A DNA stretch of 43,493 nucleotides from Sphingobacteriales bacterium (GTDB taxonomy: Bacteria > Bacteroidota > Bacteroidia > Sphingobacteriales > Sphingobacteriaceae): assembly GCA_004294495.1 (NCBI GenBank), contig REAS01000056.1, forward strand, positions 1 to 43,493, given 5' to 3'. Below the pieces are notes generated by a model. That model was not told the DNA's origin and made no database searches. It saw only the letters and a program-made list of their open reading frames with translations. The stretch's first letter is position 1, and each line of letters starts with the position of its first letter. Below, in pieces: positions 1 to 43,493 of the stretch. The position numbers and the translations under genes are program-made.

Positions 1-561
1 TTTAAGGTACGATTCGTATTTCCAATATAAACTTTCGGTAGCATTTGCACCATCTGTAACCTCTGTAATTACACGTTTTTCGCCCGATACACAGCCAACC
101 TTAAGGTTATAAAAATGGCGAACAATGTTTTTTAAGGCATCGGCATTTAAAGTTGTATTGGCATCGGTAAACACAACAACGGGGGTTTTAACATGTAGCA
201 TTGCCCTATTTTCGGCGGCACTTTTGCCCTCTCTAGCTTGGCTATGTAGCCACAAAATTTCGGGATATTGCGCTATTATTTGGCCCGAGTTATCGGTAGA
301 ACCATCGGTAATAAACACTATTTTTAGCTTATTAGCAGGATAAGCTAAAGCTAAACAGTTTTGAATTTTTTCGTTTATAATATCGGCTTCGTTAAAACAG
401 GGTATTACCAATGTAACAGGCAACCAATCGGTTATTGGGGTTAATTGAGTAGTGTTTTTAGTTTTTAATTTTACCAATAAGGTAATTAATATACCGTAGC
501 CAATAAAGGCATACCATACGATAAAAAATGCGAGCCAAAAAAATATTTCGATACTAACCAT
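1..561 (-). CDS. Membrane-anchored family 2 glycosyltransferase, partial (C-terminus beyond window)
   Basis: Reading the minus strand from an ATG at 561 gives 187 codons with no stop before the window edge, so only the N-terminal part is present. Residues about 5-30 form a hydrophobic anchor. The GT-A fold follows: VTLVIPCFNEAD (49-60), the nucleotide-binding FITDGSTDNS (83-92) and a DxD-type metal motif in FTDANT (131-136). This is the pattern of processive or membrane GT2 enzymes (COG1215) that add sugars from nucleotide donors on the cytoplasmic face. The start overlaps the stop of the upstream acetyltransferase by one base (TAATG), which implies translational coupling and membership of the polysaccharide operon. 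Family assignment is firm; donor and acceptor cannot be told. Confidence 0.88.
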   Translation of the reverse strand, partial: MVSIEIFFWLAFFIVWYAFIGYGILITLLVKLKTKNTTQLTPITDWLPVTLVIPCFNEADIINEKIQNCLALAYPANKLKIVFITDGSTDNSGQIIAQYPEILWLHSQAREGKSAAENRAMLHVKTPVVVFTDANTTLNADALKNIVRHFYNLKVGCVSGEKRVITEVTDGANATESLYWKYESYLK

Positions 562-1205
562 TAGGGAGTTTGTTTTTGAATGTTTCTAATAATTTTACAA
601 GGTACACCGCCAGCTAAACTGTATGGTGGTATATCTTTTGTTACAACTGCGCCCGATGCAATTACACAGCCATCGCCAATTGTAACACCTTTAAGCACAA
701 TTACTCTTGTAGCTAGCCACACATTATCGCCAATGATTATGGCTTCTTTTGTAGGCGCAACATCTCGGCTATCTACCCCATGAAAATCATTGTCCATTAA
801 AATTACTTGATTAGCAATTTGGCAATTTTGCCCTATTTGTATAAGCGAACGGGCAGTAATAATTGTACCTGTGTTGATAAATGTATTTTGGCCAATAGAT
901 ATTGTGGCTCTTGGACCAGCCGATATTTGGGTAATTCCTAACTGCGACCATATTTTACAATTATCACCAATACTAATTTTACCTCTCGCATTAACTTTTA
1001 AGTTTCCTTTAACGGTTACCATTTTACCTACTTGGCAGTTTCTAAGCCTGTATTTTGCATTAAGTAACCGTAAAATCCCATTAAAAATACTAAGCAGAAG
1101 TAAGGCATACACCTTTACTTTTTCGGTGGTGGTTTGGGGCAAACGCTCGTAATATTCTAACGCTATGCTATTTGCTTTTTTGTTTATTTTGCTTAAAATA
1201 CTCAT
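561..1205 (-). CDS. Hexapeptide-repeat O-acetyltransferase (WcaF/maltose acetyltransferase-like)
   Basis: This 214-residue protein has a helical N-terminus with a hydrophobic stretch (33-48). A left-handed beta-helix of imperfect hexapeptide repeats (ISIGDN, ISIGQN, IQIGQN, IIIGDN, VTIGDG) runs over about 65-195. The family's active-site histidine is probably H142 in DNDFHGVD, and the C-terminal signature AGGVPCKIIR is intact. Such enzymes move acetyl groups from acetyl-CoA to a sugar, often decorating capsule or O-antigen. Its ATG overlaps the upstream GT4 stop by four bases (ATGA) and its stop overlaps the next GT2 start by one, so it lies inside the operon. Acetyl as the donor is inferred from the family; a serine acetyltransferase is less likely because the serine-enzyme N-terminal domain is absent. 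Confidence 0.88.
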   Translation of the reverse strand: MSILSKINKKANSIALEYYERLPQTTTEKVKVYALLLLSIFNGILRLLNAKYRLRNCQVGKMVTVKGNLKVNARGKISIGDNCKIWSQLGITQISAGPRATISIGQNTFINTGTIITARSLIQIGQNCQIANQVILMDNDFHGVDSRDVAPTKEAIIIGDNVWLATRVIVLKGVTIGDGCVIASGAVVTKDIPPYSLAGGVPCKIIRNIQKQTP

Positions 1206-2323
1206 AATGATATTTGTTTCTCGATTTCGCTATATACCAATAGTAGCTTTTTAACGGCCTTATCCCAAGTAAAATCTAATGCTCTCTTTTTACCTTTTAA
1301 TACAATTTGATTATATAAAGCCGAGTCGTTTAAAAGTGTTAAAGTTGCTTCAACTATAGTTTTGAAATTTAGTGGGTCAATTAATATAGCGGCATCACCA
1401 GCAATTTCGGGCATACACGATAAATTTGATGTAATTACAGGCACACCGCTTGCCATAGCCTCAATAATGGGTAAACCAAAACCTTCGCTTATAGATGGAA
1501 ACCATAATATAGTAGCCCCTTGGTAAATTAATGGCAAATCGTTATAATCAACATAACCAATTAAATCAATTTGGTGTATTTCTAGTAAACTTTTTAACTG
1601 TGTGCTATTTAGTCCTTTTATAACAAGCCTAGGTGCCTGTGTGGTTTGGGTACACAATAGCGCAAACGCTTGCAACACGCCAACGGTGTTTTTTCTAGGC
1701 TCGGTATTAGCCATAAAAAAAATATATCCGGGTTTAATGTCGTATTTTAAAAGTGTATTTTGTATTTCTAATGCAGTGTGAGTGCTAAAAAAGCGTTCAT
1801 CTACCCCGTTGTGTATGACACTAATTTTTTGGGGCAAAATATTTAGTTTTTGCACAATAATATCTTTTTGATATTGCGAAACTGTAATTATTCTAATTGC
1901 TTTTTTTACCACAATTGGCACCACTAAGCTGCGGTAGGTATTGCCTAAGCTTTGGTACCAGCTTCCCTTGTTACTAAAGTTGTTTTGTTGTAAAAATATA
2001 ATATCGTGTAGCGTTAAAATTAGCGGCTTTTTATAAAAAACAGGAGCGGTATTGGCTGTGCAATGCAATACATTTATATTGATTTTTTTGCAAAAACTAG
2101 GGAGTAAAAACTGCTCCCATAATGGATAAAATATTGCTTTTAATGGGTGTATAAATTTATTTTTACTGGGTTTAATACAATTATCTACATCGTTTTTAAC
2201 TATAATATGGTATTGGTTGCTATCATTTTGGGCGGGTAATCTCCGCAAAAACTCATAGGCAACCACATCCATACCATGTTTGCGAGCCCTAAATAATCGT
2301 TGTGCTTCAATAGCAATTTTCAT
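1202..2323 (-). CDS. Family 4 glycosyltransferase
   Basis: This is a 373-residue GT-B fold retaining glycosyltransferase. The N-terminal half holds the acceptor-side segment with LILTLHDIIF (101-110). The C-terminal GT4 domain contains the phosphate-contact region around MANTEPRKN (204-212) and a clear EX7E motif, E280 to E288 in SEGFGLPIIE, followed by ASGVPVITSN. Enzymes of this type transfer a sugar from a nucleotide donor onto a lipid-linked oligosaccharide at the inner membrane. The gene overlaps both neighbours by four bases (ATGA junctions at 1202-1205 and 2320-2323). It is similar to mannosyltransferase-type GT4 proteins, but sugar specificity is not readable from the sequence. Confidence 0.92.
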   Translation of the reverse strand: MKIAIEAQRLFRARKHGMDVVAYEFLRRLPAQNDSNQYHIIVKNDVDNCIKPSKNKFIHPLKAIFYPLWEQFLLPSFCKKININVLHCTANTAPVFYKKPLILTLHDIIFLQQNNFSNKGSWYQSLGNTYRSLVVPIVVKKAIRIITVSQYQKDIIVQKLNILPQKISVIHNGVDERFFSTHTALEIQNTLLKYDIKPGYIFFMANTEPRKNTVGVLQAFALLCTQTTQAPRLVIKGLNSTQLKSLLEIHQIDLIGYVDYNDLPLIYQGATILWFPSISEGFGLPIIEAMASGVPVITSNLSCMPEIAGDAAILIDPLNFKTIVEATLTLLNDSALYNQIVLKGKKRALDFTWDKAVKKLLLVYSEIEKQISL

Positions 2324-3516
2324 ATTGTTTTTTGATTATTGGTTTCGCCGTGTGGGGTATGTATAAAGGTTTTGTTTGCTCCTTTTAATTTAAAAAATAA
2401 TTTAAACATACTTAAAAATGCCACAGGTAAAGAAAAAATAGCATTTAATAATTGCTTATTAAGGTACGATTTTGGGATAGCTATAAAAATGGAAAAGTAA
2501 GTAATAAGCCATAAAATAAACCAATATGTGGGTGGCAAGCCGGTTGGAAGAACTAATGAAAGTAAAGCAATTATTGGCATTATGCCAATAATTAAAATAC
2601 GAGGCAATAAAAGGGTTTGTATAACTTTATCAAAAAAATCGAAATTGCCTTTAAACAGCTGCACAAAACCATCTAAAAAATAACGTTGCATATAGTGTAA
2701 TTGTGCCGAAAGCCACCTACGACGTTGACTTTCGAAATGCGCTTGTTGGGTTATTTTTTCATCGTAAATTAACGCTTGCTGGGCGTAACCAAATCTAATG
2801 CGCTTGCGTAAAAGCTGCAATTCCATCTCTTTATCAAACCCTCCAATAGCTGTAATTTGTGGCATAATAGATTTAAAAAGTGCAAAATTTAAAGCCACCC
2901 CCGAGCCTATAATGGCCGCCGATAAACCTAAAGCAGTATGCCCTTTTCTAAATATGTGGTTGTTTATACCTTCGCTTATAGCATCTAACAACGCAAAAGA
3001 AGTGTTGGTGTTTTTTGCTAATCGTTGGCCTTGCACTACCAAAAAATTGGCATTTAAAACATCGTTTAATTTATAAAGCGCTTGGCTGTCGCAAACATTA
3101 TCGGCATCTAAAATTAGTGCATAATCAAATATTTCTTTGGTTTGCTGTAAGGCAACGTTTAAGGCTTTAGCTTTGGTGCTTTTTTCAAAATCAACTTTTA
3201 CAACCTGTATGGGTAATGCGTTTAATGCTTGTAAAGTCACTTCTTGTAGCGAATCGGCAATTACTACTATATGAAACTTATTGTTAGGATAATTTATGTT
3301 TAAAGCAGCTTTTGCTGTTTCAACAATTACACTATCTTCTTTGTAAGATGGTATGTATATTACAAAAGAGCCAATATCTTTTGCGGTAGCATATTTTTTT
3401 TCTTTAATTAGCCAGCCTGCAACTGCAAAAATAAAAAGATAAAGCCCTTGCAACGCAAGTACTATAAAAATTGTAAAACATATAAAAATTATAACAACGT
3501 GTAAGTATAGCATCAT
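2320..3516 (-). CDS. Multi-pass membrane family 2 glycosyltransferase
   Basis: The 398 residues begin with an N-terminal transmembrane segment (about 5-36). A cytoplasmic GT-A domain follows with VIYIPSYKED (52-61), the DxD-type LDADN (136-140), an acidic GGFDKEMEL (225-233) in place of the usual TED, and QRRRW (264-268), a version of the processive QxxRW motif. Two to four further membrane segments lie between about 300 and 375. This is the architecture of cellulose/hyaluronan-synthase-like GT2 enzymes. In this operon of single-step transferases it may add one sugar or a short repeat. It overlaps the genes on both sides by four bases. The family is certain, the product unknown. Confidence 0.9.
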   Translation of the reverse strand: MMLYLHVVIIFICFTIFIVLALQGLYLFIFAVAGWLIKEKKYATAKDIGSFVIYIPSYKEDSVIVETAKAALNINYPNNKFHIVVIADSLQEVTLQALNALPIQVVKVDFEKSTKAKALNVALQQTKEIFDYALILDADNVCDSQALYKLNDVLNANFLVVQGQRLAKNTNTSFALLDAISEGINNHIFRKGHTALGLSAAIIGSGVALNFALFKSIMPQITAIGGFDKEMELQLLRKRIRFGYAQQALIYDEKITQQAHFESQRRRWLSAQLHYMQRYFLDGFVQLFKGNFDFFDKVIQTLLLPRILIIGIMPIIALLSLVLPTGLPPTYWFILWLITYFSIFIAIPKSYLNKQLLNAIFSLPVAFLSMFKLFFKLKGANKTFIHTPHGETNNQKTI

Positions 3517-4418
3517 AAATTGGGTTGGTTTTTATAATTAAAATTCCAAACTAAACCTTTTAAAACCATTACAACGTATTGTTTTTGGTTGGCAAGTAAG
3601 TACCTAATAATTGCAATAGGTATTGAAACGAATATATAAAATATCCTAGTTATAAATCCTTTAAATCCAAAAATATTTCTTCGTATAAACAACAACCTGT
3701 TTCTAGTTTGGTAATAAACTTTTAAACTACTTAGTTTGCCTACGCTCATAGATTCTTTGTGGTAAACCACCGATTTTGGCTGAAACCAAATTTCGAAACC
3801 TGCATTTTGTGCGTGTTCGCTAAAATCAAGCTCTTCATAATATAAAAAGTACATTTCGGGCAATAAGCCAATTTTGTTAAACACTTTTTTATGTATAGCC
3901 ATTGCTGCACCGTGAGCCAAATACGTTTTTACTTCTTCGCAATACTGATTTGTATCTGTTTCACCTGTGCCAATAAACTTTCCGCGGGCGGTAAATGGGT
4001 TAATGGGCGTTCCGCCAGCATACTGAATAACATTTTTAGAATTGTAATACAATAATTTTGAACTTACAATACCTATGTTGGCATTTTTTTGAAAAAGGTT
4101 AACAATGGGTTCTAAAAAATTAGGCTCTACTTCGGTATCGTTATTAATTAGCAAACAAATTTCACCTTTCGCGTTTTCTATACCTCTGTTGTTTCCACCT
4201 GCAAAACCTTGGTTTGTGGGGTTTTTTATAAATGTTATGTTTTTAAATTGTTGCGGTATGCTATCGCAATTTTCGGTTGATGCGTTATCAACTACAATAA
4301 TTTCAATATTTTTATAAGTAATATTCGAGAGCGATTGTAGCAATTCTAAAGTTACTTGGGCCGTATTATAATTAACAGTTATAATTGAAACCAAAGGGGG
4401 GGTAATTGTATTATTCAT
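3513..4418 (-). CDS. Rhamnosyltransferase-like family 2 glycosyltransferase
   Basis: This 301-residue protein starts directly with the GT-A fold. It has VSIITVNYNT (10-19), VDNAST (43-48), the GFAGGNNRGI segment (71-80) typical of COG1216 WbbL/RfbF-like transferases, NNDTE as the metal motif (92-96) and YYEELDFS (193-200). A hydrophobic or amphipathic stretch near 255-275 probably associates with the membrane. Relatives transfer rhamnose or other deoxysugars from dTDP donors during O-antigen or capsule assembly; rhamnose here is only a family-level guess. It begins ten bases after the polymerase-like gene and overlaps the next gene by four bases. Confidence 0.9.
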   Translation of the reverse strand: MNNTITPPLVSIITVNYNTAQVTLELLQSLSNITYKNIEIIVVDNASTENCDSIPQQFKNITFIKNPTNQGFAGGNNRGIENAKGEICLLINNDTEVEPNFLEPIVNLFQKNANIGIVSSKLLYYNSKNVIQYAGGTPINPFTARGKFIGTGETDTNQYCEEVKTYLAHGAAMAIHKKVFNKIGLLPEMYFLYYEELDFSEHAQNAGFEIWFQPKSVVYHKESMSVGKLSSLKVYYQTRNRLLFIRRNIFGFKGFITRIFYIFVSIPIAIIRYLLANQKQYVVMVLKGLVWNFNYKNQPNL

Positions 4419-4428
4419 TAAAATTATT

Positions 4429-5859
4429 TTAAGGTAAAGAACTATTATTTAACGGCATATCCCACTTATAAAGTAGCCAAATAAATCCCAAACTCATAAA
4501 AACCACCACACTTGTTGGTGTTTGCCCCAAAACTTGATTACCATAGCTTGCAAGCGCAATACCTACAAAGCCGGCAAATAGGGCAATTGCCGTTTGGCGA
4601 TTTTTAATATTGTATTTCATTTTAAATATAACAATTAACCCCGTTAATAGAAAAACAAATAATACTGCCAGGTGTATTGTAAGCCCTATAATGCCTGTTT
4701 CTGCCCAAATACGAACATACCAACTATCTGTTGGAGTTTCGGCCAAAAACGTTCCTGGAGAAAATCGCTGCCCCCAATAGCCAGCCGATCCTATTCCACC
4801 TCCTAAAGGCCTACTGGTTAAATAGGCGCTTATTTTTTTTTGGTTTTCAAGTCTTACAAGTAAAGAGGGGTCGTTAGGATTAAGGCCACTTCGCATTCGT
4901 TGTATATCGTAATTTCCACTGCCAATAGTGGTAAATTTTAAAGCCGAGAACAGTAACCCAACGGTAACTACACCAATAATTAAAACTTTAAAGTTTCTAC
5001 TTAGTAGCAAATAAACCATTATGCCCGATAAAGGGATAATTAAGGCTCCGCGTGTACCAGAGATTGCCATTCCCCACATAAAAAAAATACCTAAACCCCA
5101 GTAAATTGCTTTTTGTTTAAATTTATATGGTCCAAATCCTAATATTACGCAAACTAAAAGCATATGAGCCATTGCTGCACCAAATTGCCCAGCATCAGAG
5201 TAAAAAGAAAAAGCTCTAAGTTTTCCAAAGAGTAAATGTGTTTTATAAGCACCAGCGTTTAACCATTGTTGTTCGGCATTGTTTAGCCCAAGATACATTT
5301 GCTTCATTGCCCATAAATTCGCTAAAGCCGACCATCCAATCCAAATATTTAAAAAAGTGTGTAGTTTTTTTTCGCTATTCATTAATAATACTGTGAGTAT
5401 TATTAGCTGAATCATATATAATGAAGTACCTCTTACTGCAAAAAACCAAGCCGAAATGCTTCTTGATTGTGGGTTTATAATTTCAAATATGGTAAACGCA
5501 ACCCAAACAGCAATGCCATAAACAAATGGATTGTTTAGCCTATTTCTATCGTCATTATTTGATTTTGAAAACCCTAATATTAATGTTATCAGTAATACAA
5601 CATCAACACTAAGCCCTATTGGGGCAGCCGAGTATCTAGAAACACCGTTGGCAAAAAACCCTATGTACATAACAGTATATAAGCCAATATGTGGGTTATT
5701 AGTTAACAAAACCAAAAACATAATTACAAAAGGCAAGGCCATTAAACCGCCAGTACCAACTAAACCCACTTTGGCAATAAACAAACCAAAAATTGCACCT
5801 ACTAATAAAGTAGGTGCAATTTTTTGAATAATATTTAAATATGTATTTTTTGTTTGCAT
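4429..5859 (-). CDS. O-antigen polymerase/ligase family membrane protein (Wzy/WaaL-like)
   Basis: The protein has 476 residues and roughly 11-12 hydrophobic segments. The Wzy_C-type core includes MAISGTRGALIIPLSG (about 261-276), matching the SGSRGA-like motif of the O-antigen ligase superfamily. A long polar loop (about 305-375) precedes the last membrane helices, as in WaaL and Wzy, whose periplasmic loop carries catalytic residues. It would join undecaprenyl-linked repeat units or ligate the polymer to an acceptor. It lies directly downstream of a Wzx-like flippase and upstream of four glycosyltransferases and an acetyltransferase, which fits a Wzy polymerase. Sequence alone does not separate polymerase from ligase. 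Confidence 0.85.
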   Translation of the reverse strand: MQTKNTYLNIIQKIAPTLLVGAIFGLFIAKVGLVGTGGLMALPFVIMFLVLLTNNPHIGLYTVMYIGFFANGVSRYSAAPIGLSVDVVLLITLILGFSKSNNDDRNRLNNPFVYGIAVWVAFTIFEIINPQSRSISAWFFAVRGTSLYMIQLIILTVLLMNSEKKLHTFLNIWIGWSALANLWAMKQMYLGLNNAEQQWLNAGAYKTHLLFGKLRAFSFYSDAGQFGAAMAHMLLVCVILGFGPYKFKQKAIYWGLGIFFMWGMAISGTRGALIIPLSGIMVYLLLSRNFKVLIIGVVTVGLLFSALKFTTIGSGNYDIQRMRSGLNPNDPSLLVRLENQKKISAYLTSRPLGGGIGSAGYWGQRFSPGTFLAETPTDSWYVRIWAETGIIGLTIHLAVLFVFLLTGLIVIFKMKYNIKNRQTAIALFAGFVGIALASYGNQVLGQTPTSVVVFMSLGFIWLLYKWDMPLNNSSLP

Positions 5860-5874
5860 TCTTACCTATTAAAC

Positions 5875-7176
5875 TTATTTTTTAAAAGTTTTTATATGGT
5901 GAACAATACCTTGTTGCCACAATAAAGTAGCCGAGAAAGTTTTTAAAACATCTTTAAGTTGATACCATCCTACAATAATACCAAATATAAAAGTGACAGT
6001 AGATACAGCTGCAACACCGTAAACACCCGCACCAAAGTATAATGCTGCTATATCACCTATAACATTTATTAATAACATTAAACCAACTTTAAGTGTGTTT
6101 TTTTGTGGCCTGTTACCAGCATCTAGCAGTAAACCGCAATACCTATCAAGCGGAATTAATATAGTATAGCCACAAAAAATTTGTAACAGTATTGAGGATG
6201 ACTCATATTTACTACCACCTAATAAGTTTACAATAAAAGTTGGGAAGAAAAAAAATAGCAATATAATGGGTAAAATAATTGCTAACAGCATACCACATTC
6301 CCTATAAAAAAATAAACGAAGGGTTGAAAATTGGTTCTCGTTATACAAAATGGTTGCCTTTGCTGCGGCTACTGATGCAAATGAACGTACTGGAATTTCA
6401 ATAGCTTCGATTAATTTTTGTGGTATTGCATACATTGCAACTGCCGCTGGCCCTAGCCACGTGGCTATTAAAAACTGGTCGGAACTGCGCAACAAACTGG
6501 CAGTTATCATTGTAAACATACTGTATTTACCAAAGTTTGATAGTTGTTTTCTTTCGTTGCTAAGTTTTGTTTGCCAAATACCAAATTTTAACCAACCACA
6601 AAAAGCAGCGGTAAGGCCAACTAAAAATTGTATTAAAGCATATAATAAAGCCAAATTGTTTATGCCTAAATTATACTTTGCTTGTATAAGTAATATAGCT
6701 GTAAAGCTTAGTGTAAAAGCTAGCTTAACAATTGCTAATTTTTTAAACATACTTTTTGCCTGTAATTGCCACTGTGCTATTTGATAGGGCAATGCCGTAA
6801 TAAGCCATAGTAAAGTATAGTTTTGGGCTAACCTAAAAGCGGGCGATATTTGAATATTGAAAACACTTATTGGAATTATAAAAAGCGATAGAAATAGTGT
6901 AATAGCAAGTAACAATTGCCAAGCAGCAGCAATTAGTTTTAGTTGTTGGTTGGGGCTATTGGCAAGTATATAAAACCTAACAAATGGTGTTTGTACCCAA
7001 CCGCTTCTAAGCATTTCTAATAAAGTGTAAACTGTTAATAGCATAAACCACATGCCGGCATCGGGTTGCGAGAATTGGCGGGCAATTAAACCTAAATTAA
7101 TAAAGCCTAGTAGAGCAATTAAACCGTTGGATACAAGTGACCAAACTGTATTACTGTTAATTATTTTTTTTATCAC
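5875..7176 (-). CDS. Polysaccharide flippase (Wzx/MATE-like, MOP superfamily)
   Basis: This is a 433-residue integral membrane protein with about 12-14 predicted helices in the two-bundle pattern of MOP exporters. The N-terminal segment LVSNGLIALLGFINLGLIAR and the central LLRSSDQFLIATWLGPAA resemble polysaccharide-synthesis flippases. Such proteins move undecaprenyl-diphosphate-linked repeat units from the cytoplasmic to the periplasmic leaflet. It is the first gene of the minus-strand operon: nothing on this strand lies upstream for more than 600 bases, and the next gene starts 16 bases after it. No clear promoter was recognised upstream; the region is AT-rich. Confidence 0.85.
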   Translation of the reverse strand: MIKKIINSNTVWSLVSNGLIALLGFINLGLIARQFSQPDAGMWFMLLTVYTLLEMLRSGWVQTPFVRFYILANSPNQQLKLIAAAWQLLLAITLFLSLFIIPISVFNIQISPAFRLAQNYTLLWLITALPYQIAQWQLQAKSMFKKLAIVKLAFTLSFTAILLIQAKYNLGINNLALLYALIQFLVGLTAAFCGWLKFGIWQTKLSNERKQLSNFGKYSMFTMITASLLRSSDQFLIATWLGPAAVAMYAIPQKLIEAIEIPVRSFASVAAAKATILYNENQFSTLRLFFYRECGMLLAIILPIILLFFFFPTFIVNLLGGSKYESSSILLQIFCGYTILIPLDRYCGLLLDAGNRPQKNTLKVGLMLLINVIGDIAALYFGAGVYGVAAVSTVTFIFGIIVGWYQLKDVLKTFSATLLWQQGIVHHIKTFKK

Positions 7177-7479
7177 AATGGAATGGTTAGCAAATAACGA
7201 GTGCTTTATTATATTTTTTTATTTTTTATACCGGTTTTAAAACAAGTTTCTGATAATTTCTACACAAATAACAAAGGCAAAAATCAAACTTACAAAAAAC
7301 TAATCCATAATGCTAAAATGTTTGAGAATCTAATATTTCTGTATTTAGAAAGATATATTTGGGGCAATTGTGCTTAAAAATTATAATAAGATTTTTTATT
7401 TTTTTTAGTTGATTATGCTGTGCCAATTTAATGTTTTGTATCCGTTTTTTAATGTTTTATTCCCATTTATAACATATTT

Positions 7480-7710
7480 ACCAGAGTTCGATTAAAAATA
7501 TTGTTTTCGTAATGATTAGGGCGTTAAAACACAATCGGAATTTATCCTGACAAAGGAAGGGCTATACCTTTTTTATATTTATTTATGCCACCCACCTCGA
7601 AACGGAGATTCGACGTAAATAAAGGATGAAGCTTCTGTCGTTAACGCAAAACACAGTTTACACTCTTAATAAACAGCGAGTTACTTTAAAATTAACAGTC
7701 GAGCTCAGGT
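7480..7710 (+). mobile_element. MITE-like palindromic repeat, copy 1 (degraded)
   Basis: About 231 bp bounded by imperfect terminal inverted repeats: ACCAGAGTTCGATTA at the left, and at the right a sequence whose complement reads ACCTGAGCTCGACTG. The interior contains AGGGCGTTAAAACAC near 7518 and GTCGTTAACGC ending at 7647, with a GATTCGACGTAAATAAAGGA block between. The same blocks in the same order occur in inverted orientation at 36005-36229. The left flank ATATTT and right flank AATATTT could be remnants of a target duplication. No transposase is encoded, so this is a non-autonomous repeat. Compared with the other copies, the central GC-rich hairpin is degraded. Confidence 0.6.
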
Positions 7711-7729
7711 AATATTTATTTAAAAAGTT

Positions 7730-7770
7730 GAAAAAAAAAACGAGCACCTTAAACTTTTAAGATGCTCGTT
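7730..7770 (-). terminator. Rho-independent terminator of the LruC-like gene
   Basis: On the minus strand, AACGAGCATCTTAA and TTAAGGTGCTCGTT form a stem of about 14 bp with one G-T wobble. It is followed by a run of eight to ten T. The hairpin begins 16 bases after the stop of the lipoprotein gene. Confidence 0.88.
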
Positions 7771-7786
7771 CTATTTATTAACTAAT

Positions 7787-9847
7787 TTATTTATTGTATA
7801 TAAACTGGTTATTTCTATTATTGCCAGTGTTTAAATACCAATCAGGGTATGAGTTCCCGCCGGTTCTTGCCCATTCTAAAAAGTGTGTATAAGCTTTATT
7901 TATTGCGTTACCTTCTGATGGATAATCAAAAGGATCCATAAAATCTAAAGCCCAAGGCCAGCTATCTTTACTTTTGTAGTACAAGCCAATACCTGGTTGT
8001 GAGTTGTCTTGTAAAGTATTAAACAAATTTGGGGTGGCTAAATTGGTGGGCGTTTTGCCAGGTAAATGTACCTCGTAGCCCCTTCTTTTATTGCTTATTA
8101 AAAATGGATTAAAAGGCGGTGTCCCAAAAACAGAAGCTGAAATTGGATTGTTAAATGTAATTACAATATGTGCAGTTTCGCTGGCAACTTTTGGCGCATT
8201 TGCACTATTTTCGGTATTTATGTAGAAACCACCTGGTCTTTTAATTAATGCGTTATAATCATCAAAAGGAATAATAACCGCTTTGGTTTGGTTTTGCTCG
8301 GTTCCGTTTGCATTACGCGTAATATAGTTACTTATTAAACGCTGGCCTGTTACATTACTTATAAGGCTACTGGCGAATGGAAATTCAACTCCAAATCCAT
8401 TAATGTATGATGCGCCTACTGCTTTAATTATATAATCGGCTTCTAATTCTGTAACTGCGTTTTGCCCATTGGTAATATATTTATACTTGTAACCCACCAC
8501 CATATCGTTTAAGTCATAATCGCCTGTTGCTGGCCATAAATCTTCAAATAATAAAGTGCCCATGTTCCATCGGCTGGGGTAGTAATTGGTATAGGCTTTT
8601 CTTGAGTCAGTTGGAAATTCGTCGTTGGTATCTGTTACACCATCACCATCTGTATCGGTTGGGGTATCAATAAGTCTAACATTTCCGTCAGAAATAGCTG
8701 TAACAGGGTTTGAAGAGGCATAGAATAAAATATCGTTTAAATCATTGTCGCTTCCTTGTTCTCTATTTTGGTCGTCCATACCAATTAAAAATATATTTAA
8801 TATATCATCAAACAGTAAAACAGAGTGTTTTTTTAACTCATTATCTGTCTCGGGGTTGCAAGCCGATGTGGTATAAAACCTATTCGAATTTTGGTCTACT
8901 GTTTGGGTACTCCAGTCCCAAGCATTTGCAAGCACAACAAACCCAATTGATGTACCAGGAGTAAACCTGCCTATGTTAACCTTACTACCAGAAGGTAAGT
9001 TACCGCCATCGTTTGGTAAAGATGCGTTAGGGAAAATGTATTTGATGTTGGAAATATCAGCTTCGCTTTGTGGAGGGTTGCCAGTAGGGTATGTATAAAA
9101 GCCTAAACTATTTTGATAACCCGCCCCTTCGCTTACAAAAGTTATCCAAACATCGGCAAGGGAAACAATGTTTAAATCAACCGTGGTACCAGATTGTAAG
9201 TACTGAGGGTGGTGTTCACTTACGTTTTGAGATTCGGGTAGCGATGCGTTGATGTACGATAAAAGCCTTGAGCCGATAGTGTCGGATTGGGCTTCTAAAT
9301 AATTAGGCACACCATCATTATCATAAGTGCCTAAATATTCAAAATTTGAGCTTAAAGTTCTTCTTTTACCAAAAAAACCATCTAAAGCAAGTATTTTATT
9401 TACGCCTCTATTTGAAGCTAATTTTACTATGCTACCACTGTACCCATTTTTACCGCCAATTGTAGCGTCAATACCATTATTGGTAATTACTGCTTTTGCG
9501 TTTCTCATTAATCCTACATATTTAGGGTCGATTATTAATGTATCTGTATACGCAGGAACAGAAATATCAACATTAATATTACCATTTACATCGGTAATCT
9601 GTTTCAATAATGGTTCGGTATTATTTGGTTTGTTACTATAAAAAGACACTAAAACACCCTTAATAGGTTGGTCGTTATTAGATTTGAGGGTCAAATTAAT
9701 TTTTAACTTTTTAGTAGTTGCAAATTTAAAATCAATAGGGGCAATTGCTGTGGGGTTTTGAGTTCCCTCTTCTGCAACGTCATAACGATTTTTTTTACAC
9801 GCAGTGGCCAAAGCTACAATTATTAGAGCCAGTAGCAGTTTTTTCAT
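7787..9847 (-). CDS. LruC-domain (DUF4842/DUF4114) surface lipoprotein
   Basis: The 686-residue protein begins with a lipoprotein signal peptide (MKKLLLALII, lipobox ATAC), giving a lipidated C17. A beta-rich domain resembling a carboxypeptidase-regulatory or Ig-like fold lies at about 40-110. A DUF4114-like segment ends in SDNDLNDILFY (366-376). An aspartate-rich DTDGDGVTDTNDEFP repeat (398-412, thrombospondin type 3-like, probably calcium-binding) follows. The C-terminal LruC/DUF4842 domain starts at SRWNMGTLLFEDLWP and includes ATGDYDLNDMVVGY. Proteins of this family are exported and probably surface- or matrix-associated; their function is not established. It is monocistronic with its own terminator and sits between two polysaccharide operons, so a role in the cell envelope or extracellular matrix is a reasonable inference only. 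Confidence 0.87.
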   Translation of the reverse strand: MKKLLLALIIVALATACKKNRYDVAEEGTQNPTAIAPIDFKFATTKKLKINLTLKSNNDQPIKGVLVSFYSNKPNNTEPLLKQITDVNGNINVDISVPAYTDTLIIDPKYVGLMRNAKAVITNNGIDATIGGKNGYSGSIVKLASNRGVNKILALDGFFGKRRTLSSNFEYLGTYDNDGVPNYLEAQSDTIGSRLLSYINASLPESQNVSEHHPQYLQSGTTVDLNIVSLADVWITFVSEGAGYQNSLGFYTYPTGNPPQSEADISNIKYIFPNASLPNDGGNLPSGSKVNIGRFTPGTSIGFVVLANAWDWSTQTVDQNSNRFYTTSACNPETDNELKKHSVLLFDDILNIFLIGMDDQNREQGSDNDLNDILFYASSNPVTAISDGNVRLIDTPTDTDGDGVTDTNDEFPTDSRKAYTNYYPSRWNMGTLLFEDLWPATGDYDLNDMVVGYKYKYITNGQNAVTELEADYIIKAVGASYINGFGVEFPFASSLISNVTGQRLISNYITRNANGTEQNQTKAVIIPFDDYNALIKRPGGFYINTENSANAPKVASETAHIVITFNNPISASVFGTPPFNPFLISNKRRGYEVHLPGKTPTNLATPNLFNTLQDNSQPGIGLYYKSKDSWPWALDFMDPFDYPSEGNAINKAYTHFLEWARTGGNSYPDWYLNTGNNRNNQFIYNK

Positions 9848-10136
9848 AACAATAAGGTTTAAAAGTGAAAAGGTTTATATTTGTAAATATAATTAATTGA
9901 TAGAATTTTTTAATAAAACTATATGATTTATTTTTTTTCAAATAAATTAATGGTAAAATTGTTAAATCCTAAAATAATTTCATAAAAATCAATTAATAAA
10001 TAAATAGATGATAATTTAGATTAACTTAATCCAAATATTGCGATTGTTGATTTTTATTAGTAGGGCTAAATATAGCTGTTTAACTAAGGTATCAACTGCA
10101 AATTACATAACCAAACCATGACTATAATTTAATTTT

Positions 10137-13100
10137 ATGAACTACCATAAATTATTACAAACGCAAATTAATAAATTCTTACCATCATCGTTACTTTATA
10201 ATGACGATGTGTTAGGATTTTGTGCGGCCATTAATCAATCGTACCAATCGTTCGAAAAAGATAGTGAACTAGCAAATAGAGCATTTGAAATTAGCGAAGA
10301 AGAATTTAAAGAAATAAATAATAAGCTAAAATACGAAAACGAAATAAAACGGATTTCGGTTAATAAACTTAAAGAAGCAATTGGTTCGAATATTATTGAA
10401 CCAATGGATAAAACAGACGATTTATTACAAATAGCTAACTTTATAAACAAGCAAATTAGCGAAAAACAAAATGCCGAAATTGTTTTTACATCGTTAGTCA
10501 ACAATTTACATACTGGGATACTTTTAGAAAGCGAAAAGCGTATAATAACCTATACCAATAAGCATTTTTGTACCCTTTTTGATATATCATTACAACCCGA
10601 AGCTTTACATGGATTAGACTGTATAGATATGGTAACAAAAAGTAAGTTTTTATTTAAAAACCCAGATAATTTTGCCGCCCGAACAGAAGAAATACTAGAA
10701 AAAAAACAGTTAGTAACCACCGAAATATTAGAGCTAGCTAACAATAAATTTTACGACCGGTCTTATATCCCCATATTTCAAGATAATGTTTACAAAGGTC
10801 ATCTTTGGAGTTATACCGATATAACAGAAAAAATAGAAAATGAAACTGCTCTTAAGAACAGTGAGCAGCAATTTAGATCATTAGCCGAAAACGTACCGGG
10901 TATATTGTATAATTACAAATATTATACCGATGGGCGAGAAGAATTTACCTATATAAGCCCACACACAGAACTAAAAATAGGCTTAACCGAAAAACAATTA
11001 CGTGATTTTTATGGTGTTATTCATCCATCAGATGTACAACGTGAGAAAAAAATATGTTTTGAAACTATTAACCATAGCGAACCGTATTTTTTTGAGGGAA
11101 GATTTTTAGCCCCCCAAAAACCGCTTATTTGGTTACGATTATCTTCGAAATTGGGCTATACAACCCCAGAAGGCGACCGCATTTATAATGGTATTATAAC
11201 CAATATAACTCAAGAAAAAGAAACCCAACTTGCTTTAGCAATGAGGGAAGAAAAATACAGAAATATAATTGCAAATATGAACCTTGGGCTTATTGAAATA
11301 GATAACGATGATCATATTGTGTTTGCAAACCAAAGTTTTTGCGATATGAGCGGCTATAGTTTAGATGAACTTATTGATGCTAAAACTACCGATTTTATTT
11401 TTAAAGGTGATAACGTTAAATTAGTTGAAGAAAAAACCCTATTAAGGGAAGCGGGCATTTCTGATGCATACGAAATTTCCGTAACAGATAAAGCCAACAA
11501 CTTAAAATGGTGGCTTATTAGTGGCGCACCAAAATACGACGATAAAGGAAGGTTATCGGGCTCGGTAGGCATCTATTTAGACATAACTAAACAAAAGAAA
11601 CTTGAAGCTGAATTGATTTTAGCCAAAGAGCAAGCATTAGAATCGTCTAGATCAAAAGAAAGTTTTTTGGCCAATATGAGCCACGAAATAAGAACACCCA
11701 TGAACGCAATTATGGGTATGAGCAAGCAACTAAATCGCTCGTTACTGGTAGATAAGCAACAGTTTTATGTAGATAATATACTTTCGGCATCTGATAATTT
11801 ATTGGTTATTATAAACGATATTTTAGATATGTCTAAAATAGAAGCTGGGGAATTAGTTATTGAAAAAATAGGCTTTGTATTAAAAGATGTTATTAATAAA
11901 AGTATACAGGTTTTTGCATACCGGGCCGAAGAAAAAGGAATAGAGTTGCTTAGTGATATTAACTACTTTGAAATTGCGCCTATATTAATTGGTGACCCAT
12001 ATCGCATTAATCAAATTTTATTGAACCTAATAAGCAACTCGATAAAATTCACAGACTATGGATCTATAAAAATAGAATGTGCGTTGTTGCAAAACGATGG
12101 TATTTCTCAAACATTAGAAGTTATAATATCCGATACTGGAGCAGGTATGGATAGCGATTTTATTGAAAAAAGGCTGTTTACAAAATTTAGTCAAGAATAC
12201 GAATCGGGAAGTCGCAAACACAATGGTACTGGTTTAGGTCTAAACATTTGTAACCAATTAGTAAAACTAATGGGAGGCGAAATAAGTGTTAAAAGCCAAA
12301 AAGGCGTAGGTACCCAAATAACGTTTTCGCTACCTTTTGTAAAAGGTACCGAAGCCGATTTGCCTGCAAAAGATACTTTACTAGTTTCTACTAAAGACCT
12401 TGTAGGGAAAACCATTTTAGTAACCGACGATAATGAAATGAACAGAATTGTTGCCTGTGTTTTGTTACAAAATTACGATGTTATAACCTTAGAAGCTGCA
12501 ACAGGGCAAGAAGCCATAGATATTGTAAGCACTACCCACATCGATTTAGTATTAATGGATATTCAAATGCCAGTTCTTAATGGCTTTGAAGCAACAAAAC
12601 ATATAAAAGAAACACTAAAAATAAATGTACCAATAATAGCACTTACCGCCAACGCCCTTAAAGGCGAAATGGAAAAATGTATGAAAGCTGGTATGGATGA
12701 TTTTATACCTAAACCATATAACGAAGAAGAGTTTATTAAAACAATTATTAAGCAATTAAACAAAAGAAACCAAAATACAGATAACGATAATTCCAATATT
12801 GACATTAAAACCCCTAAAAGCTCCCAAATAGGTGATGGTTCGCAAAAATTGTACGACTTAACACAGCTAAATTTAGTTTGCCGAAACGATAAAGGTTTTA
12901 TAAAAAAAATGGTCGATTTGTTTTGTGATCAATCTAAAACCACCATACAAGAATTAAATCAATTTATTGCCGAAAAAAATTATTTGGCAATTAAAGGTTT
13001 AGCGCATAAAATAAAACCAAGTTTAGAAAGCATGGGTATAACATCATTGGCAAATGTTATAAAACGAATAGAGTTGCTAGCGGCCGATGACGACAAAAGC

Positions 13101-13181
13101 CACGATTTAGTCCCTCTAATAAGCAATTTTAACAATATTTTATCAAAAGTAATTACCGATTTTGAAAATGAATTCAATTAA
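10137..13181 (+). CDS. Soluble hybrid histidine kinase: three PAS, HisKA-HATPase, receiver, Hpt
   Basis: The protein has 1014 residues and no membrane segments, so it should sense cytoplasmic cues. A coiled N-terminus (1-110) precedes three PAS-type domains at about 112-232, 240-362 and 370-489. HisKA carries the phospho-histidine H516 in MSHEIRTPMN. The HATPase has its N box near N634, G1 DTGAGM (666-671) and G2 GTGLGL (697-702). The receiver (757-875) has acidic pair D764/D765, phospho-acceptor D808 and K859. The C-terminal Hpt has H957 in LAHKIKP. All catalytic residues are present, so a full His-Asp-His relay is possible, needing a separate receiver as last acceptor. A stand-alone receiver is encoded at 18542-18940 in the neighbouring exopolysaccharide operon, a plausible but unproven partner. 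Confidence 0.95.
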   Translation: MNYHKLLQTQINKFLPSSLLYNDDVLGFCAAINQSYQSFEKDSELANRAFEISEEEFKEINNKLKYENEIKRISVNKLKEAIGSNIIEPMDKTDDLLQIANFINKQISEKQNAEIVFTSLVNNLHTGILLESEKRIITYTNKHFCTLFDISLQPEALHGLDCIDMVTKSKFLFKNPDNFAARTEEILEKKQLVTTEILELANNKFYDRSYIPIFQDNVYKGHLWSYTDITEKIENETALKNSEQQFRSLAENVPGILYNYKYYTDGREEFTYISPHTELKIGLTEKQLRDFYGVIHPSDVQREKKICFETINHSEPYFFEGRFLAPQKPLIWLRLSSKLGYTTPEGDRIYNGIITNITQEKETQLALAMREEKYRNIIANMNLGLIEIDNDDHIVFANQSFCDMSGYSLDELIDAKTTDFIFKGDNVKLVEEKTLLREAGISDAYEISVTDKANNLKWWLISGAPKYDDKGRLSGSVGIYLDITKQKKLEAELILAKEQALESSRSKESFLANMSHEIRTPMNAIMGMSKQLNRSLLVDKQQFYVDNILSASDNLLVIINDILDMSKIEAGELVIEKIGFVLKDVINKSIQVFAYRAEEKGIELLSDINYFEIAPILIGDPYRINQILLNLISNSIKFTDYGSIKIECALLQNDGISQTLEVIISDTGAGMDSDFIEKRLFTKFSQEYESGSRKHNGTGLGLNICNQLVKLMGGEISVKSQKGVGTQITFSLPFVKGTEADLPAKDTLLVSTKDLVGKTILVTDDNEMNRIVACVLLQNYDVITLEAATGQEAIDIVSTTHIDLVLMDIQMPVLNGFEATKHIKETLKINVPIIALTANALKGEMEKCMKAGMDDFIPKPYNEEEFIKTIIKQLNKRNQNTDNDNSNIDIKTPKSSQIGDGSQKLYDLTQLNLVCRNDKGFIKKMVDLFCDQSKTTIQELNQFIAEKNYLAIKGLAHKIKPSLESMGITSLANVIKRIELLAADDDKSHDLVPLISNFNNILSKVITDFENEFN

Positions 13182-13219
13182 TAACTATTACACACTAAAC
13201 CACCCAGCAATGAAAGTGG

Positions 13220-14425
13220 TTATAGCCCACTTGCTGATTTGTATTTTAATATATAAGCCATAAGCTGGTTGGTTCGTTGTTGCCAATCGGCATTTTTTGC
13301 AATTTCTAAGCGTTTATTAATTACTTCTTCGCTTTGTGGTTGTATTGCTAATGTCAGGCAGGTTTTAAAATCGGTACTATTGATAGCCGTATAAACCACT
13401 TCATCGGCCAAGCCTAAACTTGCAAAAGGCGTTATTACAACGGGTAATCCCATTGCTAAATATTCGTTTGCTTTTAAAGGGTAAATAGCTTTGGTAAGCG
13501 AGTTTAATACATAAGGAATAATACCTACATTAATTTTGCTTTGCAGTTGGGGTATACATTCTGGAGCTACAGGCGGCAAAAATGTAACATTATTATATTG
13601 GGATAAACGGTTAAAAACCATTGGCTCGAAAACTTTACCAATAAACAAAAAGTTTAAATGTGGCATATCTTTCACAACTGGCTCTAATACATTGATATCA
13701 ATGCGGTTATCAATACTTCCGGTATAGCCAATAGTTGGTGCTAAACTTGAAAAATCAGGTTGTTTGCTAAAATATTTGTTAAAGGCATTAAAGTGCACCC
13801 CATTATGTACCATTTCGGTAGGTATATTGGGCTGCGATTTTATTTTTTTCAATTCGGTTGATGTTACAATTAATAAATCTACTTTAGAAATGTATGTTTT
13901 TTCATCTATCTGGGCAAATTTTTTAAAGTAAGGTACATTTGTAAAATCATCGTAACAATAATATACTTTAAAAGTTACATTTTGTATTTTCCAATATAAT
14001 CCTAAAAACGGCTGAAAAGCATTAAAACTTATAATTTGCTTCATTTTAAGTTTTTTTGCTGCCTTATTAATGTAGTAGCCTGTTAAAAAGGCGTTAAATT
14101 TATTGGCCAGCTTAAATAATTTGTAACTGTTTAGTACAAATGATGGAAATATAGGTGGAAGCGATAAAAGATAAAGCCCTTGATTGGTATTTCCACTAAT
14201 TTTTTGAAGCCTATTTTTAAAGCCCAAAATCCGTTTCCAATCTAATTCCTTTTTTCCTAAAATTGCTTTTAGGCAATCGCCAAATGTATAAGCGTAATCT
14301 ACGTAAATTACTAGGTTATCATTTGCGGCACATTTCATTAACTCTACCGTTGATCGTAAATAATCGGCATGCCAAGCAGGTAGCGCAAAACATATTATAT
14401 GCTGTGTAGTATTGGGCTTGTTCAA
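13220..14425 (-). CDS. Glycosyltransferase (GT4/GT1-like, TuaH-type) of the exopolysaccharide operon
   Basis: This 401-residue GT-B-type protein has IICFALPAWHADYLRST (10-26) at its N-terminus, a central VHNGVHF and the C-terminal GYTGSIDNRIDINVLE. AIYPLKANEYLAMGLPVV is the nucleotide-sugar-binding region of GT4-like enzymes. The start is a TTG at 14425, one base after the TAG of the Wzz-like gene, so translation is probably coupled. The next ATG (codon 30) would remove the first beta strand and is disfavoured. It is the last gene of a five-gene minus-strand operon and ends 38 bases from the convergent histidine kinase gene. Sugar specificity is unknown. Confidence 0.86.
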   Translation of the reverse strand: MNKPNTTQHIICFALPAWHADYLRSTVELMKCAANDNLVIYVDYAYTFGDCLKAILGKKELDWKRILGFKNRLQKISGNTNQGLYLLSLPPIFPSFVLNSYKLFKLANKFNAFLTGYYINKAAKKLKMKQIISFNAFQPFLGLYWKIQNVTFKVYYCYDDFTNVPYFKKFAQIDEKTYISKVDLLIVTSTELKKIKSQPNIPTEMVHNGVHFNAFNKYFSKQPDFSSLAPTIGYTGSIDNRIDINVLEPVVKDMPHLNFLFIGKVFEPMVFNRLSQYNNVTFLPPVAPECIPQLQSKINVGIIPYVLNSLTKAIYPLKANEYLAMGLPVVITPFASLGLADEVVYTAINSTDFKTCLTLAIQPQSEEVINKRLEIAKNADWQQRTNQLMAYILKYKSASGL

Positions 14426-14426
14426 G

Positions 14427-16604
14427 CTATCGTAAATTTAATGTTAATAATTTTCTTAATTTCTTTTTAAGCCAACTCCTTTTTTTAGGTATTTCGCCAA
14501 TTATGGAGTCTAAATCGCTTTCGTTTGTATTTATTAACCACGTGTATACAGGTATTGTTTGCGTTAAATTACTTAAATTTAAAAGAATTTCTTTATCTAT
14601 TGCTCGCCAAGTGGTGCGGGCACTTACTGCTAATAAATTAAGGTTAGATGCTTTTATAATATCTAAAGGCAAACCGTTTTCTGATAAATTAGGTGTGATG
14701 TACAGCACTAAATCGTGGTTAGTAAGGTTTGTATTTGCCAGTTCGTCAACGCCTTTAAAATTTAGCTGCTCTATGCTGGGTGTGTAAACTAAAAAGTTAA
14801 TTCCTGTATCGCTACCAAACGCATTTTCGTAAGCTTGGGGTATAACCCAAACTAAGTTGCTGTATAGTGCTTTTAATCCATTATTTAAAATAACAACATC
14901 GGCAAGGTTAAATACTTGGTTTTGGGTAGTTATAAATCCTATTTGTAATCTTTTTTTCTCTAACTCCGATGCCGAAATATAGGGCATTATGGTATTAATT
15001 AGTTGCTCGGTTAATAATTCCACCAAGGTTTTTTTATAGCCAGTTTCTTGAGGATTAGCATGGTACAGCGATACTCCTGCCAAAGGTATATCAATAACTT
15101 TTTTTGCATTTTCGGGAGTTTTTATAGAAGTATCTAACAATTCTCTAGCAATTATAACAGCTACAACCAACAAAAACGAGACCAAAAAAGACACAATTAT
15201 CAGCATCTTTCTGGTTGATGGTAGTGCCTCTAGCGGAAAAAAGGGTTTGTCTTGTACTACAATATTTGAATTTAGTGAAATATTACTTTGCCTTAACCTA
15301 GCTAAGTTTAGGGCATGTAAGATGGATAAAAATTCTTTTTCGTTAATATCTATTTGCCTATCTAATCGTTTAAGTGTTGAACCTAGCGGAGCAAATTCAT
15401 CAATTTTGTCTAAATAGTTTTGTTCTTGGTCTTTTAAAACCACTAACCCAGCTGTGGCCTTATCGTATGAAATCGCATTATTTACCCATTCTAGTATAAG
15501 GTTATTGCGGGGTACTGTTTCTAATGTATAGTTTAAATTAATGTATTGGTTTGTTTCAACCCGTAACGAATCTTCAGTTTCTTTTACCTTAGCAACCAAG
15601 TTAGCTACTTTATTTGGGTTTCCATAAACCTTTGCTTTTTCTATTTGTGTACTTAGTGCTGCTATATTTTGCCTTAATTTTATAATAGCTAAACTATTTG
15701 TAATTTGTTTTTCTCTATCATTTAATTTTAGTTCAACTAATTTTAAGGCGTCTTTACTAGCACTTTGGCTTACTTTAATTTCGTAAATATCTTTTTGTAA
15801 TCCCTCTTTAGCCTCAGCTATGTACCTGGTTTGCTCGTAATAGTTTATAATTTGATTGTCTTTACCAAACTTTTTTAGTTCGTCTTCCGATTTGCTTAAT
15901 TTTCTTTTTACTTCTTCAAGTTTGTTTTCAAAATAACGTACGGCACTAAATGTTTGGTCTGATTTTATTCGTTTATAATTGGCATCAAATATTTCGCTGT
16001 GTAGTTGTAGGGTGCGCATACAAACTGCAGGGTCGTTACAGGTGTACACAACCTGTATAATATCGCTAGCATTAATGCGAGTAACAAGTAAGTTTGATTT
16101 AAGTTCGTTAATGTTGTAAAAAGTACCTGACTTGTTTACTATTTTTTCGATATTATTATTGGATTTAGAGTTATAAACATCCAATATATACGCATACACC
16201 TTTGCACTCGTTTTTAACGCTACAGCTTTTTGTAATAACTCTTTACTAGCTAATTGTTGTAAGTTTTCAAACCCTTCTTGGGCTAAAATACGCGGATTGG
16301 GTTTTTGTAGTACCAAATGTTCGGCCAGTAAGCGTAACGAAACCTCTTCAATTGTTTCTCTGGATTTTGCGGTTGCTAATAAATTATCGAAGGCATTGTT
16401 TACAGCAAAATAATCTATACGTTGGTCTTCTGTACTTGCAATAGAGTATCCGCTAGCTACCCCTGTATATAAGGTTGTTGTACTTAAATATTCTTTTTTT
16501 TCTTTTTTGGTAAGTAAATATACAGTAGTTGCGGTTGCAATAGGTACAATAACTATCCAAATAATATTTCTCCACAATAATTTTAAATAATGTATTAAAT
16601 TCAT
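14427..16604 (-). CDS. Wzz/GumC-type polysaccharide co-polymerase with kinase-like C-terminus lacking Walker A
   Basis: The protein has 725 residues. The Wzz domain starts with transmembrane helix 1 (about 12-31), followed by a long periplasmic region with coiled coils (about 215-440). A proline-rich segment (PFFPLEALP, 454-462) precedes helix 2 (467-486), as in chain-length regulators. The cytoplasmic tail (490-725) resembles the BY-kinase region of Wzc by layout. However, no P-loop is present at the expected position (GFITTQNQVFN, 555-565) and there is no tyrosine-rich tail, so kinase activity is unlikely. It probably sets polymer length and links synthesis to export. It overlaps the TolC-like gene by four bases (ATGA). 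Confidence 0.88.
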   Translation of the reverse strand: MNLIHYLKLLWRNIIWIVIVPIATATTVYLLTKKEKKEYLSTTTLYTGVASGYSIASTEDQRIDYFAVNNAFDNLLATAKSRETIEEVSLRLLAEHLVLQKPNPRILAQEGFENLQQLASKELLQKAVALKTSAKVYAYILDVYNSKSNNNIEKIVNKSGTFYNINELKSNLLVTRINASDIIQVVYTCNDPAVCMRTLQLHSEIFDANYKRIKSDQTFSAVRYFENKLEEVKRKLSKSEDELKKFGKDNQIINYYEQTRYIAEAKEGLQKDIYEIKVSQSASKDALKLVELKLNDREKQITNSLAIIKLRQNIAALSTQIEKAKVYGNPNKVANLVAKVKETEDSLRVETNQYINLNYTLETVPRNNLILEWVNNAISYDKATAGLVVLKDQEQNYLDKIDEFAPLGSTLKRLDRQIDINEKEFLSILHALNLARLRQSNISLNSNIVVQDKPFFPLEALPSTRKMLIIVSFLVSFLLVVAVIIARELLDTSIKTPENAKKVIDIPLAGVSLYHANPQETGYKKTLVELLTEQLINTIMPYISASELEKKRLQIGFITTQNQVFNLADVVILNNGLKALYSNLVWVIPQAYENAFGSDTGINFLVYTPSIEQLNFKGVDELANTNLTNHDLVLYITPNLSENGLPLDIIKASNLNLLAVSARTTWRAIDKEILLNLSNLTQTIPVYTWLINTNESDLDSIIGEIPKKRSWLKKKLRKLLTLNLR

Positions 16605-17353
16605 TTTTTTAATATTAATTGTTGCATTGGCACACCAACTAGGTTTTCAAACAAAAAATAAAGTGTAGAAAACTGTCTTTTTGCTTCTTCAAAATCAGCT
16701 CTTGAGTTTACCTCTATTGTTTTTAGTCGCGAGAGTTCGGCAATATCAATTAAGCCGTCTTTAAATTGCTTTTGTGCAATTAAATATTGATTAATTGTTG
16801 TTTGTTTAGATTCGCTCCGTATATTAACCAAGTTATTATAATAGAGCATACTATAATAAGTTTGTATAACTTCTTTTTTAAGCTCCTGTATGGTTTCCTC
16901 TTTTTTGTTTACCGTTGAGTTATATTGCGATTTGTAAAGATTAACTCTTGATTTTCTACCTACAAATTCATACAAAGGTAAATTTATTTGAACACCCATT
17001 CGGTAGCCGTTTGTTATATTGGTTGCATCCAATGTACTAGCATTTTGATTGCTTGCCGAAATTAGGTTTTGATTTCCGGCCGAGTAGCCTACAAAGCCAA
17101 CAATATTATTTGTCCAAACCCGTTGAGCAAAATCTACTTGATATTTTGCCGCATCAATTAAATCGTCTTGAAACTTAACACTAAAAGATTTTTTTATTGC
17201 AATTTCTATAATGCTATCTAAAGGTAAAATCTGACTTTGCATGTCAGATTTCTCGTCCAATACAAAAATCAAATCGTTATTAGCTTTTGTTTGTGCGTTT
17301 AATAATTGGGTTAAAAACAATAATATAATTAATATATAATATTTTAATTGCAT
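16601..17353 (-). CDS. Half-length TolC-family outer-membrane protein
   Basis: The 250-residue protein has a signal peptide (about 1-20, cleaved after LLNA before QT). A single outer-membrane-efflux repeat follows: helical LDSIIEIAIKKSFSVKFQDDL, a beta hairpin region (about 85-140, NNIVGFVGYSAGNQN) and a long helix pair (145-240) ending in FLFENLVGVP. Ordinary TolC proteins are about 420-500 residues and carry two such repeats per chain. Start and stop are both sharp (start seven bases after the upstream stop, ATGA overlap downstream), and no second half is encoded in any frame nearby. The short length therefore looks native. In this operon it likely supplies the outer-membrane side of polysaccharide export, a role usually taken by Wza-like proteins. 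Confidence 0.82.
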   Translation of the reverse strand: MQLKYYILIILLFLTQLLNAQTKANNDLIFVLDEKSDMQSQILPLDSIIEIAIKKSFSVKFQDDLIDAAKYQVDFAQRVWTNNIVGFVGYSAGNQNLISASNQNASTLDATNITNGYRMGVQINLPLYEFVGRKSRVNLYKSQYNSTVNKKEETIQELKKEVIQTYYSMLYYNNLVNIRSESKQTTINQYLIAQKQFKDGLIDIAELSRLKTIEVNSRADFEEAKRQFSTLYFLFENLVGVPMQQLILKK

Positions 17354-17359
17354 TTTATT

Positions 17360-17716
17360 TTAAACATTTTCTTTTTGAAACAAGGCAGGTATAGTTTTTA
17401 ATATTAGCTTTATGTCATTAGTAAAACTATGGTTTTTAGCGTATTGGTTGTCTAACAACAATCTTTCTTCCTCCGACATTTCACCTTTCCCTCTTTTTTC
17501 TACCTGCCAAAGGCCAGTAATACCTGCTGGTGCTAAAAATCGTAATGCGTATTTATCGGATGTGAGTTTTTCGGCCTCGTATAGCGGCAATGGTCTATTG
17601 CCTACAATACTCATATCGCCAATTAAAACATTCCAAAGTTGGGGCAGTTCATCAATACTTGTATTTCTAATAAAATTACCCACCCTTGTTACTCTAGGGT
17701 CGTTTTTGATTTTCAC
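17360..17716 (-). CDS. Sugar-phosphate transferase, C-terminal catalytic part (separated by frameshift)
   Basis: This frame encodes the second half of a bacterial sugar transferase (WbaP/WcaJ-type). It contains NDPRVTRVGNFIRNTSID, DELPQLWNV, GDMSIVGNRPLP and GITGLWQVEKRG, all hallmarks of the phospho-glycosyl-transferase core. The GTG at 17716 is only the first possible start. The same frame is open back to 17740 and reads NGAKESAFVKIKNDPR, which joins the N-terminal part encoded at 17694-18527 in the other frame. The real gene therefore runs from 18527 to 17360 with a one-base frame change between 17740 and 17694. As written, the enzyme would be broken. It could be a true mutation, a sequencing error or, least likely, recoding. 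The stop lies six bases before the TolC-like start. Confidence 0.8.
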   Translation of the reverse strand: MKIKNDPRVTRVGNFIRNTSIDELPQLWNVLIGDMSIVGNRPLPLYEAEKLTSDKYALRFLAPAGITGLWQVEKRGKGEMSEEERLLLDNQYAKNHSFTNDIKLILKTIPALFQKENV

Positions 17717-18527
17717 AAAAGCCGATTCTTTCGCACCATTCTATTTTATCAGCATATATAGGGTATTGGCAACGGGTACCCGCATTAGTACATGTTGTAC
17801 ATAAACCAATAGGTGTGGTTGATTTTTCTTCTACATCGGAGTTTGCATTATATTGATTTAAGTGTTTTAAATCTTTAAGTTTTTGATCGGCGTTTACAAA
17901 CATTGATCTAAATTTAAAAAACTTAAATACCCTATAGCCCGTACCTGCCCTAAGCGAGAAATAAAATGCAGGCCCATTAGATTCTAATTTAAGTGCCACA
18001 ATTACTATTAAAAACAATGGCGATAGCGCTAATAAACCAATTGAACTAAAAAATACATCAAATGCTCTTTTAACTAGTGGAACTTTATATTTTAGAAATT
18101 TAGCGGTTACACGGCTATTATTATTGATTTTTTGCCAGTTTTGTATCAAAAAATTTATTCTTAAAAATAAATCTTCGCTTTTATCGGGCAGTTTAGTGTA
18201 AACATCGGCAATGCCTGCTTTTAAGCATATTAGCCTAAGGTTATCGTTAACGTAATTAGAAACTAAAATAAATGGCAAATTTAAAAACTTATTTTGTAGC
18301 AATGTTTGGTAAAGTGCAATACCCATTGGAGACATAATTTCACCCACGCAAACAACGGCATCTATAGGTGTAGTACCTTTTGCCCAGTAAGCATGCATTT
18401 CAAATCCGTTTTTAAACGAAATGATTTCAAAATCATCGGTACTATAACTTTTAAAAAAATTTAAAATTTGGCTATTTGCATTAATTAACGCAATTGTTTT
18501 ATGCGTACTAGCATTGCTTGTGTCCAT
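17694..18527 (-). CDS. Pseudo-receiver fused to sugar-phosphate transferase, N-terminal part (frameshifted)
   Basis: Numbering is from the ATG at 18527; an upstream in-frame TTG at 18536 is possible but less likely. Residues about 10-125 form a receiver-like domain in which the phospho-acceptor aspartate position reads VCVGEIM, so it cannot be phosphorylated normally, while the lysine in YTKLP is kept. From about 150 the sugar-transferase part begins: KRAFDVFFSSIGLLALSP with a membrane hairpin, then ESNGPAFYFSLRAGTGYRVF and FKFRSM. A loop with four cysteines (C243, C246, C253, C265) precedes the break, after which the frame runs to a stop at 17694. The enzyme family transfers a sugar phosphate to undecaprenyl phosphate, the first step of repeat-unit synthesis. 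The catalytic remainder is in the adjacent frame (17360-17740). Confidence 0.82.
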   Translation of the reverse strand: MDTSNASTHKTIALINANSQILNFFKSYSTDDFEIISFKNGFEMHAYWAKGTTPIDAVVCVGEIMSPMGIALYQTLLQNKFLNLPFILVSNYVNDNLRLICLKAGIADVYTKLPDKSEDLFLRINFLIQNWQKINNNSRVTAKFLKYKVPLVKRAFDVFFSSIGLLALSPLFLIVIVALKLESNGPAFYFSLRAGTGYRVFKFFKFRSMFVNADQKLKDLKHLNQYNANSDVEEKSTTPIGLCTTCTNAGTRCQYPIYADKIEWCERIGFCENQKRP

Positions 18528-18541
18528 AACTAACAAAAAAA

Positions 18542-18940
18542 TTAAATAATTTTACCCAATCGTTTTAAAACTAATTTCAATCTTGCGTCTAATTCTTGAG
18601 GATTAAAAGGTTTCACAATAAAATCATCGGCACCAGCATTTAAGCATTTTATTCTTGTATCAGAGTTTTCTTCGCCCGAAAGTATAAGTATTGGAATAAA
18701 ACTAAAAAAACCACTTGCTTTTATTTGTTTAATTAACTCAAGGCCTCCAATTTCTGGAGTGTTTAAATCGCTTAGTATTAAATCGGGTACGTTGCCAAGC
18801 TGTATGCTTGTAAGTGCTTCTAAACCATTACTAAAAATTGATATTGTGTACTGGGCCGATAAATGAAAACTAAGTAGGTTTTGCATATAAATATCGTCTT
18901 CTACAATAAATACGTGTATATCTTTATTTATGTTTTCCAT
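18542..18940 (-). CDS. Stand-alone response-regulator receiver domain
   Basis: This is a single receiver domain of 132 residues with no output domain. The acidic residues E14-D16 (VEDD), phospho-acceptor D58 (LILSDLN), S88 (LILSGE) and K110 (VKPF) are all present, so it should be phosphorylatable. It is the first gene of the exopolysaccharide operon and lies 14 bases before the ATG of the pseudo-receiver/sugar-transferase gene. Single-domain receivers act through protein contacts or as phosphate shuttles. Given its position it may take phosphate from the hybrid kinase at 10137-13181 and act on polysaccharide initiation; this is inference from context. Confidence 0.92.
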   Translation of the reverse strand: MENINKDIHVFIVEDDIYMQNLLSFHLSAQYTISIFSNGLEALTSIQLGNVPDLILSDLNTPEIGGLELIKQIKASGFFSFIPILILSGEENSDTRIKCLNAGADDFIVKPFNPQELDARLKLVLKRLGKII

Positions 18941-19290
18941 AATTTGAGGGCAATTATTAAGTGTTATTTAATTCTCGAAAATTAAGCAAATGATTGAATA
19001 AACAAAGCATTATAGTTAACCTTTAAAAAAATAATTATAATGTATGCTAATTTAGTTTTTGCTGTAAAAAAACAATTGTGTTTGGCAATAAGTATAAAAT
19101 TATCATTAACAACTATACGCTAATTCAAATACTCTACTAAAACAACTATGCTTTTATTTTAGAGAGAAAAAATAAAACTATAATATTTATGGTGGCTAAA
19201 ATAAAATATTATTATAAATATATTTTTCACCTAAAGTTACATTTTAAACTAGTGGCAAAGTATTTGTAACTAAATTAAAAATAAAAAATC
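18941..19290. other. Divergent intergenic region
   Basis: These 350 AT-rich bases separate the exopolysaccharide operon (minus) from the small membrane protein (plus) and must hold both promoters. A weak -7-like box, AGTATTTG, lies about 25 bases before the small gene. No open frame, repeat or RNA structure was recognised. Confidence 0.5.
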
Positions 19291-19476
19291 ATGAATGTTA
19301 AAGGATCGTTTGGTACAATATTAACCGTATTAGGTATAATAGGTTTAATTTATACAGCAATAATTTTTGTGCAGCACACAGGAAACAACCGCGAGTTAAC
19401 AGTTTGGGGAATTTTAGGAATTGTTTTTTTTGTTTCGGGTATTGGTTTAGTTAAAACAACTAAAGATGAAATTTAA
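19291..19476 (+). CDS. Small two-helix membrane protein, function unknown
   Basis: The 61-residue protein is predicted to have two transmembrane helices, about 7-27 (GTILTVLGIIGLIYTAIIFV) and 39-54 (VWGILGIVFFVSGIGLV). They are joined by a polar loop (HTGNNREL), with short charged ends. I do not recognise a functional family; small proteins of this shape are common in Bacteroidota. The ATG follows an AT-rich leader, the composition matches neighbouring genes, and it converges on the NlpC/P60 gene with 34 bases between them. It looks like a real but uncharacterised gene. Confidence 0.7.
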   Translation: MNVKGSFGTILTVLGIIGLIYTAIIFVQHTGNNRELTVWGILGIVFFVSGIGLVKTTKDEI

Positions 19477-19510
19477 AACTAAACAACAAACGAAAAATAC
19501 AAAATTAAAC

Positions 19511-20080
19511 CTATTCTGTTATGTCCAATTCGTTTTTAAACGACTCTAACATGCGGCCACCTTTATAAAAGTATCTAGTCCAGTAGGGGTCTTCTAAGTT
19601 ACTAATCATTACCCCTTTGCTTGATGATGCGTGAGCAAATTTATTGTCGCCGATATAAACACCTACATGGCTAATAGCCCTACTATGAATTTTAAAAAAA
19701 ACTAAATCGCCTTGTTCTAATTCGGTTTTCGCAACTGGGTTAACCATACTAAAAATATTTCTAGAATTGTTGCCAATAATAGTACTAAAAGCTTTGTTGT
19801 AAAGTTGAAACGCAAATTTAGAGCAGTCTATACCTTTTTTACTATTTCCACCTAGGCGGTATGGCGTACCAATCCAATCGTAAATAAATTTATACATTTT
19901 GGTGTTTGATGTTGCCGAAATAGCTACACCCATTATTTGCGAAAAGTATTGCGATGCTAAGTTGTCAGGGTCTTTGGTATCTTCTTTTTCTTGATTTTGA
20001 GCGGAGGTATTGCTTCTATTTTGGCCAATTACACTAAATGATGTTAGTATAAAAAGCAATAAAATAAGGGATTTTTTCAT
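19511..20080 (-). CDS. NlpC/P60 (C40) cell-wall peptidase
   Basis: The ATG at 20080 is preferred because it places the signal peptide (KKSLILLLFILTSFSVIG, then Q) at the extreme N-terminus; an ATG at 20101 adds seven residues. Numbered from 20101, the C-terminal half is an NlpC/P60 domain. Its catalytic cysteine is C93 in GIDCSKF, the first histidine H145 in ISHVGVYIG and the third residue H157 in FAHASS. YRLGGNSKKG before the cysteine is typical. Such enzymes cut D-glutamyl-diaminopimelate bonds in peptidoglycan stem peptides in the periplasm. The protein has no SH3 or LysM binding module, only a linker. The gene appears monocistronic. Confidence 0.92.
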   Translation of the reverse strand: MKKSLILLLFILTSFSVIGQNRSNTSAQNQEKEDTKDPDNLASQYFSQIMGVAISATSNTKMYKFIYDWIGTPYRLGGNSKKGIDCSKFAFQLYNKAFSTIIGNNSRNIFSMVNPVAKTELEQGDLVFFKIHSRAISHVGVYIGDNKFAHASSSKGVMISNLEDPYWTRYFYKGGRMLESFKNELDITE

Positions 20081-20274
20081 TAACTCATTATTTAATTTCA
20101 TTTAACCATTTTAATTAAACGGCCTTAGCAAAATTATATTTTGTAAGGGTGTAAAAGTAAAACTTATGTTTGTTTTACGCAACAAATATTTATCTGTTTT
20201 AACTATTTAACATATTATTTAAAAATTACCAATTTTAATGCTAACAAAGGGTTTTATTTTTGGTTAGATAATGA

Positions 20275-20282
20275 TAGATTTG
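20275..20282 (+). promoter_or_regulatory. Candidate -7 box for pdhA
   Basis: TAGATTTG matches the Bacteroidota -7 consensus TAnnTTTG exactly and lies 30 bases before the pdhA ATG. No TTG-type -33 element is found at the normal distance, so support is partial. Confidence 0.3.
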
Positions 20283-20312
20283 TTTTTTCGCATTTAACAA
20301 CAAAAATCACGA

Positions 20313-21308
20313 ATGAGTTCAGTTGCTATTACAAAAGATACGTACCTAGAGTGGTACGAAATTATGCTTTTACTAAGAAAGTTCGAAGAAAAAGCGGGTC
20401 AGTTATACGGCCAACAAAAAATACGTGGTTTTTGCCACCTATATATAGGTCAAGAAGCTGTTATTGCAGGAACAATATCTGCAACTAACCACGATGATAG
20501 TATGATAACCGCCTATCGCGACCATGCACACCCATTGGCAAAAGGTATGTCGGCCAATGCAGCAATGGCCGAGCTTTTTGGAAAAGCTACCGGCTGCTCT
20601 AAAGGTAAAGGTGGTTCCATGCACTTTTTTGATAAAGAAAACAAGTTTTTTGGTGGCCACGGCATTGTGGGAGCGCAAGTACCTTTGGGTGCTGGCATAG
20701 CCTTTGCCGAACAATATTTAGGTACCAAAAATGTAAATGTGTGCTACATGGGCGATGGTGCAGTGCGCCAAGGTGCAGTACACGAAACCTTTAACTTGGC
20801 TATGCTTTGGAAAATTCCGGTAGTTTTTGTTTGCGAAAACAACGGTTATGCCATGGGAACTTCGGTGGCTAGATCATCTAACATTACCGATATTTACAAA
20901 TTGGGTTTAGCTTACGATATGCCTTGTATGCCGGTTGATGGAATGGATCCAGTTGCTGTACATACCGCAATGGATGAAGCCGTACAACGAGCCAGAAATG
21001 GCGATGGCCCAACATTTTTAGAAATTAGAACGTATAGGTATAAAGGTCATTCTATGTCTGATCCTCAAAAATACCGTACTAAAGAAGAGGTTGAAGAGTA
21101 TAAAGCTAAAGACCCAATTGAAATTGTAAAAAAACACATAGTTGATAATAATTTTGAAAACGAAGCTTGGTTTGAAGGCGTTGCAGCTAAAGTAAAAGCA
21201 GTGGTTGAAGAAGCTGTTAAATTTGCCGAAGAATCTCCATACCCAGAAGCATCAGAATTATTTAAAGATGTGTATGCTGAGGATAATTATCCTTTTGTAA
21301 AAGATTAA
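20313..21308 (+). CDS. pdhA: Pyruvate dehydrogenase E1 component, alpha subunit
   Basis: This 331-residue protein has the thiamine-diphosphate motif GDG (147-149) through NN (176-177), within CYMGDGAVRQGAVHETF and FVCENNGYAMG. It also has the conserved RDHAHPLAKG segment (69-78) and the phosphorylation-loop-like YRYKGHSMSDP (241-251). E1 alpha pairs with E1 beta to decarboxylate pyruvate and transfer the acetyl group to lipoyl-E2. The E2 gene follows after 36 bases, so the two are co-transcribed. No E1 beta gene is present next to it; in many Bacteroidota pdhB is elsewhere on the chromosome. A branched-chain 2-oxoacid E1 is possible, but the pairing with a two-lipoyl-domain E2 favours pyruvate. 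Confidence 0.95.
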   Translation: MSSVAITKDTYLEWYEIMLLLRKFEEKAGQLYGQQKIRGFCHLYIGQEAVIAGTISATNHDDSMITAYRDHAHPLAKGMSANAAMAELFGKATGCSKGKGGSMHFFDKENKFFGGHGIVGAQVPLGAGIAFAEQYLGTKNVNVCYMGDGAVRQGAVHETFNLAMLWKIPVVFVCENNGYAMGTSVARSSNITDIYKLGLAYDMPCMPVDGMDPVAVHTAMDEAVQRARNGDGPTFLEIRTYRYKGHSMSDPQKYRTKEEVEEYKAKDPIEIVKKHIVDNNFENEAWFEGVAAKVKAVVEEAVKFAEESPYPEASELFKDVYAEDNYPFVKD

Positions 21309-21344
21309 ATTCAAAAAAAAACTATTTTAAAACAGTAAAATATA

Positions 21345-22982
21345 ATGGCTGAAGTAATTAAAATGCCCAAAATGAGCGACACCATGACCGAAGGTGTATT
21401 AGCAAAATGGCATAAAAAAGTGGGCGACAAAGTTAAAGCTGGCGACGTTTTAGCAGAAATTGAAACCGATAAAGCAACAATGGATTTCGAATCTTTTCAA
21501 GACGGAACCATTCTATTTATTGGCTTAGAAGAAGGCAAAGCTGTACCTGTTGATGAAATCATTGCCGTAATTGGCAACGAAGGAGAAGACTATAAAGCCG
21601 CTATTGCTGCCGACCAACCAAAAGCCGAAACCATAACCGAAGCATCTGCCGAGGCCCAAAAAGTTGAAACCGTTACACCAACTGCTGCAAATGTTGATAC
21701 GTCAAACATCCCAGCAATGGTAATTAGAATGCCCGCCTTAAGCGATACCATGACCGAAGGCGTTATTAATAAATGGAACTTTAAAATTGGAGATACCGTA
21801 AAAGCCGACGATTCGCTGGCAGATGTAGAAACAGATAAAGCTACTATGGAAGTAGTTGGTTACGAAGACGGTACTCTTTTATATTTAAGCGTAACCGAAG
21901 GCGAAGCCGTACCGGTAAATGGTATTATTGCAATTGTTGGTGTTGCTGGTACAGATATTACTCCGCTATTAAATCAAAGCGCTAGTGCAAAAGCAGATGC
22001 GCCATTAAGCGACCAAAAATCGGCGGAAGCCAAACCAACTGAAGAAGCTGAAAAAACAGTTTCTACCGATGATAGCCGTGTAAAAGCATCGCCATTGGCC
22101 CGTAAAATTGCCCAAGATAAAGGCATTAATTTACATGAGGTAACCGGTACAGCCGAAGGTGGGCGTATTGTGAAAAAAGATGTTGAAGGTTACACGCCTG
22201 CTGCAAAACAAGAAACTGCCCAACCGGCTGCCGAAACTGCAACAGCACCAGCAGAAAAGTCTTTTGCGCCAGCGCCAGTTATTCCACAATTTGTTGGTGA
22301 AGAGCGTTTTACTGAAAAGCCAGTTTCGCAAATGCGTAAAGCCATTAGCCGTAGTTTAGCAGAAAGTTTATTTACCGCACCGCATTTTTATTTAAATATT
22401 ACAGTTGATATGGATGGTGCAATGGCCGCCCGTACACTAATTAATACGGTAGCATCGGTAAAAGTTTCGTTTAACGATATTGTAATTAAAGCAGTTGCTA
22501 TTGCATTGAAACAACACCCGGCGGTTAACTCATCGTTTAGAGGCGACAAAATCCGTTTTAACGAACATACCAATATTGGTGTTGCCATGGCTATTGAAGA
22601 TGGCCTGTTGGTACCAGTTGTTAGGTTTGCGGATGGTAAAAGTTTATCGCACATTTCGGCAGAGGTAAAAGATTTTGCACAAAAAGCCAAGGCTAAAAAA
22701 TTACAACCTAAAGATTGGGAAGGTTCAACATTTACAGTTTCTAATTTAGGAATGTTTGGTATTGATGATTTTACATCTATTATTAACACGCCCGATGGCG
22801 CAATACTATCTGTTGGTGCAATACAGCAAGTACCCGTGGTTAAAAATGGTGCAGTTGTACCAGGTAATATTATGAGATTAAGTTTAGGTTGCGATCACCG
22901 AGTGATTGATGGTGCAACTGGAGCTAAATTTTTACAAACTTTAAAAGCTTTATTAGAAGAACCAATAAGGTTATTGGCTTAA
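21345..22982 (+). CDS. pdhC: Pyruvate dehydrogenase E2, dihydrolipoamide acetyltransferase (two lipoyl domains)
   Basis: The 545 residues carry two N-terminal lipoyl domains with lipoylation lysines K43 and K165, each in an ETDKATM context. An acidic/alanine-rich linker leads to the peripheral-subunit-binding domain (about 245-280, VKASPLARKIAQDKGI). A long Ala/Pro linker leads to the catalytic domain (about 325-545), whose active site is H518 and D522 in DHRVIDG. E2 is the core of the complex: it accepts acetyl from E1 and forms acetyl-CoA, with E3 reoxidising the lipoamide. It is co-transcribed with pdhA and ends before a strong terminator. Family and role are clear. Confidence 0.95.
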   Translation: MAEVIKMPKMSDTMTEGVLAKWHKKVGDKVKAGDVLAEIETDKATMDFESFQDGTILFIGLEEGKAVPVDEIIAVIGNEGEDYKAAIAADQPKAETITEASAEAQKVETVTPTAANVDTSNIPAMVIRMPALSDTMTEGVINKWNFKIGDTVKADDSLADVETDKATMEVVGYEDGTLLYLSVTEGEAVPVNGIIAIVGVAGTDITPLLNQSASAKADAPLSDQKSAEAKPTEEAEKTVSTDDSRVKASPLARKIAQDKGINLHEVTGTAEGGRIVKKDVEGYTPAAKQETAQPAAETATAPAEKSFAPAPVIPQFVGEERFTEKPVSQMRKAISRSLAESLFTAPHFYLNITVDMDGAMAARTLINTVASVKVSFNDIVIKAVAIALKQHPAVNSSFRGDKIRFNEHTNIGVAMAIEDGLLVPVVRFADGKSLSHISAEVKDFAQKAKAKKLQPKDWEGSTFTVSNLGMFGIDDFTSIINTPDGAILSVGAIQQVPVVKNGAVVPGNIMRLSLGCDHRVIDGATGAKFLQTLKALLEEPIRLLA

Positions 22983-23003
22983 TTTAAAAAACGTTATACT
23001 ACA

Positions 23004-23055
23004 AAAACTCTTATTTTACTTTAGATTTTTTCTGAAGCGAAATAAGAGTTTTTAT
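23004..23055 (+). terminator. Terminator of the pdhA-pdhC operon
   Basis: AAAACTCTTATTT (23004-23016) pairs perfectly with AAATAAGAGTTTT (23040-23052). Inner extended pairing leaves a T-rich loop, and the stem runs into T residues. It sits 21 bases after the pdhC stop. Confidence 0.85.
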
Positions 23056-23071
23056 TTTAAAGCCTACAAAT

Positions 23072-23770
23072 ATGAAAATGCGCTATTGTTTACTACCTAT
23101 ACTTTTGCTTATGTGGTGCAATACGCAAGCCCAAGAAAACTTTATTGTAAAAGGTATAGTATTTAAGAACAACAGTACCGATAGAGTAGCAAACGCAACT
23201 ATTGCCAACACAAATAAGCAAACTACCACCCAAACAGATGAGTTTGGAACTTTTGCTATCGTGGTTGCTTTAGGCGATACATTAAATATTTCTAAAACGG
23301 GTTTTCAAGAGCTAGATAAAATTATTGTTAAAAAACAAAACATTATAGTTTATTTAAATACGGCAACTGTTTTAACCGAAGTTGTGGTAAAAGCAAAATC
23401 GGTAAAGCAAGAACAGAAAGAGATTTTGGCTGGCTATAAATCGAAAGGGGTTTACAATAACGGAAAAACACCCTTTTTAATGTATATTTTTAACCCGCTA
23501 ACGGCATTGCAAAATTTGTTAAGTAAGGATGCAAAAAATGCTAAAACGTTTTACAAATACATATCCCGCGAAAACGGAGAAAGTTTTGTGGATGGTAAGT
23601 TTAATATAAACCTAATTAAAAACAACACCAATATTAATGAAAGCGATATTGCCGAATTTATGTATGTATACCGCCCAAAATATGTGGATATAAAATATTG
23701 GAATGAGTATGATGCAATTAATTATATCAAAAAATCGTATTTGAAATACAAAGAAGCGGTAAAAAAGTAA
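23072..23770 (+). CDS. Secreted carboxypeptidase-regulatory-like domain protein
   Basis: The 232-residue protein has a signal peptide (LLPILLLMWCNTQA, then QE). A single CarboxypepD_reg-like beta sandwich follows (about 23-100), with VKGIVFKNNSTDRVANATI, TQTDEFGTFAI, and LTEVVVKA at its end. The rest (100-232) is helical and polar with no recognised family. This domain begins many SusC/TonB-dependent receptors in Bacteroidota but here stands alone in a short periplasmic protein, a common yet uncharacterised family. It is transcribed alone, between the pdhC terminator and the convergent ruvC. No function can be assigned. Confidence 0.82.
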   Translation: MKMRYCLLPILLLMWCNTQAQENFIVKGIVFKNNSTDRVANATIANTNKQTTTQTDEFGTFAIVVALGDTLNISKTGFQELDKIIVKKQNIIVYLNTATVLTEVVVKAKSVKQEQKEILAGYKSKGVYNNGKTPFLMYIFNPLTALQNLLSKDAKNAKTFYKYISRENGESFVDGKFNINLIKNNTNINESDIAEFMYVYRPKYVDIKYWNEYDAINYIKKSYLKYKEAVKK

Positions 23771-23807
23771 GTGTTTTAAATTTTACCAGTAAATACATTA
23801 GATTACA

Positions 23808-24374
23808 TTACTTAACCCTTTTTAAATTATCTTTTGCAAAACTTTCCCAACCGCTGTAAGATTTGCCCGAACCTGCCGACGTTATTTTTTGAAACGAATG
23901 GCAAACCGCAACCGCCAAACCATCGGTAGCATCTAAAAACTCGGGGGTTTCGTTAAATTTTAACAATTGCTTTAGCATTGCTGCCACTTGCTCTTTAGTG
24001 GCGTTACCGTTACCCGTAATAGATTGTTTTATTTTTTTAGGCGAATACTCTACAATAGGCAAACCTTTGGCCAAACCAGCCGCCATTGCAACGCCTTGCG
24101 CCCTACCTAATTTTAACATAACTTGTATGTTTTTTCCATAAAAAGGAGCTTCTAGGGCTAAACAATCGGGGTGGTATTGTTCAATTAAACTGGTGGTTTG
24201 TTCAAAAATACGTTGTAACTTAAGCGGATGATTGTCTAAATGTGTCATTTTTACCACCCCTAAACTTAATAATTTTATTTGGGAGCCAGTTTCTTTTATT
24301 AAACCATAGCCCATAACAGCTGTACCAGGGTCGATACCCAAAATTATACGTTCTTTGGATTTTTCCTTTAACAT
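23808..24374 (-). CDS. ruvC: Crossover junction endodeoxyribonuclease RuvC
   Basis: The 188-residue protein has the RNase-H-like fold and all four catalytic acids: D15 in GIDPGTAVMGYG, E75 in LALEAPFYGKN, and D148 and D151 in LDATDGLAVAVCHS. RuvC works with the RuvAB motor to resolve Holliday junctions by symmetric nicking during recombinational repair. ruvA and ruvB are not in this window. Length and motif order match the family. The gene diverges from the UPF0104 gene at 24425, with about 50 bases between preferred starts, so the two probably share a small promoter region. Confidence 0.95.
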   Translation of the reverse strand: MLKEKSKERIILGIDPGTAVMGYGLIKETGSQIKLLSLGVVKMTHLDNHPLKLQRIFEQTTSLIEQYHPDCLALEAPFYGKNIQVMLKLGRAQGVAMAAGLAKGLPIVEYSPKKIKQSITGNGNATKEQVAAMLKQLLKFNETPEFLDATDGLAVAVCHSFQKITSAGSGKSYSGWESFAKDNLKRVK

Positions 24375-24424
24375 AGCTGCAATATTAAGCTAAATTGTTA
24401 ACATTGTGTAAAACTACCCAGCTA

Positions 24425-25399
24425 GTGACCGTACAACAAAAAAAGAAACTAACCCTCGTTATTAAAATTGCTGTATTGCTTTTGGCTACTTTTTTTATCG
24501 TTTACAAACTTAACACTAATCAAAACTTAGAAAATTTTTATAAAATTATTAAAACCCTTAACCCTAAACAGGTTTATATAAAATTAAGTATCGTTGTTTT
24601 AATGATGCTTTTAAATTGGTTTTTAGAGAGTCTTAAATGGCGATATTTGGTAAAAAGGGTTGAACGTATTTCCCTTTTAAAAGCGGTTGAAAGTGTTTTT
24701 TGTGGTTTAACTTGGGCAATTTTTACACCCAACCGTATTGGCGAATATGGTGGACGAATATTTTTTTTATCGCCCCGCAAACGCATACCAGGTATGGTAG
24801 CAATGGGAGTAGGCCACATTGCGCAAATGGTAATTACCAATGTTATGGGTACTATTGCCGTGGTTTGGTTTGTGTATAATTTTGTTAAAATACAAACTTG
24901 GCTACTGCCTTATTTTGCCTTTTGGGGGAGTGTAATTGCCATAAGCTTAGTAGTGCTATATTTTAACATTAGACTTATTAATTATGTTTTATTTAGGGTA
25001 AAATTTCTAAAAAAATATGAGAAATATTTTAGTGTATTAAGCGAATATACCAAAATGCAACTACTTACAGTACTGTTATTTAGCTTAGTAAGATTTATAG
25101 TTTTTACTGGCCAATACGTTTTTATTTTAAACTTTTTAATACCTAATATACCCATTTTACCATCGGCTTTAATGGTATTTATTTTATTTTTGATACAATC
25201 GGCATTGCCATCGTTAGATTTGTTAGATATTGGCGTACGCAGCCTAACAGCCGATTATTTTTTTGGTTATATTACACCACAAAGCAGTGTAGTTATTGCT
25301 TGTGCCGCTTTAATTTGGTTGGTTAATTTAATAATTCCTGCTATATTAGGTTCATTCTTTGTTTTTAAATTAAAATTCTTTGGCAACAACCGTAATTAG
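24425..25399 (+). CDS. UPF0104/LPG-synthase transmembrane-region family protein (flippase-like)
   Basis: This integral membrane protein of about 324 residues has seven to eight helices. It contains WFLESLKWRYLVKRV near the N-terminus, TPNRIGEYGGRIFFL (a conserved PNRxGE-type motif of the family) and QSALPSLDLLDIGVRSL near the C-terminus. This family corresponds to the membrane half of lysyl-phosphatidylglycerol synthase and often acts in lipid or glycolipid transfer, but the aminoacyl-transferase half is absent. The GTG at 24425 is preferred; a TTG at 24395 would place the start only 20 bases from ruvC. The last 20 bases overlap the next glycosyltransferase gene, suggesting co-translation and perhaps a shared glycolipid pathway. 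Confidence 0.82.
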   Translation: MTVQQKKKLTLVIKIAVLLLATFFIVYKLNTNQNLENFYKIIKTLNPKQVYIKLSIVVLMMLLNWFLESLKWRYLVKRVERISLLKAVESVFCGLTWAIFTPNRIGEYGGRIFFLSPRKRIPGMVAMGVGHIAQMVITNVMGTIAVVWFVYNFVKIQTWLLPYFAFWGSVIAISLVVLYFNIRLINYVLFRVKFLKKYEKYFSVLSEYTKMQLLTVLLFSLVRFIVFTGQYVFILNFLIPNIPILPSALMVFILFLIQSALPSLDLLDIGVRSLTADYFFGYITPQSSVVIACAALIWLVNLIIPAILGSFFVFKLKFFGNNRN

Positions 25400-26516
25400 C
25401 ATAATTAGTTTAGGGCTTACCTTTATTTACGCATTTTTAGTTCTTTTTTTAAGAAAGGGGTGGCTTAATTTACCCTATTTTATAAAACAAAACCAAGCAG
25501 CAACCACTAAGGTTTCGGTTTTAATTGCTGCCCGTAACGAAGAAGAAAAATTGCATTTAACTATCAATGATATTTTAGCGCAAAATTATCCAAAACATCT
25601 TGTTGAATTAATAATAGTTGACGATCACTCTACAGATAAAACCGCCGAAATTATTTTAAGCTACGCACAACAAGGAGTAAAACTTATTAAACTTAACGAA
25701 AGTGCAGCATTAAACTCGTACAAGAAAAAAGCCATTACCGAAGCTATAAAATTAGCTAACGGTGAGTTAATAATTACAACTGATGCCGATTGCCGTATGC
25801 ACAATAATTGGTTAAATACCATTGTAAACTTTTATGAAATAAAACAATTTAAATTAATAAGCTCGCCGGTTTTATATTTCGAAGAAAAAACAAAATTTGA
25901 AGAATTACAATCCTTAGAGTTTTTGTATTTAATAGGTTTAGGTGCAGCAGGTATTGGCAACGGTATGCCATCAACATGTAATGGAGCCAACTTAGCTTAC
26001 CGCCGAGATGTTTTTTTTGAGTTAGGTGGCTTTAAGGGTATTGATGATGTGGCATCGGGCGATGACGAACTATTTTTACATAAGGTAACACACGCTTACC
26101 CCGGCAGTGTTGGTTTTTGTAAATCGCCGGATGCTATAGTTTACACCCACGCAAAACCTAATTTAAAAGAGTTTATTTGGCAACGAAAACGCTGGGCAAG
26201 TAAAACAGTAAAATATAAAGACAAAAAAATATTAATTTTAGGATTAACTATTTGGTTTTTTAATATCTCATTACTAGTAAATTTTATTTTAGGATTTTTT
26301 TACAATCCTTATTTTGCAACTTTACTTGTATTACAATTTACGGTAAAAATATTGGTAGAATTTTTGTTTTTAAAACGCCTTACAGCCTTTGTAAACCGCC
26401 GTAAACTTTTAAACTATTTACCCATACTTACTATTGCACACGTAATTTATTTAGTTTTTATTGGTGTAGCTGGCAATTGGGGTAAATACAACTGGAAAGG
26501 CCGTTTAGTTAAATAA
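25380..26516 (+). CDS. Membrane family 2 glycosyltransferase
   Basis: The 378 residues start at a TTG at 25380 inside the end of the UPF0104 gene. There is an N-terminal helix (about 5-24). The GT-A domain has VSVLIAARNEEE (45-56), DDHSTD (81-86), DxD-type TTDADCR (133-139), GDDE (227-230) and QRKRW (268-272), the processive-type signature. Two or three C-terminal helices lie in about 283-370. It resembles ceramide- or diacylglycerol-glucosyltransferase-like and polymer-forming GT2 enzymes. The overlap with a lipid-flippase-like gene supports a membrane glycolipid product; specificity is not readable. Confidence 0.9.
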   Translation: MATTVISIISLGLTFIYAFLVLFLRKGWLNLPYFIKQNQAATTKVSVLIAARNEEEKLHLTINDILAQNYPKHLVELIIVDDHSTDKTAEIILSYAQQGVKLIKLNESAALNSYKKKAITEAIKLANGELIITTDADCRMHNNWLNTIVNFYEIKQFKLISSPVLYFEEKTKFEELQSLEFLYLIGLGAAGIGNGMPSTCNGANLAYRRDVFFELGGFKGIDDVASGDDELFLHKVTHAYPGSVGFCKSPDAIVYTHAKPNLKEFIWQRKRWASKTVKYKDKKILILGLTIWFFNISLLVNFILGFFYNPYFATLLVLQFTVKILVEFLFLKRLTAFVNRRKLLNYLPILTIAHVIYLVFIGVAGNWGKYNWKGRLVK

Positions 26517-26529
26517 TTAATTAAGAAAA

Positions 26530-27639
26530 TTGAGCAAAAATATAAATCTCTGGAAAAAATTTAGCCGAAACAAACTTGCCTTGCTAAGTCTGTTTTTTAT
26601 TGCAATTGTAACTTTAACAGCAATTATGGGTTATCTTATAACTCCAGACGATAGCCCTATGGCAAACCAAATGAGTTTGGTTTTAAGTATAAAAAAACCG
26701 GGTTCAAGTTTTACTTTTTTAAGCATCCCCGATAAGGGAAAAACACCGCATGTTGGAGCTTTAGAAAAAATGCTTTTTGGTAACCCAAATCAAGTAAACT
26801 TAATGCCTATTGTAAATTATAAGTTAGCAAAAAATACACTATTTTACCAAGCTTATACAGGTGATGCACAAGATGTTGACATACAAACCATCCCACTAAA
26901 AACATTTGTAAACACTACAAACCCAACGCTTTTTAAAGCAAAATATATAAGCACAAAAACATTTTGGTTTGGTACCGATATGTATGGCCGCGATATGTTA
27001 AGTAGGATAATTATTGGTGCCCGAATATCGTTAATGGTAGGTTTTATGGCGGTTTTAATAAGTTTAAGTTTAGGGTTAATTATGGGCGCAATTGCTGGCT
27101 ATTATGGCGGCAAAACCGATGCTTTTATAAGTTGGTTTATGAATGTAGTTTGGGCTTTACCTGCCTTGTTATTGGTTATAGCCATATCGTTTGCGTTGGG
27201 TAAAGGCTTTTGGCAAGTGTTTATTGCCATAGGCTTATCGTTATGGATAGAGGTTGCTAGGTTGGTTAGAGGCCAGTTTATGGCTATGCGAAACGCCCAG
27301 TTTGTTGAAGCTGCAAAAGCTTTAGGCTTTAGTAATTTGCGTATAATATTTAAACATATTTTACCTAATATTATTGGCCCAATAACCGTAATTGCAGCAG
27401 CCAATTTTGCATCGGCAATATTGTTAGAAGCTGGCTTAAGTTTTTTAGGGTTTGGGGCGCAACCACCAATGCCTACTTGGGGCGCTATGATAAAAGAACA
27501 TTACGGTTACATAATTATTGATGCCGCTTACCTTGCACTAATACCCGGTTTTACTATTATGTTGGTAGTGTATGCTTTTAATTTAATAACATTAGGGTTA
27601 AGAGATTTATTTGATATTCGTACCCAAAATTTAAACTAA
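26530..27639 (+). CDS. Peptide/nickel-type ABC transporter permease (DppC/OppC family)
   Basis: The 369-residue protein starts at a TTG at 26530, followed by SKNINLWKKFSRNKLALLS. An N-terminal helix (17-38) is followed by an extended periplasmic segment (about 40-145), longer than in E. coli DppC. The BPD_transp_1 domain (about 147-365) begins with FGTDMYGRDMLSRIIIGARI and includes the EAA-loop EAAKALGFSNLRIIFKHILP that contacts the ATPase. Such permeases import peptides or related solutes as heterodimers with a DppB-type subunit. Neither the partner permease, the ATPase nor the binding protein is nearby, so partners must be encoded elsewhere. It starts 13 bases after the glycosyltransferase gene. 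Confidence 0.92.
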   Translation: MSKNINLWKKFSRNKLALLSLFFIAIVTLTAIMGYLITPDDSPMANQMSLVLSIKKPGSSFTFLSIPDKGKTPHVGALEKMLFGNPNQVNLMPIVNYKLAKNTLFYQAYTGDAQDVDIQTIPLKTFVNTTNPTLFKAKYISTKTFWFGTDMYGRDMLSRIIIGARISLMVGFMAVLISLSLGLIMGAIAGYYGGKTDAFISWFMNVVWALPALLLVIAISFALGKGFWQVFIAIGLSLWIEVARLVRGQFMAMRNAQFVEAAKALGFSNLRIIFKHILPNIIGPITVIAAANFASAILLEAGLSFLGFGAQPPMPTWGAMIKEHYGYIIIDAAYLALIPGFTIMLVVYAFNLITLGLRDLFDIRTQNLN

Positions 27640-27657
27640 AAACCTACCTCAAAATTT

Positions 27658-28893
27658 ATGACTAACAAAAAAAATGAAGTAGTAGATTTGGCCGAATTGC
27701 TTTTGAAAAGGCAGGCCGAATTAAGTGGAATTTTAGATATTACACGAGCCATTAACAATAACGCACCAGCATTACAGTTAATGGAAATGTTGGTAATGAT
27801 TTTAAAAAACATCTTAAAAATAGGAAAATTTAGGTTATTGGTACAGGTTGAAAATAGATTTAGCTGTGTTTGCAAGTTTGGTGGGCAAATAGAAAGCTTC
27901 CAGCACTTCCAACAAGTTGCCAAAATTTTAGGGGATATTAAAACTCAAATACCTCTTAATAATCATTCAAACGCTTTGTTAAATAACTACCAATATTTTA
28001 TACCCGTTTACCATAAAAACAACCGAATAGCTTATGCACTAATTGGCGGTTTGGACACCTCGCAACCATTTGTAAGTAATGCCATTGATTATATACAAAC
28101 CCTAGTAAATATAATTATGGTTGCCTTAGAAAACAAAAAACTTTTTAAAGAACGTTTATTAAAAGAGCGTTTACAAAGAGAAATGGAACTTGCGCAACAA
28201 GTTCAAACCATGCTGATACCCCAAAATTTACCCCATAATAGCTATTTACACGCAGAAGCAACCTACCTGCCTCACCAAAACATAGGTGGCGATTTTTTTG
28301 ATTTTATAACGCTAAGCGCAAATGAATCTATTTGGTGCATTGCCGATGTTTCGGGCAAGGGAATATCAGCCGCTTTGTTAATGGCCAATTTTCAAGCAAG
28401 CTTAAGGGCTTTAGCACCTGTTGAACAGGATTTAAGCATCCTTGTACAAAAACTAAATTCTATTGTTTTTGCAAATACCAATGGAGATAATTTTGTTACC
28501 CTATTTTTAGGCAAATATAACAGCAATACACGCGTACTAAATTACATAAACGCTGGGCATAATGCTTCTTTAATTTATCAAAATGGTGGCATAACGGCCT
28601 TAAAAAGTGGCTGTATTATGATTGGAGCTTTAAACGAATTACCGTTTATAAACCAAGGCGAAATAACACTGAGTAAAAATGCCCTAGTTTTTAATTATAC
28701 CGATGGCCTAGTAGAAAGCGATGGAGAAGATAATTTTGGCTTTACCGAAGAAAATTTAATATTATTTATTAAAGAGCATCATAAACAAGATTTAAAACAA
28801 CTACACTCGGTTTTGCTATTAAGTTTACAGGCTTTGCGGAATAACAAAACAGCTACCGATGATATTACGCTATTATCGTTAAGGATTTATTAA
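27658..28893 (+). CDS. RsbU/SpoIIE-type PP2C serine phosphatase with N-terminal sensory domain
   Basis: This 411-residue cytoplasmic protein has an N-terminal GAF-like region (about 20-150), a helical signalling linker rich in charged residues (155-187) and a PP2C_SIG domain (about 200-411). Metal-binding aspartates lie in GGDFFDF (D212, D215), IADVSGKG (D230), FNYTDGLVES (D349) and ATDDITLL. In this family the phosphatase dephosphorylates an anti-sigma-factor antagonist or similar partner in partner-switching signalling. No STAS or anti-sigma gene is in the window, so the target is unknown. It lies 18 bases after the ABC permease stop and could be the last gene of the four-gene plus-strand unit from 24425. 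Confidence 0.92.
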   Translation: MTNKKNEVVDLAELLLKRQAELSGILDITRAINNNAPALQLMEMLVMILKNILKIGKFRLLVQVENRFSCVCKFGGQIESFQHFQQVAKILGDIKTQIPLNNHSNALLNNYQYFIPVYHKNNRIAYALIGGLDTSQPFVSNAIDYIQTLVNIIMVALENKKLFKERLLKERLQREMELAQQVQTMLIPQNLPHNSYLHAEATYLPHQNIGGDFFDFITLSANESIWCIADVSGKGISAALLMANFQASLRALAPVEQDLSILVQKLNSIVFANTNGDNFVTLFLGKYNSNTRVLNYINAGHNASLIYQNGGITALKSGCIMIGALNELPFINQGEITLSKNALVFNYTDGLVESDGEDNFGFTEENLILFIKEHHKQDLKQLHSVLLLSLQALRNNKTATDDITLLSLRIY

Positions 28894-28903
28894 AATATTT
28901 ATT

Positions 28904-29012
28904 TGGGGGTTTTAACACGCTGTCCACTATATCTTTTTATCAATTGCGGTTTTCCCCCTTTGGGGGTCAGGGGGACCGCAATTGATAAAAAGGATGCCGT
29001 TTCCATCGTTAA
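28904..29012 (+). repeat. Dispersed palindromic repeat, copy 2 (core only)
   Basis: The interval carries TTTTAACACGC and CTATATCTTTTT, a GC-rich hairpin, AAAAAGGATGCCG and CATCGTTAACC. This is the block order found on the minus strand of 36005-36229. Here the outer ends of that element are absent. The central part (28933-28992) has perfect 18-bp arms, CTTTTTATCAATTGCGGT and its complement, around CCCCCTTTGGGGG. It lies between the phosphatase and rnhB genes; no T-run follows, so it is not a typical terminator, though so strong a hairpin could protect or shorten transcripts. Confidence 0.75.
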
Positions 29013-29033
29013 CCCTTAAACAAACAAACAAAA

Positions 29034-29612
29034 ATGCTTTTACCCTATTACCAAAATAACTTAATAGAAGCCGGTTGCGACGAAGCCGGCCGAGGCTGTC
29101 TTGCTGGGCCTGTATTTGCAGCCGCAGTTATTTTACCTACCAATTTTTACCATCCGCTGCTAAACGATTCGAAACAAATTAAAGAAAAAGACCGTTTTTT
29201 ATTGCGCTACGAAATTGAAAAACACGCCATTGCTTTTGCTGTAGCGCAAGTAAGCCATCAAGAAATTGATGAAATAAATATTTTAAACGCTTCGTTTTTG
29301 GCTATGCACAAAGCACTAGATATTTTATCCATTACACCCCAATTTATAATTATTGATGGCAATAGATTTAAGCCCTACCAAACTATACCACACCAGTGTA
29401 TTGTAAAAGGAGATGGAAAATATTTTTCAATAGCAGCAGCATCTATACTTGCCAAAACTTACCGAGATGATTATATGCAGCAATTGCACCAACAATACCC
29501 CGTTTATAACTGGCAAAAAAATAAAGGCTACCCAACTGCACTTCATCGTAAAATAGTATTAGAAAACGGATTTAGCCCTTATCACCGCAGAACGTTTAGG
29601 GTTAGTTATTAA
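29034..29612 (+). CDS. rnhB: Ribonuclease HII
   Basis: The 192 residues match type 2 RNase H. The catalytic D16-E17 pair lies in [26 protein letters not shown] (43-54) follows, D108 in IIIDGN, and the final acidic residue at D145/D146 in [11 protein letters not shown]. It cuts the RNA strand of RNA-DNA hybrids and single ribonucleotides in DNA, feeding ribonucleotide excision repair. It is preceded by the palindromic repeat and followed by a convergent tRNA, so it is probably monocistronic. Length is normal. Confidence 0.95.
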
Positions 29613-29707
29613 AACTTCTTAGCTTGAAAATTAAACTTTTAAACTTTTAATGCTTGATATATATAGGCTTTAATAAGGTTAAATAATAAAGCTGATTTAG
29701 TTTAAAG

Positions 29708-29738
29708 AAAAAAAACCATTCAGAGGGTTTCTGAATGG
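29708..29738 (-). terminator. Terminator of tRNA-Asn
   Basis: On the minus strand CCATTCAGA and TCTGAATGG (complement of 29716-29724 and 29730-29738) form a perfect 9-bp stem followed by eight T. It starts 12 bases after the tRNA 3' end. Confidence 0.88.
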
Positions 29739-29749
29739 CTTTAATTTTG

Positions 29750-29823
29750 CTCCCAAGCCTGGGCTCGAACCAGGGACCCTCTGATTAACAGTCAGATGCT
29801 CTAACCAGCTGAGCTACTTAGGA
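29750..29823 (-). tRNA. tRNA-Asn (anticodon GTT)
   Basis: The minus strand folds into a complete cloverleaf. The acceptor stem is TCCTAAG with CTTGGGA (one G-T pair). The D arm contains AGCTCAGCTGGTTAGAGC. The anticodon arm CTGAC-TGTTAAT-CAG gives anticodon GTT. The T arm CCTGG-TTCGAGC-CCAGG is intact. The discriminator is G and CCA is not encoded, as is usual in this phylum. It converges on rnhB and is followed by its own terminator. Confidence 0.96.
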
Positions 29824-29952
29824 ATTTTTCTGGTTGTTTTTACACCAAATATTTCACAGCTTTTAAAACATTGTGTTGTATTTGGGTTTGCAATAGTCGG
29901 GAATTAAAATTAATTATGCAATATTTGCATAAAAAAAAATTAAAAAAAAATT

Positions 29953-30873
29953 ATGAGCTTACTTGTTATAGGCACTGTTGCCTTTGATGCTATTGAAACA
30001 CCATTTGGTAAAACCGACAAAATAGTGGGCGGAGCTGCCACTTATGCCAGTTTAGCGGCATCGTATTTTTGTAAATCAACTAAAATAGTTGCTGTTGTTG
30101 GCGACGATTTTCTAACCCAAGATATTGATTTGTTAAAGAACCACGGCATAGATGTGGAAGGTTTGCAAATAAAAGCAGGTGAAAAATCTTTTTTTTGGAG
30201 CGGAAAATATCATAACGATATGAATAGCCGCGACACTTTAGTAACCGAATTAAATGTTTTAGCAGATTTTGATCCCGTTATTCCTGCATCGTACCAAGAT
30301 TGTGAATATTTAATGTTGGGTAACCTTACACCGCAAGTACAACAAACAGTTATAAAACGCCTTACTAAAAGGCCAAAACTAATTGTTTTAGATACCATGA
30401 ACTTTTGGATGGATATTGCACTAGACGATTTATTAGAAACCATTAAAATGGTTGATGTGCTAACCATTAACGATGCAGAAGCTAGGCAACTATCGGGCGA
30501 ATATTCGTTAGTAAAAGCAGCTAAAAAAATACTTACCATGGGCCCAAAATACCTAATTATTAAAAAGGGCGAACACGGTGCCTTGTTGTTTTTCGAGGAT
30601 AAAATTTTTGCTGCCCCTGCCTTACCATTAGCCGATGTTTTTGACCCCACTGGTGCAGGCGATTGCTTTGCTGGTGGCTTTATAGGTTATTTGGCACAAG
30701 TTGGTACAATTAACTTTAACAACATGAAAAATGCCATTATTTTTGGCTCAGCATTGGCATCGCTTTGCGTAGAAAAATTTGGAATAGAAAGAATCAAAAA
30801 TCTTACCCAAAAAGAAATTACCGACAGGGTACAAGAGTTTGTAAAACTAAGTAGCTTTAGTTTGCAAGATTAG
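29953..30873 (+). CDS. PfkB-family carbohydrate/nucleoside kinase
   Basis: This 306-residue ribokinase-fold protein has an N-terminal VGGAATYASLAAS (25-37), corresponding to the family's glycine-rich signature 1. Signature 2 is DPTGAGDCFAGGF (231-243), with D237 as the catalytic base. VVGDDF (48-53) and LTINDAEARQLSG (170-182) are also typical. Such kinases phosphorylate sugars, nucleosides or sugar-like substrates with ATP. Substrate cannot be fixed; adenosine-, ribo- and fructokinase-like members all share these motifs. The gene stands alone between the tRNA and a bidirectional terminator shared with leuS. Confidence 0.9.
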   Translation: MSLLVIGTVAFDAIETPFGKTDKIVGGAATYASLAASYFCKSTKIVAVVGDDFLTQDIDLLKNHGIDVEGLQIKAGEKSFFWSGKYHNDMNSRDTLVTELNVLADFDPVIPASYQDCEYLMLGNLTPQVQQTVIKRLTKRPKLIVLDTMNFWMDIALDDLLETIKMVDVLTINDAEARQLSGEYSLVKAAKKILTMGPKYLIIKKGEHGALLFFEDKIFAAPALPLADVFDPTGAGDCFAGGFIGYLAQVGTINFNNMKNAIIFGSALASLCVEKFGIERIKNLTQKEITDRVQEFVKLSSFSLQD

Positions 30874-30890
30874 GATATAAACATTCTTTA

Positions 30891-30925
30891 AATTGATGCC
30901 TTCCCTTAAAGCGAAGGCATCAATT
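30891..30925. terminator. Bidirectional terminator between PfkB gene and leuS
   Basis: AATTGATGCCTTC (30891-30903) pairs perfectly with GAAGGCATCAATT (30913-30925), a 13-bp stem with a nine-base loop. AT-rich sequence follows on both sides. It lies between two convergent stops, five bases from the leuS stop, and can serve both genes. Confidence 0.82.
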
Positions 30926-30930
30926 AAATT

Positions 30931-33900
30931 TTACAATACCACATTTACTATTCTACCTTTTACTACAATTACTTTTTTAGGCGTTTTACCATCAAAATAT
31001 TTAGTAACCAAATCGCTTTGTAAAACATAAAGCTCTACATCGGCAGCTTCCATAGTTAGGGGTAAGCTAATATTTGTTTTTGTTTTTCCGTTTATTGATA
31101 TGGGATAATTAAAATTATCTTCCACCAAATATTGCGGGTTAAACGTTGGGTACGTTGCGGTTGATACACTATTGGTATTACCTAATAATGCCCATAACTC
31201 TTCGCAAATGTGTGGTGCATAAGGCGATAGTACAATTACCATATCTTGCAAAATTTCTTTTTTGTCGCATTTTAGGTCGGTAAGTTCGTTTACGGCAATC
31301 ATAAAGCTAGATACCGATGTGTTAAACGAAAAACGCTCTACATCGTCTTCTACCTTTTTTATTATTTTGTGTAAGGCTTTTAATTCCGCTTTGGCGGGAT
31401 TTTGGTCGGATACCTTAAACGTAAAACTATCATCGTGAAAAAGCTTCCAAAATTTTCGCAGGAATTTAAAAACGCCTTCAATACCATTGGTGTTCCAAGG
31501 TTTGCTTTGCTCTAAAGGACCTAAAAACATTTCGTACATACGCAAAGTATCGGCACCATAACGGTCAACTAAATCATCGGGGTTTACTACGTTAAATTTA
31601 GATTTCGACATTTTTTCTACCTCGTGTCCGCAAATGTATTTTTCCTCACCCCGGCCCTCTCCAAAGGAGAGGGTGCTGTCACCCTCCTTACCGCTTTCAA
31701 AAATAAATTTTGCATTAGCGTACTCGTCTCTCGAGGCTTTAAATTTTTCTATATCTAAAATATCGTTTTCAACAATATTAACATCAACGTGGGTGTCAAT
31801 AGTTTTGTAATTGTTTTTTAAGCCAAACGATACAAAAGTATGGGTTGGTTTACCCTTATCGTCAACCAAACGATACACAAAACTACTCCTGCCTTGTATC
31901 ATCCCTTGGTTAATTAATTTCTTAAACGGCTCTTCCTCGGTTACATATCCTAAATCTTTTAAAAATTTGTTCCAAAAACGGCTGTACAGTAAATGCCCTG
32001 TGGCGTGTTCGCTGCCACCAATGTACAAATCAACATCTTGCCAATAAGCTATGGATTTTTTATCGGCGAAAGCCTGATTATTTTGGGCATCCATATACCT
32101 AAACCAGTACCAACTGCTGCCTGCCCAGCCTGGCATAGTGCTCAATTCGTAATCGTATTTATGTTTGTATTTCCAATCTTGGGCTCGGCCTAAAGGCGGT
32201 TCGCCACTTTGGGTTGGCAAGTATTTATCAACTTCGGGAAGCACTAAAGGCAATTCGCTTTCGTCTATTAAATAAGGCAAGCCATCTTTAAAATAAACGG
32301 GTACCGGTTCGCCCCAGTAGCGTTGGCGACCAAAAATAGCATCCCGCATACGGTAATTAATTTTTGCTTTGCCGGCATCTAGTTTTTCTAATTCGTCAAT
32401 AATTACGGTAGTAGCTTGCTTGTAAGTTAGGCCATTAATTATACCCGAGTTTATATATTTCCCTTCTTTGGTTGGGTCGGCTTGGGTATCAATTTGTTGC
32501 GCATCTAAAATGGGTATAATGGGCAAATTAAAATGTTGGGCAAACAAATAATCGCGTTGGTCGCCACTGGGTACGGCCATAACCGCCCCTGTACCGTAAC
32601 CAGCAAGCACATAATCGGCTATCCAAACGGGTACTTGCGCACCGTTAATGGGGTTGGTAACGTAACTGCCGGTAAACGCCCCCGATACGGTTTTTACATC
32701 GGCCATACGGTCTAACTCGCTTTTCTTTTTGGTTTGCGCAATGTAGGCATCAATACTTTCTTTTTGTTGGGGTGTGGTTAGCTGTGCAACCAATTCGTGT
32801 TCGGGTGCAATTGCCAAGTAGGTTACGCCGTAAAGGGTATCAACACGGGTGGTGAAAACAGAAATCTCAATCCCCCCAGCCCCCGAAGGGGGGGTATCAA
32901 CGTTAATTTCACCGTGGACATTTGCGTTGGCATCCCCCCTTTGGGGGTTAGGGGGATTGGCACTCCCCCCTTCGGGGGGCTGGGGGGGATTTAGGGTATT
33001 AAGCTCTCTTTCAATTTCCGATAAAACTTTATCAATATTATCAATTACTTCTTGGTTAGTAAAACGGATAACTTTAAAGCCAACTTGGTTTAAAATTTTA
33101 GTTCTTTCGGCATCATATTCTAGCTGAGAATTATGTATTTCGCCATCAACTTCTACAACTAAACCTTTTGATATGCATACAAAGTCTACAATATAATTAT
33201 CTATTAAATGTTGTTGTCTAAATTTAAATTCTAAAGCTTTCGATTTAAGTCGCAACCATAAAATATTTTCGGCGTTAGTTGGCGTTTTTCTCATTTCTTT
33301 TGCTTTATCCAATAAGATATGAGAATAATTGCCGCCTGTCAAATAGCGGGGTTTGTTCCCCCCAGCCCCCAAAGGGGGGGTATCAACGTTAATATTACCG
33401 AGCATATTTGCGTTGGCAGTCCCCCCTTTGGGGGCTAGGGGGAATTTCACCATTGCCCCAACGCTTTTACCAATCCAATTGCGTTGTATTTCTTTTAAAG
33501 GTTCGGGCCAATCAATTGTGTTTAGGCCTTGCAGTAAACGTTCGGCGTAAGCGGTAATACGCATACTCCACTGCATCATTTTCTTTTGTTCAACAGGGTG
33601 GCCGCCACGTTCGCTAAAGCCTTCCTTTATTTCGTCATTTGCTAAAACTGTTCCCAAAACAGGACACCAATTTACGGTGCTTTCTTTTAAAAATGTTAAG
33701 CGATATTTTAGGAGTTCGGCTTCTTTTTCAAGATGGTTCATTGTACTCCAATCGCTAGGTTGCAGGTTTTGTACGTCATCATCGCAAACGGCTTTAATTT
33801 CGCGGGTGCCTACGGTTTCTAGTTTTAAAACTAGGGTGCTAATGGGCTCGGCCTTATCGGTCTCGAGGTTGTACCACGAGTTGAAAATTTGCATAAAAAT

Positions 33901-34311
33901 CCACTGCGTCCATTTATAATAATCGGCATTGCTGGTGCGTACCTCGCGGCTCCAATCAAACGAAAAACCCAAATTATCAAGTTGTTGGCGGTATCGGGCA
34001 ATATTTGCTTCGGTGGTTATGGCTGGGTGCTGACCAGTTTGTATGGCATATTGCTCGGCTGGTAAGCCAAAAGAATCGTAACCCATTGGGTGCAACACAT
34101 TAAAGCCTTTAATACGCTTGTATCTTGCAAAAATATCGGAAGCAATATAACCTAGCGGATGCCCAACGTGTAAACCCGCACCCGATGGGTAAGGAAACAT
34201 ATCTAACACATAATATTTAGGTTTGGTGGTATCGGTAGCTACTTTAAAGGTTTGGTTTGTAGCCCAATATTGTTGCCACTTTTGCTCTATGCTTTTAAAT
34301 TGATAATCCAT
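30931..34311 (-). CDS. leuS: Leucyl-tRNA synthetase with two in-frame repeat insertions, one carrying a DUF559 nuclease domain
   Basis: The frame has 1126 codons, whereas Bacteroidota LeuRS is about 920-950. The synthetase is otherwise complete. It has the HIGH-type HVGHPLG (48-54), CP1 editing domain with threonine-rich TTRVDT (487-492) and editing aspartate D584 in PSGDQRD, WYWFRYMD, KMSKS (900-904), and the C-terminal anticodon-binding region. Residues about 291-482 interrupt the first CP1 hairpin, between GKSVGAMVKFP and EISVFTTR. This insert consists of repeat-encoded peptide, a DUF559 domain (333-438), then repeat-encoded peptide again. A second insert of 16 residues (875-890) precedes KYICGHEVEKMSKS. 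Both are in frame without stops. It charges tRNA-Leu with leucine; since the gene is normally essential, the protein presumably still works. Confidence 0.95.
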   Translation of the reverse strand: MDYQFKSIEQKWQQYWATNQTFKVATDTTKPKYYVLDMFPYPSGAGLHVGHPLGYIASDIFARYKRIKGFNVLHPMGYDSFGLPAEQYAIQTGQHPAITTEANIARYRQQLDNLGFSFDWSREVRTSNADYYKWTQWIFMQIFNSWYNLETDKAEPISTLVLKLETVGTREIKAVCDDDVQNLQPSDWSTMNHLEKEAELLKYRLTFLKESTVNWCPVLGTVLANDEIKEGFSERGGHPVEQKKMMQWSMRITAYAERLLQGLNTIDWPEPLKEIQRNWIGKSVGAMVKFPLAPKGGTANANMLGNINVDTPPLGAGGNKPRYLTGGNYSHILLDKAKEMRKTPTNAENILWLRLKSKALEFKFRQQHLIDNYIVDFVCISKGLVVEVDGEIHNSQLEYDAERTKILNQVGFKVIRFTNQEVIDNIDKVLSEIERELNTLNPPQPPEGGSANPPNPQRGDANANVHGEINVDTPPSGAGGIEISVFTTRVDTLYGVTYLAIAPEHELVAQLTTPQQKESIDAYIAQTKKKSELDRMADVKTVSGAFTGSYVTNPINGAQVPVWIADYVLAGYGTGAVMAVPSGDQRDYLFAQHFNLPIIPILDAQQIDTQADPTKEGKYINSGIINGLTYKQATTVIIDELEKLDAGKAKINYRMRDAIFGRQRYWGEPVPVYFKDGLPYLIDESELPLVLPEVDKYLPTQSGEPPLGRAQDWKYKHKYDYELSTMPGWAGSSWYWFRYMDAQNNQAFADKKSIAYWQDVDLYIGGSEHATGHLLYSRFWNKFLKDLGYVTEEEPFKKLINQGMIQGRSSFVYRLVDDKGKPTHTFVSFGLKNNYKTIDTHVDVNIVENDILDIEKFKASRDEYANAKFIFESGKEGDSTLSFGEGRGEEKYICGHEVEKMSKSKFNVVNPDDLVDRYGADTLRMYEMFLGPLEQSKPWNTNGIEGVFKFLRKFWKLFHDDSFTFKVSDQNPAKAELKALHKIIKKVEDDVERFSFNTSVSSFMIAVNELTDLKCDKKEILQDMVIVLSPYAPHICEELWALLGNTNSVSTATYPTFNPQYLVEDNFNYPISINGKTKTNISLPLTMEAADVELYVLQSDLVTKYFDGKTPKKVIVVKGRIVNVVL
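31642..31689 (-). repeat. 48-bp palindromic repeat inserted in frame in leuS before KMSKS
   Basis: The segment contains the perfect palindromic hairpin CCCTCTCCAAAGGAGAGGG apart from its central three bases (31655-31673). It is preceded by CCTCACCCCGG and followed by CACCCTCC-type sequence, the general pattern of CCTCACCC...GGAGAGGG intergenic repeats. It encodes 16 residues of leuS (GDSTLSFGEGRGEE region) that have no counterpart between the ESG and KYICG segments of usual Bacteroidota LeuRS. Its length is a multiple of three. Confidence 0.72.
32872..32957. repeat. Direct repeat copy A of the leuS palindromic element
   Basis: It starts CCCCCCAGCCCCCGAAGGGG and ends CCCCCCTTTGGGGGTTAGGG, with core ATCAACGTTAATTTCACCGT. 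Its sequence matches copy B at most positions. In leuS it encodes residues about 454-480. Confidence 0.88.
32998..33315 (-). other. DUF559 (PD-(D/E)XK, Vsr-like) nuclease domain embedded in LeuRS
   Basis: Residues about 333-438 of LeuRS match the DUF559 family. There is an N-terminal helix KAKEMRKTPTNAENILW, then FKFRQQHLIDNYIVDFVC, LVVEVDGEIH, and GFKVIRFTNQEV at the C-terminus. Putative catalytic residues D376, E387, D389 and H393 are present, so the nuclease may be active. DUF559 proteins usually exist as free 110-130-residue polypeptides and are related to very-short-patch repair endonucleases. Here there is no separate stop, and translation continues into the LeuRS editing domain. An internal ATG (codon 340) exists, but independent expression cannot be judged. 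Confidence 0.85.
33358..33444. repeat. Direct repeat copy B of the leuS palindromic element
   Basis: It starts CCCCCCAGCCCCCAAAGGGG and ends with CCCCCCTTTGGGGGCTAGGG, with core ATCAACGTTAATATTACCGA. It encodes LeuRS residues about 290-318 and lies 486 bp from copy A in the same orientation and reading frame. Confidence 0.88.
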
Positions 34312-34450
34312 TTTAAAGTTTTATTTTGTTGCGAAAATAGGGTAAAAATTATGGAATAGAAAGTGGTGTGAAGGTTTGCGTTAAACTCTGCATTTTCGGT
34401 GAATTTAGATTTCTATGATTACCAAAAAATATACCAATTAATATATAATC

Positions 34451-34483
34451 AAAAAGCAGCGTTATTTTTTAACGCTGCTTTTT
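34451..34483. terminator. Strong terminator of the sugar permease gene
   Basis: AAAAAGCAGCGTTA (34451-34464) and TAACGCTGCTTTTT (34470-34483) form a perfect 14-bp stem with a five-base loop. On the minus strand the stem ends in a T-run. It lies 22 bases after the permease stop, insulating leuS from read-through. Confidence 0.9.
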
Positions 34484-34505
34484 GCAAAATTTAGTAAAAT
34501 AAAAT

Positions 34506-35765
34506 TTAATTGCTTTGAGTTGCTACAATAGCTTTTTCTTTGCCTTGTATCATTGCAAAATATAATACTACTACAAAACAAACTGCAGGTATTAAATATG
34601 CGTGTTGAATGTTAGTAGCATCGGATAGTTTACCCATAACTAAAGGAAAAAGTGCACCGCCTACAATAGCCATTACTAAGTATGAAGATGCTTTTTTGGT
34701 GTTTTGACCTAACCCTTTTATAGCTAACGAAAATATGGTTGGGTACATAATAGACATAAAAAACTCTACACCAATTAACGCATAAATAGAAATCTTTCCT
34801 CCTACAAATACAATAACAACTATTAACAAAATATTAATAATACTGTATAAACTTAATAATAAAGCTGGTTTTACATATTGCATTACAAATGTACCAACGT
34901 AACGGCCAAGCATAAAACCTAGTAATAAAAAGCCTAAATAATTGGTTGCCTCAGCTTCGTTTACACCGGCTGCAAATTCGCAATAGCGGATAAAAAAACT
35001 AGATACACAAACCTGCCCTCCTACATAAAAAAACTGTGCTAAAATACCAATAAGTAAATTTTTATGCTCGAAAAGCTTGAAACTTGTTTTTGCTGTGGTA
35101 CCTACTTCAAGTTCTTTCTTCTCGGCAGGGAAATGTGTGAATGCAAAAACTACTGCAACCAATAACAATACAATACCAATAATTAAGTAAGGCATTTGCA
35201 CACTTTTTGCTTCATTGGTTAATAATTGGTTGGCGGCTTCTGGTGTTAGAGCTGCCAAGGTTGCATCCGAAATTTCTTTACCACTTAAAATTATTTTGCT
35301 TAAAAAAAATGCGGCAAAAAAAGCGCCTAATCCATTAAAAGCTTGTGCAAAGTTTAGGCGCTGAGGTGCGGTTTCGGCTGGACCTAAAATAGTCATATAA
35401 GGGTTTGCGGCAGTTTCTAAAAAAGTCATTCCGCTGGCTACAATAAAAAGCGCTGCTAAAAATAAAGGGAATGTACGTAGTTCGGCTGCTGGGTAAAATA
35501 AAAAAGTGCCCACGGCGGCTATTAATAGGCCAATAATAATTGCTTTTTTATAGCCCATTTTTTCCATTACAACACCTGCTGGTATAGCTATAATAAAATA
35601 CGCAATCCAATAAGCCGAATCAATAAAAGCGGATTGAAAATCGGTTAAACGACAAGCTTTTTTTAGGTGGGGAATTAAAGTAGGAATTAAATTTGAAGTT
35701 AATGCCCATAAAAAAAACAGGCTGGTAACTAAAATTAAGGGTACTAAGGTTTTGTTTTTAGACAT
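34506..35765 (-). CDS. MFS sugar:proton symporter (FucP/GluP family)
   Basis: The 419-residue protein has about 12 transmembrane helices. Signature segments of the fucose/glucose-galactose permease family are present: LETAANPYMTILGP (116-129), containing the substrate-site glutamate E117 expected from E. coli FucP, and RLNFAQAFNGLG (136-147). It should import a hexose or fucose-type sugar across the inner membrane with protons. It is monocistronic, with its own terminator. No sugar catabolic genes adjoin it, so substrate is undecided. An inverted repeat upstream (35797-35819) could be an operator. Confidence 0.93.
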   Translation of the reverse strand: MSKNKTLVPLILVTSLFFLWALTSNLIPTLIPHLKKACRLTDFQSAFIDSAYWIAYFIIAIPAGVVMEKMGYKKAIIIGLLIAAVGTFLFYPAAELRTFPLFLAALFIVASGMTFLETAANPYMTILGPAETAPQRLNFAQAFNGLGAFFAAFFLSKIILSGKEISDATLAALTPEAANQLLTNEAKSVQMPYLIIGIVLLLVAVVFAFTHFPAEKKELEVGTTAKTSFKLFEHKNLLIGILAQFFYVGGQVCVSSFFIRYCEFAAGVNEAEATNYLGFLLLGFMLGRYVGTFVMQYVKPALLLSLYSIINILLIVVIVFVGGKISIYALIGVEFFMSIMYPTIFSLAIKGLGQNTKKASSYLVMAIVGGALFPLVMGKLSDATNIQHAYLIPAVCFVVVLYFAMIQGKEKAIVATQSN

Positions 35766-35796
35766 CTAGGGTTTATTAAGAATTATAATTTAAATT

Positions 35797-35819
35797 TTAC
35801 AAGTTAATTTAGCTTGTAA
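35797..35819. promoter_or_regulatory. Inverted repeat upstream of sugar permease, possible operator
   Basis: TTACAAG and CTTGTAA flank a nine-base AT-rich centre, 32-54 bases before the permease ATG. The position suits an operator or promoter-overlapping site, but arms this short in AT-rich DNA can arise by chance. Confidence 0.3.
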
Positions 35820-36004
35820 TTTTTGGTTTTAATAATTGGTTTTGCTGTTAAACAATTTGGCTAAAGTAATAAAATGCACCAGCTTTTTAAACCTCTTGTT
35901 TATTGTTTTTTAAAAAATTTACTGAAAGTTAAATTATTACGGAAGGTTAGCATACCTAAGGGAAAAATAATTGTAATAAATAGCTTTCTTTTTTAATGAT
36001 ATTA

Positions 36005-36229
36005 ACCCGAGTTCGATTATTAAAATACAGTATAATTCACTGTAAATCAATGTTATTTACGAGTTTGAAGCGTTAACGACGGTAGCGGCATCCTTTTTTT
36101 ACGCCGAATCTCTCCCTTCGGGGGGCGGGGGGATAGACAAATAAAAAAAGATATAGCGTACGGCGTGTTAAAACGCCCAAATCATAATCAAAACTATAAT
36201 AAACAATGTTTTATTGATAGAAATCAGGT
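36005..36229 (-). mobile_element. MITE-like palindromic repeat, copy 3
   Basis: About 225 bp. One end reads ACCCGAGTTCGATTA on the plus strand. The other, read on the minus strand, is the more degenerate ACCTGATTTCTATCA. Reading the minus strand, the interior has GGGCGTTTTAACACGC, CTATATCTTTTTTT, a CCCCCCGCCCCCCGAAGGG hairpin, GATTCGGCGTAAAAAAAGGA, TGCCGCTACCGTCGTTAACG and finally ATCGAACTCGGGTTAATAT. Copy 1 (7480-7710) has the same order of blocks; copy 2 (28904-29012) has the interior only. No transposase is encoded. Confidence 0.72.
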
Positions 36230-36333
36230 TATAAAGTAAACCATTGCGGATTAAAGTAATTGCAGAAATTTATAAATTTTGATTTCATATTCAGTTTTAA
36301 ATACCTTTTTTTACAACACATCAATTTAAAAAT

Positions 36334-37395
36334 CTACCTCCACGCCGCATTCCTTATAGCCACCTGTTGCGCCACTTTTTGTGCCAACTCCATAAAAACG
36401 GGCGATAGTAAATTATCGGATTCTAAAATTACAGGTTGCCCACTATCTCCGGCATCGCTAATGCTTTTTACCAAAGGTATTTCGCCCAAAAAAGGTACAT
36501 TATAAGTGCTTGCCAATGTTCTGCCACCATCTTTACCAAAAATATAATATTTGTTTTCGGGCAGTTCGGCTGGGGTAAAATAAGCCATGTTTTCAATCAC
36601 ACCCAAAATAGGCACATTTATAGCTTCCATTAAAAACATACCCAAACCTTTTTTTGCGTCGGCAAGGGCAACGTTTTGTGGTGTGGTAACCATAACCGCC
36701 CCCGCAATAGGGAAACTTTGGGTAATAGTAATGTGTATATCGCCAGTACCCGGTGGCAAATCTACCACCAAATAATCTAGTTCGCCCCAATCGGCATCGT
36801 TAAACAGTTGTTTTACAGCGGTTGATACCATTGGTCCACGCCATGGCACTGGTTGATTTGGGTCGGTAAAAAACCCCATCGAAAGTAATTTAATACCATA
36901 TTTTTCTATTGGCGATATACGTGTTTTGCCATTAACTTCGCTAGCTTGTGGCTTAGCGCCTTCCAAACCAAACATAATAGGTATTGATGGGCCGTAAATA
37001 TCGGCATCTATTAAACCCACTTTTGCGCCGTTTAAACTTAAACCTAAAGCTAAATTTGCCGCCACGGTTGATTTGCCAACTCCACCTTTTCCCGAAGCTA
37101 CTGCAATAATATTTTTAATATTACTGTTTAATTGCTGCTTTGGGGTAGTTACCCGGCTGGTCATATTTATGGCAACTTCGGCATCGGCACTTACAAAATG
37201 TTTTATGGCGTTACGGCAAGCGTTTTCTAACATTGCCTTCATAGGGCAAGCTGGAGTGGTTAAAACCACCGAAAAACTTATTTTTTTACCATCAATTTTT
37301 AAATCCTCAATCATACCTAAAGTCACCAAATCCTTTTTTAAGTCCGGATCTTCCACGTTTTTTAAGGCTGCTAATACTTGCTCGTTACTAAACAT
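36334..37395 (-). CDS. apbC: Mrp/NBP35-family iron-sulfur cluster carrier ATPase
   Basis: The protein has 353 residues. An N-terminal MIP18/DUF59 domain (1-85) contains LTTPACPMK (45-53). The ParA-like ATPase domain has a deviant Walker A, GKGGVGKS (102-109), and later LVVDLPPGTGDIH. Members bind a 4Fe-4S cluster as dimers and pass it to target apoproteins. The CxxC pair that bridges the cluster in E. coli Mrp is missing here: the segment after ENMAYF reads TPAELPENKYYIFGKDGG. I believe this is the usual form in Bacteroidota; the DUF59 cysteine may substitute. The gene stands alone; its promoter should lie in the 135 bases before the GT51 gene. Confidence 0.93.
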   Translation of the reverse strand: MFSNEQVLAALKNVEDPDLKKDLVTLGMIEDLKIDGKKISFSVVLTTPACPMKAMLENACRNAIKHFVSADAEVAINMTSRVTTPKQQLNSNIKNIIAVASGKGGVGKSTVAANLALGLSLNGAKVGLIDADIYGPSIPIMFGLEGAKPQASEVNGKTRISPIEKYGIKLLSMGFFTDPNQPVPWRGPMVSTAVKQLFNDADWGELDYLVVDLPPGTGDIHITITQSFPIAGAVMVTTPQNVALADAKKGLGMFLMEAINVPILGVIENMAYFTPAELPENKYYIFGKDGGRTLASTYNVPFLGEIPLVKSISDAGDSGQPVILESDNLLSPVFMELAQKVAQQVAIRNAAWR

Positions 37396-37530
37396 CTAAA
37401 TTATTTTAAAATCAAAATTACTAAAACCGTTAATTATTAATAGTATTGTTTAATCTTTGTTTGCTTAAAAATACTTTTTGTGTGATTAAGATGTTATAAA
37501 TTACAATCCCAAAAAAAAATAATTTAAAAA

Positions 37531-39660
37531 ATGCAGCTAAATAAGCGGGTAAAAAAAGGCTTACTAATTACAATAATTACATTAGTAGTTTTGGTTTTAG
37601 GTGCTATTTTGGTTTTATTCATCAAACGCGATGCTTTGCTAAAAACAGCTATAAATAAAGTAGTTACAAAGGCAAAAAACAGTTACCAATTACATGTTAA
37701 TATTGGGCAAGCTGGTTTTACTGGGCTTAGCACAGTAAAGTTTTCGGGGGTTTCTGTTGTTCCGCTAGGGCGGGATACCTTTGCAAATATACATGAGGTA
37801 AGCCTAAGTATTAAGCTTTTACCCCTAATTTGGGGCGATGTTAAAATTGGTAAGTTAAATGTATATGATGCAAAAGTTAGCCTCATAAAAAAAGATAGCA
37901 CAACCAACTACGATTTTTTATTAAAGAAAAAACCTACCGATACGCTAAATAAATCTAAACTTAACCTTGCCGACTTAGGCTATAAATTGCTGCACAAAAC
38001 ATTGGATAAAATACCCGATGATATGGATATCAAAAATTTTACCGTTAATTTTGATAGTGATACTACCCACATAAACTTTTTATTACCTACGGCAACAATT
38101 AACAATGGCCAACTAAAATCAACTCTAATTTTAAATAAAACAGAGGCTATTTGGCATTTAGATGGCGATTTAGACCCTAGCAATCAGCAATTTAATGTTT
38201 TCTGGTATGCCAATAGGCATAAGGTTGAGTTCCCGTACCTAGAGAAAAAGTATGGCTTGAAACTAAATTTTGATACCCTACAATTTGCTATGCAAAGTGC
38301 AAAAAAACACAGTGGTAATTTTGAAGTTGAGGGCTCGTGGGGGGTGAAAAACTTGCTAATAAACCATACCCGTATATCGGCTAAAAACGTAATTGTAAAA
38401 AATGCCAGCATAGCAGTAAAAATGATTGCAGGCGAAAACTTTATAGCTATTGATAGCTCATCAACCGTTTATTTGGGCAAAGCTTGGGCGCACCCTTATT
38501 TTAAATACACCTTGCAGCCCACTAAAATTTACGAACTTAAGCTTAAAGCCGATGAACAAAATGCACAAGAAATTTTTAACGCATTCCCAATTGGTTTATT
38601 CGAATCGTTAGCGGGCATAAAGGTTGCAGGCAAACTTAAATACGATTTAAACCTGTATTTAGATACCAAACACCCTAGCCGAGTAATTTTTAATTCGGAT
38701 TTAGAGGCATCAAATGATTTTAAAATATTAGAATACGGAATAAATAATCTCCAAAAAATAAATAACTCTTTTATTTATACACCATTCGAAAAAGGAAAAC
38801 CTGTACGAGATATTTTAGTTGCACCTGAAAACTTAAACTACACCCCAATAAATCAAATATCTAGCAATATAAAAAATGCTTTGCTTACCTCCGAAGACCC
38901 ATCTTTTTACAGCCATACGGGTTTTGTAGAAGAATCTATACGGCAATCTATTGCTACCAATTACAAAGCAAAATCGTTTAAACGTGGTGGCAGTACCATA
39001 TCAATGCAATTGGTAAAAAATATTTATTTAAGCAGGCAAAAAACAATAGCTCGTAAAGTTGAAGAAATTTTGATTGTGTGGTTAATAGAAAATCAACACC
39101 TAAGTACAAAAAACAGAATGTACGAAGTATATTTAAATATTATAGAATGGGGACGCAATGTTTACGGTATTGGCGAAGCTAGCCAATATTATTTTGGTAA
39201 ATCGCCTGCCGATTTATCGCTTGGCGAAGCTATTTATTTGGTTAGTATTGTGCCCAAACCTAAATCTGGCTTGTATGCTTGGCAACCAAATGGCACTTTA
39301 AAACCACATTTACATGGCTACTTTAACATAATTGGGCGCTTAATGGCTCAAAAAGGCTATATAGCCCGAGATACAAATGGCTACGGATTTTACGGGGTGC
39401 GTATTAAAGAAAGTTTGCGTCAACAAATTGCCCCTCAAGATTATTTAATACCCGATAGTTTAACCGATGAAGGCGATGGATTTTTGGGTTTTAATATATT
39501 TAAATCGCAACCTAAAGATACAGTGGAAAAAAAATCAACTTTTATTAATCGCTTATTAGGTATAGCTCCAAAAGTAGATTCTACAGGGAAAACACCAAAA
39601 CAACTTAGGCAAGAACGACGAGAAGAAAGGCGTAAAGCAAGAGAAAAAGCGAGTAATTAA
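37531..39660 (+). CDS. AsmA-like/GT51 monofunctional peptidoglycan transglycosylase
   Basis: The 709 residues start with a membrane anchor (about 9-31). An AsmA-like beta-rich periplasmic region follows (about 40-400). The GT51 domain (about 428-615) has catalytic E455 in SEDPSFYSHTG, RGGSTISMQLVKN (485-497), RKVEEILIVWLIE (508-520) and YLNIIEWG (534-541). No transpeptidase domain follows, only a charged tail rich in Arg, Glu and Lys (685-709). It should polymerise lipid II into glycan strands at the outer face of the inner membrane. The AsmA-like N-terminal half distinguishes it from E. coli MtgA and suggests a lipid- or envelope-related partner. Confidence 0.9.
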   Translation: MQLNKRVKKGLLITIITLVVLVLGAILVLFIKRDALLKTAINKVVTKAKNSYQLHVNIGQAGFTGLSTVKFSGVSVVPLGRDTFANIHEVSLSIKLLPLIWGDVKIGKLNVYDAKVSLIKKDSTTNYDFLLKKKPTDTLNKSKLNLADLGYKLLHKTLDKIPDDMDIKNFTVNFDSDTTHINFLLPTATINNGQLKSTLILNKTEAIWHLDGDLDPSNQQFNVFWYANRHKVEFPYLEKKYGLKLNFDTLQFAMQSAKKHSGNFEVEGSWGVKNLLINHTRISAKNVIVKNASIAVKMIAGENFIAIDSSSTVYLGKAWAHPYFKYTLQPTKIYELKLKADEQNAQEIFNAFPIGLFESLAGIKVAGKLKYDLNLYLDTKHPSRVIFNSDLEASNDFKILEYGINNLQKINNSFIYTPFEKGKPVRDILVAPENLNYTPINQISSNIKNALLTSEDPSFYSHTGFVEESIRQSIATNYKAKSFKRGGSTISMQLVKNIYLSRQKTIARKVEEILIVWLIENQHLSTKNRMYEVYLNIIEWGRNVYGIGEASQYYFGKSPADLSLGEAIYLVSIVPKPKSGLYAWQPNGTLKPHLHGYFNIIGRLMAQKGYIARDTNGYGFYGVRIKESLRQQIAPQDYLIPDSLTDEGDGFLGFNIFKSQPKDTVEKKSTFINRLLGIAPKVDSTGKTPKQLRQERREERRKAREKASN

Positions 39661-39728
39661 AGTTTATACTCAATTTTTTTGTCCAAAATCCAAATCAATA
39701 AATAATCTTAATTTAAAACATAATTGTA

Positions 39729-40871
39729 ATGGCAGGCATATACATTCACATACCATTTTGTAAAAAAGCTTGCCATTACTGCGATTTTCATTTTAGTACC
39801 TCTCTAAAATATAAAACCGAAATGTTGGGTGCCATTATCCAAGAAATTGAACTTCAAAAAAACTATTTACCCAACCAAACTATACAAACCATTTATTTTG
39901 GTGGTGGCACCCCATCTATTTTATCGGGTAGCGATTTAAGTAGGATAATTGATACCATATACCAAAACTTTACCGTTGCCACCAACCCCGAAATTACTTT
40001 AGAAGCCAACCCCGACGACCTTAACAACCAAAAAATTAAAGAAATTAGGCAAACCCAAATTAACAGGTTTAGCATTGGGGTACAATCGTTTTTTGATGAT
40101 GATTTAATTTGGATGAACCGGGCTCACATTGCCGCAGAAAGCGAAAGTGCCATTAAACGAGCTCAAGATAATGGTTTTGATAACCTTAACATTGATTTAA
40201 TTTACGGCTTCCCCTTATTAAACCATCAAAAATGGAATGCCAATTTGCAGAAAGCAATTGAATTTAAGGTTAGCCACATATCATCTTACGCTTTAACTGT
40301 TGAGCCTAAAACCGCTTTAGCCGCATTTATAAAAAACAAACAGCAAGCACCTATTAACGAAGAAAAAAGTGCCGCCCAATTTTTAATTTTAATGGATACC
40401 TTGTGTGAAGCTGGCTACCAACATTACGAAATATCTAATTTTTGCCTTCTGGCGATGCAAAGCCAACACAATACCAATTACTGGCAAGGTGTGCATTATT
40501 TAGGTATTGGGCCATCGGCGCATTCGTATAACGGCAATAATAGACAATGGAATGTAGCTGATAACATGCGTTATTTATCGGCCTTAGCCAAAAAAGAAAT
40601 TCCCGCCACAGGCGAATTGTTAACCATACCTAACAAAATAAACGAGTATTTAATGACTGGCCTTAGAACCATTTGGGGCATTGATTTAAATAAAATTGCT
40701 TCTGAATACGGTACCTCAGTTAGCCAAAAACTCGAAGAGCAAGCTTTAGCATTAACAAATAAAGGTTTAGTGGTTAATATAAACGGGATTATAACCCTTA
40801 CCAATAATGGTAAATTATACGCTGATGGAATTGCTGCCGATTTATTTATTGATGAAAACTTCGTATTTTAA
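39729..40871 (+). CDS. hemW: HemW-like radical SAM heme chaperone (oxygen-independent coproporphyrinogen oxidase family)
   Basis: The 380-residue protein has the radical-SAM cluster motif FCKKACHYCDF with C11, C15 and C18. GGGTPS follows shortly after, and LEANPDDLN, INRFSIGVQSF, DLIYGFP, and QHNTNYW near 271 leading into YLGIGPSAHSY. True HemN oxidases are longer and have a CxxxCxxCxC motif; the missing fourth cysteine here favours HemW, which binds heme and delivers it to respiratory enzymes. The ATG is 68 bases after the GT51 gene, so co-transcription is possible. Confidence 0.93.
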   Translation: MAGIYIHIPFCKKACHYCDFHFSTSLKYKTEMLGAIIQEIELQKNYLPNQTIQTIYFGGGTPSILSGSDLSRIIDTIYQNFTVATNPEITLEANPDDLNNQKIKEIRQTQINRFSIGVQSFFDDDLIWMNRAHIAAESESAIKRAQDNGFDNLNIDLIYGFPLLNHQKWNANLQKAIEFKVSHISSYALTVEPKTALAAFIKNKQQAPINEEKSAAQFLILMDTLCEAGYQHYEISNFCLLAMQSQHNTNYWQGVHYLGIGPSAHSYNGNNRQWNVADNMRYLSALAKKEIPATGELLTIPNKINEYLMTGLRTIWGIDLNKIASEYGTSVSQKLEEQALALTNKGLVVNINGIITLTNNGKLYADGIAADLFIDENFVF

Positions 40872-40924
40872 GTTTATGTTTTTGAATATTAATTACTTAT
40901 ACTTTTTTTAACATTTGCGAAAAC

Positions 40925-40943
40925 CGAGTTTAAGCCAAACTCG
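40925..40943 (+). promoter_or_regulatory. Hairpin in leader of the fasciclin gene
   Basis: CGAGTTT and AAACTCG form a 7-bp perfect stem with a five-base loop, 33 bases before the fasciclin ATG. No T-run follows, so it is not a standard terminator; it may be an operator or leader structure. Confidence 0.3.
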
Positions 40944-40976
40944 TAGTTGATTACAAAATCCATTAAAATATAAGTT

Positions 40977-41528
40977 ATGAAAAAAATCTTTTTAGCAGCC
41001 CTTGCTTTAGTAGCTATTGCAACTGCACCTAATGTTTATGCCCAAAAAAACCCTATGGTTGGCGGTGCAGCTATGTACAACACTAAAGATATTATTGACA
41101 ATGCCGTAAACTCTAAAGACCATACCACCTTGGTTGCAGCAGTAAAAGCAGCAGGTTTAGTAGAAACTTTAAAAAGTGATGGACCATTTACGGTTTTTGC
41201 ACCTACCAATGCAGCTTTCGAGAAATTACCCTCCGGCACTGTAGATACTTTATTGAAACCAGAAAATAAAGCCACTTTAACCAAAATTTTAACTTACCAT
41301 GTATTGGCTGGCAAATTTAGCGCAGCAAGTATTATGAAAGCCATTAAAAAAGGCATGGGTAAAGCAATATTTACAACCGTTAGCGGTGGTAATTTAACTG
41401 CAAGTGTGGAGATGGGCAAAGTAAAACTAACCGACGAAAACGGCGGTACTGCCTTTGTAACCATTGCCGATGTTAACCAAAGAAATGGAGTTATACACGT
41501 TATAGATAATGTAGTTACCCCAAAATAA
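40977..41528 (+). CDS. Secreted fasciclin (FAS1) domain protein
   Basis: The 183-residue protein has a signal peptide (KKIFLAALALVAIATAPNVYA, then Q) and one FAS1 domain (about 35-183). The H1 motif is DGPFTVFAPTNAAF, the YH motif TYHVLAGKF, and the H2 motif NGVIHVIDNVVTP. FAS1 domains mediate adhesion or binding to matrix components; single-domain secreted forms are common in Bacteroidota and their ligands are mostly unknown. It is monocistronic, with a short hairpin in its leader and a terminator after it. Confidence 0.93.
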   Translation: MKKIFLAALALVAIATAPNVYAQKNPMVGGAAMYNTKDIIDNAVNSKDHTTLVAAVKAAGLVETLKSDGPFTVFAPTNAAFEKLPSGTVDTLLKPENKATLTKILTYHVLAGKFSAASIMKAIKKGMGKAIFTTVSGGNLTASVEMGKVKLTDENGGTAFVTIADVNQRNGVIHVIDNVVTPK

Positions 41529-41556
41529 ATTATTTAAATTTTTTAATTTAGGTAAA

Positions 41557-41584
41557 AGCAACTCTAATTGGGGTTGTTTTTTTG
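41557..41584 (+). terminator. Terminator of the fasciclin gene
   Basis: CAACTC pairs with GGGTTG (one G-T wobble) around TAATTG, followed by a run of seven T. It begins about 30 bases after the stop. The stem is short but the T-run is clear. Confidence 0.65.
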
Positions 41585-41807
41585 TTGCAACACTATACTT
41601 TGAGGACTTTTTGTAAAAAATAAACAAAATAAATGCTGGTTTTTAACATATTTTCGCAAAACAACTAGTTAATTACTAAAATTATTGAAAACAGGGTTTT
41701 TTTAAGCAATTTAAACATATACAGTGTATAATTTTTGCAAAAAACCTACTTAAACTCATGTAAAAATCAAACATTTTCATTTTTTTTTAATTTTTTTTAA
41801 AAAATTG

Positions 41808-41838
41808 TTGTTTTTTAATACTTTTTATTTAATATTTG
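41808..41838 (+). promoter_or_regulatory. Candidate promoter of amt
   Basis: TTG at 41808-41810 and AATATTTG at 41831-41838 (seven of eight to TAnnTTTG) are separated by 20 bases, the Bacteroidota spacing. They lie about 70 bases before the amt ATG. Confidence 0.42.
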
Positions 41839-41906
41839 TGATATAAGAATTACAAAAATTAAATTATAGCAACACATTAATTAACTCCTTAAACAATTAA
41901 AAAAAA

Positions 41907-43217
41907 ATGAAAAAAATCTTACCCTTCCTTATTCTGCTCATAGTAGTAGCACTTGGACTTATTTACCCAACATCGGAAGTTACAACCGTAGCCGATGCTA
42001 AAGCTTTTGATACTGGTGATACTGCCTGGCTTTTAGTTTCAACTGCTTTAGTATTATTAATGACACCAGGACTTGCCTTTTTTTACGGCGGTATGGTTCG
42101 TAAAAAGAACGTAATTTCTACCATGCTACAAAGTTTTGTTTGTATGGGCTTAATTACAGTTATATGGGTTATTTTTGGTTTTAGTTTAGCCTTTGGTGAA
42201 GATATTGGCGGCGTAATTGGTAACCCAGCTACTTTCTTTATGATGAAAGGCACTTTGGGTAATGCTAGTTGGAGTTTAATGCCAACAGTACCTTTAATTT
42301 TGTTTGCAATGTTTCAATTAAAGTTTGCGGTTATAACACCAGCTTTAATTACAGGTGCTTTTGCCGAGCGTATTAAATTTAATTCTTATTTAATATTTCT
42401 TTGCTTGTTTATGGTGTTTATTTACTCTCCATTAGCGCATTTAACTTGGCATCCAGATGGTTTATTGTTCCAAAAAGGTGTGTTAGATTTTGCTGGTGGT
42501 ACAGTTGTACACATGTCGGCAGGTTGGGCAGCATTAGCTTCGGCTTTATATCTTAAAAAGCGTAATGCTCCAGACCACACACCAGCTCGTGTTAGTTATG
42601 TAATATTAGGTACTGGTTTACTTTGGTTTGGTTGGTTTGGCTTTAACGCAGGATCTGCTGGTGGTGCTGGTTTTTTAGCTGCACACGCTTTAACAACTAC
42701 AACCACTGCTTCTGCTGCTGCTGCAATGGCTTGGATATTCTTTGATATGTTTAGAGGCAAAAAACCTTCGGCAATTGGTGCTTGTATTGGTGCAGTTGTA
42801 GGTTTAGTTGCTATTACACCTGCTGCAGGTTACGTAACTGTACCACACTCATTAATTATTGGTATAGTAGCTGCTGTAGTAAGTAATTTAGTAGTTATTT
42901 GGCGTTCACGCACTAGCATTGATGATACGTTAGACGTATTCCCTTGCCATGGTGTAGGTGGTATGGTTGGTATGTTATTAACTGGTGTTTTTGCAACTCA
43001 AAATGTAAACTCTGCAAACACAACAGGTAACGGTCTTTTCTTTGGCGATACCAAATTGTTTATTATACAATTGGTTGCTTTAGTTGGTGTTTCGGTATTT
43101 GCATTTGCCGGTGCTTTCTTATTATTAAAAGTTACCGATTTAATTAGCCCTTTACGTGTATCTGAAGAAGAAGAAGCATTGGGTCTTGATATGTCTCAAC
43201 ACGACGAGGAGTTGTAG
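41907..43217 (+). CDS. amt: Ammonium transporter Amt
   Basis: The 436-residue protein has a cleavable-type N-terminal segment (MKKILPFLILLIVVALGLIY) and eleven further helices. The GGMVRKKNV motif (61-69) and the pore twin histidines H202 (VVHMSAGW) and H348 (FPCHGVGGMVG) are present. TPALITGAFAERIKF is a family signature. It conducts ammonium/ammonia across the inner membrane. No PII (glnK) gene follows within the window; instead a strong terminator lies directly downstream, so any PII partner is elsewhere. The acidic C-terminus (SEEEEALGLDMSQHDEEL) corresponds to the region that contacts PII in other Amt proteins. Confidence 0.95.
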   Translation: MKKILPFLILLIVVALGLIYPTSEVTTVADAKAFDTGDTAWLLVSTALVLLMTPGLAFFYGGMVRKKNVISTMLQSFVCMGLITVIWVIFGFSLAFGEDIGGVIGNPATFFMMKGTLGNASWSLMPTVPLILFAMFQLKFAVITPALITGAFAERIKFNSYLIFLCLFMVFIYSPLAHLTWHPDGLLFQKGVLDFAGGTVVHMSAGWAALASALYLKKRNAPDHTPARVSYVILGTGLLWFGWFGFNAGSAGGAGFLAAHALTTTTTASAAAAMAWIFFDMFRGKKPSAIGACIGAVVGLVAITPAAGYVTVPHSLIIGIVAAVVSNLVVIWRSRTSIDDTLDVFPCHGVGGMVGMLLTGVFATQNVNSANTTGNGLFFGDTKLFIIQLVALVGVSVFAFAGAFLLLKVTDLISPLRVSEEEEALGLDMSQHDEEL

Positions 43218-43249
43218 AATAATAAATAGTTTTTAGTTTAAATTTTTAG

Positions 43250-43287
43250 AATCTCGGTTTCTGTAATAGAAGCCGAGATTTTTTTTG
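43250..43287 (+). terminator. Terminator of amt
   Basis: AATCTCGGTTTCT (43250-43262) pairs with AGAAGCCGAGATT (43268-43280, one G-T wobble), followed by a run of T. It begins 32 bases after the amt stop. Confidence 0.88.
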
Positions 43288-43338
43288 AAAAAATTTAAAC
43301 AATTAGGGTAGTATTTATTGCGAATAGATATTAATTAA

Positions 43339-43493
43339 CTAAACTTTTGAAGCAAAGTAAATCATATTTAATGTATTTGGAATGTCTCTTTTCAATTTAA
43401 CCCAACTTGTATTTTTTATAGCATAAAGTTCTTTATACCAGCTTATTAAGATAGATTTATTTTTTATTGGGGTAACACAAACTTTTTCAAGCT
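43339..43493 (-). CDS. C-terminal end of an unidentified protein (partial, start beyond window)
   Basis: The minus strand has one frame open from the window edge to a TAG at 43341-43339, about 51 codons. It reads LEKVCVTPIKNKSILISWYK near the edge and ends NMIYFASKV. The other two minus frames hit stops within the first ten codons. It converges on amt with the terminator between them. No family is recognisable from so short a piece. Confidence 0.5.
   Translation of the reverse strand, partial: LEKVCVTPIKNKSILISWYKELYAIKNTSWVKLKRDIPNTLNMIYFASKV

Follow-up and report, generated by a model that had tools for sequence, protein, structure and literature searches.

A MITE family with IS982-type ends around a palindromic Flavo-1 core in a Sphingobacteriales genome

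We found that two sites in a 43,493-nucleotide stretch of DNA from a Sphingobacteriales bacterium (contig REAS01000056.1; hereafter, the window) are copies of one MITE family. The best explanation, to which we give a probability of roughly 0.9, is that the MITE consists of IS982-type ends joined by arms to a palindromic Flavo-1 repeat, that it carries no transposase, and that an IS982 element moves it in trans. This explanation names the parent of the repeat family. The MITE family, a new one, is well supported; IS982-derived MITEs as such are already known.

A preliminary description of the window had placed one copy on the plus strand and the other on the minus strand, with coordinates that proved correct: four TIR-like 15-mers lie at exactly the ends given in Table 1, and the internal blocks follow the order described in both copies. 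When we searched the window for ACCTGAGTTCGATTA with up to three mismatches, we obtained four sites (starting at 7480, 7696, 36005, and 36215), which coincide with the termini of the two copies. Shuffled windows gave a mean of 0.70 sites, and four sites were reached in 1 of 100 shuffles. With copy 1 as the query, copy 2 was retrieved at an E value of 5.8e-13. Copy 1 shares 83% identity with the MITE consensus in ungapped columns, plus 47 gap columns, compared to 92% for copy 2; the suggestion that several ages are represented is therefore fair for these two copies. The core of copy 1 gave no Rfam Flavo-1 match even at E ≤ 1. The hexamer ATATTT had been described on both sides of copy 1 as a decayed target duplication. 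It is present on both sides, with the right-hand one offset by an extra A at position 7711; however, the duplication in this family is 5 bp long, and copy 1 matches at only three of the five bases. The corresponding 5-mers of copy 2, TTATA and TAATA, match at four of five. A third site, at 28905 to 29026, belongs to the same core family but has no recognizable TIRs, and thus does not count as a further copy of the MITE. As previously noted, there is no transposase in sight: among the 33 window open reading frames scanned (of 46 with at least 90 amino acids), none matched a transposase family.

Table 1. Coordinates of the MITE copies, their parts, and related repeats in the window
Feature	Position	Strand	Remarks
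MITE copy 1	7480..7710	+	231 bp; more diverged of the two window copies
Left TIR of copy 1	7480..7494	+	1 mismatch to ACCTGAGTTCGATTA
Right TIR of copy 1	7696..7710	-	3 mismatches to ACCTGAGTTCGATTA
Flavo-1-like core of copy 1	7519..7647	+	GGGCGTT...GTCGTTAACGC
ATATTT flanking copy 1 on the left	7474..7479	.	May belong to a decayed target duplication; the counterpart on the right (7712-7717) is shifted by one base
MITE copy 2	36005..36229	-	225 bp; 92% identity to consensus (ungapped columns)
TIR of copy 2	36005..36019	+	1 mismatch to ACCTGAGTTCGATTA
Other TIR of copy 2	36215..36229	-	3 mismatches to ACCTGAGTTCGATTA
Flavo-1 (RF01705) match within copy 2	36065..36174	+	44.1 bits; gathering score 42
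Naked Flavo-1 (RF01705), without IS982 ends	28905..29026	-	Match 28909-29026, 49.6 bits; gathering score 42
G+C palindrome repeat family	28952-28982, 32933-32994, 33420-33450, 36110-36140		In the window

The genome from which the window comes (2.38 Mb in 192 contigs, 92% complete) contains many more copies. Copy 1 and copy 2 each matched at least 57 pieces when used as genome queries, with some places represented by several pieces. The genome searches scored 40 of 119 candidates for copy 1, 40 of 145 for copy 2, and 150 of 552 for Flavo-1; therefore, the copy numbers reported here are lower bounds. The 15-mer end occurs in the genome 161 times at ≤3 mismatches (79 forward, 82 reverse), compared to 32 times for a reversed control pattern (11 and 21); the places listed are the first 100 of the 161. 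Our starting list of 57 TIR pairs included overlapping and spurious ones, which we filtered by allowing a single pair at each locus and by requiring a TAACG core and no more than five TIR mismatches in total. This resulted in a set of 39 aligned copies; copy 1 of the window fell outside this set under the one-per-locus rule, and we compared it to the consensus in a separate step. The 39 copies measure 167 to 287 bp (211 to 227 bp in 28 of them), which makes this a short element (less than approximately 300 bp) without a transposase gene. Each consists of two inverted ACCTGAGTTCGATTA ends, short arms, and the palindromic Flavo-1 repeat in the middle. Counted from the Rfam match and with the TIR included, the arms are 44 or 55 bp long on one side and approximately 58 to 60 bp on the other. 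Two of the aligned copies share only 51% and 71% identity with the consensus and, given this divergence, may not be members of the family. As single-stranded DNA, the consensus folds with its TIRs paired (-34.8 kcal/mol, z -4.65).

Just outside the ends, we detected a 5-bp direct repeat that is perfect in 18 of the 39 copies and matches at four or more bases in 31, with the other eight matching at fewer than four. When left and right flanks were paired by permutation (20,000 permutations), the maxima were 9 perfect repeats and 19 with at least four matching bases. Shifting the boundary by one base either way left no perfect repeats and only three and one at four or more bases; over shifts of one to four bases, the ranges were 0 to 2 and 0 to 3, respectively. 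Repeat lengths of 3, 4, and 6 to 9 bp fit at most one of the 39 copies, and a length of 2 bp fits 13. The targets are A+T-rich, most commonly TAATA and TTATA (also TATTA and similar sequences). Because identity to the consensus and duplication quality are uncorrelated across the 39 copies (Spearman 0.04), no simple decay clock is visible.

Copy 1 is absent from the syntenic site of a congener, G005. Both of its flanks are syntenic there (85% and 89% identity), separated by 106 bp as opposed to 359 bp in the window. Free pairwise alignment scattered the short sequence of G005 over the element; therefore, we used a test based on trial deletions (n = 3,840). Exact removal of 7480 to 7710 scored 254 against G005, where the best deletion scored 255 and the mean was 208. 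The junction is not base-perfect, given that nearby deletions of 230 to 242 bp also score 253 to 255 and that the intergenic DNA has diverged. Three relatives share the gene that lies on one side of copy 2, but they are not syntenic on the other; the 1.5-kb stretches there lack a TIR pair, with a single TIR in one of them. The naked Flavo-1 lies upstream of rnhB, and we found no match to it in the stretches around the same gene from G005 and G015. The TIRs, the 5-bp target duplication, and the congener site without the element support the earlier view of a non-autonomous, MITE-like family with conserved ends.

Comparison of the ends with insertion sequence termini, proposed in the preliminary description as a way to find the parent transposase, identified a parent of the IS982 family. 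We used the end sequence to search 18 genomes of the genus. The complete genome G013 contains seven TIR pairs approximately 1 kb apart, which are insertion sequences of 1008 and 1034 bp with perfect TIRs. With one copy in G004 and one in G003 (where the reading frame is split), full copies with both ends were found in three congeners and range from 1008 to 1034 bp. The transposases of both lengths match the NCBIfam IS982 model NF033520 (4.6e-80 and 3.4e-81). The full IS982 copies have the same ACCTGAGTTCGATTA TIRs as the MITE, and all nine are flanked by an exact 5-bp duplication (TATTA, TAATA, TACTA, TATGA, or TATCA), a count from which two partnerless single ends were left out. Six contigs of the genome that the window comes from break off within one TIR-initial stretch of 95 to 97 bp (100% identical), and two contigs break off within another stretch with a TIR, which encodes the C-terminal 26 transposase residues (69% identical). 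A complete IS982 transposase gene was not found among the 192 contigs of this assembly, only the 26-residue ends. Contig breaks at the ends of an insertion sequence are the pattern expected of a multicopy element in a short-read assembly, from which we infer an intact source gene; the left ends on six contigs and the right ends on two probably belong to the same IS982.

The same ends occur beyond the genus. We fetched 80 of at least 579 named IS982 loci, and 73 of these have a TIR pair 850 to 1300 bp apart with no more than eight mismatches in total, compared to seven for the reversed control. Both ends are perfect in 12 of the 80 loci, for example in Pedobacter, Kordia, Galbibacter, and Zobellia. 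A looser criterion (≤5 mismatches per end) gave 75 of 80, with 49 of 80 for the reversed control, and was dropped in favor of the stricter count. Exact flanking repeats in the 64 testable loci were 5 bp long in 20, 7 bp in 11, and 6 bp in 5. By eye, ACCTGAG ends tend to have 5-bp repeats and ACGTGAG ends more often have 7-bp repeats. The combination of CCTGAG ends with an A+T-rich 5-bp duplication also led us to consider an IS1380-family parent, but a genome search with PF13701 at E ≤ 0.001 found nothing. In viral contigs, the IS982 TIR was present once in each of 35 stretches and never twice in one.

In the mechanism that we propose, the IS982 transposase, a DDE-type enzyme, would recognize the TIRs in trans, and the MITE would insert at A+T-rich 5-bp targets of the TAATA, TTATA, and TATTA type. 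The Flavo-1 core would be cargo, a separate palindromic repeat that came to be enclosed by IS982 ends and multiplied with them, and this capture would have taken place in a lineage represented by four of the 18 genus genomes searched. A function of the core would not be needed for transposition, and an RNA function is probably absent. The hairpin might aid transposition, perhaps by holding the two ends close to each other, but this is speculative.

The core of the MITE is the Rfam "sRNA" family Flavo-1 (RF01705), an identity that the preliminary description overlooked. We listed at least 106 Flavo-1 matches in the genome at E ≤ 0.001, of which 89 score above the gathering score. Among the 106, an IS982 end (≤4 mismatches) stands at fixed spacing on both sides of 29 matches, on one side of 15, and on neither side of 62. 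Shuffled ends (n = 300) gave on average 0.06 two-sided and 0.35 one-sided matches; the largest values in any shuffle were 17 and 14, respectively, and the shuffle with the largest count presumably came close to the real TIR. All but one of the 44 TIR-associated cores among those listed are of the subtype GGGCGTT..ACACGC, whereas IS982 ends are absent from all 25 cores of a GTCGGGC-like subtype, which suggests few captures in this lineage, perhaps one. After excluding 20 of the 106 matches that lie too near the end of the available stretch, 83 of 86 are intergenic. The open reading frames used for this placement were called mechanically, and counting orientation requires neighbors on both sides (n = 51). 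Relative to their neighboring frames, these 51 show no preferred orientation (16 ++, 16 --, 10 +-, and 9 -+), which disfavors a role in cis for a Flavo-1 RNA.

Could the family instead be a conserved RNA gene, with the ends merely its surroundings? The preliminary description had named a conserved RNA gene as the explanation that would overturn its own, and part of this is borne out: the core exceeds the RF01705 gathering score at two window sites and at 89 of the 106 listed genome places, and Weinberg et al. (2010) rated Flavo-1 "y," meaning probably a biological RNA, and not cis-regulatory, in the portions of that report available (PMC2864571). The naked window copy also folds as RNA far better than shuffles on both strands (z -6.0 and -5.3). 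Conservation per 10 columns of the MITE alignment is 0.79 to 0.95 in the core, somewhat above the arms (0.75 to 0.86), though not above the TIRs (0.90 to 0.95). The good fold of the naked copy and the slight excess of core over arm conservation count against a view of Flavo-1 as a pure passenger. However, shuffled sequences fold about as well as the RNA of copy 2 (z -0.64 and -0.54; for copy 1, z -2.73 and -1.21), and an RNA gene leaves unexplained the TIRs and target duplications, which fall outside the Rfam model, the random orientation, and the absence of copy 1 from the syntenic congener. In Flavobacterium psychrophilum, Flavo-1 hits lie sense or antisense to transcribed regions indistinctly, and many lie in none, as far as the accessible text reports (PMC9723704). 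We therefore regard an RNA gene as a very improbable explanation of these copies. Equally improbable is that REP-like palindromes were spread by another enzyme and that the IS982 ends are incidental; the RAYT/Y1 transposase is an example of an enzyme that spreads such palindromes. The 62 listed Flavo-1 matches without an IS982 end at fixed spacing would leave room for another spreader, but the 5-bp repeat lies exactly outside the TIR, which indicates a transposase acting at those ends and largely excludes this route for the TIR-bearing copies.

An alternative within the IS982 family itself is that the MITE is the remnant of a single IS982 element after internal deletion, rather than IS982 ends around an unrelated palindrome. 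Such an origin has been proposed for the Cardinium MITE from ISCca4, according to the sections of the source at hand (PMC9769881), and a parent insertion sequence with the MITE arms could exist unassembled in the genome. The left end of the genome's insertion sequence, however, resembles the MITE copies over only 21 to 22 bp, and because the similarity stops there, the MITE did not arise from that element by a simple internal deletion. The ends of the insertion sequences in G013 likewise show no arm similarity by eye. In addition, the palindromic repeats found between IS982 ends vary among species of the genus. G001 contains four elements with IS982 ends and a common core of GGGCTAAAGCCC-type palindromes, three of them 92 to 95% alike. 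In G002, one element and its decayed relative (L400) carry a TTGCGAGG..GAAGCAATC palindrome between IS982 ends; the same palindrome also occurs at two loci (L353 and L356) without recognizable IS982 ends (≥5 mismatches), and a further place in G002 resembles an old copy whose ends have decayed. These other-core stretches of G001 and G002 matched no Rfam family at the gathering score, with sub-threshold miRNA matches in L400 and L188. Considering these observations together, we find an internal-deletion remnant unlikely and favor IS982 ends that enclosed a Flavo-1 repeat. The combination of the same ends and different palindromic cores in sister species offers a small system for asking why the ends of an insertion sequence keep capturing hairpins.

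Some Flavo-1 repeats are themselves interrupted by another multicopy element. Eight Flavo-1 copies in the genome are broken at the same base, after (A/G)TCGTTAAC, and the interrupting sequence is the identical end of this element, which runs off the contigs. In two contigs, a different multicopy end abuts CGCTTTAAAAT-like MITE arms and may be the other end of the interrupting element. AC is found at both junctions of these two candidate ends, with no duplication beyond these two bases, and the left end holds GTCGTTAA, as does its target. Our guess is that the element is of the IS110 or IS200/IS605 type. When we looked for an IS110 element at the GTTAAC of Flavo-1, NF033542 matched in 11 of the 18 genus genomes, and the GTTAAC ends fit none of the loci listed. 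Neither end of the GTTAAC element was found in the 35 viral stretches. A Flavo-1-like stretch in G015 (approximately positions 1232 to 1250 of locus L291) ends in GGATGTTAACATAGAATACGC, including 19 terminal bases of the second multicopy end of the window's genome, and may be a scar of the element to which that end belongs.

In the window, G+C palindromes are nested inside Flavo-1, and Flavo-1 inside IS982 ends. The TCCCCC..GGGGG palindrome of the Flavo-1 apical loop belongs to the same repeat family as the palindromes of an insert in the leucyl-tRNA synthetase gene of the window (30931 to 34311, minus strand), with 65 to 87% identity. This insert is in frame, approximately 190 residues long, and contains a DUF559 domain (PF04480, 2.8e-35); it is flanked by two 77-nucleotide direct repeats (32871 to 32947 and 33357 to 33433, 87% identical) that are rich in TCCCCC..GGGGG palindromes. 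Among relatives, the insert is missing from G016, where the open frame has 923 residues, in frame in G015 in the part examined, and present in G005, where the frame is split in two. Elsewhere in the window (17360 to 18536, minus strand), a bacterial sugar transferase gene (PF02397) is split over two overlapping open reading frames that cover profile positions 1 to 65 and 69 to 178, which reflects either a frameshift, a pseudogene, or an assembly error.

A broader interpretation, which we offer tentatively and consider somewhat less probable than its opposite, is that Flavo-1 is not an RNA gene at all and instead is a mobile palindromic DNA repeat. It would have been captured by IS982 ends here, as other palindromes were in sister species, would hold further palindromes in its apical loop, and would provide, in GTTAAC, a fixed landing site for a second mobile element. 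If true, Flavo-1 would be a nested ecosystem of DNA hairpins. The present data suggest that many annotated Flavo-1 copies are hitchhiking mobile DNA, and such copies would give a concrete reason why this Rfam sRNA family still lacks a function: none is given in the available portions of the three sources consulted (PMC2864571, PMC9723704, PMC9029176). Caution would also be warranted for sRNA censuses, in which, by the excerpted account, Flavo-1 ranks among the most abundant families (PMC9029176). Among the open-licence papers listed, we recognized none that links Flavo-1 with MITEs or IS982.

Several known systems resemble parts of this one. Cardinium is, like the host of the present MITE, a member of the Bacteroidota. 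Its MITE, MITECca01, is thought to derive from ISCca4, and the two MITEs are alike in their IS982-family parent, similar size, high copy number, and lack of a transposase, as far as the consulted sections of the report extend (PMC9769881). They differ in that MITECca01 retains short stretches of its parent insertion sequence, whereas the likeness of our MITE to the left end of the genome's insertion sequence stops at approximately 22 bp, and in that those sections name no Rfam family for the MITECca01 core, whereas the core here is Flavo-1. For Flavo-1 as described by Weinberg et al. (RF01705; PMC2864571, partial text), both the copy 2 core and the site at 28905 to 29026 exceed the gathering score; Rfam models the core alone, as an sRNA, whereas 44 of the 106 matches listed here adjoin IS982 ends and their orientation is random. 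The MITEs of Porphyromonas gingivalis (BrickBuilt and MITE464/PgRS) also combine TIRs common to a type of insertion sequence with unrelated repetitive cores; according to the passages available, those have IS5-family ends and tandem (minisatellite) repeats, in contrast to the IS982-family ends and palindromic cores found here (PMC4596501). Finally, QMITE2 of Coxiella burnetii holds a REP that IS1111 uses as a target, in the part of the source we cite (PMC10969869). QMITE2 differs from the present MITE in the MITE, the palindrome, and the host, but in both cases a palindrome carried by a MITE is targeted by a second, site-specific element, as with the element at GTTAAC in Flavo-1.
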